Below are positions 1 to 64,000 of a DNA stretch of 64,000 bases, piece after piece. Position 1 is the stretch's first letter. Every line of letters begins with the position of its first letter. The stretch is from Desulfuromonadales bacterium. Its GTDB lineage: Bacteria > Desulfobacterota > Desulfuromonadia > Geobacterales > Pseudopelobacteraceae. Location of the stretch: contig JACAAY010000003.1 of NCBI GenBank assembly GCA_013377095.1, positions 1 to 64,000 of the forward strand, read 5' to 3'. The translations under genes and the position numbers were made by a program. The notes below the pieces were generated by a model that worked only from the letters and a program-made list of their open reading frames with translations, ran no database searches and was not told where the DNA came from.

Positions 1-214
1 CCGGATCAAGCTAAAGAAGCTGTATCCGAATTTATAAATGTTACGTGGTACTAGGCCATGCTGCCCACATCGATGGCGCTATTTCTCAGCCTCAAATCCG
101 AACCTGGTATGCTTCCCGTATCCATCACAGCAGAAGAGCGAAGACGGTCTCCTGATGACTCCACACCATCACCCGAAAAGGACCGTAATCAATACTTTCT
201 CAAAGGTTGACTAA
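1..214. other. left window edge, no gene assigned
   Basis: Three short open frames cross this stretch. One enters from the left edge and stops at 35-37 with a basic tail. One runs 58-210 and another 38-214, the last abutting the GTG start at 215. None resembles a protein I recognise and no ribosome site picks one out. The most that can be said is that an upstream gene may end here. Confidence 0.3.
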
Positions 215-1189
215 GTGGATGATGCATTAATAAAAGAAGATATTATAAAAACTCTCCTCTATTTCTCCATATTTAATCATGCGCTCACATTGGACGAACT
301 CTACTATTTCCACCAGAAAACCAATGTCACCAGGCAAAGGATCAATTACGACCTGCGTGGGATCGTGTCTGAAAAAAATGGCATTATTGGTGAGTTGAAC
401 GGATACTACTATATTAAGCCACACATGAATCATGCTGTAGAACGATTCAACAGGGGAAAAATATCGCACGATAGGTGGAAAGTTGCCAAAAGAGTTTCGA
501 CAATTATTAAACATTTTCCTTTTGTCAGGGGGATATTTATAACGGGATCGCTCGGAAAAAACAGTTCTGATGTTAACAGCGATATCGATTACCTGATCAT
601 ATGCAAGGAAAAACGCCTTTGGATAGCGAGGACATTTCTCCGTTTATTTGTCAGAATCCTCTACAACGGTAACAAACTGATGTGTATTAATTATTTTCTT
701 GCAGAAAACAATCTCAGCATAGAAGACAGGAACATGTTTACGGCAACAGAGCTTGCACTGATAAAGGTTATGTACAACACCGAAAATCTCAACCAATTAA
801 TCCAAAGCAACCCATGGATAGAAGAGTACTTTCCAAATTACCAATCATCCAACGGCAGATATCATCTGCCCCCTTCAGGCTTGCGAACGAGTGACTCACG
901 CAGTATGCTGCAGCCGCTGTTTGAAATGTTTTTTCCCGGGAAAATAGGTGACAAAATTGATGCGTTGCTGTTACGGCGCATTCAAAGAAATTTTAAGAAA
1001 TTATTTCCCGACTGTGCTGAGCGAGAACAGCAGTCGAGTCTGGTAATAAGCGCCGGAACAGCTAAAATACACGGGACAAGCATTGGTGATCAGAAAAAGA
1101 GAATTCTGGAGAAATACCACGATCTGTTGCGCCACCATGGGATATTTGACCAGCATGGGCACGAACAAACAGCTAAACGCGATACATGA
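215..1189 (+). CDS. nucleotidyltransferase-domain protein in a polysaccharide cluster
   Basis: A 324-residue protein with a helix-rich N-terminus (about 1-70, possibly winged-helix) followed by a minimal nucleotidyltransferase core. Gly-Ser at about 111-112 and paired Asp123 and Asp125 in the segment NSDIDYLII match the GS...DxD signature of the Pol-beta-like superfamily. The substrate is unknown. It starts with GTG behind a weak AAAGG, and its stop overlaps the next start as ATGA, so it is translationally coupled to the MurJ-like flippase. It is clearly AT-richer than the following genes. Similar proteins occur in exopolysaccharide loci, so a role there is inferred. Confidence 0.7.
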   Translation: MDDALIKEDIIKTLLYFSIFNHALTLDELYYFHQKTNVTRQRINYDLRGIVSEKNGIIGELNGYYYIKPHMNHAVERFNRGKISHDRWKVAKRVSTIIKHFPFVRGIFITGSLGKNSSDVNSDIDYLIICKEKRLWIARTFLRLFVRILYNGNKLMCINYFLAENNLSIEDRNMFTATELALIKVMYNTENLNQLIQSNPWIEEYFPNYQSSNGRYHLPPSGLRTSDSRSMLQPLFEMFFPGKIGDKIDALLLRRIQRNFKKLFPDCAEREQQSSLVISAGTAKIHGTSIGDQKKRILEKYHDLLRHHGIFDQHGHEQTAKRDT

Positions 1190-2577
1190 TTGATAGAATC
1201 CGGCACGGGAAAACCTGGATTAATGCCACGACCAATCGCAAAATATTCGCTGCAGCAGTGCTCATTATTATCTGCTCTGTTTTCGCCAGGGTGGCAGCGA
1301 CCGTCAAGGAAATCGCCGTTGCCAGCTACTTTGGGGCGGGAGACAACATTGATGCATTCCTTATGGCGTTTCTCGTGCCGGCGTACGTGATAAACGTCAT
1401 CGGTGCTTCCTTCAATGCGGCGCTCATACCGTCATATATCCGCATCAGAGAGCAGCAAGGCACGGCTTCGGCACATAAGCTGTTTTCGAATGTCATGGCT
1501 GGATGCCTTGCAATGCTCATAGCCGCTAGCGTAGTGATCTTGGCTGGTGCGCCATATTACCTGCCGCTGGTCGCTTCCGGGTTTAGTCGCGAAAAGGTTG
1601 CGCTCACGGGCCGCTTGCTCTGTTTTCTGTCTCCAATGGTCGTTTTGTGCGGTATCAACACGCTCTGGGGGGCGATTTTGAATGCGGACCGTAAATTCGG
1701 ACTGGTTGCTGCGACACCCGTCGTAACCCCCCTGGTCGTCATACTGTTCCTCATTTCAGGCCGTTCAGACTATGGAGTCTATTCTCTTGCCATTGGGACC
1801 ATCTGCGGAATGCTCATGGAGTTGATCCTGCTTGGAATAGCTTTGACACGAAAAGGAATTTCTCCCTGGCCACGCTGGTACGGTCTGGATAGTAATGTGC
1901 GGCAGGTGTTCAGGCAGTTGGTGCCAATGGTTTCAGGCGCATCGCTGATGTGCGCAACCGGTTTCATCGATCAGTCGATGTCGTCCATGCTCGGTTCGGG
2001 AAGCGTGTCAGCCCTTAGTTATGGCAACAAAATCGTTTCGGCGTTGCTCGGTTTGTCGGCAACAGCTTTGGGAACGGCGGTTACGCCCTATTTTTCAACC
2101 ATGGTTGCGCGCAGAGAGTGGGCGGAAATACGCCATACTCTCAAACACTATTATCGCCTGATAATGCTAACATCTGTTCCGATCACGATAGTCCTTATCT
2201 TCAGCTCGGAACCATTGGTGCGACTTCTCTATCAACGTGGGGCCTTTACACAGCAGAACACCCATCTTGTTGCGCAGGTTCAATCTCTGCTCGCACTGCA
2301 AATTCCATTCTATCTGGCTGCCACCCTGACAGTGCGCCTGATTTCCACGATGATGGCCAACCAGATCCTGGTGATCGGCAGCATTATCAATGTAATTGTA
2401 AGTGTATCTCTCAACTACATTTTCATGCAAACAATGGGAGTTTGCGGAATTGCACTCTCCACCAGTTGCGTTTACGCAGTTTCATTTCTTTTTCTGTATT
2501 ATTCCTGGCGATGGACATCCAGGCATGGTGGAACCGCGGCGTCCGATGATTATTCGAGGCGAATTTTCCCAAAATAA
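1186..2577 (+). CDS. MurJ/MviN-family lipid-linked oligosaccharide flippase
   Basis: A 463-residue polytopic inner-membrane protein of the MOP superfamily. The N-terminal pattern (VARVAATVKEIAVASYFG, then a GDNIDAFLMAFLVP loop) and repeated hydrophobic helices are typical of MurJ/MviN. Such proteins move lipid-linked sugars or lipid II to the periplasmic face. Its place between a nucleotidyltransferase and a methyltransferase, not in a division cluster, suggests a dedicated exopolysaccharide or O-antigen flippase rather than the housekeeping MurJ. The start is an ATGA overlap with the upstream stop. Length is a little short of the roughly 510 residues of classical MurJ. Confidence 0.85.
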   Translation: MIDRIRHGKTWINATTNRKIFAAAVLIIICSVFARVAATVKEIAVASYFGAGDNIDAFLMAFLVPAYVINVIGASFNAALIPSYIRIREQQGTASAHKLFSNVMAGCLAMLIAASVVILAGAPYYLPLVASGFSREKVALTGRLLCFLSPMVVLCGINTLWGAILNADRKFGLVAATPVVTPLVVILFLISGRSDYGVYSLAIGTICGMLMELILLGIALTRKGISPWPRWYGLDSNVRQVFRQLVPMVSGASLMCATGFIDQSMSSMLGSGSVSALSYGNKIVSALLGLSATALGTAVTPYFSTMVARREWAEIRHTLKHYYRLIMLTSVPITIVLIFSSEPLVRLLYQRGAFTQQNTHLVAQVQSLLALQIPFYLAATLTVRLISTMMANQILVIGSIINVIVSVSLNYIFMQTMGVCGIALSTSCVYAVSFLFLYYSWRWTSRHGGTAASDDYSRRIFPK

Positions 2578-2615
2578 TTCGTTAAAACTTCTGGACACGA
2601 TAGGATTGACAACAG

Positions 2616-3566
2616 ATGCAACAGAATAAATCCGCCCACAACATGGAAACGCTTGACGTTGAATCTGTTCTCGAGCAACCACCGTGCCCCCTCTGTCAAT
2701 CGAAGCAAGCGCATGCCGTATTTGAAGGTCAAGACGATTGGGTACCGGACGGAAAGGCTGGGAGGAGGCGTTTTCTTGTTGTGCGCTGCGAAGGTTGCGG
2801 GGCCCACTACACGACTCCCCGCTTCCGTGAATCGAAAAAGCAGTTCGCATTTTCCGGGTCATACCCTTTCTATCAGCGGGCCCGGCAAAATAGCAGCGAT
2901 CCAACGGAAATGCACCTGCGTCCCTTTGATCGGCGTATTAACCTGCTGGAGCGCGTCCATCCCCAGCCGGGCAGTATTCTCGATCTGGGGATGGGTGACG
3001 GCTTGTTTCTTGCCGCAATGCGGCAACGGGGATGGCAGACAACCGGAATTGACAGCGAAGCGGATGTTGTAACGTATGCGCGCCAACGACTGGGACTTTC
3101 TTCGAGCTTTGTTGCAGATGCCGAACTGGATCCGTTTCCCGAGGGCATGTTCAACGTTGTAACCATGTGGGGTATGCTGCAACTTACCTATCATCCGCAT
3201 CAGCTTCTTAAAAAAGTCAAAGCAGTGCTTGTGCCCGACGGCGTAATTGCCATAGGTGTAGCCAACATCAGTGGTGCGGGTGCCAGGCTGTTTGGTTCGC
3301 ATTGGCACGGCCTCGGGCTGCCCCGCCATCTGATTCATTTTGATCCCAACTCCCTCCGCCGACTCGTGGAAGAAACAGGTTTCCGAATCCATGCAATCGA
3401 ATTCGATACACCGTATTGGATTATCAGACCTTCCGTTTTGGCCAGCCTGCCACTCCCCGGCATTCTGGGGGGAATCGTGCGTCGCCTCGTTTACAGCGTT
3501 CTTTCCCTTGGCGGACGAACACGGCTTGGTGACACCATGATCCTGATTGCAAAAGTCGAGCGCTAA
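2616..3566 (+). CDS. class I SAM-dependent methyltransferase with N-terminal zinc ribbon
   Basis: A 316-residue protein. Cys24/Cys27 (CPLC) and Cys58/Cys61 (CEGC) form a zinc-ribbon pair, followed by a Rossmann methyltransferase domain. Motif I is ILDLGMGDG at about 121-129 and the acidic residue of motif II lies in TGIDSEADV. This C-methyltransferase-like architecture is common in sugar-modifying enzymes of polysaccharide clusters. The start at 2616 has AGGA about 11 bases upstream; a second Met at residue 10 is possible. The acceptor substrate cannot be inferred. Confidence 0.8.
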   Translation: MQQNKSAHNMETLDVESVLEQPPCPLCQSKQAHAVFEGQDDWVPDGKAGRRRFLVVRCEGCGAHYTTPRFRESKKQFAFSGSYPFYQRARQNSSDPTEMHLRPFDRRINLLERVHPQPGSILDLGMGDGLFLAAMRQRGWQTTGIDSEADVVTYARQRLGLSSSFVADAELDPFPEGMFNVVTMWGMLQLTYHPHQLLKKVKAVLVPDGVIAIGVANISGAGARLFGSHWHGLGLPRHLIHFDPNSLRRLVEETGFRIHAIEFDTPYWIIRPSVLASLPLPGILGGIVRRLVYSVLSLGGRTRLGDTMILIAKVER

Positions 3567-3587
3567 CCGGGGAAGCCTGCGGTTTTT
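3565..3587 (+). terminator. weak intrinsic terminator after the methyltransferase gene
   Basis: A five-base AACCG/CGGTT stem at 3565-3584 ends in a run of five T. It sits right at the stop of the rightward gene and between two convergent genes. The stem is short, so efficiency is doubtful. Confidence 0.35.
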
Positions 3588-3616
3588 CTTCAAGGAGGGT
3601 CCATCAGGCCATGCGG

Positions 3617-4195
3617 CTAGGCCAACTCCCGCCAGCGAAAGCAGTCCGTGATATGATCATTGACCACACCAACCGCCTGCATCAGGGCGTAGCAGATAGT
3701 GCTGCCGATGAAGTTGAAGCCGCGCTGCTTCAGGTCGCGGCTCAGGGTGTCTGAAAGCGGAGTGCGGGCCGGCACATCAGCCATAGCGGCCCAGGCATTC
3801 TGCAGGGGCTGGCCATCCACAAAACGCCACAGGTAGGCGTCAAAGGAACCAAACTCCTCCTGGACCGCCAGAAAGGCGCGGGCATTTCTGATGGCCGAGG
3901 CAACCTTCAACCGGTTACGGACGATGCCCGGATTGGCCAGCAGTTCCGCCACCTTCAGGTCATCGAAACAAGCCACCTGCGAGGGGTCGAATCCGGCAAA
4001 GGCCTCGCGGTACGCCAACCGCTTTCGCAGGATGGTAATCCAGGACAGCCCGGCCTGGGCCCCCTCCAACACCAGAAATTCGAACAGCATTCGGTCGTCG
4101 TGCAGCGGGACACCCCACTCCAGATCATGATAGGCCTGGTAGAGCGGGTCGTTTCCCGCCCATGGGCAGCGGATGATGTCGAGCTTCTGATTCAC
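3617..4195 (-). CDS. tag: DNA-3-methyladenine glycosylase I
   Basis: A 192-residue cytosolic base-excision enzyme that removes 3-methyladenine from alkylated DNA. The signature RCPWAGNDPLYQAYHDLEWG is at the N-terminus. The zinc snap is complete: Cys10, His23, His181 and Cys185 correspond to the four ligands of E. coli Tag. Length matches the family. It is followed downstream only by the convergent methyltransferase gene, and lies just downstream of radC on the same strand, giving a small DNA-repair pair. Confidence 0.95.
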   Translation of the reverse strand: MNQKLDIIRCPWAGNDPLYQAYHDLEWGVPLHDDRMLFEFLVLEGAQAGLSWITILRKRLAYREAFAGFDPSQVACFDDLKVAELLANPGIVRNRLKVASAIRNARAFLAVQEEFGSFDAYLWRFVDGQPLQNAWAAMADVPARTPLSDTLSRDLKQRGFNFIGSTICYALMQAVGVVNDHITDCFRWRELA

Positions 4196-4264
4196 GGTAT
4201 TTCCTCACACTTTGAATTCAACTCTTCAAAACGATTTTCCATTACTGTATGAATGGGCATTGGC

Positions 4265-4954
4265 TCACATCAGCCCGCGTTCCACAAAACTGAGATATTC
4301 CCCGTCGCCGATGATGATGTGATCCAGGACGCGGATGCCCATGATCTCACCCGCTTCCTTCAGACGGCGGGTAATGGCGATGTCCTCCTGGCTGGGGGCA
4401 GGATCGCCGGTGGGGTGGTTGTGCACCAGGATCATGGCTGCAGCGGATTCCTTGACCGCCGGACTGAAAACCTCCCGCGGGTGAACGATGCTCTGATTCA
4501 AGGACCCTTCCGAGACCTGAACCCGGCGGATGATGCGGTTTTTACCATCCAGCAGCAGCACCAGGAAGTATTCCTTGCGGCTGTCTCGAAATTCATGGTG
4601 AAAGTAATCGAAAACCTGGCGGGGGGAGGTGAATCGGTCAAGGTTCTCAAGCTTGCGGGGCTGAAAGCGGGCCGCCAGGGTAAAGGCGGCCTTGACGCCG
4701 GCGGCCTTGGCCACGCCCATGCCCTTGATGGCGGTGATTTCCGCCATATCGGCGCTACCCAGTTCGCGCAGGTTGCTGCTGAAATGACTGATCAACTCAC
4801 GTCCCAGATCGATGGCGCTTTTCCGGGAGGAGGTATCGCCGGTGCGGATGATCAGGGCCAACAGTTCAGCGTCGCTCAGAGTGGCGCAGCCCTGGCGAAG
4901 CATTTTTTCCCGTGGCCGCTCATCCTCCGGCCATTCCTTGATACCTCCGGACAT
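4265..4954 (-). CDS. radC: RadC family protein (JAB/MPN domain)
   Basis: A 229-residue RadC family protein. An N-terminal helix-hairpin-helix region (about 25-100, with IKGMGVAKA) precedes a JAB1/MPN metal-binding domain containing HNHPTGDPAPSQED (the HxHP-x7-S-x2-D pattern). The true role of RadC is unsettled despite its name. I start it at the ATG of MSGGIKEWPEDERP because a strong GGGGGAGG precedes it by about seven bases; an in-frame ATG nine codons upstream lacks such a site. Only 39 bases separate it from uppP upstream. Confidence 0.93.
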   Translation of the reverse strand: MSGGIKEWPEDERPREKMLRQGCATLSDAELLALIIRTGDTSSRKSAIDLGRELISHFSSNLRELGSADMAEITAIKGMGVAKAAGVKAAFTLAARFQPRKLENLDRFTSPRQVFDYFHHEFRDSRKEYFLVLLLDGKNRIIRRVQVSEGSLNQSIVHPREVFSPAVKESAAAMILVHNHPTGDPAPSQEDIAITRRLKEAGEIMGIRVLDHIIIGDGEYLSFVERGLM

Positions 4955-4993
4955 GCAAACCTCCCCCTCAACGCATTGCAAACAGCCGTTCAG

Positions 4994-5815
4994 CTACCCC
5001 TTGAATCCCAGCAAAATAGCGGTCACCACCGCACCGCCGGCAACAAACCGATACCAGACAAAGGGCGCGATGCTCCGCTTTTGCACGTAGCGCAACAGAA
5101 AGGCGACGCTGATGTAGCCGGTGATGGCCGAGGCGACAATACCGATCAACATCGGCAGCCCTTCTCCGGCCGGAATGCCCTGTTTCAACAGATGCAGCAT
5201 TTTGAGCAGGGCAGCGCCGGCCACAATCGGCAACGACATCAGAAAGGAGAACCTGGCAGCGCTCTCGCGGGTAAATCCGAGCATCAGACCGGCGGTGATG
5301 GTTATGCCGGAACGGGAGACACCCGGAATCAGCGCCAGGCACTGGAACAGGCCGATGGTCAGGGCATTGGGAGGCGTCACCTCATCAAGCAGCCGCCGCT
5401 TGCGCCCGATCAAGTCTGCTACACCCAGGACGAGTCCGAAGAGGATCAGAAACACACCGATCAAGAGCGGCTTGGAGCGGAACAGCTCCTCCACCTGATG
5501 TTCAAACAGTTTCCCCACCACGGCGGCCGGTACGGCCGAAGCGATGATCAGGAAGGGGAGTCGGTGGGCAGCTGTGTTCAGGGAGCGATGGGCAAGCGCA
5601 TCAATGGTCGAAACAGCCATTTCGATGATATCCCGGCGAAAATAGACCGCCAGAGCGATGAAGGTACCCAGATGCAGGGCAACATCAAAGGTCAGTCCTG
5701 ATTCTGGCCAGTTGCACAACCAGGGCACCAGGATCAGGTGTGCGGAACTGCTGATCGGGAGCACTTCTGTAAATCCCTGCAAAACTCCCAGGACCACTGC
5801 GTGGAGTAAATTCAT
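4994..5815 (-). CDS. uppP: undecaprenyl-diphosphatase UppP (BacA)
   Basis: A 273-residue integral membrane enzyme that dephosphorylates undecaprenyl pyrophosphate to recycle the lipid carrier for peptidoglycan and polysaccharides. The family motif FTEVLPISSSAHLI lies at about residues 15-28 and the second motif IPGVSRSGITITAGL lies in the C-terminal half; both hold catalytic residues. Length is standard. It is the first gene of a leftward uppP-radC-tag series. Loss of the enzyme classically gives bacitracin sensitivity. Confidence 0.96.
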   Translation of the reverse strand: MNLLHAVVLGVLQGFTEVLPISSSAHLILVPWLCNWPESGLTFDVALHLGTFIALAVYFRRDIIEMAVSTIDALAHRSLNTAAHRLPFLIIASAVPAAVVGKLFEHQVEELFRSKPLLIGVFLILFGLVLGVADLIGRKRRLLDEVTPPNALTIGLFQCLALIPGVSRSGITITAGLMLGFTRESAARFSFLMSLPIVAGAALLKMLHLLKQGIPAGEGLPMLIGIVASAITGYISVAFLLRYVQKRSIAPFVWYRFVAGGAVVTAILLGFKG

Positions 5816-5937
5816 GGTTTGGTTCCTTCTGTGCTTTTATTGGTAACTCAAGGCGTACGTAAATGGACTTCAGAATAATTCATGCTTCCTTCAAAGGCAA
5901 ACGGCAAGCGCTATCAGTGCAATTGCATTACGAAATC

Positions 5938-5955
5938 ATGACAGCAATGTGACAT
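5938..5955 (-). promoter_or_regulatory. possible PhoB box
   Basis: Read on the minus strand, two seven-base units separated by four bases, ATGTCAC-ATTG-CTGTCAT, fit the 7-4-7 layout of a Pho box. The second unit is a perfect match and the first differs at two positions. It lies in the divergent region between uppP and the phosphate-transport pair. The match is suggestive only. Confidence 0.35.
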
Positions 5956-6036
5956 TTTTGTGGGCAGTACTTGAAAAACATGCTATTTATGCCAGGTTTT
6001 ATATCACGTTCGACAGCGCTACACAGGAGGCATGAC

Positions 6037-6657
6037 ATGTTCGGATTAATCCCCAAGGATGAAAAATTCTTCAAACTTTTCAAGGAGATGACTGAAAACA
6101 TCATCGAAGGGGCCAAACTGCTCAAGGAGATGCTGGACAACTTTGAAAATCCCGCCGAGAGCCAGCGACAGATCAAGGATCTTGAGCACAAGGGAGATTC
6201 CATCACCCACTCCATTATCCAGAAACTTAACAAGACTTTTGTCACACCGCTCGACCGGGAGGACATCTATGCACTGGCTTCCAAACTGGACGACATCCTC
6301 GACCTGATCGATGTCAGCGCGCAACGGGTTATCATGTATAACGTGGAGAGCATTCCTCCCCAGGCAAAATCGCTCGGGTTCATCATCCTGCAGTGCTGCA
6401 TCGTGGTGGACAAGGCGGTTGCCATGCTGGGCAAAAAATCCAATGAGCAGCTGTTCGCCCTCTGCGTGGAAATCAATGCCCTGGAAAACGAGGCTGACCG
6501 GGTTTGTCGTGAAGCGATCAGCCATCTGTTTGACGAGGAGAAAGACCCGTTCCAACTCATCAAATGGAAGGAAATTTACGAGACACTGGAAAAGGCCACC
6601 GACAAGTGTGAAGATGCGGCTAATATCCTGGAAAGCGTGGTGGTCAAGAATGCTTGA
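6037..6657 (+). CDS. DUF47/PhoU-like phosphate transport regulator
   Basis: A 206-residue mostly alpha-helical cytosolic protein of the DUF47 (PhoU-like, Pit accessory) family. Family members sit beside PiT transporters and are thought to control them. An optimal AGGAGG at 6025-6030 fixes the ATG at 6037, so an in-frame ATG 22 codons upstream is rejected. The stop lies inside the next gene, with an eight-base overlap with pit, so the two proteins are translationally coupled. A possible Pho box lies about 80 bases upstream of the start. Confidence 0.9.
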   Translation: MFGLIPKDEKFFKLFKEMTENIIEGAKLLKEMLDNFENPAESQRQIKDLEHKGDSITHSIIQKLNKTFVTPLDREDIYALASKLDDILDLIDVSAQRVIMYNVESIPPQAKSLGFIILQCCIVVDKAVAMLGKKSNEQLFALCVEINALENEADRVCREAISHLFDEEKDPFQLIKWKEIYETLEKATDKCEDAANILESVVVKNA

Positions 6658-7651
6658 GCCGACGTTCCTGATGCTGTGCCTGGTTATTCTGGCAGCGCTG
6701 GTTTTCGACTACATCAACGGATTTCACGACACGGCCAATGCCATAGCCACCTGCGTTTCGACACGGGCGCTGTCACTCAAGGCCGCCATCATTATGGCAG
6801 CCACCCTCAACTTCGCCGGCGCCATGATCTCCACCAAGGTTGCCACAACCATCGGCAAAGGAATCGTGGACAGCTCCAACATAACCCAGATGGTGGTTCT
6901 GGCCGGTATTCTGGGAGCCATCATCTGGGATCTGATCACCTGGTATTATGGACTGCCTTCCTCCTCTTCCCACGCCATCATCGGCGGAATCATGGGGTCG
7001 GTATTCGCCCACGCCGGACTCGGCGCCCTGAAAATGAGCGGGCTCAAAACGATCGTCCTGGCTCTGGTCCTCTCCCCGATCCTAGGGACCCTTGTCGGTT
7101 TCATCTTCATGGTGATCATCTACAGGATCTTCCGTAACAGCGCGCCAAGCGGTCTCAACAAGGGTTTCCGCCACCTGCAGGTTGTCTCGGCCGCGTTTAT
7201 GGCTTTTTCACACGGCATGGCCGACGCCCAGAAATCCATGGGGGTCATCACCCTGGCCCTGGTCAGCTACGGCTTTCTCAAAACGTTTGTCGTTCCCTGG
7301 GAGGTCATGGTGGCCTGCGCCACCGCCATGGCGCTGGGTACTGCCGGGGGAGGGTGGCGCATCATCAAGACTGTTGGACGCGATTTTGTCAAGCTCCAGC
7401 CGGTACATGGCTTCTGCGTTGAAACAGCCTCGGCCGGCGTCATTATGGGCGCTGCAGCCTTTGGCATGCCCACCAGTACCACCCATGTCATTACCTCCAC
7501 CATCCTGGGGGTCGGTCTCTCCAAACGGCTCACCGCCGTTAACTGGAAGGTTGCCCAGCGTATTCTGATCGCCTGGGTTCTGACCATACCCGCATCAGCC
7601 CTGGTGGCCTATCTGATCTATCAGGTCATGAATCCGATTCTGGGCAAATAA
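6650..7651 (+). CDS. pit: low-affinity inorganic phosphate transporter, PiT family
   Basis: A 333-residue polytopic inner-membrane permease driven by the proton or sodium gradient. The two PiT signature segments are present: GFHDTANA near residue 24 in the N-terminal half and FSHGMADAQKSMG near residue 185, with TSTTHVITSTILG later. The reading frame stays open far upstream of 6650, but that stretch overlaps the DUF47 gene and codes nothing membrane-like. The ATG giving MLEPTFLMLCLVILAAL is therefore the start. It is coupled to the DUF47 gene by an eight-base overlap. Confidence 0.94.
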   Translation: MLEPTFLMLCLVILAALVFDYINGFHDTANAIATCVSTRALSLKAAIIMAATLNFAGAMISTKVATTIGKGIVDSSNITQMVVLAGILGAIIWDLITWYYGLPSSSSHAIIGGIMGSVFAHAGLGALKMSGLKTIVLALVLSPILGTLVGFIFMVIIYRIFRNSAPSGLNKGFRHLQVVSAAFMAFSHGMADAQKSMGVITLALVSYGFLKTFVVPWEVMVACATAMALGTAGGGWRIIKTVGRDFVKLQPVHGFCVETASAGVIMGAAAFGMPTSTTHVITSTILGVGLSKRLTAVNWKVAQRILIAWVLTIPASALVAYLIYQVMNPILGK

Positions 7652-7656
7652 CAATG

Positions 7657-7678
7657 GGGCGGGCCATACAGCCCGTCC
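7657..7678. terminator. hairpin between convergent genes
   Basis: GGGCGGGC (7657-7664) faces GCCCGTCC (7671-7678) across a six-base loop, an eight-base stem with one mismatch. It sits six bases after the pit stop and overlaps the stop codon of the convergent DUF2062 gene. There is no clear T run on either side, so bidirectional termination is a guess. Confidence 0.35.
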
Positions 7679-8175
7679 TATTTCAGTTCCTCTCCGACTT
7701 CCTCCATCTCCCGCGTCAGTTCCGCCAGCGCAACATCCTTTCTTCGCGTAAGCACCACCAGCCGGTAGCAGACAAAATACGAAATCAGCGCAGCAACAAA
7801 GCCGGTCAAGGAACAGCCCAGCAACAGGGGTTTGGCATGGTGGGTCATGATCACCTTGAGGTGCGGCCAGTCCAGCCCCCGAAGGTGAAGTTCGGTTGAA
7901 CGGCAGCCCAGTATCATGGCGCCCAACTTGTAATTGAAAATCAGGGCAGGAATGATCGTGAGGGGAGAGTTGACCCAGGCGCCAGCCAGACAGGTCAGTT
8001 TGTTGAGTCGAAACAGGAAAGCAACCGCCAGGGCCAATCCGGTGTGCAGCCCGGGAATCGGGGGAGTAAAGCTGATAAATACGCCCACGGAGAAACCTGC
8101 CGCGATATGGCCAGGGTGGCTGTCCAGGGAAAGAACCTGCTTGGCTGTTTGTTTGATTTTTTCTCTGTTGATCAT
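7678..8175 (-). CDS. DUF2062 domain membrane protein
   Basis: A 165-residue protein with the DUF2062 hallmark segments SVGVFISFTPPIPGLHTGLALAVAF and GAWVNSPLTIIPALIFNYKLG. Several hydrophobic helices and a final membrane segment near the C-terminus indicate an inner-membrane protein of unknown function. The start is set at the ATG of MINREKIKQTAKQ, where family similarity begins. An upstream in-frame ATG would add 29 residues unlike the family. It stands alone. Confidence 0.8.
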   Translation of the reverse strand: MINREKIKQTAKQVLSLDSHPGHIAAGFSVGVFISFTPPIPGLHTGLALAVAFLFRLNKLTCLAGAWVNSPLTIIPALIFNYKLGAMILGCRSTELHLRGLDWPHLKVIMTHHAKPLLLGCSLTGFVAALISYFVCYRLVVLTRRKDVALAELTREMEEVGEELK

Positions 8176-8329
8176 AGGTCGCCGCAAGTCTAAAGTGTCT
8201 GCCCATGAGTTGCAATCAAAATGATCACACGCCACGTGCCCTTTCGTACGTCTTCGATCCATTTCGTCCCCGTCCTGTTATGGGATTACACTTCACCGAA
8301 GCAGTATATTCTGTTAGGATTGCGCCACC

Positions 8330-9634
8330 ATGGACTACGCTGCCGATCTTCATATCCACTCTCCCTATTCACGGGCAACCAGTGCGCAAAGCACGCTGGC
8401 AGGCCTGGCGGCCTGGGCCCGCATCAAGGGTATCCAGGTCGTCGGCAGCGGCGACTTCACCCATCCAGTCTGGTTCAGCCGCTTGAAGGAGGAACTGGAA
8501 CCGGCGGAGTTGGGTCTGTTCCGACTGAAGGATGAACGGGCGCTCCCTTCACCCCTGCCGGGTATATCACCGGCTCTTTCAACGGTCCGCTTCATGCTTT
8601 CCGCAGAAATCAGCAGCATCTACAAACGGCATGGCAAGGTTAGAAAAATCCACAACCTGCTCTATGTGCCTGATATCGAATCCGCGGAACGGATTAACGG
8701 GCGCTTGGCTGGCATCGGCAACATCGTCTCCGACGGACGGCCGATCCTTGGTCTTGATAGCCGCGATCTGCTGGAGATACTTCTTGAACTGGCACCGGAG
8801 GGGTTTCTGGTTCCAGCCCACATCTGGACCCCCTGGTTTTCCCTGTTCGGCTCCCGCTCCGGTTTCGATCGGATTGAGGAGTGTTTCGGAGATCTGACCA
8901 GCCATGTTTTCGCCCTGGAAACTGGCCTGTCGTCCGATCCGGATATGAACCGCACGGTCTCGGCCCTTGACCGCTTTGCACTGATCTCAAACTCCGACTG
9001 CCATTCACCATCCAAGCTGGGGCGGGAGGTCAACCTGTTCTCCACCGGGTTGGATTTCTATTCACTCCGAGACGCCATCAAGGACAATCAGCTTGACACT
9101 TTCCGGGGCACGGTGGAGTTTTTCCCCGAGGAGGGCAAGTATCACTTCGACGGACACCGTCTGTGCAACGTCTGCCTGTCTCCACATGAGACCCGCGGAC
9201 TTGCCGGTATGCGCTGTCCAGTGTGCGCCAAACCGCTTACCATCGGTGTTCATCACCGGGTCACGGATCTCTCAGATCGGACAGCGCCGGCCCATAAGCC
9301 CAATGCGCCACAGGTTTTCAGCCTGATTCCGCTGCCCGAACTGCTGGGCGAAATTCTGGGGGTAGGTCCGTCTTCCAAGGAAGTGCTGCGACAGTATGCC
9401 CAGGTAATTACACGCTTCGGTTCCGAATTCGACCTGTTATTGAGGACACCACTCGATGAAATCATCCGGGCCGCACCACTGCTTGGTGAGGCAATCAAAC
9501 GCGTCCGTACGGGCTCTGTGATCCGCAGACCCGGTTATGACGGCCAATTCGGCGTGATACGGGTTTTTGAAGAAGGGGAATGTCCTTCATCCGGACGCGG
9601 CAAAACCACCCGACTCCAGTTGTTACAAGAGTAG
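8330..9634 (+). CDS. endonuclease Q-like PHP-domain protein
   Basis: A 434-residue protein with an N-terminal PHP phosphoesterase domain. Metal-binding motifs are DLHIHSPYS at residues 6-14, GSGDFTHP near 41, a conserved PAHIWTPWFS near 163 and SNSDCHSP near 221. After it come two Cys-x2-Cys pairs (CNVC and CPVC, about 280-305) forming a zinc ribbon, then a helix-hairpin-helix-like tail. This order is that of endonuclease Q, which nicks DNA 5' of uracil, hypoxanthine and related damaged bases. Databases often call it a UvrD/PHP protein. It is monocistronic. Confidence 0.8.
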   Translation: MDYAADLHIHSPYSRATSAQSTLAGLAAWARIKGIQVVGSGDFTHPVWFSRLKEELEPAELGLFRLKDERALPSPLPGISPALSTVRFMLSAEISSIYKRHGKVRKIHNLLYVPDIESAERINGRLAGIGNIVSDGRPILGLDSRDLLEILLELAPEGFLVPAHIWTPWFSLFGSRSGFDRIEECFGDLTSHVFALETGLSSDPDMNRTVSALDRFALISNSDCHSPSKLGREVNLFSTGLDFYSLRDAIKDNQLDTFRGTVEFFPEEGKYHFDGHRLCNVCLSPHETRGLAGMRCPVCAKPLTIGVHHRVTDLSDRTAPAHKPNAPQVFSLIPLPELLGEILGVGPSSKEVLRQYAQVITRFGSEFDLLLRTPLDEIIRAAPLLGEAIKRVRTGSVIRRPGYDGQFGVIRVFEEGECPSSGRGKTTRLQLLQE

Positions 9635-9759
9635 TGAAATCATCGGACCGACGCACTGCCAGGGAGCGGCCATGCGCCAGAAAGCGCTTGAAAAGACAGG
9701 CCCGGTGTGCTAATTTTTTTAGGATTTTAACAAATTTATGCATTTAAAAAGGAGTATTT

Positions 9760-10677
9760 GTGAATACCGTCACGAAAGCAAAAATCATAACCGCAGCATT
9801 GTGCGCAGTCGCACTCTTTGGTTGCCAGGGAACCCCAGGGTCAAACAGCGGGGCAAAAAAAGAGGGTCAGGTGCTAGCAGAGGTTAACGGCACGACAATT
9901 ACCACCGGCGACTTCACGCGGGAGCTTAAAAACCTCCCCGAATACCTTAAAGCCATGGCTGACACCCCCCAGGGACGCAAAGAGATGCTGGACACCATGG
10001 TAATTCGGGAACTGATTCTGCAAAAAGCATCCAAGGACGGACTTGACAAGGGACCTGAACTTGAAGAGAAATTGCAGGAACTCAAAAAACGCCTTATCGT
10101 TGAGTCGTTCCTGAAAAAGAAAGTTGAGACCGATGCCCAGGTATCTGATGCGGATCTGAAAAAGTTTTATGATCAAAACATCGAAAAGTTCAAGTCCGGT
10201 GAACAGATTAAAGCCAGCCATATCCTGGTGAAAACCGAGAAAGAAGCCAAGGACATCCTTGCTCAGCTCAAGGCTGGCGGGAAATTTGAGGAATTGGCCA
10301 GGAAACATTCCGTTGACTCCTCGTCCGCCAAGGGGGGCGACTTGGGCTGGTTCGGCAAAGGCGCCATGGTTCCGGTTTTTGAGCAGGCGGCCCTGGCTCT
10401 CAAGGAAGGCCAGATCTCGGATGTGGTCAAATCGGATTTCGGTTTCCATATTATCAAGCTGACCGGAAAACGCGCTGCCGGCACACGCCCCTTTGATGAA
10501 GTCAAGGATCAGATCAAGGCCGCCATCATGCCGGGCAAACAGCAGGAGATCTTCCAGAAGATCAAGGAAGAACTCAAGAAAAGCGCCAAGGTAACGGTCA
10601 AGGACGATGTCCTGAACGCAATGGACACCAAGACTAAAAGCGACGACAAAAAACCTGCCGTTCCGGAAAAGAAATAG
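9760..10677 (+). CDS. parvulin-type peptidyl-prolyl isomerase lipoprotein
   Basis: A 305-residue exported protein. A signal peptide ends in the lipobox LFGC (Cys22), predicting lipid anchoring. Then come a SurA/PrsA N-terminal helical chaperone region (about 45-140), one PpiC parvulin domain (KASHILVKTEKEAK through DFGFHIIKLTGKR, about 148-245) and a Lys-rich tail. It should assist folding of outer-membrane or secreted proteins. The GTG start has AAGGAG about six bases upstream. A second protein of the same class follows 112 bases downstream. Confidence 0.9.
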   Translation: MNTVTKAKIITAALCAVALFGCQGTPGSNSGAKKEGQVLAEVNGTTITTGDFTRELKNLPEYLKAMADTPQGRKEMLDTMVIRELILQKASKDGLDKGPELEEKLQELKKRLIVESFLKKKVETDAQVSDADLKKFYDQNIEKFKSGEQIKASHILVKTEKEAKDILAQLKAGGKFEELARKHSVDSSSAKGGDLGWFGKGAMVPVFEQAALALKEGQISDVVKSDFGFHIIKLTGKRAAGTRPFDEVKDQIKAAIMPGKQQEIFQKIKEELKKSAKVTVKDDVLNAMDTKTKSDDKKPAVPEKK

Positions 10678-10725
10678 TCAACACCAGCCTGGAACCGTCA
10701 TGTAGTACCACTCTGTCTGAGCAAC

Positions 10726-10757
10726 CGGAAGGGTGGGCCCAGCTGCCCACCCTTCCG
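10726..10757 (+). repeat. perfect 13-base-pair hairpin between two chaperone genes
   Basis: CGGAAGGGTGGGC (10726-10738) is the exact reverse complement of 10745-10757, with loop CCAGCT. The stem is very GC-rich. Only a short T-poor tail follows, so it may be an attenuating or RNA-stabilising hairpin rather than a full terminator between the two isomerase genes. Confidence 0.7.
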
Positions 10758-10789
10758 CATTTGACGCATTTGAAATGAGAACCCCACTT

Positions 10790-11863
10790 ATGAAACGATA
10801 CGTTTTCACTCTGATTCCCGCATGCATCGCACTCTGCGTATCAGGCGGCTGTGCAACAAAACAGGCGCTGGTACAGAAAGAACCAAATCCGCCGGCTGTC
10901 AAGGTCGAACAGCCCAAAACAGCTCCGCCAGCCCCTTTTATGGCGTCCGGCAAGATGTTGAATGCCATTGTTGCCGTGGTCAATGATGAGATCATCACCC
11001 TGTATGATGTCAATCACGACGCGCAACCGCTCATTCGTGAAAACGAGAAAAAATCACCCCTGAACGATGCGGAGCGCAGCAGGATACGTCGGACGGTCCT
11101 GGACAGCCTGGTGGAAAAGAAGCTGGTTGAACAGAAAATCAAAGAGTTGAATATCAAGGTCAGCGAAGACGAGATTCGTCAGGCCATGGATGATGTCAAA
11201 CGTCAGAACAACCTGAACCAGGAGGGGCTGGTAAAAGCGCTTGCAGCTCAGGGGATCTCCTACGACCAGTATCATAGCCAGCTGCAGGAACAGCTTGAAC
11301 GGCTCAAGTTGGTCAGCCTGGAGGTCCGCTCCAGGATCCAGGTAGGCGAAAGCGAAGTTCGCGCCTATTATGACGCCAATCTGGATAAATACCGCGAAGA
11401 GGACACCTTCCGCGCCCGGCACATTTTCTTCAAAACCAGTGAAAAGGCTCCCGCAGAAGAGATCAAGCGCGCCATGACCACGGCGCTGAACGTGCTGGCC
11501 GAAGCAAAGAGCGGTAAGGATTTTGCCGAGTTGGCCAGAAACTACTCCGAAGACCCCGCCGCCCGCAAGGATGGTGGCGACCTGGGGAGTTTCAAAAAAG
11601 GCGACATGCAGCCGGAACTGGAGCAGGCCATCCTGGCCCTGAAACCGGGCGAGGTCAGTGAGCTGGTCTATACTCCGCTGGGCTTTCACCTGATCAAGCT
11701 GGAATCGCGGATCATTGGCAAACCAAAACCATTCGAGGGTCTCAAGTCAGAAATCGAGGACACACTTTACAAAAAGAAATCCGAAGATCGCTTCAGCGCC
11801 TGGGCCAAGGATCTCCGCTCCAAAGCCAACATCGAACTGAAGGAGTTGCCCGGAATTTTGTAA
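10790..11863 (+). CDS. SurA-like periplasmic chaperone / peptidyl-prolyl isomerase lipoprotein
   Basis: About 357 residues. A signal peptide ends at the lipobox VSGGC. A SurA N-terminal chaperone domain (AIVAVVNDEIITLYDV onward, to about residue 190) follows, then one parvulin domain (RARHIFFKTSEKA to LGFHLIKLE). It is predicted to escort outer-membrane proteins through the periplasm. E. coli SurA has two parvulin domains, and this family commonly has one. Start choice is uncertain: ATG at 10790 gives a classical signal peptide, ATG at 10775 adds five residues, and neither has a strong ribosome site. Confidence 0.88.
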   Translation: MKRYVFTLIPACIALCVSGGCATKQALVQKEPNPPAVKVEQPKTAPPAPFMASGKMLNAIVAVVNDEIITLYDVNHDAQPLIRENEKKSPLNDAERSRIRRTVLDSLVEKKLVEQKIKELNIKVSEDEIRQAMDDVKRQNNLNQEGLVKALAAQGISYDQYHSQLQEQLERLKLVSLEVRSRIQVGESEVRAYYDANLDKYREEDTFRARHIFFKTSEKAPAEEIKRAMTTALNVLAEAKSGKDFAELARNYSEDPAARKDGGDLGSFKKGDMQPELEQAILALKPGEVSELVYTPLGFHLIKLESRIIGKPKPFEGLKSEIEDTLYKKKSEDRFSAWAKDLRSKANIELKELPGIL

Positions 11864-11893
11864 ACCCCACCTGCCACACATACGAGGTATAAA

Positions 11894-11939
11894 AAAAGAG
11901 CCGTTCACCCGGATAATGTCGTGGGTGAGCGGCTCTTTT
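11894..11939. terminator. strong intrinsic terminator, probably bidirectional
   Basis: A 17-base stem (11894-11910 with 11923-11939, one G-T pair) is flanked by A and T runs, so both strands end in T. It lies 30 bases after the SurA-like gene and just past the stop of the convergent receiver gene. Confidence 0.9.
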
Positions 11940-11971
11940 CTGTTGGCTGAATAGGGTACGTACTACCTTTT

Positions 11972-12718
11972 CTAATCCCTCCGCCGTAGAAACGACAGAA
12001 ACTCCTCCTGGGTGAGTTGCTTCTTGCTGACCAGGTTGGCAACCTCCCTGCTCATGGCGGTCTTTTCACCCTGCTTCATATCCTCCTTGAGCAGGATAAA
12101 AATGGGGGTATTGCTGCTGTAGGGGTAATGCCTGAATTTTTCCAGCAATTCAAAGGCGGTCATGTCCGGCAGCATCAGGCTGGAGAAGGCCATGTAACGG
12201 GGGTGAATGGAGGTCAGCGCCAGGGTCTCCTTACCGGTGTAGGCTTTGACAACCTCGAACCCCACCGATTCAATTGCCTTGGAAAGCTTTTCCTCCCCTG
12301 TGCGCGAAACGACCAGCACCTGCAAATCCCAGGTTTCGGCCTCCTCCGTCAAACCGTAAACCGCTAGCCGCTCCAGCAGGTGATTCTCATCCACCGGCAG
12401 GGTAAAAAAACCAGCCACGGGAAAGACTCCCGCAACTTTACCGGTTTCGCTGAGAAAAACCGGCAACACCGGGATATTGCGAGTGAGCGGTTCCTTTTTT
12501 ATCTTGAGCAAAAGCCCCCAGCCATCATCCGAAGAGGGTGATACATCCAACACAATACCCAGCGGACGTTCATGTATGAGACGTTCTATCTGTTCAAGCC
12601 GGTTGTGGTAACCACCGGCTGTCAGGTAGGAGCAGAGCAGCTCCTCCCGTCCTGTTCCCGGCTTAACACCGAGTACCCATAATTCCCTGTTGTTGACGAT
12701 TTCCGGCGCCATGGCCAC
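11972..12718 (-). CDS. tandem degenerate receiver-like protein
   Basis: A 248-residue soluble protein that reads as two response-regulator receiver folds in series (about 12-122 and 128-245). In the first, the N-terminal acidic pair is missing and the conserved Lys is Leu (FTLPVD). In the second, LMLPDM keeps the loop context but the phospho-accepting Asp position is Ser. Neither half looks phosphorylatable in the usual way, so a protein-interaction role is likely. There is no output domain. It lies just downstream of hldE on the same strand, in unrelated company. Confidence 0.65.
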   Translation of the reverse strand: MAMAPEIVNNRELWVLGVKPGTGREELLCSYLTAGGYHNRLEQIERLIHERPLGIVLDVSPSSDDGWGLLLKIKKEPLTRNIPVLPVFLSETGKVAGVFPVAGFFTLPVDENHLLERLAVYGLTEEAETWDLQVLVVSRTGEEKLSKAIESVGFEVVKAYTGKETLALTSIHPRYMAFSSLMLPDMTAFELLEKFRHYPYSSNTPIFILLKEDMKQGEKTAMSREVANLVSKKQLTQEEFLSFLRRRD

Positions 12719-12796
12719 TCCTGTTCATAGTATTCGCCCAGTTTTCATATCAGATTTATCTCATAAAAACCACATAAAACAAGTGTCAAATGCACG

Positions 12797-14263
12797 TCAG
12801 GAGTAGCGTTCCAGTACCCGTTCGATGATATTGGTGGTGGATTTTCCATCCACAAACGTTACCAGCTCAACCCGACCTCCATAGGACTCGACCAGGTCCT
12901 TACCCACCACTCCTTCAGGAGTGTAATCACCCCCCTTGGCCAGAATATGGGGTTTAAGGGCTGAAATCAGCTCCAGAGGCGTATCCTCTTCGAAGATAAC
13001 CACGTAATCGATGCAATCCAGCGCAGCCAGGATATGGGCCCGCTCATCCTCTCCGATCAACGGGCGTTTCTCACCTTTCAGGCGCCGCACGGAAGCATCA
13101 CTGTTCAGCCCCAATATCAGCAGATCACCCAGATTGCGGGCCTTCTGCAGATACTTGACATGACCGGCGTGCAGCAGGTCGAAACAGCCATTGGTGAAGA
13201 CAACCCGTTTTCCGCGGGCCTTTTCAGCCTCGATCAGAACCGCCAGCACGTCAATATTCTTGATTTTTGAATCACTGTCACTGTGAGCCAGCGCAATGGC
13301 ATTGATTATTTCAACCGGTGTAACCGTCGACGTGCCCAACTTGCTGACAGCGATACCGGCAGAGATATTGGCCAGGCGGGCCGACTCTGCCATTCCCAGG
13401 CCGGCTGCCATGCCGGCTGCCAGGGCCGCCAGAACGGTATCTCCGGCTCCGGAGACATCGAACACTTCCCGAGCCACGGTGGGTATGTGCACCGGTTCGG
13501 CAGTTTTAGAAAAAAGCGACATCCCCTCTTCGCTGCGGGTGATCAGCAGATGGTCCAGCCCGACCCGCTCCATGATCACCCCGGCGGCCCGCACGAGGGA
13601 ATCGGTGTCCCGAATGGCGATCCCCGAGGCAGCCTCGGCCTCCTTGCGATTGGGAGTCAGAATGGTGGCTCCGTTGTAACGCGCAAAATCGGTGCCCTTT
13701 GGATCGATCAGCACCGGAATTCCTGCCGCGCGAGCAGCGGCAAGGGCAGTTGAGATTACCTTGGGGGTCAGTACCCCCTTGAGGTAATCGGAAAGCAGGA
13801 TCACGCTGAACGAGCCTGCATTGGAGTGGATCCAATCGCACACCCGCTGCTCGATTTCCGTGGAGAGCGCCATGCGCGACTCCCGGTCGATCCTGACGAT
13901 CTGCTGATGGGCGGCAACGACGCGCGTTTTGCGGCTTGTCCGGCGGGTCGTGTCGCTGAAAATGGCGTCCGTAGCTACGCCTTTGTTGTTGAAGGCGTCA
14001 AGCAGCGCCCGGCCGTTTTCGTCATCACCAACAACCGAGCAGACCGCGACCCGCACCCCCAGTTCGGAAAGGTTGTTGACAACGTTACCCGCTCCCCCCA
14101 GGCGCAGTTCCTCGCGGACAATATCAACCACCTGAACCGGCGCTTCGGGAGAAATCCGCTCCGCCTTGCCCCACAGATATTCATCCAGCATCAGGTCACC
14201 GACCACCAGACAGCTGATCGTGTGGATCTTGTTAAAAAATGATTCAATCGTTTTTCGGTTCAT
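12797..14263 (-). CDS. hldE: bifunctional heptose 7-phosphate kinase / heptose 1-phosphate adenylyltransferase
   Basis: A 488-residue cytosolic enzyme of ADP-heptose synthesis for the LPS inner core. The N-terminal ribokinase-type domain (about 1-320) has the RLGGAGNVVNNL and DVSGAGDTVLAAL motifs. The C-terminal nucleotidyltransferase domain has FTNGCFDLLHAGH with the HxGH catalytic motif. I start it at MNRKTIESFF, where GGAG sits six bases upstream; an ATG four codons earlier has no site. Its partner gmhA lies upstream on the same strand behind its own terminator, so the two are neighbours but not clearly one transcript. Confidence 0.95.
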   Translation of the reverse strand: MNRKTIESFFNKIHTISCLVVGDLMLDEYLWGKAERISPEAPVQVVDIVREELRLGGAGNVVNNLSELGVRVAVCSVVGDDENGRALLDAFNNKGVATDAIFSDTTRRTSRKTRVVAAHQQIVRIDRESRMALSTEIEQRVCDWIHSNAGSFSVILLSDYLKGVLTPKVISTALAAARAAGIPVLIDPKGTDFARYNGATILTPNRKEAEAASGIAIRDTDSLVRAAGVIMERVGLDHLLITRSEEGMSLFSKTAEPVHIPTVAREVFDVSGAGDTVLAALAAGMAAGLGMAESARLANISAGIAVSKLGTSTVTPVEIINAIALAHSDSDSKIKNIDVLAVLIEAEKARGKRVVFTNGCFDLLHAGHVKYLQKARNLGDLLILGLNSDASVRRLKGEKRPLIGEDERAHILAALDCIDYVVIFEEDTPLELISALKPHILAKGGDYTPEGVVGKDLVESYGGRVELVTFVDGKSTTNIIERVLERYS

Positions 14264-14429
14264 CCTCAGCTCCATTCTTTGTTTAAGCGTGCCTGTTTGT
14301 CATAGCACAAGATATCAGCAGGGTCAAAAGCGGATATGGTCAGTCCGGATCAATGCCTGGAAAGAGAAACCTTAACCGTGATCTGACCGGCAAGCGTTGC
14401 CGCTATTCTCTATGTTTTCTGTACGAGTG

Positions 14430-14469
14430 AAGACAAACAAAAAGCGCCGCGACATTTCGCCGGGCGCTT
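14430..14469 (-). terminator. intrinsic terminator of gmhA
   Basis: AAGCGCC (14442-14448) pairs with GGCGCTT (14463-14469), with an extra inner GCGA/TCGC pairing. Read leftward, the hairpin is followed by a T-rich tract down to about 14430. It lies 44 bases beyond the gmhA stop. Confidence 0.75.
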
Positions 14470-14512
14470 GAACGACAAGCGGAGGTATCGAAGAGCACTG
14501 TCGCCCCTCGAT

Positions 14513-15082
14513 TCAGGCAAACAGCGCCTTTTCCACCAGGTCGCAGACGATATGGATAATGGTGATATGCCCCTCCTGTATGCGGGGGGTATCCGACGAG
14601 GGAACGACCAGCGCCAGGTCGCAGGCATTCTTGATACAGCCGCCATCCTTCCCCAGCAGAGCGACGGTCTGACAGCCCCGCTGCCGGGCCAGCTCCAGCG
14701 CCTTGAGCACATTGGGCGAGTTTCCGCTGGTGGAGATGCCGATCACCGTGTCATTGGAACAGGCCAGTGCCTCAACCTGGCGGCTGAAGATGCTTTCGAA
14801 GCCATAGTCGTTACCGACAGCGGTGAGGATGGAGGTGTCGGTGGAAAGAGAAATAGCCGGCAACGCCCTGCGCTCCATCTTGAAGCGCCCCACGATTTCG
14901 GCCGCAAAATGCTGGGCGTCGGCCGCAGAACCACCGTTGCCCATGACAAGCAGCTTGCCGTTGTTTTTGAATGTTGCAACCAGCCGGGCAGACAAATCCG
15001 CTATCAGGGGGGGCATATCCCGCGAAAGTATCTCCAGCAGCGCACGTTGGGCCTGCATCTGCCGTGTTATCTCTTCAATCAT
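14513..15082 (-). CDS. gmhA: phosphoheptose isomerase
   Basis: A 189-residue SIS-domain enzyme converting sedoheptulose 7-phosphate to D-glycero-D-manno-heptose 7-phosphate, the first step toward ADP-heptose. The sugar-phosphate motifs [15 protein letters not shown] (about 48-62) and [10 protein letters not shown] are intact, as is [13 protein letters not shown] near the end. Length fits the family. It precedes hldE on the same strand, consistent with LPS core synthesis. Confidence 0.95.
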
Positions 15083-15117
15083 GGCTACCTCGGGAAAAAA
15101 CCCCTGGGTGGGGGCTG

Positions 15118-16125
15118 TTATGGTGGTCCAATTTCACACAGAACCGTGCTGAATGGAATGGCCGGTATACGTTCGTTGAATGCGGCTCCCTGTGCGCCCA
15201 GAACCGCTACCATGTCGGGATGTGACAGGCAGAACCGTCGCAGGTCGTGACGGGGAGCGAAGCGGGAGAGAGTGCGCAACTCAATTGATGTGTGCAGACC
15301 GTTCCAGCCCATGCGGCGAAAAACTGAAGCCTGTGAAGCGTGCAGCAGAAGGGTAAAACGGTGCCCCTGGCGGGCGCCGCGCAGAATGATTTCAACCGCA
15401 TCGGCCAAGCCATTCGCGTCGGCGTTGCGCCCGAAATAGACGCCATAGTGATGGCCAGCGCCCCAGCGTTCGACATGCACGGACCGGCTGGCGCGGGCCT
15501 GTTCCCGTCGACGCTCATCCGACCCCAGGATGGTTTCCCTGTCGCAGACAACCGTCGAGCCGGATGTTATGCAGGTGCGGAAACCCTTGCTGGCGGCGCG
15601 ACTGACATAATCCTTCAGGCACCATTCGCCGCCGTCCAGCTGTTCATCAAAACCTCCCAGCTGCAGGTGCAGCTCGCGTTTCAGGGCAAGGACTGAAAAG
15701 GAAACCGCAGAGGTTTCAATCAGGGAACATCCTCGCACAAACGGGCTGGAAAAGGGCGCTCCTTCACCGCTGAATACCGGGGAAGCGATACCCCGCTCGG
15801 CTGCTTGGAGCAAAGCACCCAGCCACCCTTTGGTCACGGTGACATGCGGGCGAACGATAACGGCAAAGTCACTGTCCGATCGCGAAAGTCCCCTGTTGAT
15901 GGCCCGCACGTGACCGACGTTTTTTTCGGAGTAGAGAAAGAGGCACTGCTCGCCTAGCGGCTCCGAAAACTCTTCCAGCACCAGCTGGGTTTGCCGGTTG
16001 CTGCCGTTGTCCACAATGATCAGACGCGCTTCGGGCGAATGGGTCAGGATTGCACTGAGGCAGGTTCGGGCTTCAAAGTGATTGTTCCAGACAGGGACGA
16101 TTATATCGACGGTGGGTGAGGGCAT
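15118..16125 (-). CDS. family 2 glycosyltransferase
   Basis: About 335 residues. A GT-A fold begins directly at the N-terminus ([18 protein letters not shown], then IIVDNGSN), so it is a family 2 inverting transferase using a nucleotide sugar. The C-terminal half is less typical and contains [22 protein letters not shown], without membrane helices. I start it at the ATG giving MPSPTVDII; a TTG 15 codons upstream is possible. Its place between mreB and the heptose genes suggests an LPS or surface-glycan role, which is inference. Confidence 0.78.
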
Positions 16126-16199
16126 ATTTTCACGTAACGGCTGGGCAGGGAACGGGTGCTGCGCTCCCAACCCAACCGCCAGTTGACTAGGAAAGGATC

Positions 16200-17294
<1,095 letters not shown>

Positions 17295-17346
17295 CTAACA
17301 GAGAGCACCGGTAAATGCAAGGAGTAAAACAGAAACCGCCGCAAAT

Positions 17347-18576
17347 TCAGACCACAATCCTGAATTCGACGCCTCCATCAACGTTACGGGCCGTCAAGCT
17401 GCCTTCGATGTTCTTTTCAATGATCGTCTTGGACATGTACAGACCGATACCGGTGCCCTTGCCCTGCTCCTTTGTCGTGAAATAGGGGTCGAATATTTTG
17501 GGAAGCACGTCATCGCTGATTCCGCCGGCGTTATCGTGGATGGTGACGACCGAGCGCTTGTTTTCGCGGAAGATTGCGATGCGGATCAATGGCTGCTTCA
17601 CCTTGCGTTCCAGCAGCACATCCCTGGCATTGTTGAGAATATTGAGCAGTGCCTGCATGTACTCTCGGGGATACCCATCGGCACTCACGTTCGGCTCTTC
17701 GCGGCATTCCACATCTATCCCGCTGTTCTTGAGGCCGGGCAGGACAAAATCCAGCGAACGGGAAACCATCTGGTTGACAACAAACGGCTGACGTTCCTTG
17801 TCCTGGTGGAAAAAATTACGAAAATCATCGATGGTTCGAGACATGTAGGCGATGACGTCCATGGCCTTGCCGACTTCAGTTGCCATCTGTTCGGAATCCA
17901 TCTCACCGGCCTCGTACTGCAACTGCAGATTCTGAATAATCAGACCGATATTGTTGAGCGGTTGCCGCCACTGATGAGCGATATTATTGATCATTTCACC
18001 CATGGCGGCCTGCCGGCTCTGCTGGATAAGCAAGCGGTCCTTTTGACGCAACTCGTCCACAGCCTGTTGTACGCGTTGCTCCAGGGAACGGTTAAGCTCT
18101 TCGAGCTGCTGTTGTTTGAGAGCCAATGCCTGCTCGGCCCGTTTGCGTTCGGTTATATCTACCGAAATGCTTCCCAGAAGGGTTCTCTTTTCCGGCATGG
18201 GGAGCGGGAATTTGTAGGTTTCAAAGATACGCTCATCACCATAGGTGTCATTGACCCGGTTTTGAATCAACAACAGCCCCTGGGTGAGCGCCTGATGGTC
18301 ATTCACGGCCATCATTGAGGCTTCTTCAGGGGGAAGCAGTTCCCCGAGGGTCTTTCCAACCGGATCGTCGGCTGCCAACAGGTCTTTCATGAATTCGTTG
18401 GCAAACAAAAACCGGCCGGATTTATCCTTGATGGAAACCGCCAGTGGCAGATGCTCCATGAATTTGGAAAATTGCTGTTCCCGTTCCGCACGTGGCGCGC
18501 CGAATGCACCCTGAAACCGGTCACTGCAACTCTGTGAAGCCTGATACCTGTCTCTGTCAACACCATTTCTGCCCAT
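17347..18576 (-). CDS. soluble PAS-domain sensor histidine kinase
   Basis: A 409-residue cytosolic kinase without membrane segments. A PAS domain (about 36-145, closing with SISVDITERKRAEQ) precedes a Gln/Glu-rich coiled coil (145-195). Then come the dimerisation/phosphoacceptor helix with His201 in NIAHQWRQPLNNI and an ATPase domain with N box LNILNNARD, G1 DNAGGI and G2 GKGTGIGLYM. The HQWRQPLN phosphoacceptor box is common in Geobacteraceae kinases. No partner response regulator is adjacent, so it is an orphan kinase and its signal is unknown. Confidence 0.9.
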   Translation of the reverse strand: MGRNGVDRDRYQASQSCSDRFQGAFGAPRAEREQQFSKFMEHLPLAVSIKDKSGRFLFANEFMKDLLAADDPVGKTLGELLPPEEASMMAVNDHQALTQGLLLIQNRVNDTYGDERIFETYKFPLPMPEKRTLLGSISVDITERKRAEQALALKQQQLEELNRSLEQRVQQAVDELRQKDRLLIQQSRQAAMGEMINNIAHQWRQPLNNIGLIIQNLQLQYEAGEMDSEQMATEVGKAMDVIAYMSRTIDDFRNFFHQDKERQPFVVNQMVSRSLDFVLPGLKNSGIDVECREEPNVSADGYPREYMQALLNILNNARDVLLERKVKQPLIRIAIFRENKRSVVTIHDNAGGISDDVLPKIFDPYFTTKEQGKGTGIGLYMSKTIIEKNIEGSLTARNVDGGVEFRIVV

Positions 18577-18709
18577 GGCCGGCCCCCTTTACAACAGTTC
18601 GGGCAAGATGACGAATTAATAGTAATTTAAATACTACCAAGCAACGATGAAAACACAACCAAACCTGAATGGCTCTTTTTCCGCCCCCTCGGTAACGACG
18701 CTGCCTCCC

Positions 18710-18738
18710 TTGACATTTCAGCCATATCTCTGTAATTT
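18710..18738 (+). promoter_or_regulatory. sigma-70 type promoter of ileS
   Basis: TTGACA at 18710-18715 and TAATTT at 18733-18738 are separated by 17 bases. They stand about 45 bases before the ileS start. The -35 box is a perfect consensus. Confidence 0.65.
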
Positions 18739-18781
18739 GAATTGATTTTACACTGAATTATCCAACGAGGAGATCGTTTCA

Positions 18782-21556
18782 ATGGAATATAAGGATACGC
18801 TCAACCTGCCTCAGACCGACTTTCCCATGAAGGCCAACCTGCCCCAGCGCGAACCGGAAATGCTCATCGCTTGGGAGAAAAGCGGTCTGTACGAAGCCAT
18901 GGAAACAGAGGGCAAGGACAAGCCGCTCTTCGTCCTGCACGACGGTCCCCCCTATGCCAACGGCCATATTCACATCGGCCATGCCCTCAACAAGGTCCTC
19001 AAGGATATCGTTCTCAAGGTCAAGCGCATGGAGGGGTTCCGCGCCCCCTATGTACCGGGCTGGGACTGCCACGGTTTGCCGATCGAACTGCAGGTGGAGA
19101 AAAACCTCGGTTCAAAGAAGCATCATCTGTCAAAACTGGAGATGCGTAAACTCTGCCGCGAGTACGCCGCCAAATACGTGGCCATTCAGCGTGACGAGTT
19201 TAAACGGTTGGGGATTCAGGGCGATTGGGAGAACCCCTATCTGACCATGAATTTTGACTACGAGGGGCAAACCGCGGCCGAACTGGCAAAATTTGCCCAT
19301 AACGGCGGGTTATACCGCGGACGCAAGCCGGTGCACTGGTGTTCTTCCTGCGTGACCGCCCTGGCCGAGGCCGAGGTTGAGTACGCCGATCACAGCTCGC
19401 CATCCATCTTTGTCCGGTTTGCGCTACGGGATGATGTCTCCGCAGACATTCCGGCCCTGGCCGGCAAGCAGGCCTATGTGGTGATCTGGACCACCACCCC
19501 CTGGACAATCCCGGCCAACCTGGCCGTTGCCCTGCACCCCGAATTCGACTATGTCGCCCTGGAAACGGAAAAGGGGGTGCTGATCGTGGCCGAAGGGCTC
19601 AAGGATGCTTTTCTGGCAACCACCGGCCTGACCGGCCCGGTGATTGCCACCTTCTCCGCCACCCTGCTGGAACGCAAGCGCTGCCAGCACCCCTTCTATG
19701 ACCGTGACTCGATCATCCTGCTGGGTGAGCACGTCACCCTGGAGGCCGGTACCGGATGTGTCCACACCGCCCCCGGCCATGGCCAGGAAGACTACGAACT
19801 GGCCCTGAAAGAGGGGCTGGAGATCTACAACCCGGTGGACAACCACGGCAAGTATCTGCAGACCGTGGAATTCTTCGGCGGTCAGCAGGTTTTTGCCGCC
19901 AACCAGAGCGTGATCGACAAACTGACCGAGGTGGGCGCCCTGCTGCAGACCTCCACCATCAGCCATTCCTATCCCCACTGCTGGCGTTGCAAAAAGCCGA
20001 TCATCTTCCGCGCCACCGAACAGTGGTTCATCAGCATGAAGCAGAACGACCTGCGCTCCAAGGCACTGGAGGCCATCGGCCAGGTAGAGTGGATTCCCAA
20101 ATGGGGCCGCGAGCGGATCTATGGCATGATCGAAAACCGCCCCGACTGGTGTGTATCTCGTCAGCGTTCCTGGGGTGTGCCGATCACGGCCTTCTCCTGC
20201 ACCCAGTGTGGCGAATACATTGCCGACGGCACCCTGATGGACCATGTGGCCCAGATTTTCAGGACGGAAAGCTCCGATGTCTGGTTTGACTGGGATGCGG
20301 AAAAACTCCTGCCGCTGGGGACGAAATGCCCGAAATGCGGGGCGGCGTCCTTTGAGAAAGAGAACGACATTCTGGATGTCTGGTTCGATTCCGGCGTGTC
20401 CCACGCCGCCGTGCTGGAAACCAACCCCGCGCTGCACTCACCGGCCGACCTGTACCTGGAGGGAAGCGACCAGCATCGCGGCTGGTTCCACTCCTCGCTG
20501 CTGGAGAGTGTCGGATCGCGCGGCTGCGCTCCCTACCGGAACGTGTTGACCCACGGTTTCGTGCTGGATGGTCAGGGACGCAAGATGAGCAAGTCAGTGG
20601 GCAATGTGGTGGCTCCGGAGGATGTGATCAAAAAATTCGGGGCGGATATCCTGCGTCTGTGGTGCGCAGCCCAGGACTATCGCGACGACACCCGTATCTC
20701 CCAGGAGATCCTAACCCGCGTGGCTGAAGCCTACCGCCGCATCCGTAACACCTGCCGCTACATCCTGGGCAATCTCAGCGATTTTAATCCCGACAGCCAG
20801 ACGGTGGAGTTCGCCGCCATGCCCGAAATCGACCGCTGGGCCCTGCATCAGCTGGAGCTGCTTAAAGAGCGGGTACTGAGCGCCTACCAGAACTACGAAT
20901 TTCATGTCATTTACCAGGACGTCACCTCGTTCTGCTCAGTGGAGATGAGCGCCTTCTACCTGGATATCCTCAAGGACCGCATGTATACCAGCCGGCCGGA
21001 TTCGCTTGAACGCCTGAGTGCCCAAACGGTCATGTACCGCATCCTGGACAGCCTGGTGCGCCTGCTGGCGCCGGTGCTCTCCTTTACCAGTGACGAGGTC
21101 TGGCAGCACATGCCGGCTCGTACACGCAACAGTGTGCACCTGTCCTGCTTCCCGGCTCTGAATCCGGAGTGGAAGGACACCACCCTCGAGGCGCGCTGGG
21201 AGCGGATCATCAGGGTGCGCGCCGATGTCTCCAAGGCGCTGGAGCTTGCCCGCGCAGCCAAGACCATCGGCCATTCCCTGGATGCGGGAGTCACCATCGC
21301 CGCCCCGGCGGAGCTGCTCGCTTTCCTGAACGAATACCGGCAGGAACTGCAGAGCATCTTTATCGTTTCGAATGTAACGTTGACCGATACCCTGGAAGGG
21401 GAATACTGGTGCTCGGAATCCATCCCCGGCCTCAACATTCAGGTCAGCGCAGCTCCAGGAGAAAAGTGTGAACGTTGCTGGTGCTACAGCCAGCAGCTGG
21501 GCAGCAACAGCCAGCATCCGTCTATCTGCCCCAAATGCACCGCGGCGGTGATCTGA
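18782..21556 (+). CDS. ileS: isoleucine-tRNA ligase
   Basis: A 924-residue class I aminoacyl-tRNA synthetase. The HIGH motif is at residues 64-67, the KMSKS loop at about 601-605, an editing CP1 domain lies between, and a C-terminal zinc finger carries CERCWCYSQ and CPKC. The last feature and overall length are of the common bacterial type. AGGAG lies about ten bases before the ATG. lspA starts two bases after its stop, a pairing conserved in many proteobacteria. I looked for a T-box leader in the 205 bases upstream and saw none. Confidence 0.98.
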   Translation: MEYKDTLNLPQTDFPMKANLPQREPEMLIAWEKSGLYEAMETEGKDKPLFVLHDGPPYANGHIHIGHALNKVLKDIVLKVKRMEGFRAPYVPGWDCHGLPIELQVEKNLGSKKHHLSKLEMRKLCREYAAKYVAIQRDEFKRLGIQGDWENPYLTMNFDYEGQTAAELAKFAHNGGLYRGRKPVHWCSSCVTALAEAEVEYADHSSPSIFVRFALRDDVSADIPALAGKQAYVVIWTTTPWTIPANLAVALHPEFDYVALETEKGVLIVAEGLKDAFLATTGLTGPVIATFSATLLERKRCQHPFYDRDSIILLGEHVTLEAGTGCVHTAPGHGQEDYELALKEGLEIYNPVDNHGKYLQTVEFFGGQQVFAANQSVIDKLTEVGALLQTSTISHSYPHCWRCKKPIIFRATEQWFISMKQNDLRSKALEAIGQVEWIPKWGRERIYGMIENRPDWCVSRQRSWGVPITAFSCTQCGEYIADGTLMDHVAQIFRTESSDVWFDWDAEKLLPLGTKCPKCGAASFEKENDILDVWFDSGVSHAAVLETNPALHSPADLYLEGSDQHRGWFHSSLLESVGSRGCAPYRNVLTHGFVLDGQGRKMSKSVGNVVAPEDVIKKFGADILRLWCAAQDYRDDTRISQEILTRVAEAYRRIRNTCRYILGNLSDFNPDSQTVEFAAMPEIDRWALHQLELLKERVLSAYQNYEFHVIYQDVTSFCSVEMSAFYLDILKDRMYTSRPDSLERLSAQTVMYRILDSLVRLLAPVLSFTSDEVWQHMPARTRNSVHLSCFPALNPEWKDTTLEARWERIIRVRADVSKALELARAAKTIGHSLDAGVTIAAPAELLAFLNEYRQELQSIFIVSNVTLTDTLEGEYWCSESIPGLNIQVSAAPGEKCERCWCYSQQLGSNSQHPSICPKCTAAVI

Positions 21557-21558
21557 GC

Positions 21559-22044
21559 ATGGGACGCTGGTCACTTTTCGGTACAATCTCCGTCATCGGC
21601 CTGGTCTTGGACCAGATCAGCAAACAGTACATCGACCGGACCATGTCGCTGTACCAATCCATTCCGGTTGTGGACGGCCTCTTCAACATCTTTTACATCA
21701 GAAACAGGGGCGCGGCCTTCAGCTTCCTTTCCCAGGCTTCCTGGCGCCTCCCCTTTTTCATCGCCATTTCGCTGATCGCCAGTCTGGTGATTCTGGTTGC
21801 CTTTGGAAGGCTCCGGAACGACCAAAGGCTGGCCCAGGCATCCCTGGCAATGATCTTCTCCGGCGCGGTCGGCAATCTGATCGACCGCCTGCGCCTGGGA
21901 GAGGTGATCGACTTTCTGGACGTCTACTGGAATAATCACCACTGGCCGGCCTTCAACATCGCTGACTCATTCATCTGCGTTGGCGTGGCCCTGCTTGCGC
22001 TGGATATGCTGTTGGAGGAGAGACGAAACAAAACGGCCGGCTGA
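21559..22044 (+). CDS. lspA: lipoprotein signal peptidase
   Basis: A 161-residue inner-membrane aspartic protease that removes the signal peptide from prolipoproteins after lipidation. Four hydrophobic helices are visible and both catalytic Asp residues are present (GNLIDRLR and FNIADSFI). The RNRGAAFSF motif also fits. The start is the ATG two bases after the ileS stop; the open frame extends into ileS but that part is not LspA-like. The window encodes several lipoproteins that would be its substrates. Confidence 0.96.
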   Translation: MGRWSLFGTISVIGLVLDQISKQYIDRTMSLYQSIPVVDGLFNIFYIRNRGAAFSFLSQASWRLPFFIAISLIASLVILVAFGRLRNDQRLAQASLAMIFSGAVGNLIDRLRLGEVIDFLDVYWNNHHWPAFNIADSFICVGVALLALDMLLEERRNKTAG

Positions 22045-22072
22045 TTCAGATGCTACATTTCGTTACATCCGG

Positions 22073-22112
22073 GGACAGGTCACGCTATTGGATCAGCGGC
22101 CTGTCCTTTTTT
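22073..22112 (+). terminator. intrinsic terminator of the ileS-lspA operon
   Basis: GGACAGG (22073-22079) pairs with CCTGTCC (22100-22106) and is followed by six T. It lies 29 bases after the lspA stop. Confidence 0.85.
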
Positions 22113-22197
22113 CATGTCTCTGTCACACCTGTTTTCATTGACAAAAACAGCGCTCCAACGGGAGAACCTGCCTGAAAGGAGCTCTTCAATTTTTTCT

Positions 22198-22227
22198 TTG
22201 CCACCCTCCGCTCCTTGCGGGTATGAT
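22198..22227 (+). promoter_or_regulatory. candidate promoter of ftsK
   Basis: TTGCCA (22198-22203) and TATGAT (22222-22227), with an 18-base spacer, lie about 42 bases before the ftsK start and after the preceding terminator. Confidence 0.45.
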
Positions 22228-22268
22228 GAACCGTTTTTTTACTTTGCCGATTTGGACACTGAGACCCT

Positions 22269-24614
22269 ATGGAAGAACCCAAAAAAGAAAAACTCGCCAA
22301 AGAACTGCAGGGTATGGCGCTGGCAACGGCCGGTATCTTTTTTCTGCTGACCCTGCTCTCCTTCAATGCCAGCGATGTCTCCTGGAACAGTTACTCCAAC
22401 GAGGGTGGCATCCACAATCTGGGTGGCCGTCTGGGCGCGCAGGTGGCGGACCTGTTTTTCAGCAGTTTCGGTCTGGCCTCCTACCTTGTCCCCCTGGCCA
22501 TACTGTACATGGCCTACACCCTGCTCCGTTTCAAGGAAGTGCGCCTGCGTTCCTATAAACTGCTGGCAGCCCTGGGGTTGATCTTTTCACTCTCCACCCT
22601 GTTCGCCTTTTCCCGCGACACGATCGTTTTTTTCGGTCAGCAGATCCCCACCGGCGGGGCCGTGGGTGTCATGACCGCCCGTTTCCTCAAGGCAGCGGTC
22701 GGCACGACCGGCGCCCTGCTGCTGTTACTGCCGCTGCTGGCCGCCATGATCATGATTCTGTCGCACTTCTCCTTTGTGCTGTTTGCCGGCTGGTGGCTGG
22801 AAACCCTCCAACGGAAATGGGCTGTCTGGCGGGAACGACGCGCCGTTCTGCAACAGGAACAGCAACGTGAAAAAGCCAAGCAGGAGGGTCTGCCCGCACC
22901 ACCGTCTCCAGCCTCCGGACCGGTCATCAAACCAGCCACTCCGCCTCTGCCGGCGCTCAACGTTTTCAAGAAAAACAAAGACAAGAAAAAAGAAGCCGAA
23001 AAGGTAGCCGCAGTACAGGAAACCTTCGAGTTTCTCAAGGCGGACGGCGATTTCCGCACACCACCCTTTTCCCTGCTTGATACGCCGCCGCCATCGGAGA
23101 AAAAGCTGGATCGGGACGCCCTGACCATGAACGCCCGTCTTCTTGAGAAAAAACTCAAGGACTACGGCATCGATGGTGAGGTTGTGGAGATCTGTCCCGG
23201 CCCGGTCATCACCATGTATGAATTTTCACCCGCTCCCGGTATCAAGATCAGCCGCATTGCCGGCCTGGCCGATGACCTGACCATGGCGCTGCAAGCCATG
23301 TCAATCCGCATCGTGGCCCCGATTCCCGGCAAGGGCGTGGTGGGGATCGAAGTGCCCAACCGTGACCGCGACATGGTCTACCTGAGTGAAATCTTCAACT
23401 GCGAGGAGTTCCATCACAACAAGATGAAGCTGCCCCTGGCCCTGGGCAAGGACATTGCCGGCATCCCGGTGGTCACCGATCTGGCCAAGGCGCCCCACCT
23501 GCTGGTGGCCGGCTCCACCGGTTCGGGTAAATCGGTCTCCATCAACACCATGATCCTGTCGCTGCTCTACATGTTTGAACCACGGGATGTGCGCATGATC
23601 ATGGTCGATCCCAAGATGCTGGAATTCTCCATGTACGAAGGCATCCCGCACCTGCTGCTGCCGGTGGTGACCGAGCCCAAGAAGGCCTCCCTGGCGCTGA
23701 AGTGGGCGGTCAACGAGATGGAACGCCGTTACAAGCTGCTGTCAGACAAGGGGGTTCGCAACATCGATTCCTACAACAGGAAACTGGCCGGCGAAGCCCT
23801 GGAGCTGGAAGAGCTGAACAGCCTCCCTGAGGCCGAGATCATCGAAGATCTGGAGGAGATCATCGAAGAGGGTGAGATGGTCATTGACCCAATTCCATTT
23901 GTGGCGGATGAGGTTGAAGCGATGGATCACGGCCATATGCCCTATATTGTGGTGATTGTGGATGAGTTGGCCGATCTGATGATGGTGGCTGGTCGCGATG
24001 TGGAGGAGCATATCGCCCGCTTGGCCCAAAAGGCCCGCGCCTCGGGCATCCACCTGATCCTGGCCACCCAGCGTCCCTCGGTGGATGTCATCACCGGTCT
24101 GATCAAAGCCAACCTGCCGTCGCGCATCTCCTTCCAGGTAACCTCCAAGGTGGACTCCCGCACGATTCTGGACACCAACGGCGCCGAAGCGCTGCTCGGC
24201 TCGGGCGATATGCTCTTCATGCCACCCGGGACCTCTCGCCTGCACCGCATCCACGGCGCCTTTGTCTCCGACGCCGAGGTGCAGCGTGTGGTCAGTTTCC
24301 TGCAAAAGCAGGGCAAACCGGTGTACGACAAATCGATCATGGATATGAAGGATAGTGACGAGAAGGGTGGGGGGAGTGACGATGAGGAACAGGACGAGCG
24401 TTGGGAAGACGCCCTGCGGCTGGTGTATGAAACCAAGCAGGCCAGCATTTCCATGGTCCAGCGCCGCTTGCGCATCGGTTACAACCGGGCGGCGCGTATC
24501 ATCGAAATGATGGAACATGAGGGCATGGTTGCTCCCAGTGACGGCACAAGTAAACCCCGTGAAATCTATATGGATATTATCCACGCCTATCTGAATTCAC
24601 AGCTGATGCGATAA
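22269..24614 (+). CDS. ftsK: DNA translocase FtsK
   Basis: A 781-residue septum-located motor that pumps chromosome ends apart and activates dif recombination. About four membrane helices fill the first 170 residues, followed by a short Pro/Lys-rich linker. A RecA-type motor follows, with Walker A GSTGSGKS at about 415-422 and Walker B IVVIVDELADLMMV. A C-terminal winged-helix gamma domain (from about 715) should read orienting KOPS-like sequences. An acidic Glu-rich insertion (about 515-550) lies inside the motor. Confidence 0.96.
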   Translation: MEEPKKEKLAKELQGMALATAGIFFLLTLLSFNASDVSWNSYSNEGGIHNLGGRLGAQVADLFFSSFGLASYLVPLAILYMAYTLLRFKEVRLRSYKLLAALGLIFSLSTLFAFSRDTIVFFGQQIPTGGAVGVMTARFLKAAVGTTGALLLLLPLLAAMIMILSHFSFVLFAGWWLETLQRKWAVWRERRAVLQQEQQREKAKQEGLPAPPSPASGPVIKPATPPLPALNVFKKNKDKKKEAEKVAAVQETFEFLKADGDFRTPPFSLLDTPPPSEKKLDRDALTMNARLLEKKLKDYGIDGEVVEICPGPVITMYEFSPAPGIKISRIAGLADDLTMALQAMSIRIVAPIPGKGVVGIEVPNRDRDMVYLSEIFNCEEFHHNKMKLPLALGKDIAGIPVVTDLAKAPHLLVAGSTGSGKSVSINTMILSLLYMFEPRDVRMIMVDPKMLEFSMYEGIPHLLLPVVTEPKKASLALKWAVNEMERRYKLLSDKGVRNIDSYNRKLAGEALELEELNSLPEAEIIEDLEEIIEEGEMVIDPIPFVADEVEAMDHGHMPYIVVIVDELADLMMVAGRDVEEHIARLAQKARASGIHLILATQRPSVDVITGLIKANLPSRISFQVTSKVDSRTILDTNGAEALLGSGDMLFMPPGTSRLHRIHGAFVSDAEVQRVVSFLQKQGKPVYDKSIMDMKDSDEKGGGSDDEEQDERWEDALRLVYETKQASISMVQRRLRIGYNRAARIIEMMEHEGMVAPSDGTSKPREIYMDIIHAYLNSQLMR

Positions 24615-24683
24615 TTTTCCCGTTGACAGCGGTCGCATTGCCCCGTACCATGTTGCAAAATAAACACACATTCAGGCAGCTTT

Positions 24684-24769
24684 AGGATAGACGATACTAC
24701 TAAACCATCCGCAAGGATGGGACGGAAAGCCCACGGGTCTTCACAAGACAGCCGGGTCGCCAAACTATC
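24684..24769 (+). ncRNA. GEMM-I riboswitch aptamer, G20A type (probably 3',3'-cGAMP)
   Basis: All core parts of the GEMM-I cyclic dinucleotide aptamer are visible. P1 is GATAG (24686-24690) with CTATC (24765-24769). AAACC leads into a P2 hairpin CCATCC-GCAA-GGATGG with a GNRA tetraloop. The core GGGACGGAAAGCC follows, then a P3 arm carrying GGGTCTT and AAGACAGCC. By eye, the base at the position of Vc2 G20 is A (24699), while A47 is kept (24726). G20A marks the cGAMP-binding subclass common in Geobacter, though promiscuous or c-di-GMP binding is possible. Confidence 0.88.
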
Positions 24770-24803
24770 ACGCACCATGATAGCTGGAGACCCGGCTTTT
24801 TTT
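24750..24803 (+). terminator. riboswitch-controlled intrinsic terminator
   Basis: AGCCGGGTC (24750-24758), itself part of the aptamer, pairs with GACCCGGCT (24789-24797) ahead of seven T. An inner stem CTATCA (24765-24770) with TGATAG (24778-24783) competes with aptamer helix P1. Ligand binding should therefore block termination, an ON switch. Confidence 0.85.
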
Positions 24804-24846
24804 GTTTCAGCTCCGTCGCTGCCTTTATCCGCTAACAGGAGAATTC

Positions 24847-25698
24847 ATGAGAATAAGCAAAAAAGTTCAAGACATGGCGGTATTTATAGAGTTTCTCACC
24901 GGGGCCGGCCTGGCAATTTTCTTTCACTGGGTACTCCATTACCCGGAGGCGGCCTACACTATCTTTGGCATCGGCATCCTGCTCGCCCTGGCAACCTATC
25001 TGCTCAGGGAGGATATGGAGCGAAATCACCTTGATGTGACAGCAAAATACGAGCAGTCACATGAGATCACCTTTGCCATGGCCGGAATCAGCGACCTGGA
25101 ATGCCATGCAAAGGCACTGGAGGTTCTGGCCAGCGCCAAGCGTACCATTGCCATGCTGCAACAGGGCTTTATCCCGCTTGACGAGACCGAGTTCTATCTG
25201 GAAAGCGCCAAGAGTTCCGATCTGGCCGTGCAACGCATCAAAACCGTCTGCCCGTTGACAACCGGCTGGCAAACCCGTGGAGCGCTGGTTAACCTCTACC
25301 AGTCCAACCTGCGCGCTCTCGTCAAGGGTGTGGCCATTACCAGGATCTTTGTCATTCACCGCGATGCCCTTACCGACCCCGACGCCAGGAAAATTCTGCT
25401 CACCCACTTCGGAGACGGTTTTGATGTCCGTATCGCCTTCCGTGATGAATGCCCGGCTCCCAGCGAGATCAGCGACCGGGACACCACCAGTTCCTTCGAT
25501 TTTGCCATTTACGATGATCACCTGGCCAGCGAGGTATTTCCCCAGCAGGGCAAATTCTTCGGTCGAAAAACCACGCTTGCGTCCAATGTGGACAGGCTAC
25601 TTCATATGTATGAACTGATTGAACACAGTTCCCATGTGCTTACCGTTGAGGAGGACAGGATCGTTCTGGCATCCGAAGCCTACAAACTGGCGGCCTGA
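24847..25698 (+). CDS. riboswitch-controlled membrane protein of unknown function
   Basis: A 283-residue protein starting at an ATG with AGGAG about five bases upstream. Two hydrophobic helices (about 10-28 and 33-51) form a membrane hairpin, followed by a soluble domain of some 230 residues, probably cytosolic. I do not recognise the domain. A late segment, SSFDFAIYDDHLASEVF then GKFFGRKT, looks like a conserved core. The only gene between the riboswitch and pckA, it is very likely expressed when cyclic dinucleotide is high. A role in surface attachment or electron transfer would be speculation. Confidence 0.75.
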   Translation: MRISKKVQDMAVFIEFLTGAGLAIFFHWVLHYPEAAYTIFGIGILLALATYLLREDMERNHLDVTAKYEQSHEITFAMAGISDLECHAKALEVLASAKRTIAMLQQGFIPLDETEFYLESAKSSDLAVQRIKTVCPLTTGWQTRGALVNLYQSNLRALVKGVAITRIFVIHRDALTDPDARKILLTHFGDGFDVRIAFRDECPAPSEISDRDTTSSFDFAIYDDHLASEVFPQQGKFFGRKTTLASNVDRLLHMYELIEHSSHVLTVEEDRIVLASEAYKLAA

Positions 25699-25729
25699 TC
25701 TCGTCAAGATCATTTTGCTTTGCGAAATT

Positions 25730-25753
25730 AATATGGTATTTTTAAACCATATT
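25730..25753. promoter_or_regulatory. inverted repeat upstream of pckA, possible operator
   Basis: AATATGGT (25730-25737) and ACCATATT (25746-25753) form a perfect eight-base inverted repeat ending 17 bases before the pckA start. It overlaps a weak promoter-like TATTTT. It could be a repressor site or an RNA hairpin in the leader. Confidence 0.45.
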
Positions 25754-25770
25754 GATTTTCGCGGGGAGGA

Positions 25771-27369
25771 ATGAAATTGAAATTTAATGACGTTACCCGG
25801 GGCATCGGCCTGGAAGAGCATGGCATTGCCAACGCCAACCTGATTTACTGGACTCCGCCCACGGCGGTTCTGTATGAACAGATCATCAAGCGCGGGGAAG
25901 GCCTGGTATCCCATCTGGGAGCACTTGCCGTAAAAACCGGCCATTACACCGGCCGCGCCGCCAATGAAAAATTCATTGTCGATGACCACGTATCCCACGA
26001 TCACATCGCCTGGGGCACAATCAACAAGCCCTTCAGTCCTGAAAAATTTGACGATCTGTACAAACGCATGCTGGCCTTCATGCATGGCCGCGATCTATTC
26101 GTTCAGGACTGTTTTGCCGGCGCGGACAAGGAACACCGCCTTCCGATCCGCGTGATCACCGAGAAGGCCTGGCATTCGCTCTTCGCCCGCAACATGTTCA
26201 TCCGCGCCACCCCGAAAGAACTCGAGCAGCACAGCCCGCGTTTCGCGCTGATCGACATGCCTGACTTTCACGCCATCCCCTCACTGGATGGTACCCATTC
26301 GGAAACGTTCATTATCGTCAATCTGGCCAGGAAACTGATCCTGATCGGCGGCACCAGCTATGCGGGCGAGATCAAGAAGTCGATCTTTTCCATTCTCAAT
26401 TTCATTCTTCCCATAGAGCAGCGGGTGTTATCCATGCACTGTTCCGCCAATGTGGGAAAGAAAGGCGACTCAGCCGTGTTCTTCGGGCTTTCGGGAACCG
26501 GCAAGACAACCCTCTCGGCAGATCCGGAGCGGGCGCTGATCGGTGACGACGAGCATGGCTGGGACGACAAGGGCGTTTTCAACTTTGAGGGGGGTTGCTA
26601 CGCCAAGATCATCCGGCTTTCCAAGGAGAATGAACCGGAGATATACGCCACGACCCGCAAATTCGGAACCATTCTCGAAAATGTGGCCATCGACACCCGC
26701 ACCCGCCGGGTGGACCTGAACGATGAGTCGTTCACCGAGAATACGCGCGCATCCTACCCTCTGGCCTCCATTCCCAACATCGTTCCCTCGGGAACCGCCG
26801 GACATCCGGCCAACATCATCATGCTGACCTGCGATGCCTATGGGGTTCTGCCTCCCATAGCGCACCTGACAAAGGATCAGGCCATGTTTCACTTTCTCTC
26901 CGGCTACACCGCGCGGGTTGCCGGCACCGAGGCGGGCGTCAGAGAGCCATCCGCCATCTTTTCCACCTGTTTCGGCGGACCGTTCATGGTCCTCAACCCG
27001 ACCGTTTACGGCGAACTGCTCCGGGAAAAAATCTCCCGCCACGACGTCTCATGCTGGCTGGTCAATACCGGCTGGAACGGCGGCCCCTTCGGCATCGGTC
27101 AGCGCATAAAGATCAGCTATTCCCGCGCCCTGGTTAACGCGGCGCTGAACGGAACGCTGTTAACCGGCGCCTTTGAGCAGGACCCATTTTTCGGTTTGGC
27201 CATCCCCACCAGCTGCCCGGAAGTGCCTTCAGAAATTCTCAACCCGCGAAATACCTGGGCCGATGCGGCCACATACGACGTAGCCGCCCGCAAGCTGGTC
27301 ACCATGTTCAGGGAAAACTTCATGAAATTCCATGGTCTTGTTGCGCCTGAAGTCGCCGGCGTGCTGTAA
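25771..27369 (+). CDS. pckA: phosphoenolpyruvate carboxykinase (ATP)
   Basis: A 532-residue cytosolic enzyme interconverting oxaloacetate plus ATP with phosphoenolpyruvate, CO2 and ADP. The kinase-1a loop GLSGTGKTTLS is at about 239-249, kinase-2 DDEHGWDDKGVFNFEGGCYAK follows, and the substrate-binding RAANEKFIV region lies near the N-terminus. GGGGAGGA ends only two bases before the ATG, an unusually short spacing. A TTG two codons later would have ideal spacing and may be the real start. It feeds gluconeogenesis, expected for a bacterium growing on acetate or similar acids. Confidence 0.96.
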   Translation: MKLKFNDVTRGIGLEEHGIANANLIYWTPPTAVLYEQIIKRGEGLVSHLGALAVKTGHYTGRAANEKFIVDDHVSHDHIAWGTINKPFSPEKFDDLYKRMLAFMHGRDLFVQDCFAGADKEHRLPIRVITEKAWHSLFARNMFIRATPKELEQHSPRFALIDMPDFHAIPSLDGTHSETFIIVNLARKLILIGGTSYAGEIKKSIFSILNFILPIEQRVLSMHCSANVGKKGDSAVFFGLSGTGKTTLSADPERALIGDDEHGWDDKGVFNFEGGCYAKIIRLSKENEPEIYATTRKFGTILENVAIDTRTRRVDLNDESFTENTRASYPLASIPNIVPSGTAGHPANIIMLTCDAYGVLPPIAHLTKDQAMFHFLSGYTARVAGTEAGVREPSAIFSTCFGGPFMVLNPTVYGELLREKISRHDVSCWLVNTGWNGGPFGIGQRIKISYSRALVNAALNGTLLTGAFEQDPFFGLAIPTSCPEVPSEILNPRNTWADAATYDVAARKLVTMFRENFMKFHGLVAPEVAGVL

Positions 27370-27395
27370 TTTTCCACCATTTACATCACAAAACA

Positions 27396-27429
27396 GATGG
27401 GGGCGCAGCCGTTTGGCTGCGCCCCCATC
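27396..27429. terminator. 15-base-pair perfect hairpin after pckA
   Basis: 27396-27410 is the exact reverse complement of 27415-27429, with loop GTTT. It begins 27 bases beyond the pckA stop. There is no T run after it, so it may terminate poorly but should protect the 3' end. Confidence 0.7.
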
Positions 27430-27465
27430 CATGTCAGAACACACAATCCCCGTGAAAAAATGGAC

Positions 27466-27495
27466 AAAAAAAAGCCCGCAGAAAAATCTGCGGGC
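27466..27495 (-). terminator. intrinsic terminator of the Thr-repeat lipoprotein gene
   Basis: GCCCGCAGA (27474-27482) pairs with TCTGCGGGC (27487-27495) across AAAA; read leftward it is followed by eight T (27466-27473). It lies 27 bases beyond the stop of the leftward gene. Confidence 0.9.
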
Positions 27496-27521
27496 CAGTC
27501 CATTCGAAAATGGGTTGCAAC

Positions 27522-27719
27522 TTACTTTTTCTCGGGAGCCACGGGAGTAGTAGTAGTGGTGGTGGTGGTGGTTTTAGCAGACATAGGAGCCTGAACCGGT
27601 TTCGGAGCTTCGGTAGCAGCAGGAGCAGCAGGAGCAGGAGCTTCTTCTTTTTTCTTGCAGCCAGCGGTGAAAGCTACGGTAAGAGCAAGTACCATCGTCA
27701 GTGTCATCAGTTTTTTCAT
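27522..27719 (-). CDS. small lipoprotein with a polythreonine tract
   Basis: A 65-residue protein. A signal peptide ends at lipobox TAGC (Cys21), then KKKEE, an Ala/Pro-rich spacer, nine consecutive Thr and a final PVAPEKK. There is no folded domain. The Thr tract is encoded by five ACC followed by four ACT triplets (27546-27572), a simple repeat that could gain or lose whole codons. GAGG stands seven bases before the ATG. It has its own terminator and is probably an abundant small envelope lipoprotein. Its role is unknown. Confidence 0.75.
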   Translation of the reverse strand: MKKLMTLTMVLALTVAFTAGCKKKEEAPAPAAPAATEAPKPVQAPMSAKTTTTTTTTTPVAPEKK

Positions 27720-27866
27720 GTTATGACCTCGTTTTTTTGAATTAACCATAGAACGCAAATGCGCATGGCTTTAAAATTGATTTATGATCATACTCGCGGA
27801 TTTAATAATGTCAAGCTGTTTTTGGTTCATCTGGTGCAGAATAGCGATAATCCACATGAAAACCCG

Positions 27867-28199
27867 TTAGTGATGAAACCGTCCCTTACGCTCCCGATGG
27901 GCGGGAGTCGGCGATTTGTGGCACTCAAAACAGCGTAACTCCTCGACCTTCTTCAATTCGATCGGAGAAGAGTGCTTATTTTGCTGCGACTGGTTGTATT
28001 CAGGGGTCTGGAACGCCAGGTTAGTGCGTTCATCAGCCACGTTGGCCGGCTGATAGGCTACCTGCCAGTTAGTGCCAATCGCCACGGTATGGCACTGGTC
28101 ACACCCCCCCGGGGGTGGAATGCTTTTCCAGGAGGTAAACATCGTACAGCCTCCCAGACCGGCAGCAACAGCAAGAACCAACAGCAAGACAGACTTCAT
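27867..28199 (-). CDS. small dihaem c-type cytochrome lipoprotein
   Basis: A 110-residue exported protein. The signal peptide ends in a lipobox-like LGGC. Two haem-binding motifs, CDQCH (near residue 33) and CFECH (near 93), are present, and the His-rich tail could give distal ligands. GGAG lies just before the ATG. It is likely anchored in the membrane facing the periplasm and involved in electron transfer. It sits alone between tatD upstream and the Thr-repeat lipoprotein downstream on the same strand. I cannot name an orthologue. Confidence 0.8.
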   Translation of the reverse strand: MKSVLLLVLAVAAGLGGCTMFTSWKSIPPPGGCDQCHTVAIGTNWQVAYQPANVADERTNLAFQTPEYNQSQQNKHSSPIELKKVEELRCFECHKSPTPAHRERKGRFHH

Positions 28200-28270
28200 A
28201 TACGCTCCAACCTGACCCGAAGTGATGACGGTGTGGAACTGTAGCACAACTCAGTAAAAAAAGACAACAT

Positions 28271-29080
28271 TCACTGTGCGGGAATATCCCCAAAAATTCT
28301 TTGCGTGTTGTTCAGCACCGCATGGGCAACATCCGCCACCAGCATACCACGAATATCTGCCACTTCAAGCAACACTTCCCACATCCAGGCCGGCTGGTTT
28401 GGCTGGCCACGGTGGGCCTGTGGCGTCAGATCGGGAGCATCGGTCTCCAGAACCAGATTTTCCAGGGGAATTTCGCGTGCCAGCCTGACCGGCCTGAGCG
28501 CACCCTGCCATGTCACCGTGCCGGAAAGGGATATACAAAAACCGAGCCTGATGAATTCCCGCGCCATTTCCGGTGATCCGGAAAAGGCGTGCATGATGCC
28601 ACCAACCTGCCCGGCTTTTTCCTCGCGGAGAATCCACAGTGTCCGCTCAAAGCACCGTCGGCAATGCACAAGCACCGGCAACCCCAATGCAACCGCCAGC
28701 CTAAGCTGATCCCGGAAGGCCCGTTCCTGACGTTCAAGCGGAACGGAGTAGAGTGGATCCAGGCCGATCTCACCCAGGGCAACCCCTGTTGCCGCAATCT
28801 TCTCCAGTGCAGCCAGGGCGCTGTCCTCTGCCAGATCGGCATGCATGGGGTGGATGCCAAAAGCTGTCATGACCCCCCCATGTTCCCTCGACAAGGCTGT
28901 GATCCTGCCCCAGTCGTCGGGATGCACACCCGGAACGACAAAACCGATTACCCCTGCCCGGCGGGCGGATGCCAGAATCCGGGGTAAATCTGAACGGAGC
29001 GGCTCGCAGTCCAGGTGACAGTGGGTATCCACCAGGCGAACAGCATCTTCGGGTTGCAAATCTGTCTGCTTCGGATACAC
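28271..29080 (-). CDS. TatD family metal-dependent hydrolase
   Basis: A 269-residue TIM-barrel amidohydrolase-type protein. Metal ligands are visible in VDTHCHLDCE (near residue 18), in GEIGLDPLYS (near 103), in VHCRR and in ETDAPDL (near 217). TatD proteins act as 3'-5' DNA/RNA exonucleases or related phosphoesterases. The start is GTG. It is divergent from the glycosyltransferase at 29109, with 28 bases between, so the two share a very compact promoter region. Confidence 0.88.
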   Translation of the reverse strand: MYPKQTDLQPEDAVRLVDTHCHLDCEPLRSDLPRILASARRAGVIGFVVPGVHPDDWGRITALSREHGGVMTAFGIHPMHADLAEDSALAALEKIAATGVALGEIGLDPLYSVPLERQERAFRDQLRLAVALGLPVLVHCRRCFERTLWILREEKAGQVGGIMHAFSGSPEMAREFIRLGFCISLSGTVTWQGALRPVRLAREIPLENLVLETDAPDLTPQAHRGQPNQPAWMWEVLLEVADIRGMLVADVAHAVLNNTQRIFGDIPAQ

Positions 29081-29108
29081 TGGGCGTCAATCTCCCTGGA
29101 GCTGGTAC

Positions 29109-30185
29109 ATGCCGACCGGACAGAAACCACAGCTATCCATCATCGTTCCGGTCCTCAATGAGGCTGACGAACTTCCCCTGCTTTTCGAAAACCTCGGCAA
29201 TCAATGTGCTATCGGTATTGAGCTAATCCTCTGCGATGGCGGTTCATCCGACGAAACGCAACTACTGGCGGAGCAGTTGTCAAAAACCGGGCTGTTTCCC
29301 GTGCAGTACATCCGAACCAAACGCGGACGTGGCTGCCAGATGAACGCCGGAGCAGCCCGTGCCCGCAGTGATATCCTGCTGTTCCTGCACGCCGATTCCC
29401 GTTTTTTTCAACGGGATGCCCTTGAGCGCGCCGTCCCGGCCTTCAGGGATGCGATGACCAAAACAGCCGGTTTGGTTGCCGGGCGTTTTGGTCTCCGTTT
29501 TCGCCGTCAGACGAGTTCACCATCCCTGGCATACGCATTCTACGAGGCCAAAGCGCGCCTCAACCGGGCCGACTGTATCCGCGGTGACCAGGGCTTCATG
29601 CTCTCCCGTGCCTTTTTCAATCAGATGGGACAATTTGACGACTCTCTCCCGTATCTGGAAGATGTCAGACTCGCCCTGGCCATTGCAGGGCAGGCATCCT
29701 GGATACTCCTGCCGGCCGAAATTTTCACCTCCGCACGCCGCTTCGAAACGGAAGGGCTCTATGAACGGCAGGTAGCCAACGCCATCATTGCCAATGCCCT
29801 GATCTGCGGCTGGACGGAACTCCTGACCTCCCTGCCCGACTTCTACCGCTGCCGCGCCGAAAGCGGGCGGCTTGAGCTCCATCCGCTGCTGAACGGCACC
29901 CGCAGACTGATCGGGTGCAACCCGCTCCAATGGCAACTATCCTTCTGGCACGCCACGGGACGACATGTGGCAGCCAACATCTGGCAACTGTTTTTCTGGA
30001 TGGATGTGCGCCGCTCCTTCAGGGCAGGACGGTCACGGGAGACGATACCGAAGCGCTGGGCCTACCTGTTCGATCGTTGTCTGGAACCACTCAGCCGAAC
30101 CACTGCTATGGCTGTCATGACAGCAGCTGTTGTCTGGCTCTGGTTCCAACTGCTGTTGATCACCAACCGTCGAAAATGCGGGTAA
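29109..30185 (+). CDS. family 2 glycosyltransferase, TIGR04283-like
   Basis: A 358-residue protein with a GT-A domain from the N-terminus: LSIIVPVLNEADELPLL, CDGGSSDET and the nucleotide-sugar and metal loop FLHADSRF. GDQGFMLSRAFFNQMGQFDDSLPYLEDV is typical of the TIGR04283 group (rSAM/selenodomain-associated transferase 2). The C-terminal part is longer than usual and ends in a membrane helix (about 330-350). The substrate is unknown. It overlaps nothing and abuts the convergent cardiolipin synthase gene. Confidence 0.78.
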   Translation: MPTGQKPQLSIIVPVLNEADELPLLFENLGNQCAIGIELILCDGGSSDETQLLAEQLSKTGLFPVQYIRTKRGRGCQMNAGAARARSDILLFLHADSRFFQRDALERAVPAFRDAMTKTAGLVAGRFGLRFRRQTSSPSLAYAFYEAKARLNRADCIRGDQGFMLSRAFFNQMGQFDDSLPYLEDVRLALAIAGQASWILLPAEIFTSARRFETEGLYERQVANAIIANALICGWTELLTSLPDFYRCRAESGRLELHPLLNGTRRLIGCNPLQWQLSFWHATGRHVAANIWQLFFWMDVRRSFRAGRSRETIPKRWAYLFDRCLEPLSRTTAMAVMTAAVVWLWFQLLLITNRRKCG

Positions 30186-31505
30186 CTATAAAAACCACCC
30201 GAACAGATTGACCAGTTTTTCCAGCATGCGGGTCGTTATTCCCCGCTGTTCATGACCACGTAGTGTAATACGTCGTGACGCAACCAGTTCCCGCTCCACC
30301 ACCCTGCGAATCTGAGTGCCAAATGTGCTGCTGTCTATGATGCCATTGATCTCGAAATTGCGGTGAAAACTGCGCTGGTCAAGGTTAGCCGAACCGATGA
30401 TGGTACGTTCGCCATCCACCAGCATGACCTTGGCGTGCAGAATCTCCTCCTCCAACTCGTAAATTTCCACCCCCCCCCTGAGCAGGGCGCCATAGGAACT
30501 GCGTCCCACCAGCAGCACCAGAGGCACGTCGCTGCGGGCCGGCAGCAGCAGCCGTACCCGTACTCCACGGCGGGCCGCCCGCAACAGCGACCGGATGATG
30601 CGGGGACCGGGCACGAAATAGGGGTTGACGATCAGCAGATCCTCGGAAGCAGAGGCGATATTGATCAGGAAGGCATGGCGGATATAGGAACTGCGCTGAT
30701 GGGGTCCGCCGCTGACAAATGCCACATTGGCCTCACCATGATCGGAGCTGCCCCGCTGCCTGGCAATAGTCACCGGCAACTCCGGAAGAGTCCCCAACTC
30801 CATCTGCCAGGTTTCATTGAATATGTCGATCAGCTCTCTGACGGCGCTCCCCTCTACGCTGAAACCAACGTCACGGAAGCGATGGCGTCTTGGCGTAACC
30901 CCGGAGTATTCGTCGCCGATGTTGAATCCGCCCAGAAACGCCCTGCAGCCATCGATTACCATCATCTTGCGGTGATCGCGCCGATCAAACCAGCGGATAC
31001 CGCGCCGGAACGAGGGCGCGTTGAACGGAATCAGCTCAACACCCCGCTGCGCCAGTGTTTTAAAATAGATGGAGGGTGTTTCCACGCAGCCCAGATAATC
31101 GTAGATCAGAAAAACACGCACGCCACGCCTGACCGCATTCGCCAGTTCTTCGGCAAGGGCGGCTCCGGTACGGTCGTTGCGAATCAGGTAATATTCAAGC
31201 AGGATACAGCTCTCTGCCGCACGTATGGCATCCAGAAAGGCATGAAAGAATGTCTTCCCGTCGGGAAAGAGTACCACACGGTTGCGCCGGTAGACCACCG
31301 GCAGGGGCGGCGTGCGGCTATGCTCCAACCGGCGCATCAACCGCGCCAGCCGCTTATTCTGTCTGAAATAGCTCTCTTCCGTCATGGACACCACGTGCAA
31401 GGCCGACAGGGCAGTCGCTGTCCCCATCATGAAAATGTAACCGGACCATCCAATCTTGTGTTTCGGCCTGGAAGGCCGTAGAGTATTTGCCGGAGATATG
31501 CCCAA
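30186..31505 (-). CDS. cardiolipin synthase-like phospholipase D protein
   Basis: A 439-residue enzyme with two HKD motifs: HRKMMVID in the first half and HAKVMLVD with GSANLDQRSF in the second. This is the cardiolipin synthase layout (transfer of a phosphatidyl group between two phosphatidylglycerols). One N-terminal hydrophobic stretch (about 20-40) may anchor it, fewer than the two helices of ClsA. The chosen start is TTG, with GGAG six bases upstream; an ATG 25 codons later has no good site. It ends one base from the convergent glycosyltransferase stop. Confidence 0.85.
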   Translation of the reverse strand: MGISPANTLRPSRPKHKIGWSGYIFMMGTATALSALHVVSMTEESYFRQNKRLARLMRRLEHSRTPPLPVVYRRNRVVLFPDGKTFFHAFLDAIRAAESCILLEYYLIRNDRTGAALAEELANAVRRGVRVFLIYDYLGCVETPSIYFKTLAQRGVELIPFNAPSFRRGIRWFDRRDHRKMMVIDGCRAFLGGFNIGDEYSGVTPRRHRFRDVGFSVEGSAVRELIDIFNETWQMELGTLPELPVTIARQRGSSDHGEANVAFVSGGPHQRSSYIRHAFLINIASASEDLLIVNPYFVPGPRIIRSLLRAARRGVRVRLLLPARSDVPLVLLVGRSSYGALLRGGVEIYELEEEILHAKVMLVDGERTIIGSANLDQRSFHRNFEINGIIDSSTFGTQIRRVVERELVASRRITLRGHEQRGITTRMLEKLVNLFGWFL

Positions 31506-31536
31506 AGGCTACTCCCAAAACGGATCAGGATCACAT

Positions 31537-31578
31537 AAAAAAAGCCGCCCCGTCAGACTATCTCTGACCCGGACGGCT
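31537..31578 (-). terminator. intrinsic terminator after gpmI
   Basis: An imperfect stem of about 15 bases (AGCCG arm from 31543, GACGGCT arm ending at 31578) is followed, read leftward, by a run of seven T. It closes the long leftward gene run. Confidence 0.8.
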
Positions 31579-31611
31579 AATTAGCTCACCTCTTTTTCAC
31601 TTCCCGTTCCA

Positions 31612-33144
31612 TCACACCAGACTCTCCCCGGTCATCTCTTTCGGCTGTTTGATCCCCAACAGCTTGAGCATGGTTGGTGCGATGTCCGCCAGACAACCAC
31701 CCTGGCGCAGCTTGGCATCTCTGTGGCTGTCATCAATCAGCAGCAGCCAGACCGGGTTGGTGGTGTGGGCGGTGAACGGTTCACCGTTTTCATCCGCCAT
31801 CTGTTCGGCATTGCCGTGATCGGCGGTAATCAGAACCGCGCCACCTTTTTCGCGCACTTTGGCCAGAACCCTTCCCACACAGGCATCCACGGTTTCCACC
31901 GCCTTGATGGCCGCCTCCAGGACACCGGTGTGCCCAACCATGTCGCAGTTGGCAAAATTGAGGATGATCACATCGTAAAGATCACGATCCAGCCGGCTCA
32001 GCAACTCGTCCGTCACCAGACAGGCGCTCATCTCCGGCTTTTGGTCATAGGTGGCCACCTCCTTGGGAGAGGGGATCAGACAGCGTTCCTCGCCGGGGTA
32101 GGGGACTTCGCTCCCGCCATTGAAGAAAAAGGTGACATGGGCGTACTTCTCGGTCTCGGCTATGCGCAGCTGTTTCAAACCGGCCTTGCTCAGTACTTCA
32201 CCCAGCAGGTTGGTCATTTCAAGCTGCTCAAAGGCGATCGGCAACCCGAAGGTGGCATCGTACTCGGTCATGCAGACATACCCGGCCAGCCGGGGATGGC
32301 AGCAACGGGTGAAGCCGTCAAATTCATCCAGGGCGATGGCCCGGGTGATCTCCCGGGCGCGGTCGGAGCGAAAGTTGAAGAAGATAAACCCGTCACCGTC
32401 CCTGACCGTTGCCACCGGCTCGTCATCATCCGTAATAACCGTGGGGAGCACAAACTCATCGTGAATACCGGCGACATAGCTCTGCTTGATGGCTTCCTGC
32501 ACCGATGCGCAGCGCTGCCCCTCCCCGCAGACCAGGGCATTGTATGCCTGCTCCACCCGCTCCCAGCGGTTGTCGCGGTCCATGGCGTAGTAGCGCCCCA
32601 CCACCGTGGCGATTCTGCCATACCTGAGCCGCTCCATCTCCCGTTCCAGTTGGGACAGATAGTCGACCCCGCTCTGGGGCGGGGTGTCGCGGCCATCCAG
32701 CAGACAATGGACAAACACATCCCGGACTCCTTCCCGCTTGGCCAACTCCAGCAGGGCATAGAGATGGCTGATGTGGGAATGGACGCCGCCGTCGGAGAGC
32801 AGACCGGCCAGGTGCAACCTGCCGTCTGCTGCCTTGGTCTTGGCGATACAGTCGAGGAGTACCCGGTTGTCAAAAAAGTCACCGTCATCGATGGCTTTGC
32901 TGATACGAGTCAGATCCTGATACACCACCCGTCCGGCGCCGATGTTGAGGTGACCAACCTCTGAATTACCCATCTGGCCATCAGGGAGCCCCACCGCAAG
33001 TCCCGAGGTGCGAATCTGCACATGGGGGTAATCGGCCAGCAGTCCGGTCAGGTTGGGGGTTTTTGCAAGGGCCACGGCGTTGTGGTCAGGGTTGCGATTG
33101 ATCCCCCAGCCGTCCAGGATCATCAGCAGCAGCGGTTTTTTCAT
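31612..33144 (-). CDS. gpmI: 2,3-bisphosphoglycerate-independent phosphoglycerate mutase
   Basis: A 510-residue glycolytic/gluconeogenic enzyme of the alkaline phosphatase superfamily, needing manganese. [10 protein letters not shown] at the N-terminus supplies the first metal Asp. The nucleophilic Ser lies in [16 protein letters not shown], and [11 protein letters not shown] near the C-terminus gives further ligands. Length is typical. It is the last gene of the leftward run, 36 bases after rlmH, and is followed by a terminator. Confidence 0.97.
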
Positions 33145-33180
33145 CGGAAATCCTCGTAGTCGAAAAACAATTCAACCAAT

Positions 33181-33639
33181 TCAGTGGTGGTACGGTTCAC
33201 CATTAAGTATCGTAAAGGCCCGATAGATCTGCTCCAGCAGGAACACCCGCACCATCTGGTGGGTAAAGGTCATTTTCGAGAGGGAGAGCAGCCGACCCCG
33301 GCGTCGAAAATCCTCGGAAAATCCGTAGGCGCCACCAATGACAAAAACCAGCTCACCGGTACCCATGTCACGCTGCTTGCCGATAAATGCAGCCAGACCG
33401 GGGGAATTCATCTGTTCACCCAGCTCATCCAACAACAGCACCGTCGCAGCGGGAGGAATCAGTTTCTCCAGACGTTCGCATTCGCGACGCCGCATCTCAT
33501 CGGCCAGAGCACCCTTCTCTTCACGTACCTCGCCCAGCTCAAGGTGTGTATAACGCCGTATGCGGGCGCCATAATCGGCCAGCGCCTCCTGTACCCACGC
33601 TTCACGACTTTTGCCGACCCAGGCGATACGGACCTTCAC
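33181..33639 (-). CDS. rlmH: 23S rRNA pseudouridine-1915 N3-methyltransferase
   Basis: A 152-residue SPOUT-class methyltransferase acting on the assembled ribosome. The knotted SAM site shows as FVIGGAYGF followed by LSLSKMTFTHQMVRVFLLEQIYRAFTI, which is nearly invariant in the family. It starts directly at the end of rsfS. The nadD-rsfS-rlmH order is conserved in many bacteria. Confidence 0.96.
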   Translation of the reverse strand: MKVRIAWVGKSREAWVQEALADYGARIRRYTHLELGEVREEKGALADEMRRRECERLEKLIPPAATVLLLDELGEQMNSPGLAAFIGKQRDMGTGELVFVIGGAYGFSEDFRRRGRLLSLSKMTFTHQMVRVFLLEQIYRAFTILNGEPYHH

Positions 33640-34047
33640 CTAGTCGCTTTCCCTCTGCTCATTGCGGATCGATGCGGGCAGTTCCACTTCCGGCGCCATG
33701 CGCCAGAGTCCGTCCAGATCATAGTAGCGGCGAACAGGTTCGTGAAAGATATGCACAAGGATATCGCCATAATCCATGACGATCCACTTCCCTTCGGACT
33801 CCCCCTCGATATCGTTGACCTTGCCGTATTTCTTGAGACCGACACGGATACTGTCGGCTATGGCCTGAACCTGTCGATCCGAGCCGCCCGATGCGATTAC
33901 CAGGTAATCGGCAATGGAAGAAATCTTGGATATCTCCAGGATGCGGATGTCAAAAGCCTTCTTGTCCGAGGCCAGCTCAGCGCACATGATCACCCGTTCC
34001 TGTGGGGTCGGATTCTGTTTTTCGACTGCTTTTTTCTTTATGGTCAT
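33640..34047 (-). CDS. rsfS: ribosomal silencing factor RsfS
   Basis: A 135-residue Iojap-family protein that binds ribosomal protein L14 and blocks subunit joining when nutrients are scarce. Conserved segments are DYLVIASGGSDRQVQAIAD and EGKWIVMDYGDILVHIFHEPVRRYYDLDGLW. It overlaps nadD by four bases and abuts rlmH, so the three are co-translated. Confidence 0.95.
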   Translation of the reverse strand: MTIKKKAVEKQNPTPQERVIMCAELASDKKAFDIRILEISKISSIADYLVIASGGSDRQVQAIADSIRVGLKKYGKVNDIEGESEGKWIVMDYGDILVHIFHEPVRRYYDLDGLWRMAPEVELPASIRNEQRESD

Positions 34048-34688
34048 TCTGAATAGATCCTCTGTTTGTTGATGTACGCCTCCACGCTGGGTGGGACGAG
34101 GTAGGTTATGGACTGGCCGGCCGCCGAAAGACGGCGGATTTCACTGGATGAGATATCCAGCAGACATCCCGCGAAAAACTGGATGCTGGTTCCGGCCGCA
34201 TGTTCCAGGCGACGGCTGGCGTGAGTGTAACGAAGTTCTTCCTGAAGGGAAGCTGGCAACGCGGAGAGAGGATCACAGACCTGGCGCCCGGGTCGCTCGA
34301 CAACGATCAGATTACAGGAGCTGACAATGTCGGCATAGCGGTGCCACAATCCGAGCTCCAGGAATGAATCGCTGCCGATGATAAAATAGAGTTCGGCATC
34401 GGGATTCTCATTCCGAAATACGGTAATAGTGTCAATGGAATAGGATTTGCCGCTCCGTTGTCCCTCGATATCGGACAACTCGAAAGCCGGATTGTCCGCA
34501 ATCGCCAGCCTGACCATCTCGCAGCGTTGGGCAAAGGGTACCTCGCCTGCCAGCTGCTTATGGGGTGGGTCGGCAACCGGGATAAACAGTACCCGGTCAA
34601 GGGAGCACAACTCACGAGCCTCCTCGGCAATACGCAGGTGGGCCAGGTGTATTGGATTGAAGGTGCCGCCCATCAGTCCGATTCTCAT
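34044..34688 (-). CDS. nadD: nicotinate-nucleotide adenylyltransferase
   Basis: A 214-residue enzyme making nicotinate adenine dinucleotide from NaMN and ATP in NAD synthesis. GLMGGTFNPIHLAHLRIA holds the HxxH nucleotidyltransferase motif, and the second motif ISSSEIRR near residue 181 is present. It is followed by rsfS with a four-base overlap, and preceded by the MshEN-domain gene with a 22-base gap. Confidence 0.95.
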   Translation of the reverse strand: MRIGLMGGTFNPIHLAHLRIAEEARELCSLDRVLFIPVADPPHKQLAGEVPFAQRCEMVRLAIADNPAFELSDIEGQRSGKSYSIDTITVFRNENPDAELYFIIGSDSFLELGLWHRYADIVSSCNLIVVERPGRQVCDPLSALPASLQEELRYTHASRRLEHAAGTSIQFFAGCLLDISSSEIRRLSAAGQSITYLVPPSVEAYINKQRIYSE

Positions 34689-34710
34689 GATTCGGGCGCC
34701 ATCGTGGTAT

Positions 34711-35835
34711 TCATACCATCAGTATCTTGTTTTTGACAATCAGCATCTCAAACGCCAACGACATCTTTCTGATCAGATTTTGAAGTTCATTCAGCCGTGG
34801 AACGAGATCATCCATATCAGCCTCAACCAGCACCACCGCAACAGCCTTGCCCATCATGATTACCGGTACCGCAAACAACGGTGTATCATCCGCCAGCGCC
34901 AGTACCTGAAGGATCCTCAGGTTTTCCGGGGTACTTACCAGCGGGCCCAGGGCAAAGGCTCTGGTTTCGACCACATCCCGCAACACCGATGGCTTGCTCA
35001 TTACCAGGCTCAAACTTTTTATGTCGTCAATCATTGAGCCCTTGGTCACCCCGCGCCATCCCATGGCAACAGTGCCGCGCAGCACAAACAGCGCTCCGGT
35101 ACCGAACTCACGACCAAGATAACGGACCAGCACATCGGCCACATCATCACGGGAACGCGCTTCGGCAAGCTCCAGGGAGATACTCTCCAGATTATCCGGA
35201 TTCTTGGGTACCTGAGGAAGGCTGCTCTCATCATTCAGGACGTCATTTAAAGAAGCAAAATCCTCAAATTCTGCGGGTATGAGGACATTAAGCATCTCAC
35301 CGGTCTCCGTCATGGCAGAGATGGCAACCGTCTCCTCCTGCTCCCTGTCTGCTTTATCCTTTAAACGTTTCAATTCGGCAATGTGCTGATAGCGCGCATC
35401 ACTTTCGCTGATGCGATAATACTTGGCCTGGGCGTGTGAGATTTGAACATCCGGGGCGACATAGGGTTGCACCACATGACCGGTGATAAACGATATTTCT
35501 TCAATAGCCTTGAGATCGTTCGGATTGGTCATGGCCAGCCCCAACCGGTTGCGTTCAAGCTTGAACGGCATGACCTGGTATCTGATGACCATGGCTCGCG
35601 AAAAATCGTTAATAACATCCCGGGGAATGGACGACAGTTCCGAGCTGCCGACAAAAGGCACACCAAGTTTTGTACTCAATACCCGCGCCAAGGCGTCTTC
35701 CTCCACATAGCCCATTTCGATCAGCGCGCTGCCGAGTCGGATACCGAAAACAACCTGGTTTTTGAGCGCCACTTCAAGCTGTTTGGCGGTGATCAGCTTT
35801 TCCCTGAGCAGCAATTCTCCCAGTTTCAATTCCAT
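34711..35835 (-). CDS. stand-alone MshEN (GspE N-terminal) domain protein
   Basis: A 374-residue soluble protein. The first 160 residues match the N-terminal domain of GspE/PilB/MshE secretion ATPases. They carry two tandem motifs of the c-di-GMP-binding MshEN type: KLGELLLREKLITAKQLEVAL near residue 4 and RLGSALIEMGYVEEDALARVL near 33. The ATPase itself is absent (no Walker A). The C-terminal 150 residues form another globular region, perhaps GAF-like. It lies 61 bases after gspN in a secretion gene run, so it may sense c-di-GMP or act as an adaptor for that system. Confidence 0.78.
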   Translation of the reverse strand: MELKLGELLLREKLITAKQLEVALKNQVVFGIRLGSALIEMGYVEEDALARVLSTKLGVPFVGSSELSSIPRDVINDFSRAMVIRYQVMPFKLERNRLGLAMTNPNDLKAIEEISFITGHVVQPYVAPDVQISHAQAKYYRISESDARYQHIAELKRLKDKADREQEETVAISAMTETGEMLNVLIPAEFEDFASLNDVLNDESSLPQVPKNPDNLESISLELAEARSRDDVADVLVRYLGREFGTGALFVLRGTVAMGWRGVTKGSMIDDIKSLSLVMSKPSVLRDVVETRAFALGPLVSTPENLRILQVLALADDTPLFAVPVIMMGKAVAVVLVEADMDDLVPRLNELQNLIRKMSLAFEMLIVKNKILMV

Positions 35836-35896
35836 CTGGTACGCCCCCTTTCGTAGTCATGCGCAGGCACTGTCTCGGCCATGGGTGTATGATACA

Positions 35897-36736
35897 TCAG
35901 AGTACCACCGGTTTCAGCAATGTTCCACGGACAGGTATGCGGAAATTACCGGGAGAAACCATAAATTTGGACAGTAACAGGAAAACCAGTTTCTGTCGTT
36001 CCAAAAAATCCGGTTTGGGCATGATCTCCAGGATCAGGTTGAGTGGAGCAGTAACGCTATCCCCATTGGGAATATCTCCCGATAGGCGCATGTAAACCCC
36101 CTCTCCCTGGAGTGTAAAGCTCTCCAGGCGAAGCCGGTCTTCGGTAATTCGTATCATCCCCTGACTGCGCAGATTAGCAGCGTCGGGCAGGGGAAAAGCG
36201 CCCAGCCTGACCCCGGAGAACTCAAGCTTTTTTACCTCAAACCGCAACTCACCATTCAGGCCTTTTGAGCCGCGACTGGCACTCCCCTTAACCCACACCT
36301 CTCCGGCGACCCTGGCGGACAGCACCGATTTAAAAAAGGGAATATCTGCCAGATTGATGCCGGAGGAGTCCACAACCAGTGCTTCCCTGCCATTCAGGCC
36401 GTATTCCAGGTCGAGTTGCCCCCCCCGCACAACAGCTGACGCCCCCAGCTTAACCCGGCCAGCCAGCAGCGGCAACAAGCGTAGTCGCAGGAAGAGCTTG
36501 TCACAGCTGACCAGCGCACCCTGGGGAGAGGAGAGCACCGGACTGTCCCAAGCCAAACCAGGCAACAGCGTTTTGTGGGCAGCGGGAGTCAGTGAAAGAT
36601 CCTGGCTCTCCAACTGACGGTTTATAAGCGAATTTACCTGCTCGGTTGACAGGAAAACATAGATCAGGCCAATCAGCAGGAACAGCCCGATCACGATCAA
36701 ACCGGTGATCTTCAGCAGGCGGAATCTACCCGTCAT
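35897..36736 (-). CDS. gspN: type II secretion system protein GspN
   Basis: A 279-residue protein with one N-terminal membrane helix (about 9-29) and a large periplasmic beta-rich part. Similarity to GspN is in the overall layout and in segments such as GLAWDSPVLSS. It overlaps gspM by four bases. Its role in type II secretion is accessory and poorly defined. Confidence 0.75.
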   Translation of the reverse strand: MTGRFRLLKITGLIVIGLFLLIGLIYVFLSTEQVNSLINRQLESQDLSLTPAAHKTLLPGLAWDSPVLSSPQGALVSCDKLFLRLRLLPLLAGRVKLGASAVVRGGQLDLEYGLNGREALVVDSSGINLADIPFFKSVLSARVAGEVWVKGSASRGSKGLNGELRFEVKKLEFSGVRLGAFPLPDAANLRSQGMIRITEDRLRLESFTLQGEGVYMRLSGDIPNGDSVTAPLNLILEIMPKPDFLERQKLVFLLLSKFMVSPGNFRIPVRGTLLKPVVL

Positions 36737-37281
36737 CTGCCCTGACCGGGCGCCGGTTTCAGCAACGCCAGTGTGAGCATAAGGTCGAAGCGCGAGGGGT
36801 CATCAAATCGAACCCTCAGATTTGACTTTTTCAACAGCAGCGGCCGTCCACCCTTTTCCAGTCTATACAGCACGTTGAGCGCTTCATTGGCTGTCAGTCC
36901 TTCGATGCGGACATCCGAGGCATCCTCCAGAATGCCATTCCGTTCCTCACCCTTGACATGCGCAATCTTGACACTTCGCCCCTTGATACCGATCTCATCG
37001 ATTATCTTGGCAGGTGAATCATCGGGGCGCACGCCGGACATCTGGATCGCCACCCTGTCTGCTGACTGTTTTGCCGCACGATAGGCCACCTTGAGCGGCA
37101 GCAGTTCCTTTAACACCTCTTCACGAGCCGCGCGTTTGCGTTCCAGCTGGGTTGTTTTGGCTGCCAGCGCCGACCAGGACAGGGCAACCGCCAGCATGAC
37201 GATCAGCAGATAGCCCGCCCGGAGTTTGGTGCGGCTGTCCAACCTTCGCCAACCATCAAGAGCATCGTTCAGGAATCTCAT
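36733..37281 (-). CDS. gspM: type II secretion system protein GspM
   Basis: A 182-residue inner-membrane protein. A short cytosolic N-terminus precedes one membrane helix (about 22-40), a coiled-coil stretch (45-75) and a ferredoxin-like periplasmic domain. GspM partners GspL in the assembly platform. It overlaps gspL and gspN by four bases each. Confidence 0.78.
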   Translation of the reverse strand: MRFLNDALDGWRRLDSRTKLRAGYLLIVMLAVALSWSALAAKTTQLERKRAAREEVLKELLPLKVAYRAAKQSADRVAIQMSGVRPDDSPAKIIDEIGIKGRSVKIAHVKGEERNGILEDASDVRIEGLTANEALNVLYRLEKGGRPLLLKKSNLRVRFDDPSRFDLMLTLALLKPAPGQGR

Positions 37282-38591
37282 TTCTTACCCTCCCTGAGTG
37301 TAGCCACCAGGGTAAAGGTCACGCCGCCGTCGGGACGACTCTTGAGTTCGCCCACCTCTACGGCCGACATCAACGACGCCAGGGCGGTCTTGAACTCATT
37401 AACCGCCTGAGCCGAGCGAGCATCACCTTTGAGCCGTAAGTTCCGCCCCTCCAGTTCAGCCTCATACAAACCATTGACACCGGCGCCCTTTGTATCGGCC
37501 AGCTGTTTAAGTGTATCCAACACCCCGCCGGCACTGTCGCTGCCGGTCAGTTTCCTGATTTCGCCCTTTATTTCAGCTACTTCATCCACCGCCTTTGTGC
37601 GGGTGGGAAATATTTCGCGGTACATCGAAGAGATGGAACTGTTCAGGGAGACGATATCCCTATTCGCCGACTGATACTGTAGACACTTGCCGATGAACAG
37701 CAGCAGCAGTGCCAGCACTGCGAGCAGTGCCGTTAAACCCAGTTTTTTGCGCAGTAACGCATCACCGGCCGTCCAGGCCAGGTTTCCCCGCCTGAAGTCG
37801 GGCAGCGAACCGGCGCGAATGGACAGGGCCACCGCGTACATGCCTGCCAGTAGCTGGAAGGTTTGTTCACTCCTGAACTGTACGGCGAGCTCTTTCGGCA
37901 ACTCCAGCGTTTCCACTGCAAGCGGGAGCGTGTCCACTGCCTGCGCCGATCCGGACTGCACTCCAAAGATGATCAGTTTCGACGGCAAAGCCATCTCTGA
38001 CATCTCCAGCGCCGAAAGGGTGGCAAGCAGCTGTTTTTGCCGCTCTGCGACCGGCAGTGCCCGCACGAATGCCAGCCTGCCTGCCGCTACGATGGCCAGC
38101 GCGTTACCGTCACACAGGGCGCAATCAGCGGGTATACCGGGAAGATGCGGCCAGGAAAACGGCTCTGAAGAAACAATTGCCGGTTCGAGGCCCGCCTGTT
38201 TGAACAGGTCAATGGCCTGGGAAATATCCGCGCGCCGCGCCCAGAGCGCCAGGAATTTCCCTTCGGGAAGCTGAAGCGCATCAAAAACCACTGTCTCCAC
38301 CGGCAGGGCAAACTCACCCTGCAGATGGGCCGGCAGTACCTCACGCACTTTGCGTAGATCGGTCAGGGGCAACTCAACAATGCGGTGAGCAAACAGCGAC
38401 GGCGGCAGGCAGAGCACGACCCGTGGCGACCCGCTGATACCGGAAGCGATCCGGGCTGCAGCGGCAGCCAGATCCTGTTCCCCGTTCAATTCGAACTGCG
38501 CCGATCCTTCCAACGCGACGGATCTCCCGGAAACGCCGAAACGGGCTACAGTCACATTGTTCTCATCGATCCGGATTATCAGATAGTCCAT
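37278..38591 (-). CDS. gspL: type II secretion system protein GspL
   Basis: A 437-residue bitopic protein. The cytosolic N-terminal half is actin-like (DYLIIRIDENNVTVARF, then VVLCLPPSLFAHRIVELP), and normally recruits the GspE ATPase. A membrane helix lies at about 285-303 and a periplasmic ferredoxin-like domain follows. It links the motor to the pseudopilus. It is coupled to gspM by a four-base overlap. Sequence divergence is high in this family, but order and topology fit. Confidence 0.8.
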   Translation of the reverse strand: MDYLIIRIDENNVTVARFGVSGRSVALEGSAQFELNGEQDLAAAAARIASGISGSPRVVLCLPPSLFAHRIVELPLTDLRKVREVLPAHLQGEFALPVETVVFDALQLPEGKFLALWARRADISQAIDLFKQAGLEPAIVSSEPFSWPHLPGIPADCALCDGNALAIVAAGRLAFVRALPVAERQKQLLATLSALEMSEMALPSKLIIFGVQSGSAQAVDTLPLAVETLELPKELAVQFRSEQTFQLLAGMYAVALSIRAGSLPDFRRGNLAWTAGDALLRKKLGLTALLAVLALLLLFIGKCLQYQSANRDIVSLNSSISSMYREIFPTRTKAVDEVAEIKGEIRKLTGSDSAGGVLDTLKQLADTKGAGVNGLYEAELEGRNLRLKGDARSAQAVNEFKTALASLMSAVEVGELKSRPDGGVTFTLVATLREGKK

Positions 38592-38612
38592 GCGGTTCCC
38601 GTAGTCGTCATT

Positions 38613-39521
38613 TCAATATTCCTGCCACGACAGAATCTCTCCACCCAACAGCGCCACCGCTTCAACAACACGTGTGGAATCCTTTACATGCGCCTGCGAG
38701 ATTATCCTGAACACGATACCCTTCGTGGTTGCAAAACCCACCAGTCCAGGAGCAATGGGAGCAAAACCGGAAATAGTCGACAAATCTGCCACTGTTTTAA
38801 AAGGGCGCAAACGACGCTCTTCAACAACACGCTCCGCCATACTAACGCTGATTCGCTCATCCAGTGCTCGAATAACCTCCTTGGACGCGGTGTTGATATT
38901 GATCTGCGTTACTCCACCAAGCACTGTCTGCGTGGGATACACCGTCACAAACGGCCGCAGCTTTTCGATAATATCAAAAGTAAAACCCCTGATCAGCGAT
39001 AGTTCGGTCAGGCTGGCCAGTTTGCCGTTTCTGGCGCTGTAGGGCGGCTTCAGCGTCTGATAGTAGGGTGTTTCAGCGCCACCGGAACTGGGCAGGTCAT
39101 CGCTGTCCAGCCAGTCAGCCAACGCGCCCCAGATATCTTCCGGTATATTAAGCTGTTTTCCGAGCAGTTTGAGCGCCTTTTCGGTAAATGGATTCGGCTT
39201 CCCCTGTGGAGTGACAAGGTCATTGAGGTTGATTTTGCCACTCTCCTCAGTTGCCGTTATCTCGATGGAGCCGACCTCATCCTCCTGCTTTAGAGGTTCG
39301 ATAAACGAACTGTATGTCTGGCTCGAAAGGGCGTTCTGCAGGAGTTTCAAACCTACCTTGACACCCGATTCGGCAAGCAGTGACCCCTGTTGGCCATCGC
39401 GAAAACCGCGACTGAGGGAGGTGTCCACGTACACCTGGTGGATCAGCTCGGTTGTCACCGCCACCATCAGCGCCGTAATAACCAATGTCAGAATCAGGGC
39501 AAAGCCCTTTTCGTTCCTCAT
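38613..39521 (-). CDS. gspK: type II secretion minor pseudopilin GspK
   Basis: A 302-residue protein. A short leader ends at Gly6, then FALILTLVITALMVAVTTEL, the N-terminal helix. The usual Glu5 is absent, as is typical for GspK, which caps the pseudopilus tip. The large globular domain contains NLNDL, DWLDSDDLPSSGGAE and ININTASKEVIRAL, all GspK hallmarks. It overlaps gspJ by four bases. Confidence 0.9.
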   Translation of the reverse strand: MRNEKGFALILTLVITALMVAVTTELIHQVYVDTSLSRGFRDGQQGSLLAESGVKVGLKLLQNALSSQTYSSFIEPLKQEDEVGSIEITATEESGKINLNDLVTPQGKPNPFTEKALKLLGKQLNIPEDIWGALADWLDSDDLPSSGGAETPYYQTLKPPYSARNGKLASLTELSLIRGFTFDIIEKLRPFVTVYPTQTVLGGVTQININTASKEVIRALDERISVSMAERVVEERRLRPFKTVADLSTISGFAPIAPGLVGFATTKGIVFRIISQAHVKDSTRVVEAVALLGGEILSWQEY

Positions 39522-40183
39522 GGCCGCCCAATTATCCGGGGTGTCGACAGCACGGAGAACTCCACCGGCTTGCCGTCCTCCTCAAACTGCACCGTAATCC
39601 GCACCTGTGCGGGCAGATTGGGATTCAGCGACGACCAGGTCCTGACCCATTTGGAACCATCATAGCACTCCACCAGAAAACCGCTGATCCGTTCCATCTG
39701 CGGGTAGGGTTTAGCCGTCTGCCAATCGTAGAACAGATCCTGCTCCCTGCGGGTCAGTATGGTCTGCTTGTTTTTTTCGACCATTTCGTAGCGCACCGCG
39801 CGGATACCCGATTCAGGCCTCACCTGGCCGGTTTGAGGCACTGCCAGGGTCGTTAACTCCAGATTTGAAGCCGGTTTGCCGAAATTATCCCGGTCCTCGA
39901 CCACAAACCGCAAACGTTTATCGTCGCGGTTATACACTGTGGAATTAATTTCCCTCCGCAGCAGATCCAGGGTCGCTCCCAGTTCACGGCGCTCCTCCAT
40001 TCCCGCGACCGCTCTTTCCCGTGCTTTTACAACCGAAAAGTAACTGGCATAGAGCGCTGTAGTCAGAAGGGACAGCAACACCAGGGCGATGAGCAGTTCG
40101 AGCAGGGTAAAACCTGCCCGACTCCGGGGAATGGGAGGAGCGAAAAAGGCCCAGGTGCGATTATTTGAACACGTAGCGCACAA
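39518..40183 (-). CDS. gspJ: type II secretion minor pseudopilin GspJ
   Basis: A 221-residue prepilin-type protein. The cleavage site lies in RSRAG-FTLLELLIALVLLSLL, with Glu5 present. The leader is long (about 21 residues). I start it at a TTG because GGGAGG lies six bases upstream; a GTG seven codons earlier is also open. Either start overlaps the end of gspI. GspJ pairs with GspI and GspK at the pseudopilus tip. Confidence 0.82.
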   Translation of the reverse strand: MCATCSNNRTWAFFAPPIPRSRAGFTLLELLIALVLLSLLTTALYASYFSVVKARERAVAGMEERRELGATLDLLRREINSTVYNRDDKRLRFVVEDRDNFGKPASNLELTTLAVPQTGQVRPESGIRAVRYEMVEKNKQTILTRREQDLFYDWQTAKPYPQMERISGFLVECYDGSKWVRTWSSLNPNLPAQVRITVQFEEDGKPVEFSVLSTPRIIGRP

Positions 40184-40499
40184 GCGACACCTCCCGCCTG
40201 TCACTTGTCCGCTGCACCTTCAACACCTGTTTCCACAGTGAGGGAAGCTGGGTGGATACCACCTCGGCGTGCCAAGTCAGCTCAGGGTGGGCAGGCGATA
40301 GTGTACCTTCACTTTTATCCTGCAAGGGAAGCTGCTCCAACTCCGCCATACGCGCCCGGGCCAGGATGGTTAGGGCCGTATTGTCCCGTTCGGCTGCGAT
40401 TACGCCCAGGTGATAGTTGACCGACGACAGCACCGTCAGGACAACGCCCGCCATGATGGCCAATGCGACCATCACCTCCAGAAGGGTGAAACCCCTCAT
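40161..40499 (-). CDS. gspI: type II secretion minor pseudopilin GspI
   Basis: A 112-residue prepilin-like protein with a minimal leader, MRG, then FTLLEVMVALAIMAGVVLTVLSS with Glu5. The family's ERDNTALTILARARMAELE segment is clear. It overlaps gspH by four bases and gspJ by about 23. Confidence 0.9.
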   Translation of the reverse strand: MRGFTLLEVMVALAIMAGVVLTVLSSVNYHLGVIAAERDNTALTILARARMAELEQLPLQDKSEGTLSPAHPELTWHAEVVSTQLPSLWKQVLKVQRTSDRREVSLVRYVFK

Positions 40500-40996
40500 A
40501 GCGCCTCTTCCTGGTACCCGTCGTATAATTTTACCTTTCCACCGCCGGGAAAGGCCATGACTGTCCAGAAACTGTTATCCGCTGAACGGAGATGAATGGT
40601 GACCAAATCCCGTAAACCTCCTGCGCCAACATCCAGCCGTACCTGACCGTCATTGAGCTTGCCCAAGCGGGGGATATACACATCCGCCACCTGGATATCT
40701 TCCTTGATCGGTCGTTTTTGCAGCAGGTTGTCATCCGGCTCTTTCTCGCTGCCGTCGGCTGATACTTCCAGCAGCCTGATGCTGCCGGTTCCTGGCTCCA
40801 TACGTAGAACATAGTGTGTCCTGCCGGTGGCTGCCCGGTCCTGCGCATACCGCAGGGTAGCAGCCAGGGTGCGGGCCGATATTTTCAGATTTTCGCTATT
40901 AGACGAGGGGAGGCGGGGGATGATAATCGCCATGACCATCCCGATGATCGCCAGAACCACGACAATCTCTATCAGGGTAAAGCCGTGGCGGTTCAT
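40496..40996 (-). CDS. gspH: type II secretion minor pseudopilin GspH
   Basis: A 166-residue prepilin-like protein. MNRHG then FTLIEIVVVLAIIGMVMAIIIP is the class III signal with Glu5. The next part, ARTLAATLRYAQDRAATGRTHYVLRM, fits GspH/FimT. It starts the secretion gene series, only three bases after the arnA-type gene. The major pseudopilin gspG is not present. Confidence 0.88.
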   Translation of the reverse strand: MNRHGFTLIEIVVVLAIIGMVMAIIIPRLPSSNSENLKISARTLAATLRYAQDRAATGRTHYVLRMEPGTGSIRLLEVSADGSEKEPDDNLLQKRPIKEDIQVADVYIPRLGKLNDGQVRLDVGAGGLRDLVTIHLRSADNSFWTVMAFPGGGKVKLYDGYQEEAL

Positions 40997-40999
40997 GGG

Positions 41000-42040
41000 C
41001 TAGAGAAACTCGGAAAGCTTGTCCCGCTCATCAACCAGATAGAATTCCAGTGTCTTGCGCAGGGCTTCGTCGGCGGATGTCACCGGTTCCCACCCCAGAC
41101 ACTCCTTGGCGCGCTGAACTGACGGCACACGGGTCAGCATATCCTGGTACCCCTTGCCATAGAAAGAATCCGAGGAAACCTCCTCAATACGGCATTTTTC
41201 GGCCATTGCTTTATAGAGCGGAAACTCCGCCACCATGTCCCGCAACTTGTGGGCCAGTTCCTTGACGGAAAGATCATTGGCAGGGTTGCCGATATTAAAT
41301 ATCTTTCCGTCCGCGCAGCCATTTTCGTTGGCAATGATCTTCATCAGACAGTCGATGCCGTCCTCGATGTAGGTAAAAGAGCGGCGCTGATTACCGCCAT
41401 CCACCAGCTGGATCGGTTCACCGGCAAGAATGTCGTAGAGGAACTGGGTCAGCACACGTGAACTGCCCTCCTTGGCGGTGTGGATACTGTCCAGCTTGGG
41501 CCCGATCCAGTTAAAGGGGCGGAACAGGGTAAACCTGAGCCCTTCGTGCATGCCATAGGCGTAAATGACCCGGTCAAGCATCTGTTTTGCGCATGAGTAT
41601 ATCCAGCGCTCCTTGGCAATCGGCCCCAGCATCAGCGGTGAATTTTCCTCGTCGAATTCCCGGTCGGGCGACATGCCGTAGACCTCGGAGGTGGAGGGAA
41701 AGATGACCCGTTTGTGGTATTTGTGGCACAAACGGATGATCTTCAGGTTCTCCTCGAAGTCGAGCTCAAAAACCCGCAGCGGTTCCTTGACATAGGTTAC
41801 CGGCGTAGCAATGGCAACCAACGGCAGAATCACGTCACATTTCTTGATGTTGTATTCAATCCACTCCTTGTTGATGGTGATGTCCCCCTCCAGAAAATGG
41901 AAGCGGGGGTCGCCCAGGGAGCGCTCCAGCTTGTCGCAAGCCATATCGAGTCCAAACACCTCCCAGTCTGTGGTGGCAAGAATCCGATGGGTGAGTGCGT
42001 TACCGATAAAACCGTTGACGCCGAGTATAAGAACTTTCAT
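41000..42040 (-). CDS. UDP-glucuronate C4 decarboxylase (ArnA C-terminal domain equivalent)
   Basis: A 346-residue NAD-dependent Rossmann enzyme equal to the C-terminal half of E. coli ArnA, which oxidises and decarboxylates UDP-glucuronate to UDP-4-keto-pentose. GVNGFIGNAL is the dinucleotide loop; TSEVYG supplies the catalytic Ser-Glu pair; YSCAK is YxxxK; and RRSFTY holds the Arg expected for decarboxylation. In E. coli this is fused to a formyltransferase; here the two are separate genes joined by a TAATG stop-start overlap. Confidence 0.88.
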   Translation of the reverse strand: MKVLILGVNGFIGNALTHRILATTDWEVFGLDMACDKLERSLGDPRFHFLEGDITINKEWIEYNIKKCDVILPLVAIATPVTYVKEPLRVFELDFEENLKIIRLCHKYHKRVIFPSTSEVYGMSPDREFDEENSPLMLGPIAKERWIYSCAKQMLDRVIYAYGMHEGLRFTLFRPFNWIGPKLDSIHTAKEGSSRVLTQFLYDILAGEPIQLVDGGNQRRSFTYIEDGIDCLMKIIANENGCADGKIFNIGNPANDLSVKELAHKLRDMVAEFPLYKAMAEKCRIEEVSSDSFYGKGYQDMLTRVPSVQRAKECLGWEPVTSADEALRKTLEFYLVDERDKLSEFL

Positions 42041-42954
42041 TAATTCTCCTGAAATTGGGTAATGGGGGTTTGCCGGGTTTTCAAAAAAGCTTGCGCCGTT
42101 ACTTCCGGTTCTCCCTCCAACTGCAACATCTTGATTTCCAAAACACCTTCACCTGTTCCAACCAGCAAAGGGTCATGCGATACGACCTGTCCCGGTTCCC
42201 CCGAACCGGTTGTCGGCCAGCTCTGCCAAATGTAGACTTTTGTTCCCTCGCAATACGTAAATGCACCGGGGTAGGGGTGGGTCACTCCACGAATCAGATT
42301 GTATATCTCCCGAGCATTTTTTTTCCAGCTAATCTGACCGTCGGCCGGTTTGCGGCCCCCGAAATAACTTCCTGACGTAAGATCCATGGGGGTCCGGCTG
42401 GCCGTACCGGCACGCAGCAGCGGCCAGGCCCGGGAAAGAAGCGTTACGGCTGCGTCGGTAACCTTGGCAAACACGTCGTGGGCCGAATCGGTAAAAAAAA
42501 TCTCAATCCGTTCCTGGTCAATGATATCACCGGCATCGGGCTTTGCCACCATGTAGTGCAGTGTAGCGCCGGTCTCGGTCTCACCGTTGATGACTGCCCA
42601 GTTGATCGGCACCCGACCACGGTAGCGGGGCAGGAGGGAACCGTGCAAATTGGCAGCGCCAGCCTTCGGGATCTCAAGCAGTTCTTGCTTTATCATGGTG
42701 CGGTAATAGAATGAAAAAATGAAATCCGGAGCGAGGGCGCGCACCCGTTCAACGTTCGCCGGCAGATTTATGTCGCTCGTCAGACAGGGAATCCCCCTGC
42801 TGTCCGCCAACTCACGCACCGACTGAAACCAGATCTCTTCTGTAGGCGAGTCCTCGTGGGTAAAGATCAGGCTGACCTCCGCCCCCTGACGCAGCAGTTC
42901 CTCGATACAGCGGTAGCCGACATTGTGGTAGGCACAGATGACAATGTTATTCAT
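42040..42954 (-). CDS. formyltransferase (ArnA N-terminal domain equivalent)
   Basis: A 304-residue member of the formyltransferase family, corresponding to the N-terminal half of ArnA, which formylates UDP-L-Ara4N from 10-formyl-THF. The Asn-x-His site lies in NLHGSLLPRYRGR and the catalytic Asp in VAKPDAGDII. The ATG at 42954 overlaps the arnC stop by eight bases. Its position between arnC and the decarboxylase gene supports the L-Ara4N or related 4-amino-pentose lipid A modification, not Met-tRNA formylation. Confidence 0.85.
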   Translation of the reverse strand: MNNIVICAYHNVGYRCIEELLRQGAEVSLIFTHEDSPTEEIWFQSVRELADSRGIPCLTSDINLPANVERVRALAPDFIFSFYYRTMIKQELLEIPKAGAANLHGSLLPRYRGRVPINWAVINGETETGATLHYMVAKPDAGDIIDQERIEIFFTDSAHDVFAKVTDAAVTLLSRAWPLLRAGTASRTPMDLTSGSYFGGRKPADGQISWKKNAREIYNLIRGVTHPYPGAFTYCEGTKVYIWQSWPTTGSGEPGQVVSHDPLLVGTGEGVLEIKMLQLEGEPEVTAQAFLKTRQTPITQFQEN

Positions 42955-43885
42955 TATCAAAACCGTAGGTCCTTCTGATCACAAACCGCGGCCGCTTGCG
43001 AACTTCCTGGTAGATCCTCCCCACATACTCGCCAACGATACCGATTCCCAGAATAATGATACCGATGAAGAAGAACAGGATGGCGAACAGGGTGAAAACC
43101 CCTTCAACCTCTGCGCCGACAACAAATCGCCGGATTAACAGAAACAGGGCAAACACGACTGAACAGACCGAGGTTATGATACCGAACAGTGCGAACAACT
43201 GCAACGGCACAACCGAAAAGCCGGTCATCAGATCGAAATTCAGCCGAATAAGTTTGTAGAGTGAATATTTACTCTCTCCGGCAGCGCGCTCCGAGTGGGA
43301 AACCCGGATTTCCACCGGGTTGGAGCAAAAGGTCTGGGCCAGGGCGGGGATAAAGGTGGACGTTTCCTGGCAACGATTAATATTGATAATGATATCACGG
43401 TGATAGGCCCGCAGCATACAGCCGTAATCGCTCATTTTCATGCCGGTCATTTTATTCGTGGTGATGTTGACGATGCGCGACGCCAGACGACGGAAGAACG
43501 TGTCCTGACGCTTTTGACGGATTGTGCCAACCACGTCCCGCCCCTTCTCTATCTCAGCCACCATGCGCGGAATCTCTTCCGGCGGATTCTGCAGGTCGGC
43601 ATCCAGCGTGATGACTATCTGGCCACTGGTTTTCTCAAACGCAGCCAATATCGCCATGTGCTGACCAAAATTACCATTAAATTCAATCACTTTAACGCCA
43701 GGATACTGCTGGGCCATCTGGCGTAATATCTCCAATGAGCGATCTCGGGAACCATCGTTTGTGAAGATGATTTCAAAAGGTTTGCCGGTACCCTGCAAAA
43801 CCGGATAGAGTCTCTCCATCAAGGGCGGAAGGTTGTATTCCTCGTTATACACCGGTATGACAATACTAAGGTAGGGGGGATTCAT
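42947..43885 (-). CDS. arnC: undecaprenyl-phosphate formamido-arabinose transferase (ArnC type)
   Basis: A 312-residue membrane glycosyltransferase. The GT-A domain has IVIPVYNEEYNLPPL and TLDADLQNPPEEIP, and two C-terminal helices (about 228-250 and 262-290) anchor it. ArnC loads 4-formamido-arabinose on undecaprenyl phosphate. GGAG six bases before the second Met favours that start over one four codons earlier. The ArnC name rests on the adjacent split arnA genes. By itself it could be a general polyprenyl-phosphate glycosyltransferase. Confidence 0.75.
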   Translation of the reverse strand: MNPPYLSIVIPVYNEEYNLPPLMERLYPVLQGTGKPFEIIFTNDGSRDRSLEILRQMAQQYPGVKVIEFNGNFGQHMAILAAFEKTSGQIVITLDADLQNPPEEIPRMVAEIEKGRDVVGTIRQKRQDTFFRRLASRIVNITTNKMTGMKMSDYGCMLRAYHRDIIININRCQETSTFIPALAQTFCSNPVEIRVSHSERAAGESKYSLYKLIRLNFDLMTGFSVVPLQLFALFGIITSVCSVVFALFLLIRRFVVGAEVEGVFTLFAILFFFIGIIILGIGIVGEYVGRIYQEVRKRPRFVIRRTYGFDNE

Positions 43886-43897
43886 GCACTGCTCCAT

Positions 43898-45049
43898 TTA
43901 ACAAACCGCATCCATCTCGTCCAGGAGATCCTGACCATACAGGTCCTTCTGCCAGCTTCGCATTCCCGCAATGTCATCCAGCGCCGCAAAACTGGTTGGA
44001 TTGGCGTCCGCAATCCCTTCCAGCAACCAGTTGGGAGCAACAACTCCCGGTTCAAGTCCGAGTTTGCGGCTTTCTTCCTGGCGCCAGGATTTGAGACATT
44101 TAAGCCGTTCCTTTGTACCATCGGCCAATTCTTCGCGTTGTTGGCGCGGAAAACGGGGCAGGGCCTCTTCGTGGAGCGCCATTGCCGATATAACGCAAGC
44201 AATGATTTTATCGCCGAAACGCTGAATCTGTCCAGGTGTCATTCCTTTGATGGAAGTGAGATCACCGATGGAGCGCGGTTTTTTCTCAGCCGCCTCCAGA
44301 AGCGTTTCTGCAGAAAAAATCTTGAAAGCTGGTCGGTCCAGTTCGCATGCCAGCCGGTCTCGCAATTGAAGAAGGCCCTCCAGAGCCGCCAGGCTGCGTC
44401 CCTTGAGTTTTCCGGCCCCTTTGCAGGAAAGGAACAATGGCCCCTCCTTCTCACTGACCCTGGCCTGGCAGACCAATCGGCATTCCTCTTCCAGCCACGG
44501 CAGTCGCCCCTTTTCAATCAACTCGCCACGCAACTGATCGTAGAGTCTCAAAAGGTCGGATGTATCAGCCGCGGCATAGGCGCACATCTCAGCGGAAAGC
44601 GGACGTTTACTCCAGTCCGCTTTCTGGTATTTTTTGTCAAGTTCGATCCCAAAGCGGCTCTTGAGGAGTGCAGCCAGACCAAATTCGGTAATACCAAGTA
44701 GCCTGGAAGCGATCATGGTATCAAACAGATTGCAGACCTCAATTCCAAAATCTCGATGGAGCGAACGGATATCGTAATCAGCGCCATGCATGACGATCAG
44801 GATGCTGCTGTTGCCAAGCGGAGCAGCCAGAGGCGATAGATCCTTCAACGCCAGCGGATCGATCAACCAGCTTTCGGTGCGTGTTGAAATCTGCATCAGG
44901 CAGACTTTTTCCTGATAGTGATGCAGTGAATCCATCTCTAAATCAACGGCAACTTCAGTTTCACAATTGATGAGGCTGGCCACTTCTGCCAACCTCGCCG
45001 CACCGGTGATTATTTCGCAGGCTGTAGCCTGATGAACTTGTGATGTCAA
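43898..45049 (-). CDS. rnd: ribonuclease D
   Basis: A 383-residue 3'-5' exoribonuclease used in tRNA 3' maturation. DEDDy residues are in VDLEMDS (near 36), HGADYDIRSL (near 91) and YAAADTSDLL (near 158). An HRDC domain (about 210-290, with SIGDLTSIKGMTPGQIQRFG) follows. It overlaps mqnC by four bases and its stop abuts arnC. Confidence 0.94.
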   Translation of the reverse strand: MTSQVHQATACEIITGAARLAEVASLINCETEVAVDLEMDSLHHYQEKVCLMQISTRTESWLIDPLALKDLSPLAAPLGNSSILIVMHGADYDIRSLHRDFGIEVCNLFDTMIASRLLGITEFGLAALLKSRFGIELDKKYQKADWSKRPLSAEMCAYAAADTSDLLRLYDQLRGELIEKGRLPWLEEECRLVCQARVSEKEGPLFLSCKGAGKLKGRSLAALEGLLQLRDRLACELDRPAFKIFSAETLLEAAEKKPRSIGDLTSIKGMTPGQIQRFGDKIIACVISAMALHEEALPRFPRQQREELADGTKERLKCLKSWRQEESRKLGLEPGVVAPNWLLEGIADANPTSFAALDDIAGMRSWQKDLYGQDLLDEMDAVC

Positions 45050-46119
45050 GCGGTAAACTCCCTCATTATTTTGTACAGTGTTGTGCGCTGAGCAGCCCTA
45101 AACCCCGCACTCTTGATAAGCGCAACCATTTCATCGCGGGTCATACGGAAACAGCATCCGGCTGCAGCCACGACGTTTTCTTCCAGCATAGTGCCTCCAA
45201 GGTCGTTTGCACCAAAAAAAAGCGCTACCTGTGCCATTTTGGCGCCCTGGGTGACCCAACTGGCCTGAATGCTGGAGATGTTGTCCAGGACGATCCGCGA
45301 CAATGCCAGCACCTTGAGATATTCGACGCCGGTGGCTGTGTCGCCTCCCAACACTGTATTTCCCGGCTGGTATGTCCAGGGAATGAATGCGGTAAATGAT
45401 CCCCCCGCATCCTGCAACTCCCGAACCCGGAAAAGGTGCTCTACGATGTCTTCGGGCTTTTCACCACTGCCAAACATCATGGTGGCTGTGGTAGGCATAC
45501 CTAGGCTGGCCGCCTTAAGCATCACTTCCCCCCATTTTTTCCAACCAATTTTGTTGGGGGAAATAGTCGTTCTCACCTCATCAACAAGAATTTCAGCTCC
45601 ACCACCCGGAAGTGAATCAAGCCCGGCAGATTGCAATCGCTCAAGTGTTTCATCCAATGACAACCCTGAGGCAGTGGCAATGCAAACGATTTCTGCGGGA
45701 GAAAGGGAATGGTTTTGTACCGTGGGATATCGTTTCTTGATTTCGCGGAATAATGTTTCAAAAAAATCGATTTTTAGGGCGGAGTTAAGCCCCCCCTGCA
45801 TAAGAAGTTGTGTTCCGCCCAGTGTAACCAGTTCACTGATTTTTGTGAAAATGTCCTCTTGAGGCAACACATAGGCCTCAGTATCTGTTGCATCCCGGTA
45901 AAAAGCACAAAACGAGCATTTTGATTCGCAAATGTTTGTGTAGTTTACATTACGGTCCACAACAAACGTTACCAGGTTTTCCGGATGAAATTGTCGGCGA
46001 ATTCCATCCGCGGTAGTGCCAAGACACAGCAAGTCTTCATCTTTCAACAGACGTAACGCCTCATCCCGCTCAATGCGCTGGCCTGCTGTTTTTTTTTTAT
46101 CAGAAACCTGAAGTGTCAT
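45046..46119 (-). CDS. mqnC: cyclic dehypoxanthinyl futalosine synthase
   Basis: A 357-residue radical SAM enzyme of the futalosine menaquinone pathway. The [4Fe-4S] cysteines are in CESKCSFC (near residue 63) after NYTNI, and TQLLMQGGLNSALKIDFFETL is an MqnC hallmark. It closes the ring of dehypoxanthinyl futalosine. The related MqnE has a different N-terminus. Ten consecutive A in the coding strand near codon 8 (46089-46098) make a slippage-prone start region. It heads a long leftward gene run. Confidence 0.9.
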   Translation of the reverse strand: MTLQVSDKKKTAGQRIERDEALRLLKDEDLLCLGTTADGIRRQFHPENLVTFVVDRNVNYTNICESKCSFCAFYRDATDTEAYVLPQEDIFTKISELVTLGGTQLLMQGGLNSALKIDFFETLFREIKKRYPTVQNHSLSPAEIVCIATASGLSLDETLERLQSAGLDSLPGGGAEILVDEVRTTISPNKIGWKKWGEVMLKAASLGMPTTATMMFGSGEKPEDIVEHLFRVRELQDAGGSFTAFIPWTYQPGNTVLGGDTATGVEYLKVLALSRIVLDNISSIQASWVTQGAKMAQVALFFGANDLGGTMLEENVVAAAGCCFRMTRDEMVALIKSAGFRAAQRTTLYKIMREFTA

Positions 46120-46135
46120 GTACCCTCATAACCGA

Positions 46136-46166
46136 ACGGTTTCATCAAACCAGTCGATGAAACCGT
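46136..46166. repeat. 11-base-pair inverted repeat between mqnC and a lipoprotein gene
   Basis: ACGGTTTCATC (46136-46146) is the reverse complement of 46156-46166, with a nine-base loop. It lies downstream of the leftward lipoprotein gene and just before mqnC. No T run follows, so it may be a weak terminator or an operator for mqnC. Confidence 0.55.
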
Positions 46167-46217
46167 CCTCTCTATAGTCATACTATCAAACGGAGTATAA
46201 TGAGCGATTGAGGTTAA

Positions 46218-46943
46218 TCAACGGTACCTCAGGCTGATCGTTTCGTGTCTCCCTGATCCGCGAAATCGGACCTGCAAACGCAGCTCCCGTGCTGTTGGTG
46301 CCTCGCCGGGAAAGAAGATGAAACCACTCGCCAGGGAGCCTGCCGGGATAATCTTGCCCTCAATTCCCTTTTCGCGAATGTCTTCCGCTATCCTGTAGCC
46401 CCGTTCACGATCATTGTCTGCTTGTGATGCTCCACCTATAACCGCTCCGCCAGCACCACCAAGAACACCACCCTTGACAACAGCCTCACCAACTCTTCGT
46501 CCGGATACAATGCCGATAGCCAGCCCGAGTAATGCACCAGCTGCAGCCCCATAGGCAGCCCCCTTACCGGCGCCACCGGCAATTGCTCCGCCCTGGGTAG
46601 CCCTCTCAACACGCTCGACAGCTTCTCCATTTGAGAGAATTTTCCAATAGGCATTGGTTGTATCCACAAGAAATGTTTGGCCGGAAACAATTTCAACGCC
46701 CTGGCCGCTGTTGTTGTCGAGTACTACCTGTACCGGCAGTATGCCACTCCTGCGGATATCAAATCCAAATGTTTCTTCCGCGCGTTTTTCGTCAGAGAAA
46801 GCCTCGCTTCCAACCATCACTCCGGAAACATCCTGGTAGTTGATATAATCCTGAGGTGGCCTGAACGAGACCGCACGGTTTTCATAGGAAGCGCAGGCAG
46901 TCAACTGACATGCAATGATCAGCGAACAGATGATTTTTTTCAT
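46218..46943 (-). CDS. glycine-zipper lipoprotein of unknown function
   Basis: A 241-residue exported protein. The signal peptide ends at LTAC (lipobox, Cys17). A globular N-terminal part (20-115) is followed by two glycine-zipper stretches (about 118-175, repeats of GxxxG and AxxxG) that could insert in a membrane. A C-terminal beta-rich part (185-241) ends it. I do not recognise a specific family. It is transcribed alone. Confidence 0.75.
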   Translation of the reverse strand: MKKIICSLIIACQLTACASYENRAVSFRPPQDYINYQDVSGVMVGSEAFSDEKRAEETFGFDIRRSGILPVQVVLDNNSGQGVEIVSGQTFLVDTTNAYWKILSNGEAVERVERATQGGAIAGGAGKGAAYGAAAGALLGLAIGIVSGRRVGEAVVKGGVLGGAGGAVIGGASQADNDRERGYRIAEDIREKGIEGKIIPAGSLASGFIFFPGEAPTARELRLQVRFRGSGRHETISLRYR

Positions 46944-47139
46944 GCCCGGTCTCCATTGTAGTTGTGTAGGAATATTTAACGTACTTTAGTTCAGAATTGC
47001 TTCGTCTGCAACTTCTATCTGTCGCGATTTTTTTTGAAAAATAGCAGTATGGGCTAAATCGCATTATTTTGAGCTTTAGCGCGCTAAAACAAACAAAGCA
47101 TATCTAACCATGGACCAAAACAAGAAAACAGCTCACAGA

Positions 47140-47166
47140 GGCTCATTTTTAAATCAAAAATGAGCC
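47140..47166 (-). terminator. inverted repeat at the end of rsmG
   Basis: GGCTCATTTTT (47140-47150) is the reverse complement of 47156-47166. The repeat overlaps the rsmG stop. Read leftward the tail is only weakly T-rich, so it is a possible terminator of the rpmH-to-rsmG run. Confidence 0.55.
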
Positions 47167-47825
47167 GTCGGGTTATTGTTTTGAGAGCGTTTGATGGTTA
47201 TCAGGCATCGCTCGCCATTTTCAAATGGCAGTGTGTAGTGGTCAATGGAGCCAAGCTCGAATTGAAGTGACCGCAAGACAGTTCTTGCCGACTCCAGCTC
47301 AGTGCTTGCGGCAGGTCCTTTCATTGCAATCAAGACGCCACCATCTGCAAGCAGAGCTCCTGTTAAACGCACAAACTGCTCCAGGTCGGAAAATGCGCGT
47401 GACGTAATTACATCAAACCGTTGCGCATGGGTAGTGCAAAGACTTTCAATTCGCGAGTGCAGCGCCTCAAAATTTTGCAGCCGTAGCAAGCGCGCAATAT
47501 GCCGCTGGAAGTGTATCTTCTTGCCGACAGCATCCACTGAGACAACAGTGACATCCGGTCTGGCAATTTTTAGCGGGATCGCCGGTATCCCCGCTCCTGA
47601 ACCCACATCCAGAACGCTGTGCCTACTGGAAATCAGACGAGTGAGGCAGAGTGAGTCAATAATATGTTTAACCGCAATTTCCTGGTCTGTGATGATTGAA
47701 GTCAGGTTTATCTTGCGATTCCACTTTTTCAGTTCCATCGCAAATAGTTCAAAGGCCCTGATCTGCTCTTCCGGGATTTCCAACCGCATCTGTTGCGCTG
47801 CCTGTATTAATGTGTCGCGAATCAT
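47154..47825 (-). CDS. rsmG: 16S rRNA guanine-527 N7-methyltransferase
   Basis: A 223-residue SAM-dependent methyltransferase (GidB) acting on 16S rRNA. The segment NLTSI, then [30 protein letters not shown], is the family motif I region. [12 protein letters not shown] follows. It overlaps mnmG by four bases. In many bacteria parA and parB come next, but here they do not. Confidence 0.95.
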
Positions 47826-49714
47826 TGCTGTTCTTCGCCTTTTATGCCGATATGCGCCTTGAGCGCAATGGAAAGCACCGATATTGCAGCTGGAGTTACG
47901 CCGGGAATACGTGAAGCCTGTCCAAGTGTCCCTGGTCTTATTTTGCTGAGTTTTTCCCGAACCTCAGTAGTCATACCGTTGAGTGTGTTGTAATCAATTT
48001 CACTTGGTATCCGTGTGTGTTCCAGCTTGCTTGATCGCACGATCTGCTCGAGTTGACGATCGATGTACCCCTGGTATTTTATCTGTATTTCAACCTGATC
48101 ACGAACCACAGATGATGTTTCACGTGAAACATCATCAAACTCAATCAAATCCTCATATGAAAGCTCCGGCCTTTTCAACAATTGTTCAAAGCTTGTGCCT
48201 TTCTGCAAGTCATTCAGGCCTTTTTTAGCCAACCAATCGATCTCACGGCCGTTCATGGAAAGTCGCGTTACAGAAAGCCGCGATCGTTCTTGTAGAATGG
48301 CGGCATGTTTTTGCAGATACAGGTCATATTGATCATCACCCACAAGCCCAACAGAGTGCCCTATTTCCCGCAGTCGCTGATCGGCATTATCTTCACGTAA
48401 AAGCAGCCTGTATTCAGCCCGTGAGGTAAACATGCGGTATGGTTCTTTCGTTCCAAGGGTTACCAGGTCATCGATCATGACGCCGATATATGCGTCACTG
48501 CGCAAAAGAACGAGGGGCTCGCGCTCCTGCACGCGCAGAGCGGCGTTGATACCAGCAATCAAGCCCTGGGCCGCAGCCTCTTCGTACCCGGATGTCCCAT
48601 TGATCTGACCGGCGTGATACAGGTTCTTAACACGTTTCGTTTCCAGCGATGCGTGCAGTTGAATCGGATCAACGTAATCATATTCGATTGCATAGGCTGG
48701 CCGCATGATTTCAACGCGTTCCAGCCCTTCAATGGATCGATAAAATGCTATCTGAATATCAATCGGCAACGAAGTCGACATGCCACTGGGATAGACCTCA
48801 ACCGTTTCCAAACCCTCTGGCTCAATAAACGTCTGATGTCGGTCCTTGTCAGGAAACCTCACCACCTTGTCTTCAATGGATGGACAGTAACGAGGACCGA
48901 TTCCCTCGATAATCCCCGCATACAGCGGAGACCGGTCAAGTCCGGAGCGGATGATGTCGTGGGAATGTGGATTGGTATACGCGATATGACAGGGTACTTG
49001 CGGCATGGTAATTTTCGATGTGGAAAACGAAAAGGGGACAGGAGGGTCATCTCCATACTGAACTTCCAGCTTTGAAAAATCAATACTGCGGCTGTCAAGA
49101 CGCGCAGGAGTGCCGGTTTTAAGCCTGCCTACCTCAAAACCGAACTCCCTGAGCTGGTCAGACAGACCAATGGAAGGCAGGTCACCCGCTCGTCCACCCG
49201 GGTAGTTGTTGAGTCCGATGTGAATCAGGCCACGCATAAACGTACCGGTTGTAACAATGATCGTTTTACCGATAAAACGGATACCTGATCGTGTATCAAC
49301 ACCGCGGAGTTGGTTAGACTCAAAATAGAGGGCGGTAACCTCCGCCTGCTTAAGATACAAATTGTCCTGCTGCTCAAGAACGCGCTTCATCCGCAACCGG
49401 TAAAGCTGTTTATCGGCTTGAGCACGCGATGCTCGCACGGCCGGCCCTTTTCGCGTGTTGAGAACACGAAACTGAATACCTGTTGCATCAATGTTTTTGG
49501 CCATCTCCCCGCCAAGTGCATCGATCTCCTTGACAAGGTGCCCTTTTGCAAGACCACCAATTGCCGGATTGCAAGACATAAGCGCAATGGCATCCAGATT
49601 TATCGTCAGCAGCAGCGCCCGGCACCCCATGCGTGCCGCAGCAAGTGCAGCTTCGCATCCGGCATGCCCCGCACCGACCACTATGACATCGTACTTATCT
49701 TCATAGGTCATCAT
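47822..49714 (-). CDS. mnmG: tRNA 5-carboxymethylaminomethyluridine synthase MnmG
   Basis: A 630-residue FAD protein (GidA) that works with MnmE to modify the wobble uridine of several tRNAs. The FAD loop [21 protein letters not shown] is at the N-terminus, and YASRDKQ-type and [15 protein letters not shown] segments are present. A perfect parS site lies inside its coding sequence (48116-48131). The start is the first of two adjacent ATG codons, with AGGGA about eight bases upstream. An upstream extension to 49765 would cross a second parS site. Confidence 0.96.
48116..48131. promoter_or_regulatory. parS site inside mnmG
   Basis: TGTTTCACGTGAAACA is the perfect 16-base ParB-binding palindrome. 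The symmetry extends to 26 bases (48111-48136). The site lies in mnmG codons about 6 kb from dnaA. Confidence 0.9.
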
Positions 49715-49729
49715 GACGTTGTTCCCTGA

Positions 49730-49745
49730 TGTTCCACGTGAAACA
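49730..49745. promoter_or_regulatory. parS site between mnmE and mnmG
   Basis: TGTTCCACGTGAAACA fits the ParB consensus TGTTnCACGTGAAACA. It lies just upstream of the mnmG start and just before the mnmE stop, 1.6 kb from the first site. Confidence 0.88.
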
Positions 49746-49749
49746 TGGT

Positions 49750-51120
49750 CTATTTTCCGATACAAAACGAAGAAAAAATATGATCGAGCAATTCGTCATT
49801 AGTGACCTGGCCCGTGACTGAACCTACTGCTGCAAGAGCATCCCTGAGATCAATCGACAGCAATTCAAGACAGCAAGCACTAGCGAGAGCGCCGATAATA
49901 CGCTGCAGGGATGATTCCGCTGAACGAAGCACATCACGATGGCGGGCACGCGATAGGGCAACAAACTCTCGATTGTCCAACGTATGTGTGCTGATAAAAC
50001 ACGATCTGATCGAATCCTTCAGAAATTCGACGCCTTCCCCGGTCTCCGCGGATATGTGAAGCAGGGGTAAGGTGCTAAAGAAGTCGGGGAGGTCAATCAC
50101 ACAGGGAATGTCTGACTTGTTAACAACAGCAATAACTGATCTTCCCTGAAGCGCATCTATAATAAGCTGGTCCTCGCGGTCAAAAGGACGTGAACCATCG
50201 AGCACAAATAAAACCAGATCAGCCTGGGGAATCTTTTCCAGAGCACGATTGATACCTTCCTGCTCAATAATATCCATGGTATGACGGATTCCCGCCGTAT
50301 CAAGGAGACGAACTGCCAATCCACCCAGATTAATTGTCTCTTCTATAATATCACGTGTGGTACCGGGAATGTGGGTTACTATCGCACGGTTTTCATTGAG
50401 TAGCCGATTGAGAAGCCTGGATTTTCCCGCATTGGGTTTACCGATGATCAAAACCGATATGCCTTCTCGAAGAATACGGCCTTCATCAAAACCTGCTATC
50501 AGTTGATTGAGTAGTGAACTGGCCTGGCAAACCAGCGAAGAAATTGTTGAAAAGTCAGTTGTGCCCAGATCGTCTTCGGGAAAATCAATATACGCCTCTA
50601 TCAGAGCCAGGGCATGCAGCAGCAGATCGCGTGTTTCACTAATGCGTAGCGAAAGAGCCCCGGAACGCTGACGCTGCGCCATTTGCAGAGCGGCATCGGT
50701 TTGAGCGCCGATAATATCCATGACCGCTTCTGCCTGAATCAAATCAATTCGGCCATTGAGAAAAGCCCGTCGGGTAAACTCACCCGGATCAGCAAGTCGG
50801 GCGCCAGCACGAAGAACAAGTGACAGAACCTGCTCAACTACCAACATGCCACCATGGCAATGCAATTCGAGCACGTCTTCCCGTGTATAGGAATGGGGCG
50901 AACGCATGATGACAGCCATGGCTTCATCAATGGTAACACCCGACAGATCGTCAACAATGGTGCCATAACAAAAACGGTGGCTTTCGAGGCCACCGTTACA
51001 AACCGGTTTAAAAATGGTTGCGCCAATACCGGAAGCCATTTCACCACTGACACGAATAATGCCGATACCACCACTACCCGGAGGTGTGCTGACTGCAGCT
51101 ATCGTATCTCTTATATACAT
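49750..51120 (-). CDS. mnmE: tRNA modification GTPase MnmE
   Basis: A 456-residue G protein (TrmE) with an N-terminal folate-binding domain ([22 protein letters not shown]), a helical domain, a Ras-like domain ([24 protein letters not shown]) and the C-terminal CIGK that carries the catalytic Cys. It pairs with MnmG. A TTG three codons upstream is possible, but ATG at 51120 starts at the family's normal point. Confidence 0.95.
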
Positions 51121-51146
51121 TGAAACCAAACCATGGAAAATCCCGG

Positions 51147-52772
51147 TTAATCGTTAACAAGCTTGTTGATGTACATCTGCTGTCCAATGGTAAGTATGTT
51201 GTTCAAAAGCCAATAGAGAACCAGGCCTGAAGGAAAATTCAGAAACATGAACGTGAAAACAACTGGGAGCGCCAGCATCATTTTTGCCTGAACCGGATCC
51301 ATGTTTGAGGGGGTCATCTTTTGCTGAATAAACATGGTAGCACCCATGACAAGTGGCAGTGGGCCGATGACAAAAGGAAGACCGAGTAACTGACCAAACA
51401 GATTATCCGGGCCGGATAGGTCAGTGATCCACAGAAAGAATGGCGCGTGTCGTAATTCAATGGAGAACATCAGCGCCTTGTAAAGGGCAAAAAAGACCGG
51501 AATCTGAATCACCATGGGTAGACAACCGCCAAGAGGATTCACCTTATGATCACGGTAGAGTTCCATGACAGCCTTATTCATGGCATCACGGTCGTTTTTA
51601 TACTTCTCTTTAAGAGCTGTCATCATTGGCTGAATCTTCTGCATATCCTTCATTGACTTGTAGCTCTTGTGGGTCAATGGAAAGAAAAGCGCTTTAAGGA
51701 TGACCGTAATGATGATGATTGCGAGACCGTAGTTACCAACATAGCGGTAGAAAAACTTAAGCGTGTACAAAAGCGGTTTAGCAATGACCGAAAACCATCC
51801 CAGATCAAGGGACTGTTCCAAAGAATTTCCCTGTGCCTTGAGTATATCGATATCCTTGGGGCCAACATAGAGACGATAGTTCAGGGTCGCCGTTTGCCCA
51901 GGGTTAACCGTTATCTGAGGTGATGAAATGGTTGATTCAAGGTATCCTGCAGCATTTTTTTTCAACTCCACGGAATTAATACTGTTGTTCTCGGAAAGTA
52001 TGGCGGCGAGAAAATACTTGTCCGCAAAACCCGCCCACTGAATATTTTTGTCGTACGTCTTCGCAGCAGAAGCAACATCCTTGAGTTTATCGTTCTTTAT
52101 GCTGTTATCGCTATAAAGGTAGGATCCGCTTGCATCATAGCGAGTTTCTTTAACTTTAGGTTGACCTGGATAGGAAAGTACTTGCTGGAGTGTCCCAACA
52201 AGAGGGAACGTTGCATTATTTGCAACCTGGGTTTCAAGTTTTATACCGTAGGAAGCGCCCGTAAAAGAATACGTCTTTCGAACACTAAAACCCTGTCCGG
52301 AAGTATACGTAAAAACGATCTGCTTTTTTTCATCGCCGCCAAGTTTTAATGAGTTGGTATCTGCCTGAAAGAGAGTGCCTTCCGGAAGATTAAATCCGGT
52401 AGCCTTGGTTGCAAATGTGAGTATAGCGGGATCAGCCGTATCACCGAGAACTACCGAATGAGCTGCCGGGGTGTTCTGTTCACGATACTTTTTCAAAGTG
52501 AGGTTTTTCAATGCACCACCCTTTGAGGCAAATACCGCCGTGTAAAGATCAGTTTCCACGGTTACATCAGGTTGAACATTCGCATCGGTTTGCGTCGGCA
52601 CACCAGCTGTATTCGCACGACCCGTCGTTGTTTGGGGAGTTACAACTGGAGCCGATACGGCACGAGTAGCGGGTTGGGGAGCAACCGGCTTTTTTTCAGG
52701 AGTAAAATAAAGTGATGATGCATAAAAAACAGCTACAGAGAGAATGACTGCCAATAAAGTACGCTTTTCCAT
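51147..52772 (-). CDS. yidC: membrane protein insertase YidC
   Basis: A 541-residue inner-membrane insertase. A first membrane helix ([23 protein letters not shown]) is followed by a large periplasmic beta-domain (about 70-330), then the conserved C-terminal core with [41 protein letters not shown] lies five bases before the ATG. The usual neighbour jag is missing between yidC and mnmE. Confidence 0.96.
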
Positions 52773-52794
52773 GAAAGCTCCAGTGTTGTCTCGT

Positions 52795-53007
52795 TTATGG
52801 TACAGGGTCATATCCACCAGCATGAAAAGGATGACATTTGCCGAGCCTCTGCACGGTCAAGCGGAGTCCTTTTACAAATCCATGGCGCTGAATTGATTCT
52901 CGGGAATACTCGGAACAGGAGGGATAAAAACGGCAGGTCTGTGGCAGTAGCGGTGATAGCAGCCTTTGATACAACCTGATTGCTAGGAGCAAACTGCTCT
53001 TAAACAT
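52795..53007 (-). CDS. yidD: membrane protein insertion efficiency factor YidD
   Basis: A 70-residue protein of the YidD family. [25 protein letters not shown] with its three Cys is the family signature; [12 protein letters not shown] closes it. It overlaps rnpA by 25 bases and ends 22 bases from yidC, the conserved rnpA-yidD-yidC order. Confidence 0.95.
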
Positions 53008-53387
53008 GGTGATGCGCCGATACGGCTGAAAGCTTTTTCAAGTTCACGTTGTACACTACAGAAATCCATTGATGCTGATTCGCGGCGCGCAATCACATTT
53101 ATGTCAACCTGAGGAAGCAACGACCTGCGGTGTCTGAAAACTTCTCGGGTAAATCGCTTAATTCTGTTACGAATGACAGCGCATCCAATTTTTTTGCTTG
53201 CAGTTATTCCAAGACGAGGGGCATCACGATCGTTGCTTTGCCAAACGATGAGAAAGCCCTTGACGGTCTGTTTGCAGGTCGCATTCTGAAGAGCAACAAA
53301 ATCAGCACGTTTTCGAAGCCTTACCGACTTTGGAAACGTGCTGACATCGCGTACACACTCACCAACGGAAAAACTACTTGGTCGCAA
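52983..53387 (-). CDS. rnpA: ribonuclease P protein component
   Basis: About 134 residues. The RnpA core is clear: [40 protein letters not shown], and INVIARRES. The start is not. After the rpmH stop (53374) there is no ATG, GTG or TTG in this frame before the core, so it must start inside rpmH. I chose TTG at 53387, which overlaps rpmH by 14 bases. The next in-frame starts, TTG at 53438 and TTG at 53468, would overlap much more, and an unusual codon such as ACG is also possible. Confidence 0.85.
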
Positions 53388-53523
53388 TGCGAACAGCCAG
53401 ACTCTTGCGTCCTTTTGCTCTTCTGCGCTTGATAACAAGACGTCCGTTTTTTGACGCCATTCTAACAAGAAATCCGTGAGTTCTTTTGCGTGAAATGTTA
53501 CTTGGCTGAAATGTTCTTTTCAT
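53374..53523 (-). CDS. rpmH: 50S ribosomal protein L34
   Basis: A 49-residue basic protein starting [18 protein letters not shown] and continuing [20 protein letters not shown], the near-invariant L34 sequence. It begins at 53523 on the minus strand, upstream of rnpA, and heads the rpmH-rnpA-yidD-yidC-mnmE-mnmG-rsmG block. Its 3' end overlaps the deduced start of rnpA in another frame. Confidence 0.97.
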
Positions 53524-53873
53524 TTGTTCACCCCTGGTATTATTTTTCAGGAATCGATTCTTTAATCATAACACGACACCCTTGTCAAGTTTTATATTAC
53601 CTCAGCTTATGCAATCAACGCTGATTTGCCTTGAAAAACAATACATCCTCTGGTAATCTCCTGCCAGATAAAAAAACCTTATAATTTCAGATAAATAGAT
53701 GTAACTCTTTGTTATTAAAACGAAATAAGTTATCAACAGGTGTTGAAAATCATGTTGATAATATTGTACTGAAACCTTAGGCAAACGATGCAAAACGTGC
53801 TTATACCATTGGTAGTTCTTAAATCAACCGTATGTTGATAACTGTTTTTCAACTTTTAGATTAGTGTGAATTT
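53524..53873. other. rpmH-dnaA divergent region with DnaA boxes (origin, left part)
   Basis: A 350-base AT-rich intergenic stretch. It holds three copies of a DnaA box one mismatch from consensus: TTATCAACA at 53730-53738, and TGTTGATAA at 53753-53761 and 53833-53841, with a weaker TGTTGAAAA at 53741-53749. The last box is 33 bases before dnaA, so autoregulation is likely. The side near rpmH holds its leader and presumed promoter. No gene was seen. Confidence 0.75.
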
Positions 53874-55226
53874 ATGCATGACGTATGGCAACAAGCCACT
53901 GATAACCTGGAAAAAGTTTTATCTGAGCGAGACTTCACGACGTGGATCAAGCCCATATCCTACAGTCATCATGATGAAACAATTGTTTACCTATCTGTTC
54001 CCACACTCTTTTTCAAAGAATGGATAGAAGAACATTATCGTCAGATGCTCACTGGCGCCCTGTCAGTCACAGCAGGAAAAAAATATTCCATTGATCTCGT
54101 CGTTACTGAAAACAATACCGACATTGAAACCTATCAACCTGAAAACCTGATCATAAAAGGTCACCAGGAAACGGAACAGCTTTCCAGTAATCACACCGAA
54201 TCATCCTTTACCTCACTGAACCCCAAATATACCTTTGAATTGTTTGTCAGCGGCACGGGAAACCAGTTCGCCCACGCTGCTGCCATGGCTGTGGCGCATA
54301 ATCCTGCCGACACCTACAACCCTCTTTTTATATATGGTGGTGTCGGTCTTGGTAAAAGCCATCTACTCAATGCAATAGGTCATACCATCCGTGCAAACTC
54401 GCCAGACTTAAACGTGTGCTACTGTTCAGCGGAAAAGTTCATGTACGAGATGGTTAATGCATTACGCCAAAAACGTATGGAACAGTTTCGATCGCGGTTC
54501 AGAAATCTTGATGTACTCCTGGTTGACGATATTCAGTTTATTTCTGGAAAAGTAGGCACACAGGAAGAATTTTTTCATACCTTCAATGCTCTTCATGACA
54601 TGCAGAAACAGATAGTGATAACATCGGATAAATTCCCCCGGGAAATATCGGACCTAGAAGAACGTCTCAGATCCCGATTCGAATGGGGCTTGATTGCCGA
54701 CATTCAACCTCCTGATCTGGAAACAAAAATTGCCATTTTGAAAAAAAAGTCAGAAATTACCAAAATTAAACTTCCCGAAGATGTTATTTATTTTTTGGCA
54801 TCAAGCGATACCCGCAATATTCGAGAACTGGAAGGAATGCTCATCAGATTGGGTGCTTACAGCAGCCTGCAAAGCATTCCCATAACCCTCAGCATGGCAA
54901 AGGAAAATCTGAAGGAAATACTAGGTGACAAACGCAAGGATATAACCGTAGAGCTGATCCAGAAAGTAGTCGCCGATTTTTTTGACCTGAAACCGGCTGA
55001 TCTTAAATCAAGCAAAAGACCTAAAAACTTTGTACAGGCCCGTCAGATAGCGATCTGGCTCTGTCGTGACATGACAAACTTTTCATATCCTGATATCGGT
55101 TTAAAATTCGGCGGCAAGGATCACTCAACTGTAATTTATGCAGCCAAAAAAATAGACAATGCTCTCAAAGATGATTCAAAACTCTCTAAAATGATTGGTG
55201 ATATTAAACATATCCTTCTCAAATAG
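53874..55226 (+). CDS. dnaA: chromosomal replication initiator DnaA
   Basis: A 450-residue initiator. Domain I is at 1-80, a short linker II follows, the AAA+ domain III has Walker A GGVGLGKS at about 155-162 and Walker B VLLVDDIQF, and DNA-binding domain IV ends with the family signature GGKDHSTVIYAAKKI. DnaA boxes lie on both sides. It is followed by dnaN after 210 bases. Confidence 0.98.
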   Translation: MHDVWQQATDNLEKVLSERDFTTWIKPISYSHHDETIVYLSVPTLFFKEWIEEHYRQMLTGALSVTAGKKYSIDLVVTENNTDIETYQPENLIIKGHQETEQLSSNHTESSFTSLNPKYTFELFVSGTGNQFAHAAAMAVAHNPADTYNPLFIYGGVGLGKSHLLNAIGHTIRANSPDLNVCYCSAEKFMYEMVNALRQKRMEQFRSRFRNLDVLLVDDIQFISGKVGTQEEFFHTFNALHDMQKQIVITSDKFPREISDLEERLRSRFEWGLIADIQPPDLETKIAILKKKSEITKIKLPEDVIYFLASSDTRNIRELEGMLIRLGAYSSLQSIPITLSMAKENLKEILGDKRKDITVELIQKVVADFFDLKPADLKSSKRPKNFVQARQIAIWLCRDMTNFSYPDIGLKFGGKDHSTVIYAAKKIDNALKDDSKLSKMIGDIKHILLK

Positions 55227-55436
55227 ACACAGCATGTTGATAAGACGTGCAGAGAATGTGTATAACTCGCAGGCTGTTGACAAGCACCGACTTGCGCTTT
55301 ATTTCATCAACAACCTGAATCAAAATATTTTCCTTAATTTTTTGAGGTTTAGGCAGTTATCACCAGATTCCTGGTCCCTACTATAACAACTAAGATTTAA
55401 TCTTTAAATAAAAGAACCTTTAGTAAGGAGTGACAG
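55227..55436. other. dnaA-dnaN spacer with DnaA boxes (origin, right part)
   Basis: Three boxes lie within 50 bases: TGTTGATAA at 55235-55243, TGTGTATAA at 55257-55265 and TGTTGACAA at 55275-55283. A very AT-rich stretch (about 55316-55420) follows and could be the unwinding element. The classical bacterial oriC often lies here. A TAAGGAG ribosome site for dnaN ends the spacer. Confidence 0.65.
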
Positions 55437-56558
55437 ATGGAATTCATAATTGACAAGGAAGCATTTCTCAAATCGCTGCAAAAAATTCAGGGTATTGTTG
55501 AAAAGCGAACATCCATGCCAATCCTTTCCAATGTCCTTCTTGAGGCTACTGATTCAGCGCTTCATGTAACAGCAACTGACCTGGAAGTCGGTATGAAAAG
55601 CATGTATCCGGCTGATATTTTGGCACCGGGAAAAATTACGGTCAGCGCTAAAAAACTGTATGAAATCGTAAAGGAACTTCCAAATCAACCGATCACTTTT
55701 TCTACAAAAGACAATGATTGGGTAGAGATTAAATGCGGCAAGGTTCATTTCAATATTGTTGGTCTCTCAGCAGATGAATTTCCTTATTTCCCCACGGTTA
55801 AAGAAGAAAATCTCTTTGAGATCGAGAGTTCGCTTCTTAAGGGGATGATTGAAAAAACATCCTATGCCATCTGTAATGATGATACGAAATACAATCTGAA
55901 CGGTCTTTTCGCCAAGGTTGAAGTAACTGCGGATGATCATCAGATTTTAAAGATGGTGGCCACAGATGGCCATCGACTCTCGATTGCAAGTTGCTCTCTC
56001 AAAGGAACCGCCGGTCCGGAACTGTTAAAAGGGGTTATTCTTCCTAAAAAGGGTGTCTATGAATTAAAAAAAATAACCGAGGAAGATGGCGGAACCCTCA
56101 TGTTTGGTTTCATGGACAACAGTGCAGTTATAAAACGTGGCGACTCCTACATGGTCATGCGCCTGGTGGATGGCGAGTTCCCCGATTACACACGAGTCAT
56201 ACCCACATCAAATGAACGAATTATCACTGTTAATATTGATGATTTTACCCATTCGGTACGGCGCATGGCAATTCTCTCCAGCGAGAAATTTAAAGGAATT
56301 ATGTTGGAAATAACCTCATCAGGTATCAAGATATCATCCAGTAACCCGGAACTCGGCGATGCCATGGAAGAGATCGATGTTGTGTACGATGGGGAACCTC
56401 TCGCGGTCAGATTCAACGCCCGCTATCTCCTGGATGTGTTTGCAGTTGCAGAAACTGACAGGATTGTAATGAAATTCAAGGATGAGCTGGCGCCTTCAAT
56501 AATTCTGCCCGAAAACAGCGACAGTTTTCTGGCAGTTATTATGCCCATGAGGCTGTAA
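55437..56558 (+). CDS. dnaN: DNA polymerase III beta sliding clamp
   Basis: A 373-residue clamp with the three repeated domains of the family. The N-terminus MEFIIDKEAFLKSLQKIQGIVEKRTSMPILSN and the C-terminal ending VIMPMRL are typical. It follows the spacer with DnaA boxes and is followed nine bases later by recF. Confidence 0.97.
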   Translation: MEFIIDKEAFLKSLQKIQGIVEKRTSMPILSNVLLEATDSALHVTATDLEVGMKSMYPADILAPGKITVSAKKLYEIVKELPNQPITFSTKDNDWVEIKCGKVHFNIVGLSADEFPYFPTVKEENLFEIESSLLKGMIEKTSYAICNDDTKYNLNGLFAKVEVTADDHQILKMVATDGHRLSIASCSLKGTAGPELLKGVILPKKGVYELKKITEEDGGTLMFGFMDNSAVIKRGDSYMVMRLVDGEFPDYTRVIPTSNERIITVNIDDFTHSVRRMAILSSEKFKGIMLEITSSGIKISSSNPELGDAMEEIDVVYDGEPLAVRFNARYLLDVFAVAETDRIVMKFKDELAPSIILPENSDSFLAVIMPMRL

Positions 56559-56567
56559 TAACGCAGA

Positions 56568-60078
<3,511 letters not shown>

Positions 60079-60108
60079 TTTCATTTCAGAGGGATATACG
60101 AGGTAGTA

Positions 60109-62649
60109 ATGATTAACACTCCGCAAAACAAAATTTCCGTCAATATCGAAGATGAGATGAAACGCTCCTACATGGACTACGCCATGTCGGTCATCGTCGG
60201 CCGCGCCCTGCCTGATGTACGCGACGGCCTCAAGCCGGTGCACCGGCGCTGTCTGTATGCCATGTACGACATGAGCAACGACTATAACAAGCCCTACAAG
60301 AAATCAGCCCGTGTGGTCGGTGATGTCATCGGTAAGTACCACCCCCATGGCGATACGGCCGCCTACGATACCATCGTGCGCATGGCCCAGGACTTCTCCC
60401 TGCGCTACATGCTGGTGGACGGTCAGGGTAACTTTGGTTCAGTTGACGGCGATTCGCCGGCGGCCATGCGTTATACCGAAATTCGCCTGCGCCAGCTTTC
60501 CCATGAATTGCTGAACGACCTGGAAAAAGAGACCGTTGCCATGGTCTCCAACTACAATGACGAGATGCAGGAGCCGACGGTCCTTCCCGCCAAGTTCCCC
60601 AACCTGCTGGTTAACGGCTCCACCGGCATTGCCGTCGGCATGGCCACCAACATACCGCCCCATAACCTGGTCGAGGTGATCAACGGCATCATTGCCGTGA
60701 TTCAAAATCCTGAAACCACCTTCGAGGAGTTGCTGGCGCTGGTGCCTGGTCCGGATTTTCCTACCGGCGCCACCATCTACGGCCGCCAGGGTATTTACGA
60801 CGCCTACTCCACCGGCCGCGGCATCATCCAGATACGTGCCAAGGCCCATGTTGAGGCGTCCAAGAGATCCGAACGCCAGTCAATCATCATCACCGAGCTG
60901 CCCTACCAGGTCAACAAGGCCCGCCTGATCGAGAAGATCGCCGAACTGGTCAAGGAGAAAAAGGTTGAAGGTATCACCGAGATTCGCGATGAATCCGACC
61001 GCGAGGGGATGCGCATCGTCATCGAGGTCAAGCGCGACGAGAACGCCGAGGTGCTGCTCAACCAGCTCTACAAGCAGACCCAGTTGCAGAACTCCTTCGG
61101 CATTATCATGCTGGCCATCGTCCACAACCGGCCGCGGGTACTGACCCTGCGCCAGATGATGGACTGTTTTGTCGAGCACCGCTGCGAAGTGGTTACTCGC
61201 CGCACCAACTTCGAACTGAAGAAGGCCCTGGCCAGGGCCCATATTCTGGAAGGCCTCAAGATCGCCCTGGACTGGCTGGATGCGGTGATTGAGTTGATCC
61301 GTGAATCCAAGACTCCACCCGAGGCCAAACAGGGACTGATGGATGGCACGTTTGCCAACCCCGAGTATTTGGCGCGATTGAACCTGCCCCGTCCCGCAGG
61401 TTATGAGCATGAAGTACAGCTGTCCGATATCCAGGCCCAGGCCATCCTGGAAATGCGCCTGCAGCGCTTGACCGGTCTGGAGCGGGACAAGATCATCTCC
61501 GAGTACGAAGAAATCCTGCGTCTTATCGCACGCTTGAGGGAGATTCTGGCCTCGGATACCGAAATTCTCAAGATCATTGTCGACGAACTGACCGATATCC
61601 GGGACAGGTTCGGCGACAAGCGCCGCTCGGAGATTGCGGACAGAACCGCTGATATCTCCCTGGAGGACACCATTGAGGACGAAGAGATGGTGGTTACCAT
61701 CTCCCACACCGGCTACATAAAGCGCAGCGCCGTGGATCTCTACCGCTCCCAGCGCCGGGGCGGTAAGGGCAAGACCGGCATGAAGACCAAGGATGAGGAT
61801 TTCGTCGAACAGCTCTTCATCGCCTCCACCAAGGACTACCTGCTCTGCTTCACCGACGCCGGACGGATGTACTGGCTCAAGGTCTACGAGATCCCCGAGG
61901 GAAGCCGCACCACCAAGGGCAAGGCTGTGGTCAACCTGGTCAATGTCGGTATGGATGAGAAGATCACCACCATCCTGCCGATCAAGGAGTTCAGCGAGGA
62001 CACCTCCCTGTTCATGGCCACCCGCAACGGAGTGGTCAAAAAGACGCCGCTGATCGAATACTCCAACGTGCGCTCCGGTGGCATCATCGCCGTCAAGCTG
62101 GATGAGGGTGACAAGTTGATCGGTGTGGCCCTGACCGACGGCACCAAGGATATTTTCCTGGCATCCCGCAACGGCAAGGCGATTCGTTTCCACGAAGCCG
62201 ATGCCCGCTCCATGGGACGCGTCACCCGCGGTGTGCGCGGCATGAATCTGAATGAAGACGATCATGTGATCGGGATGGAGATCGTGGATAACGAGGCGGT
62301 CGGTTCAACCATCTTCACCGTCTGCGAGAACGGTTATGGCAAACGTACCGATCTTGACGAATACCGTGGTCAGACCCGCGGCGGCAAGGGCATGATCACC
62401 ATCAAGACCAGCGACCGCAACGGCTGCGTGGTCAATGTCATGCAGGTAGCCAATGACCATGACCTGATGGTAATTACCGATAACGGTAAAATTCTGCGGG
62501 TGCCGGTATCCGGTTTCTCGGTCATCGGGCGCAATACCCAGGGTGTCCGTCTGATTACCACCGAGGTCAAGGAAAAGGTGGTTGCCGTGGCCAGACTGGC
62601 CGAGAAGGAAGAGGACGAAGAGTTTGAAGGGGATGATGGGACCGAGTAG
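60109..62649 (+). CDS. gyrA: DNA gyrase subunit A
   Basis: An 846-residue topoisomerase subunit. The winged-helix domain holds catalytic Tyr122 in AMRYTEIRL. The quinolone-determining loop is [10 protein letters not shown], with Thr at position 83 in place of the E. coli Ser. The C-terminal domain carries the GyrA-box wrapping motif QRRGGKG and blade repeats. The acidic tail is typical. The gene lies 30 bases after gyrB. Confidence 0.98.
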
Positions 62650-62656
62650 AGTCAGG

Positions 62657-62693
62657 CCCCTGTGTCTGCCCGCGACCAGGGCGGCCACAGGGG
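62657..62693 (+). terminator. hairpin after gyrA
   Basis: CCCCTGTG (62657-62664) pairs with CACAGGGG (62686-62693), with an inner GCCC/GGGC pairing. No T run follows, and the next gene starts 28 bases later, so read-through is likely. Confidence 0.4.
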
Positions 62694-62721
62694 GTAGCCC
62701 CTGCAGGTTCAAAAACAGAAC

Positions 62722-64000
62722 ATGAACAGAGCCTTCACTATTGATAAATCACTGAGGGAGCGGCGGCGTATCATACGCCTGCTGGATTTTCTCAAGCGTG
62801 ATGACCTGACCACCGAGCAGATGGAGCGGATCGGCAAGCGTCTGCAGAAATCGGGGCGGCGGGCGCTGCGTCCCTTGGTGCGTAAACTGTGGCGGGAGAA
62901 AAACGGCACTGCCATTTACCGTTACACCTGCATGCTGGATTTTTTCGAGGACTCCAATTGGCTTGATCAACTGGTCCAGATCACCATCAAGCGTACGGAC
63001 CTGGATGAGCAGTCCCGCATGGCGCTGCTGGATGCCCTGCATGACTATGGGGTTGATGTCACCGCTCCTCCCTTTGCATCCATGACCGGTTATGGAGCGC
63101 GATCCATGGAAGGGTTTATCGGCGACTGCCTGAAGGATGGAGAGCGCGGGCTGGTACGCTTCATGGATATGTTTCTGGACGCAGACAACGACGTTCGAGA
63201 ACGGATGACCCGTTTTCTGTCCGAGGTTGGAACACCCGATGCGGTGTCATTGCTGGAGATCCTGATCTCCTTCGAGCGGCCCGAGGTGGTCCGTGAGGCA
63301 ATTATTACCCTGGGAAAAATAAAAAACGGTCTCGCCCTGACGGTGCTCACCAGCGCGGAAAAACGGCATGAGGGCGATGTTGCCGACCTGATTCGCCGCA
63401 GTATCCGCCGGCTCTCCTTCATGGGAATCCGGCAGCCGGAGCAGCTCCCCCCCTCTTTTCCCGTGCCACGGCCGCTCTACCAAGTTCAGGCCGGTCCGGT
63501 GGATATCTACGGCTCCCGTTCATTGCTGTTTTCCTGGCAGCTGGATGATGGGACCTATGCCACCCTGTTGCTGCTGGTTGGCGAATCCGAGGGCATCATC
63601 AACGCGCTCAGCTACCGCATGAAGGATACTTCCGAGTACGATGCGGTTCTGCGAGAGATCACCGCCGGTGAGCTGCTGGAACCAGTGGAATCGTCCTATG
63701 CCCTGGCTCTGCTGAGGGACGCTCTCTCCAACAGCCGCAAGCAGAGCTACCATCTGCCGCCCGATTTCTATGTTGACATGCGGATGTTCTATCCTGATTC
63801 GCTGCGCTCCGAAGCGTACATTCCCCGATTCAGCCTGGTTCACCTGGAAGGTATCGTTGAGCGGATACCCGACTATATAGCCGGCAGCAGCGAGCTGCTT
63901 GACCATCCCGGCCTTGAGGGGTGGATGCTGTCGGAGCCGGCGGTGTATGATGTTGCCGAGCGTCTGGACAGGCTGGAAAAAACCGCCGCCGGCAAGGGTG
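62722..64000 (+). CDS. unrecognised helical protein, possibly HEAT-repeat like (partial)
   Basis: The ATG at 62722 opens a frame that stays open to the window end (426 codons). It begins MNRAFTIDKSLRERRRIIRLLDFL and holds repeated amphipathic helix pairs over about residues 10-235, suggestive of HEAT-like repeats (for example SLLEILISFERPEVVREAIITLGKI). A later globular part holds VDIYGSRSLLFSWQLDDGTYATLLLLVG. I do not recognise the family. It follows gyrA on the same strand, perhaps on the same transcript. The 3' end is outside the window. Confidence 0.7.
   Translation, partial: MNRAFTIDKSLRERRRIIRLLDFLKRDDLTTEQMERIGKRLQKSGRRALRPLVRKLWREKNGTAIYRYTCMLDFFEDSNWLDQLVQITIKRTDLDEQSRMALLDALHDYGVDVTAPPFASMTGYGARSMEGFIGDCLKDGERGLVRFMDMFLDADNDVRERMTRFLSEVGTPDAVSLLEILISFERPEVVREAIITLGKIKNGLALTVLTSAEKRHEGDVADLIRRSIRRLSFMGIRQPEQLPPSFPVPRPLYQVQAGPVDIYGSRSLLFSWQLDDGTYATLLLLVGESEGIINALSYRMKDTSEYDAVLREITAGELLEPVESSYALALLRDALSNSRKQSYHLPPDFYVDMRMFYPDSLRSEAYIPRFSLVHLEGIVERIPDYIAGSSELLDHPGLEGWMLSEPAVYDVAERLDRLEKTAAGKG

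Follow-up and report, generated by a model that had tools for sequence, protein, structure and literature searches.

A leader RNA in front of an uncharacterised membrane protein gene raises two questions: which second messenger it reads, and whether binding turns the gene on or off. This leader lies at positions 24684–24803 of the window, that is, the whole 64,000-nucleotide stretch of DNA analysed here. In a preliminary description a GEMM riboswitch was placed at these positions, with a pocket of the type that recognises 3',3'-cGAMP and a built-in terminator. The most satisfactory explanation, which we hold with considerable confidence, is that the locus is a GEMM-Ib ON-switch that would have 3',3'-cGAMP, rather than c-di-GMP, as its ligand and would control the gene of a membrane protein with a pseudo-phospholipase D (PLD) domain.

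Identity of the Aptamer

When the 64-kb window was scanned against all Rfam families, the sole match obtained was RF01051 (c-di-GMP-I, also GEMM-I), at 24689–24764 of the forward strand, with 49.7 bits against a curated gathering score of 35 and E = 1e-06 for the window. The covariance-model search that had been suggested as a check of the preliminary description thus places the locus in this family, as an aptamer of the A20 type. In the cmscan alignment P1, a GNRA-capped P2 and P3 are arranged around a three-way junction, and P1 and P2 also appear in the folds; these elements, together with the core (GGGACGGAAAGCC), had been located correctly beforehand. P1 is formed by GATAG (24686–24690) and CTATC (24765–24769), strands which pair as GAUAG and CUAUC in transcripts ending at 24771–24780. 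P2 (24700–24725), which is CCAUCC-GCAA-GGAUGG, carries the GNRA loop GCAA and ends at its bottom in the pairs C24700-G24725 and U24701-G24724. A GNRA loop is present in all 13 A20 switches of the same genome that have these lower P2 pairs.

The possibility of a chance match, or of an ordinary terminator, is ruled out by the Rfam score, by the z-score of the fold and by the conservation of P1 (see below). Since every computational test available agrees, the locus is a genuine GEMM-Ib riboswitch. Its class and mechanism are already known, and it adds one more example of the Geobacter-type switch. Its family and overall fold are those of the Vc2 c-di-GMP-I riboswitch, from which it differs in having A instead of G at position 20, and C-G and U-G instead of G-C and C-G at the bottom of P2.

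Terminator and Switching

The 123-nt leader folds with -47.0 kcal/mol (z = -5.8), and none of 200 shuffled sequences was as stable. In this full-leader fold, a long hairpin runs from AGCCGGGUC (24750–24758) to GACCCGGCU (24789–24797), ahead of a U tract, whereas a transcript ending at 24772 folds instead as P1 (GAUAG/CUAUC) and P2. The intrinsic terminator extends over 24750–24804 of the forward strand. Its 5' side consists of the 3' strands of P3 (AGCCGGGUC) and P1 (CUAUC), and its 3' side of a second GAUAG (24779–24783) followed by GACCCGGCU; in DNA letters, the stem is AGCCGGGTC (24750–24758) with GACCCGGCT (24789–24797), and then a T run. The built-in terminator described previously is therefore real. 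It had also been claimed that GATAG and a second aptamer strand were used or contested by the terminator stem. CTATC is contested; the upstream GATAG is not used, the terminator partner of CTATC being the copy at 24779–24783.

Stepped folds, which ignore ligand, tertiary contacts and kinetics, give P1 a probability of 0.93–0.96 for 3' ends between 24771 and 24780, and of 0.06 at 24785, where CUAUC has been captured by the second GAUAG; at 24794 the lower stem of the terminator forms in turn. Both the folds and the comparative alignment make terminator and aptamer mutually exclusive, in keeping with the ON-switch design formerly put forward, although the response to a ligand is deduced here from the structure. 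Taking into account that the terminator takes the 3' strands of P3 and P1, a ligand holding P1 should prevent termination and leave the gene on; the locus should thus act as a transcriptional ON-switch.

The following sequence of events is proposed. P1, P2 and P3 would form first in the nascent leader, and 3',3'-cGAMP would bind at the junction, contacting A24699, A24726 and a ligand-pairing C, most likely C24760. With cGAMP bound, P1 would be held, CUAUC and AGCCGGGUC would stay in the aptamer, and the polymerase would continue into the pseudo-PLD gene. If the ligand is absent, the downstream GAUAG would invade P1 once transcription has passed about 24785, and the stem between AGCCGGGUC and GACCCGGCU would close, so that C24760 would be sequestered and transcription would end at the U tract. 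C24760, assigned by position as the most likely equivalent of the ligand-pairing C75, is paired in the terminator fold. In the pilM switch of Geobacter metallireducens, ligand binding is confined to a 25-nt window and is lost once the terminator sequesters C75 (PMC9262584). The two switches share their ON logic, measured for pilM (PMC9262584) and computed here, and a terminator that draws away both the 3' strand of P1 and the C that pairs with the ligand. The pgcA GEMM-Ib of G. sulfurreducens belongs to the same subclass and has the same type of terminator (PMC6456294); pgcA, however, encodes a cytochrome, and the gene considered here an uncharacterised membrane protein.

A candidate sigma-70-type promoter, TTGACA-17-TACCAT (24623–24651, forward strand; 10 of 12 consensus matches), lies just past the ftsK stop codon. 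It is suggestive but weak by itself, 0.6 such sites being expected by chance in the region.

Conservation of the Design

P1 was scored as four base pairs in fixed columns for 37 A20 switches, drawn from the present genome and from others. Pairing is found in 135 of 148 cells (91%), compared with 25–54% when the partner is slid. One member of the set, own_L029, has changed P1 from GAUA/UAUC to GGUA/UACC, keeping the pairing, and its terminator copy has changed along with it. Across the 32 sequences that were tabulated, this P3/P1 3' strand also takes part in a strong hairpin ahead of the U tract.

The 5.26-Mb assembly that contains the window gives 41 RF01051 matches, with 5.56% contamination and some near-identical copies. 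When the matches are sorted by the base at the G20 position and by the lower bases of P2, A20 is accompanied by C and U (C-G/U-G pairs) in 13, by Vc2-like G and C in four and by C and C in one. All the others are G20 switches, which thus occur separately in the same genome. The four A20 switches with Vc2-type G-C/C-G lower pairs (L001, L012, L015 and L016) differ from the Geobacter GEMM-Ib pattern. With 41 GEMM-I and 45 GGDEF matches, this genome has the most GEMMs among the 117 compared; given the contamination and the near-identical copies, this is not accepted as a record.

The Ligand Pocket

In the cmscan alignment A24699 stands at model position 11, which is the equivalent of Vc2 G20, and A24726 corresponds to Vc2 A47. 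An A at the first of these positions and a conserved A47 had been read from the letters alone, and the alignment bears out both. A24699 is A14 in the numbering of the Gm cGAMP riboswitch (PMC6274999). Model positions 12 and 13 are C24700 and U24701, with G24725 and G24724 as partners; the A at the G20 position and the resulting C-G and U-G pairs at the bottom of P2 are shared with the pilM GEMM-Ib of G. metallireducens (PMC9262584) and with the crystallised Gm 3',3'-cGAMP aptamer, as are the register of J1/2 and the GNRA-capped P2.

In the Gm structure the ligand is contacted by G8, A9, A11, A12, A14, C15, G40, A41, A42 and C75 (PMC6274999). Mapped by register (window position = Gm + 24685), all the contacts that can be placed by position are kept except A12 (Vc2 A18), which is replaced by C24697. 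This exception, besides the gene controlled, distinguishes the locus from the pilM and Gm aptamers, and was overlooked in the preliminary description; its assignment of the pocket to the cGAMP-type GEMM-Ib stands as regards A20, A47 and the pilM-type lower P2 pairs. An A at Gm position 12 is not known to be a defining feature of GEMM-Ib. Across 138 genomes of the order, 844 A20-type switches have A in 758 cases, C in 86 and G or T in none, the C variant recurring in 56 of the genomes. C24697 is therefore not treated as disqualifying. As C is found in 10% of the A20 switches and, at a similar rate, in three of the 44 with the matching G20 pattern (A 40, C 3, T 1), the idea that it marks the cGAMP subclass alone is not supported. 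Judging from these sequences, Gm position 12 is a recurrent variant position and not a defining feature. Both A and C offer a ring-nitrogen acceptor beside an amino donor; this shared property would account for the restriction to these two bases.

cGAMP or c-di-GMP

The same ON-switch could also have c-di-GMP as its natural ligand, or answer to both c-di-GMP and cGAMP. Such a reading would accommodate the fact that most of the 45 GGDEF matches in the genome have the canonical Asp at the specificity site, and that in the related Cd1 riboswitch replacing G11, the equivalent of G20, by A or C has no large effect on binding (PMC9262584); moreover, the pocket carries the A12-to-C change, which may affect affinity or selectivity. 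However, the combination of A20 with C-G and U-G bottom pairs of P2 is that of pilM, the preference of published Geobacter GEMM-Ib RNAs for cGAMP over c-di-GMP is about 1200-fold (PMC6456294) to 1600-fold (PMC8835794), and the genome has separate G20 switches. We consider this alternative unlikely, and a cGAMP-responsive GEMM-Ib switch the better account.

The published signature of Hypr GGDEF proteins is Ser or Thr at the specificity position with GGDE[F/Y]. In this genome a REC-GGDEF protein combines Ser at this position with a GGDEY motif. Its best PDB match is 6d9m (217.8 bits, versus 147.9 for PleD), entitled as a response-receiver GGDEF/GAF protein fused to endolysin. We take 6d9m to be GmGacA, since GacA of G. 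metallireducens has been published as a T4-lysozyme fusion and the title fits it. The same genome possesses a candidate GacA-like cGAMP synthase, to which an HDOD-GGDEF protein with Ser and a membrane GGDEF protein with Thr may be added as further Hypr candidates.

Genes lying behind A20 switches in this genome encode PilM, an L,D-transpeptidase with a SPOR domain (two switches in tandem), a PilZ protein, an NHL-repeat protein and fn3 proteins. Deletion of gacA in G. sulfurreducens lowers expression of the pilM and transpeptidase operons (PMC6456294), and fn3 genes linked to GEMM have been reported in G. bemidjiensis (PMC2996986). The pilM, L,D-transpeptidase and fn3 targets therefore match gene types published as controlled by cGAMP or GEMM.

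The Controlled Gene and Its Homologues

The gene downstream of the switch (24847–25698, forward strand) encodes a 283-aa protein with no sequence match in Pfam, NCBIfam or the PDB. Its AlphaFold model has a mean pLDDT of 72, with values of 80–94 over most of residues 120–200 and much of 221–270, and low values in the first 90 residues. The N-terminal helices of the model, at residues 2–29 and 33–54, are predicted to be membrane helices, and the domain at about 105–276 matches proteins of the PLD fold, Nuc/NucT among them (VIA Z 14.8–15.3; Foldseek E 2e-06). The HxKxxxxD (HKD) motif is found in none of 30 homologues, including this protein's PLD-like domain, so catalysis is unlikely and an active phospholipase D is not supported. 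We would guess, by analogy with the PLD-fold domain of TrmB, at a sensing or scaffolding role.

A search of 141 genomes of the order finds the controlled gene in 54. Of the 30 loci with the best matches, 27, among them that of the window, carry an A20 GEMM directly upstream, although these loci are related and do not represent 27 independent events. All 27 GEMMs have GG at positions 45–46 and A47, and their sequences read x-A-C-Y. A second set of loci, taken from named genomes and sharing some members with the first, has an A20 GEMM upstream in 19 of the 31 loci with upstream DNA. In the window the neighbours are ftsK and pckA; in G. argillaceus the gene is found between htpG and a GEMM-preceded gene for a multi-CxxCH cytochrome, and linkage to ftsK and pckA is consequently not general. 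The switch accompanies the controlled gene even where the neighbours differ.

The reverse strand of the window encodes, at 27867–28247, a small protein predicted to be a lipoprotein, with two CxxCH motifs for haem binding. Beside homologues of the controlled gene, a second GEMM is A20 in some genomes and G20 in others, in an otherwise similar context (G074:C1:1418097-1418132 and G093:C41:501-536 versus L054/L056 3541-3617 and G073/G083), a difference that may reflect a natural exchange of ligand at one site.

At the homologue L067, the GEMM upstream of 908 is apparently half lost: its terminator and the 3' strands of P3 and P1 remain, and no 5' half of the aptamer can be recognised. This case, and the deviation of one pocket nucleotide, would fit a reading of the window's locus as a degenerate relic that keeps a working terminator and no longer responds to ligand. 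We regard it as highly improbable, considering that the Rfam score is far over the gathering threshold, that the other mapped contacts are kept, that the competition between P1 and the terminator is balanced, and that the pocket change is the recurrent C, never G or T.

Biological Significance

The natural variation of the A20 pocket at Gm position 12 is recurrent, confined to A and C with no case of G or U, and directly testable. A bolder proposal, tentative and rather doubtful at present, is that GEMM-Ib RNAs with C at position 12 are a tuned sub-variant with altered affinity or selectivity for cGAMP, and that together with the A12 forms they control an undescribed, order-wide cGAMP effector, the membrane protein with a degenerate PLD-like domain. 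What the results offer is a connection, recurring across the bacterial order, between an orphan membrane protein and the cGAMP regulon; the 283-aa protein thereby becomes a concrete candidate for an effector of cGAMP signalling in bacteria that reduce metals.
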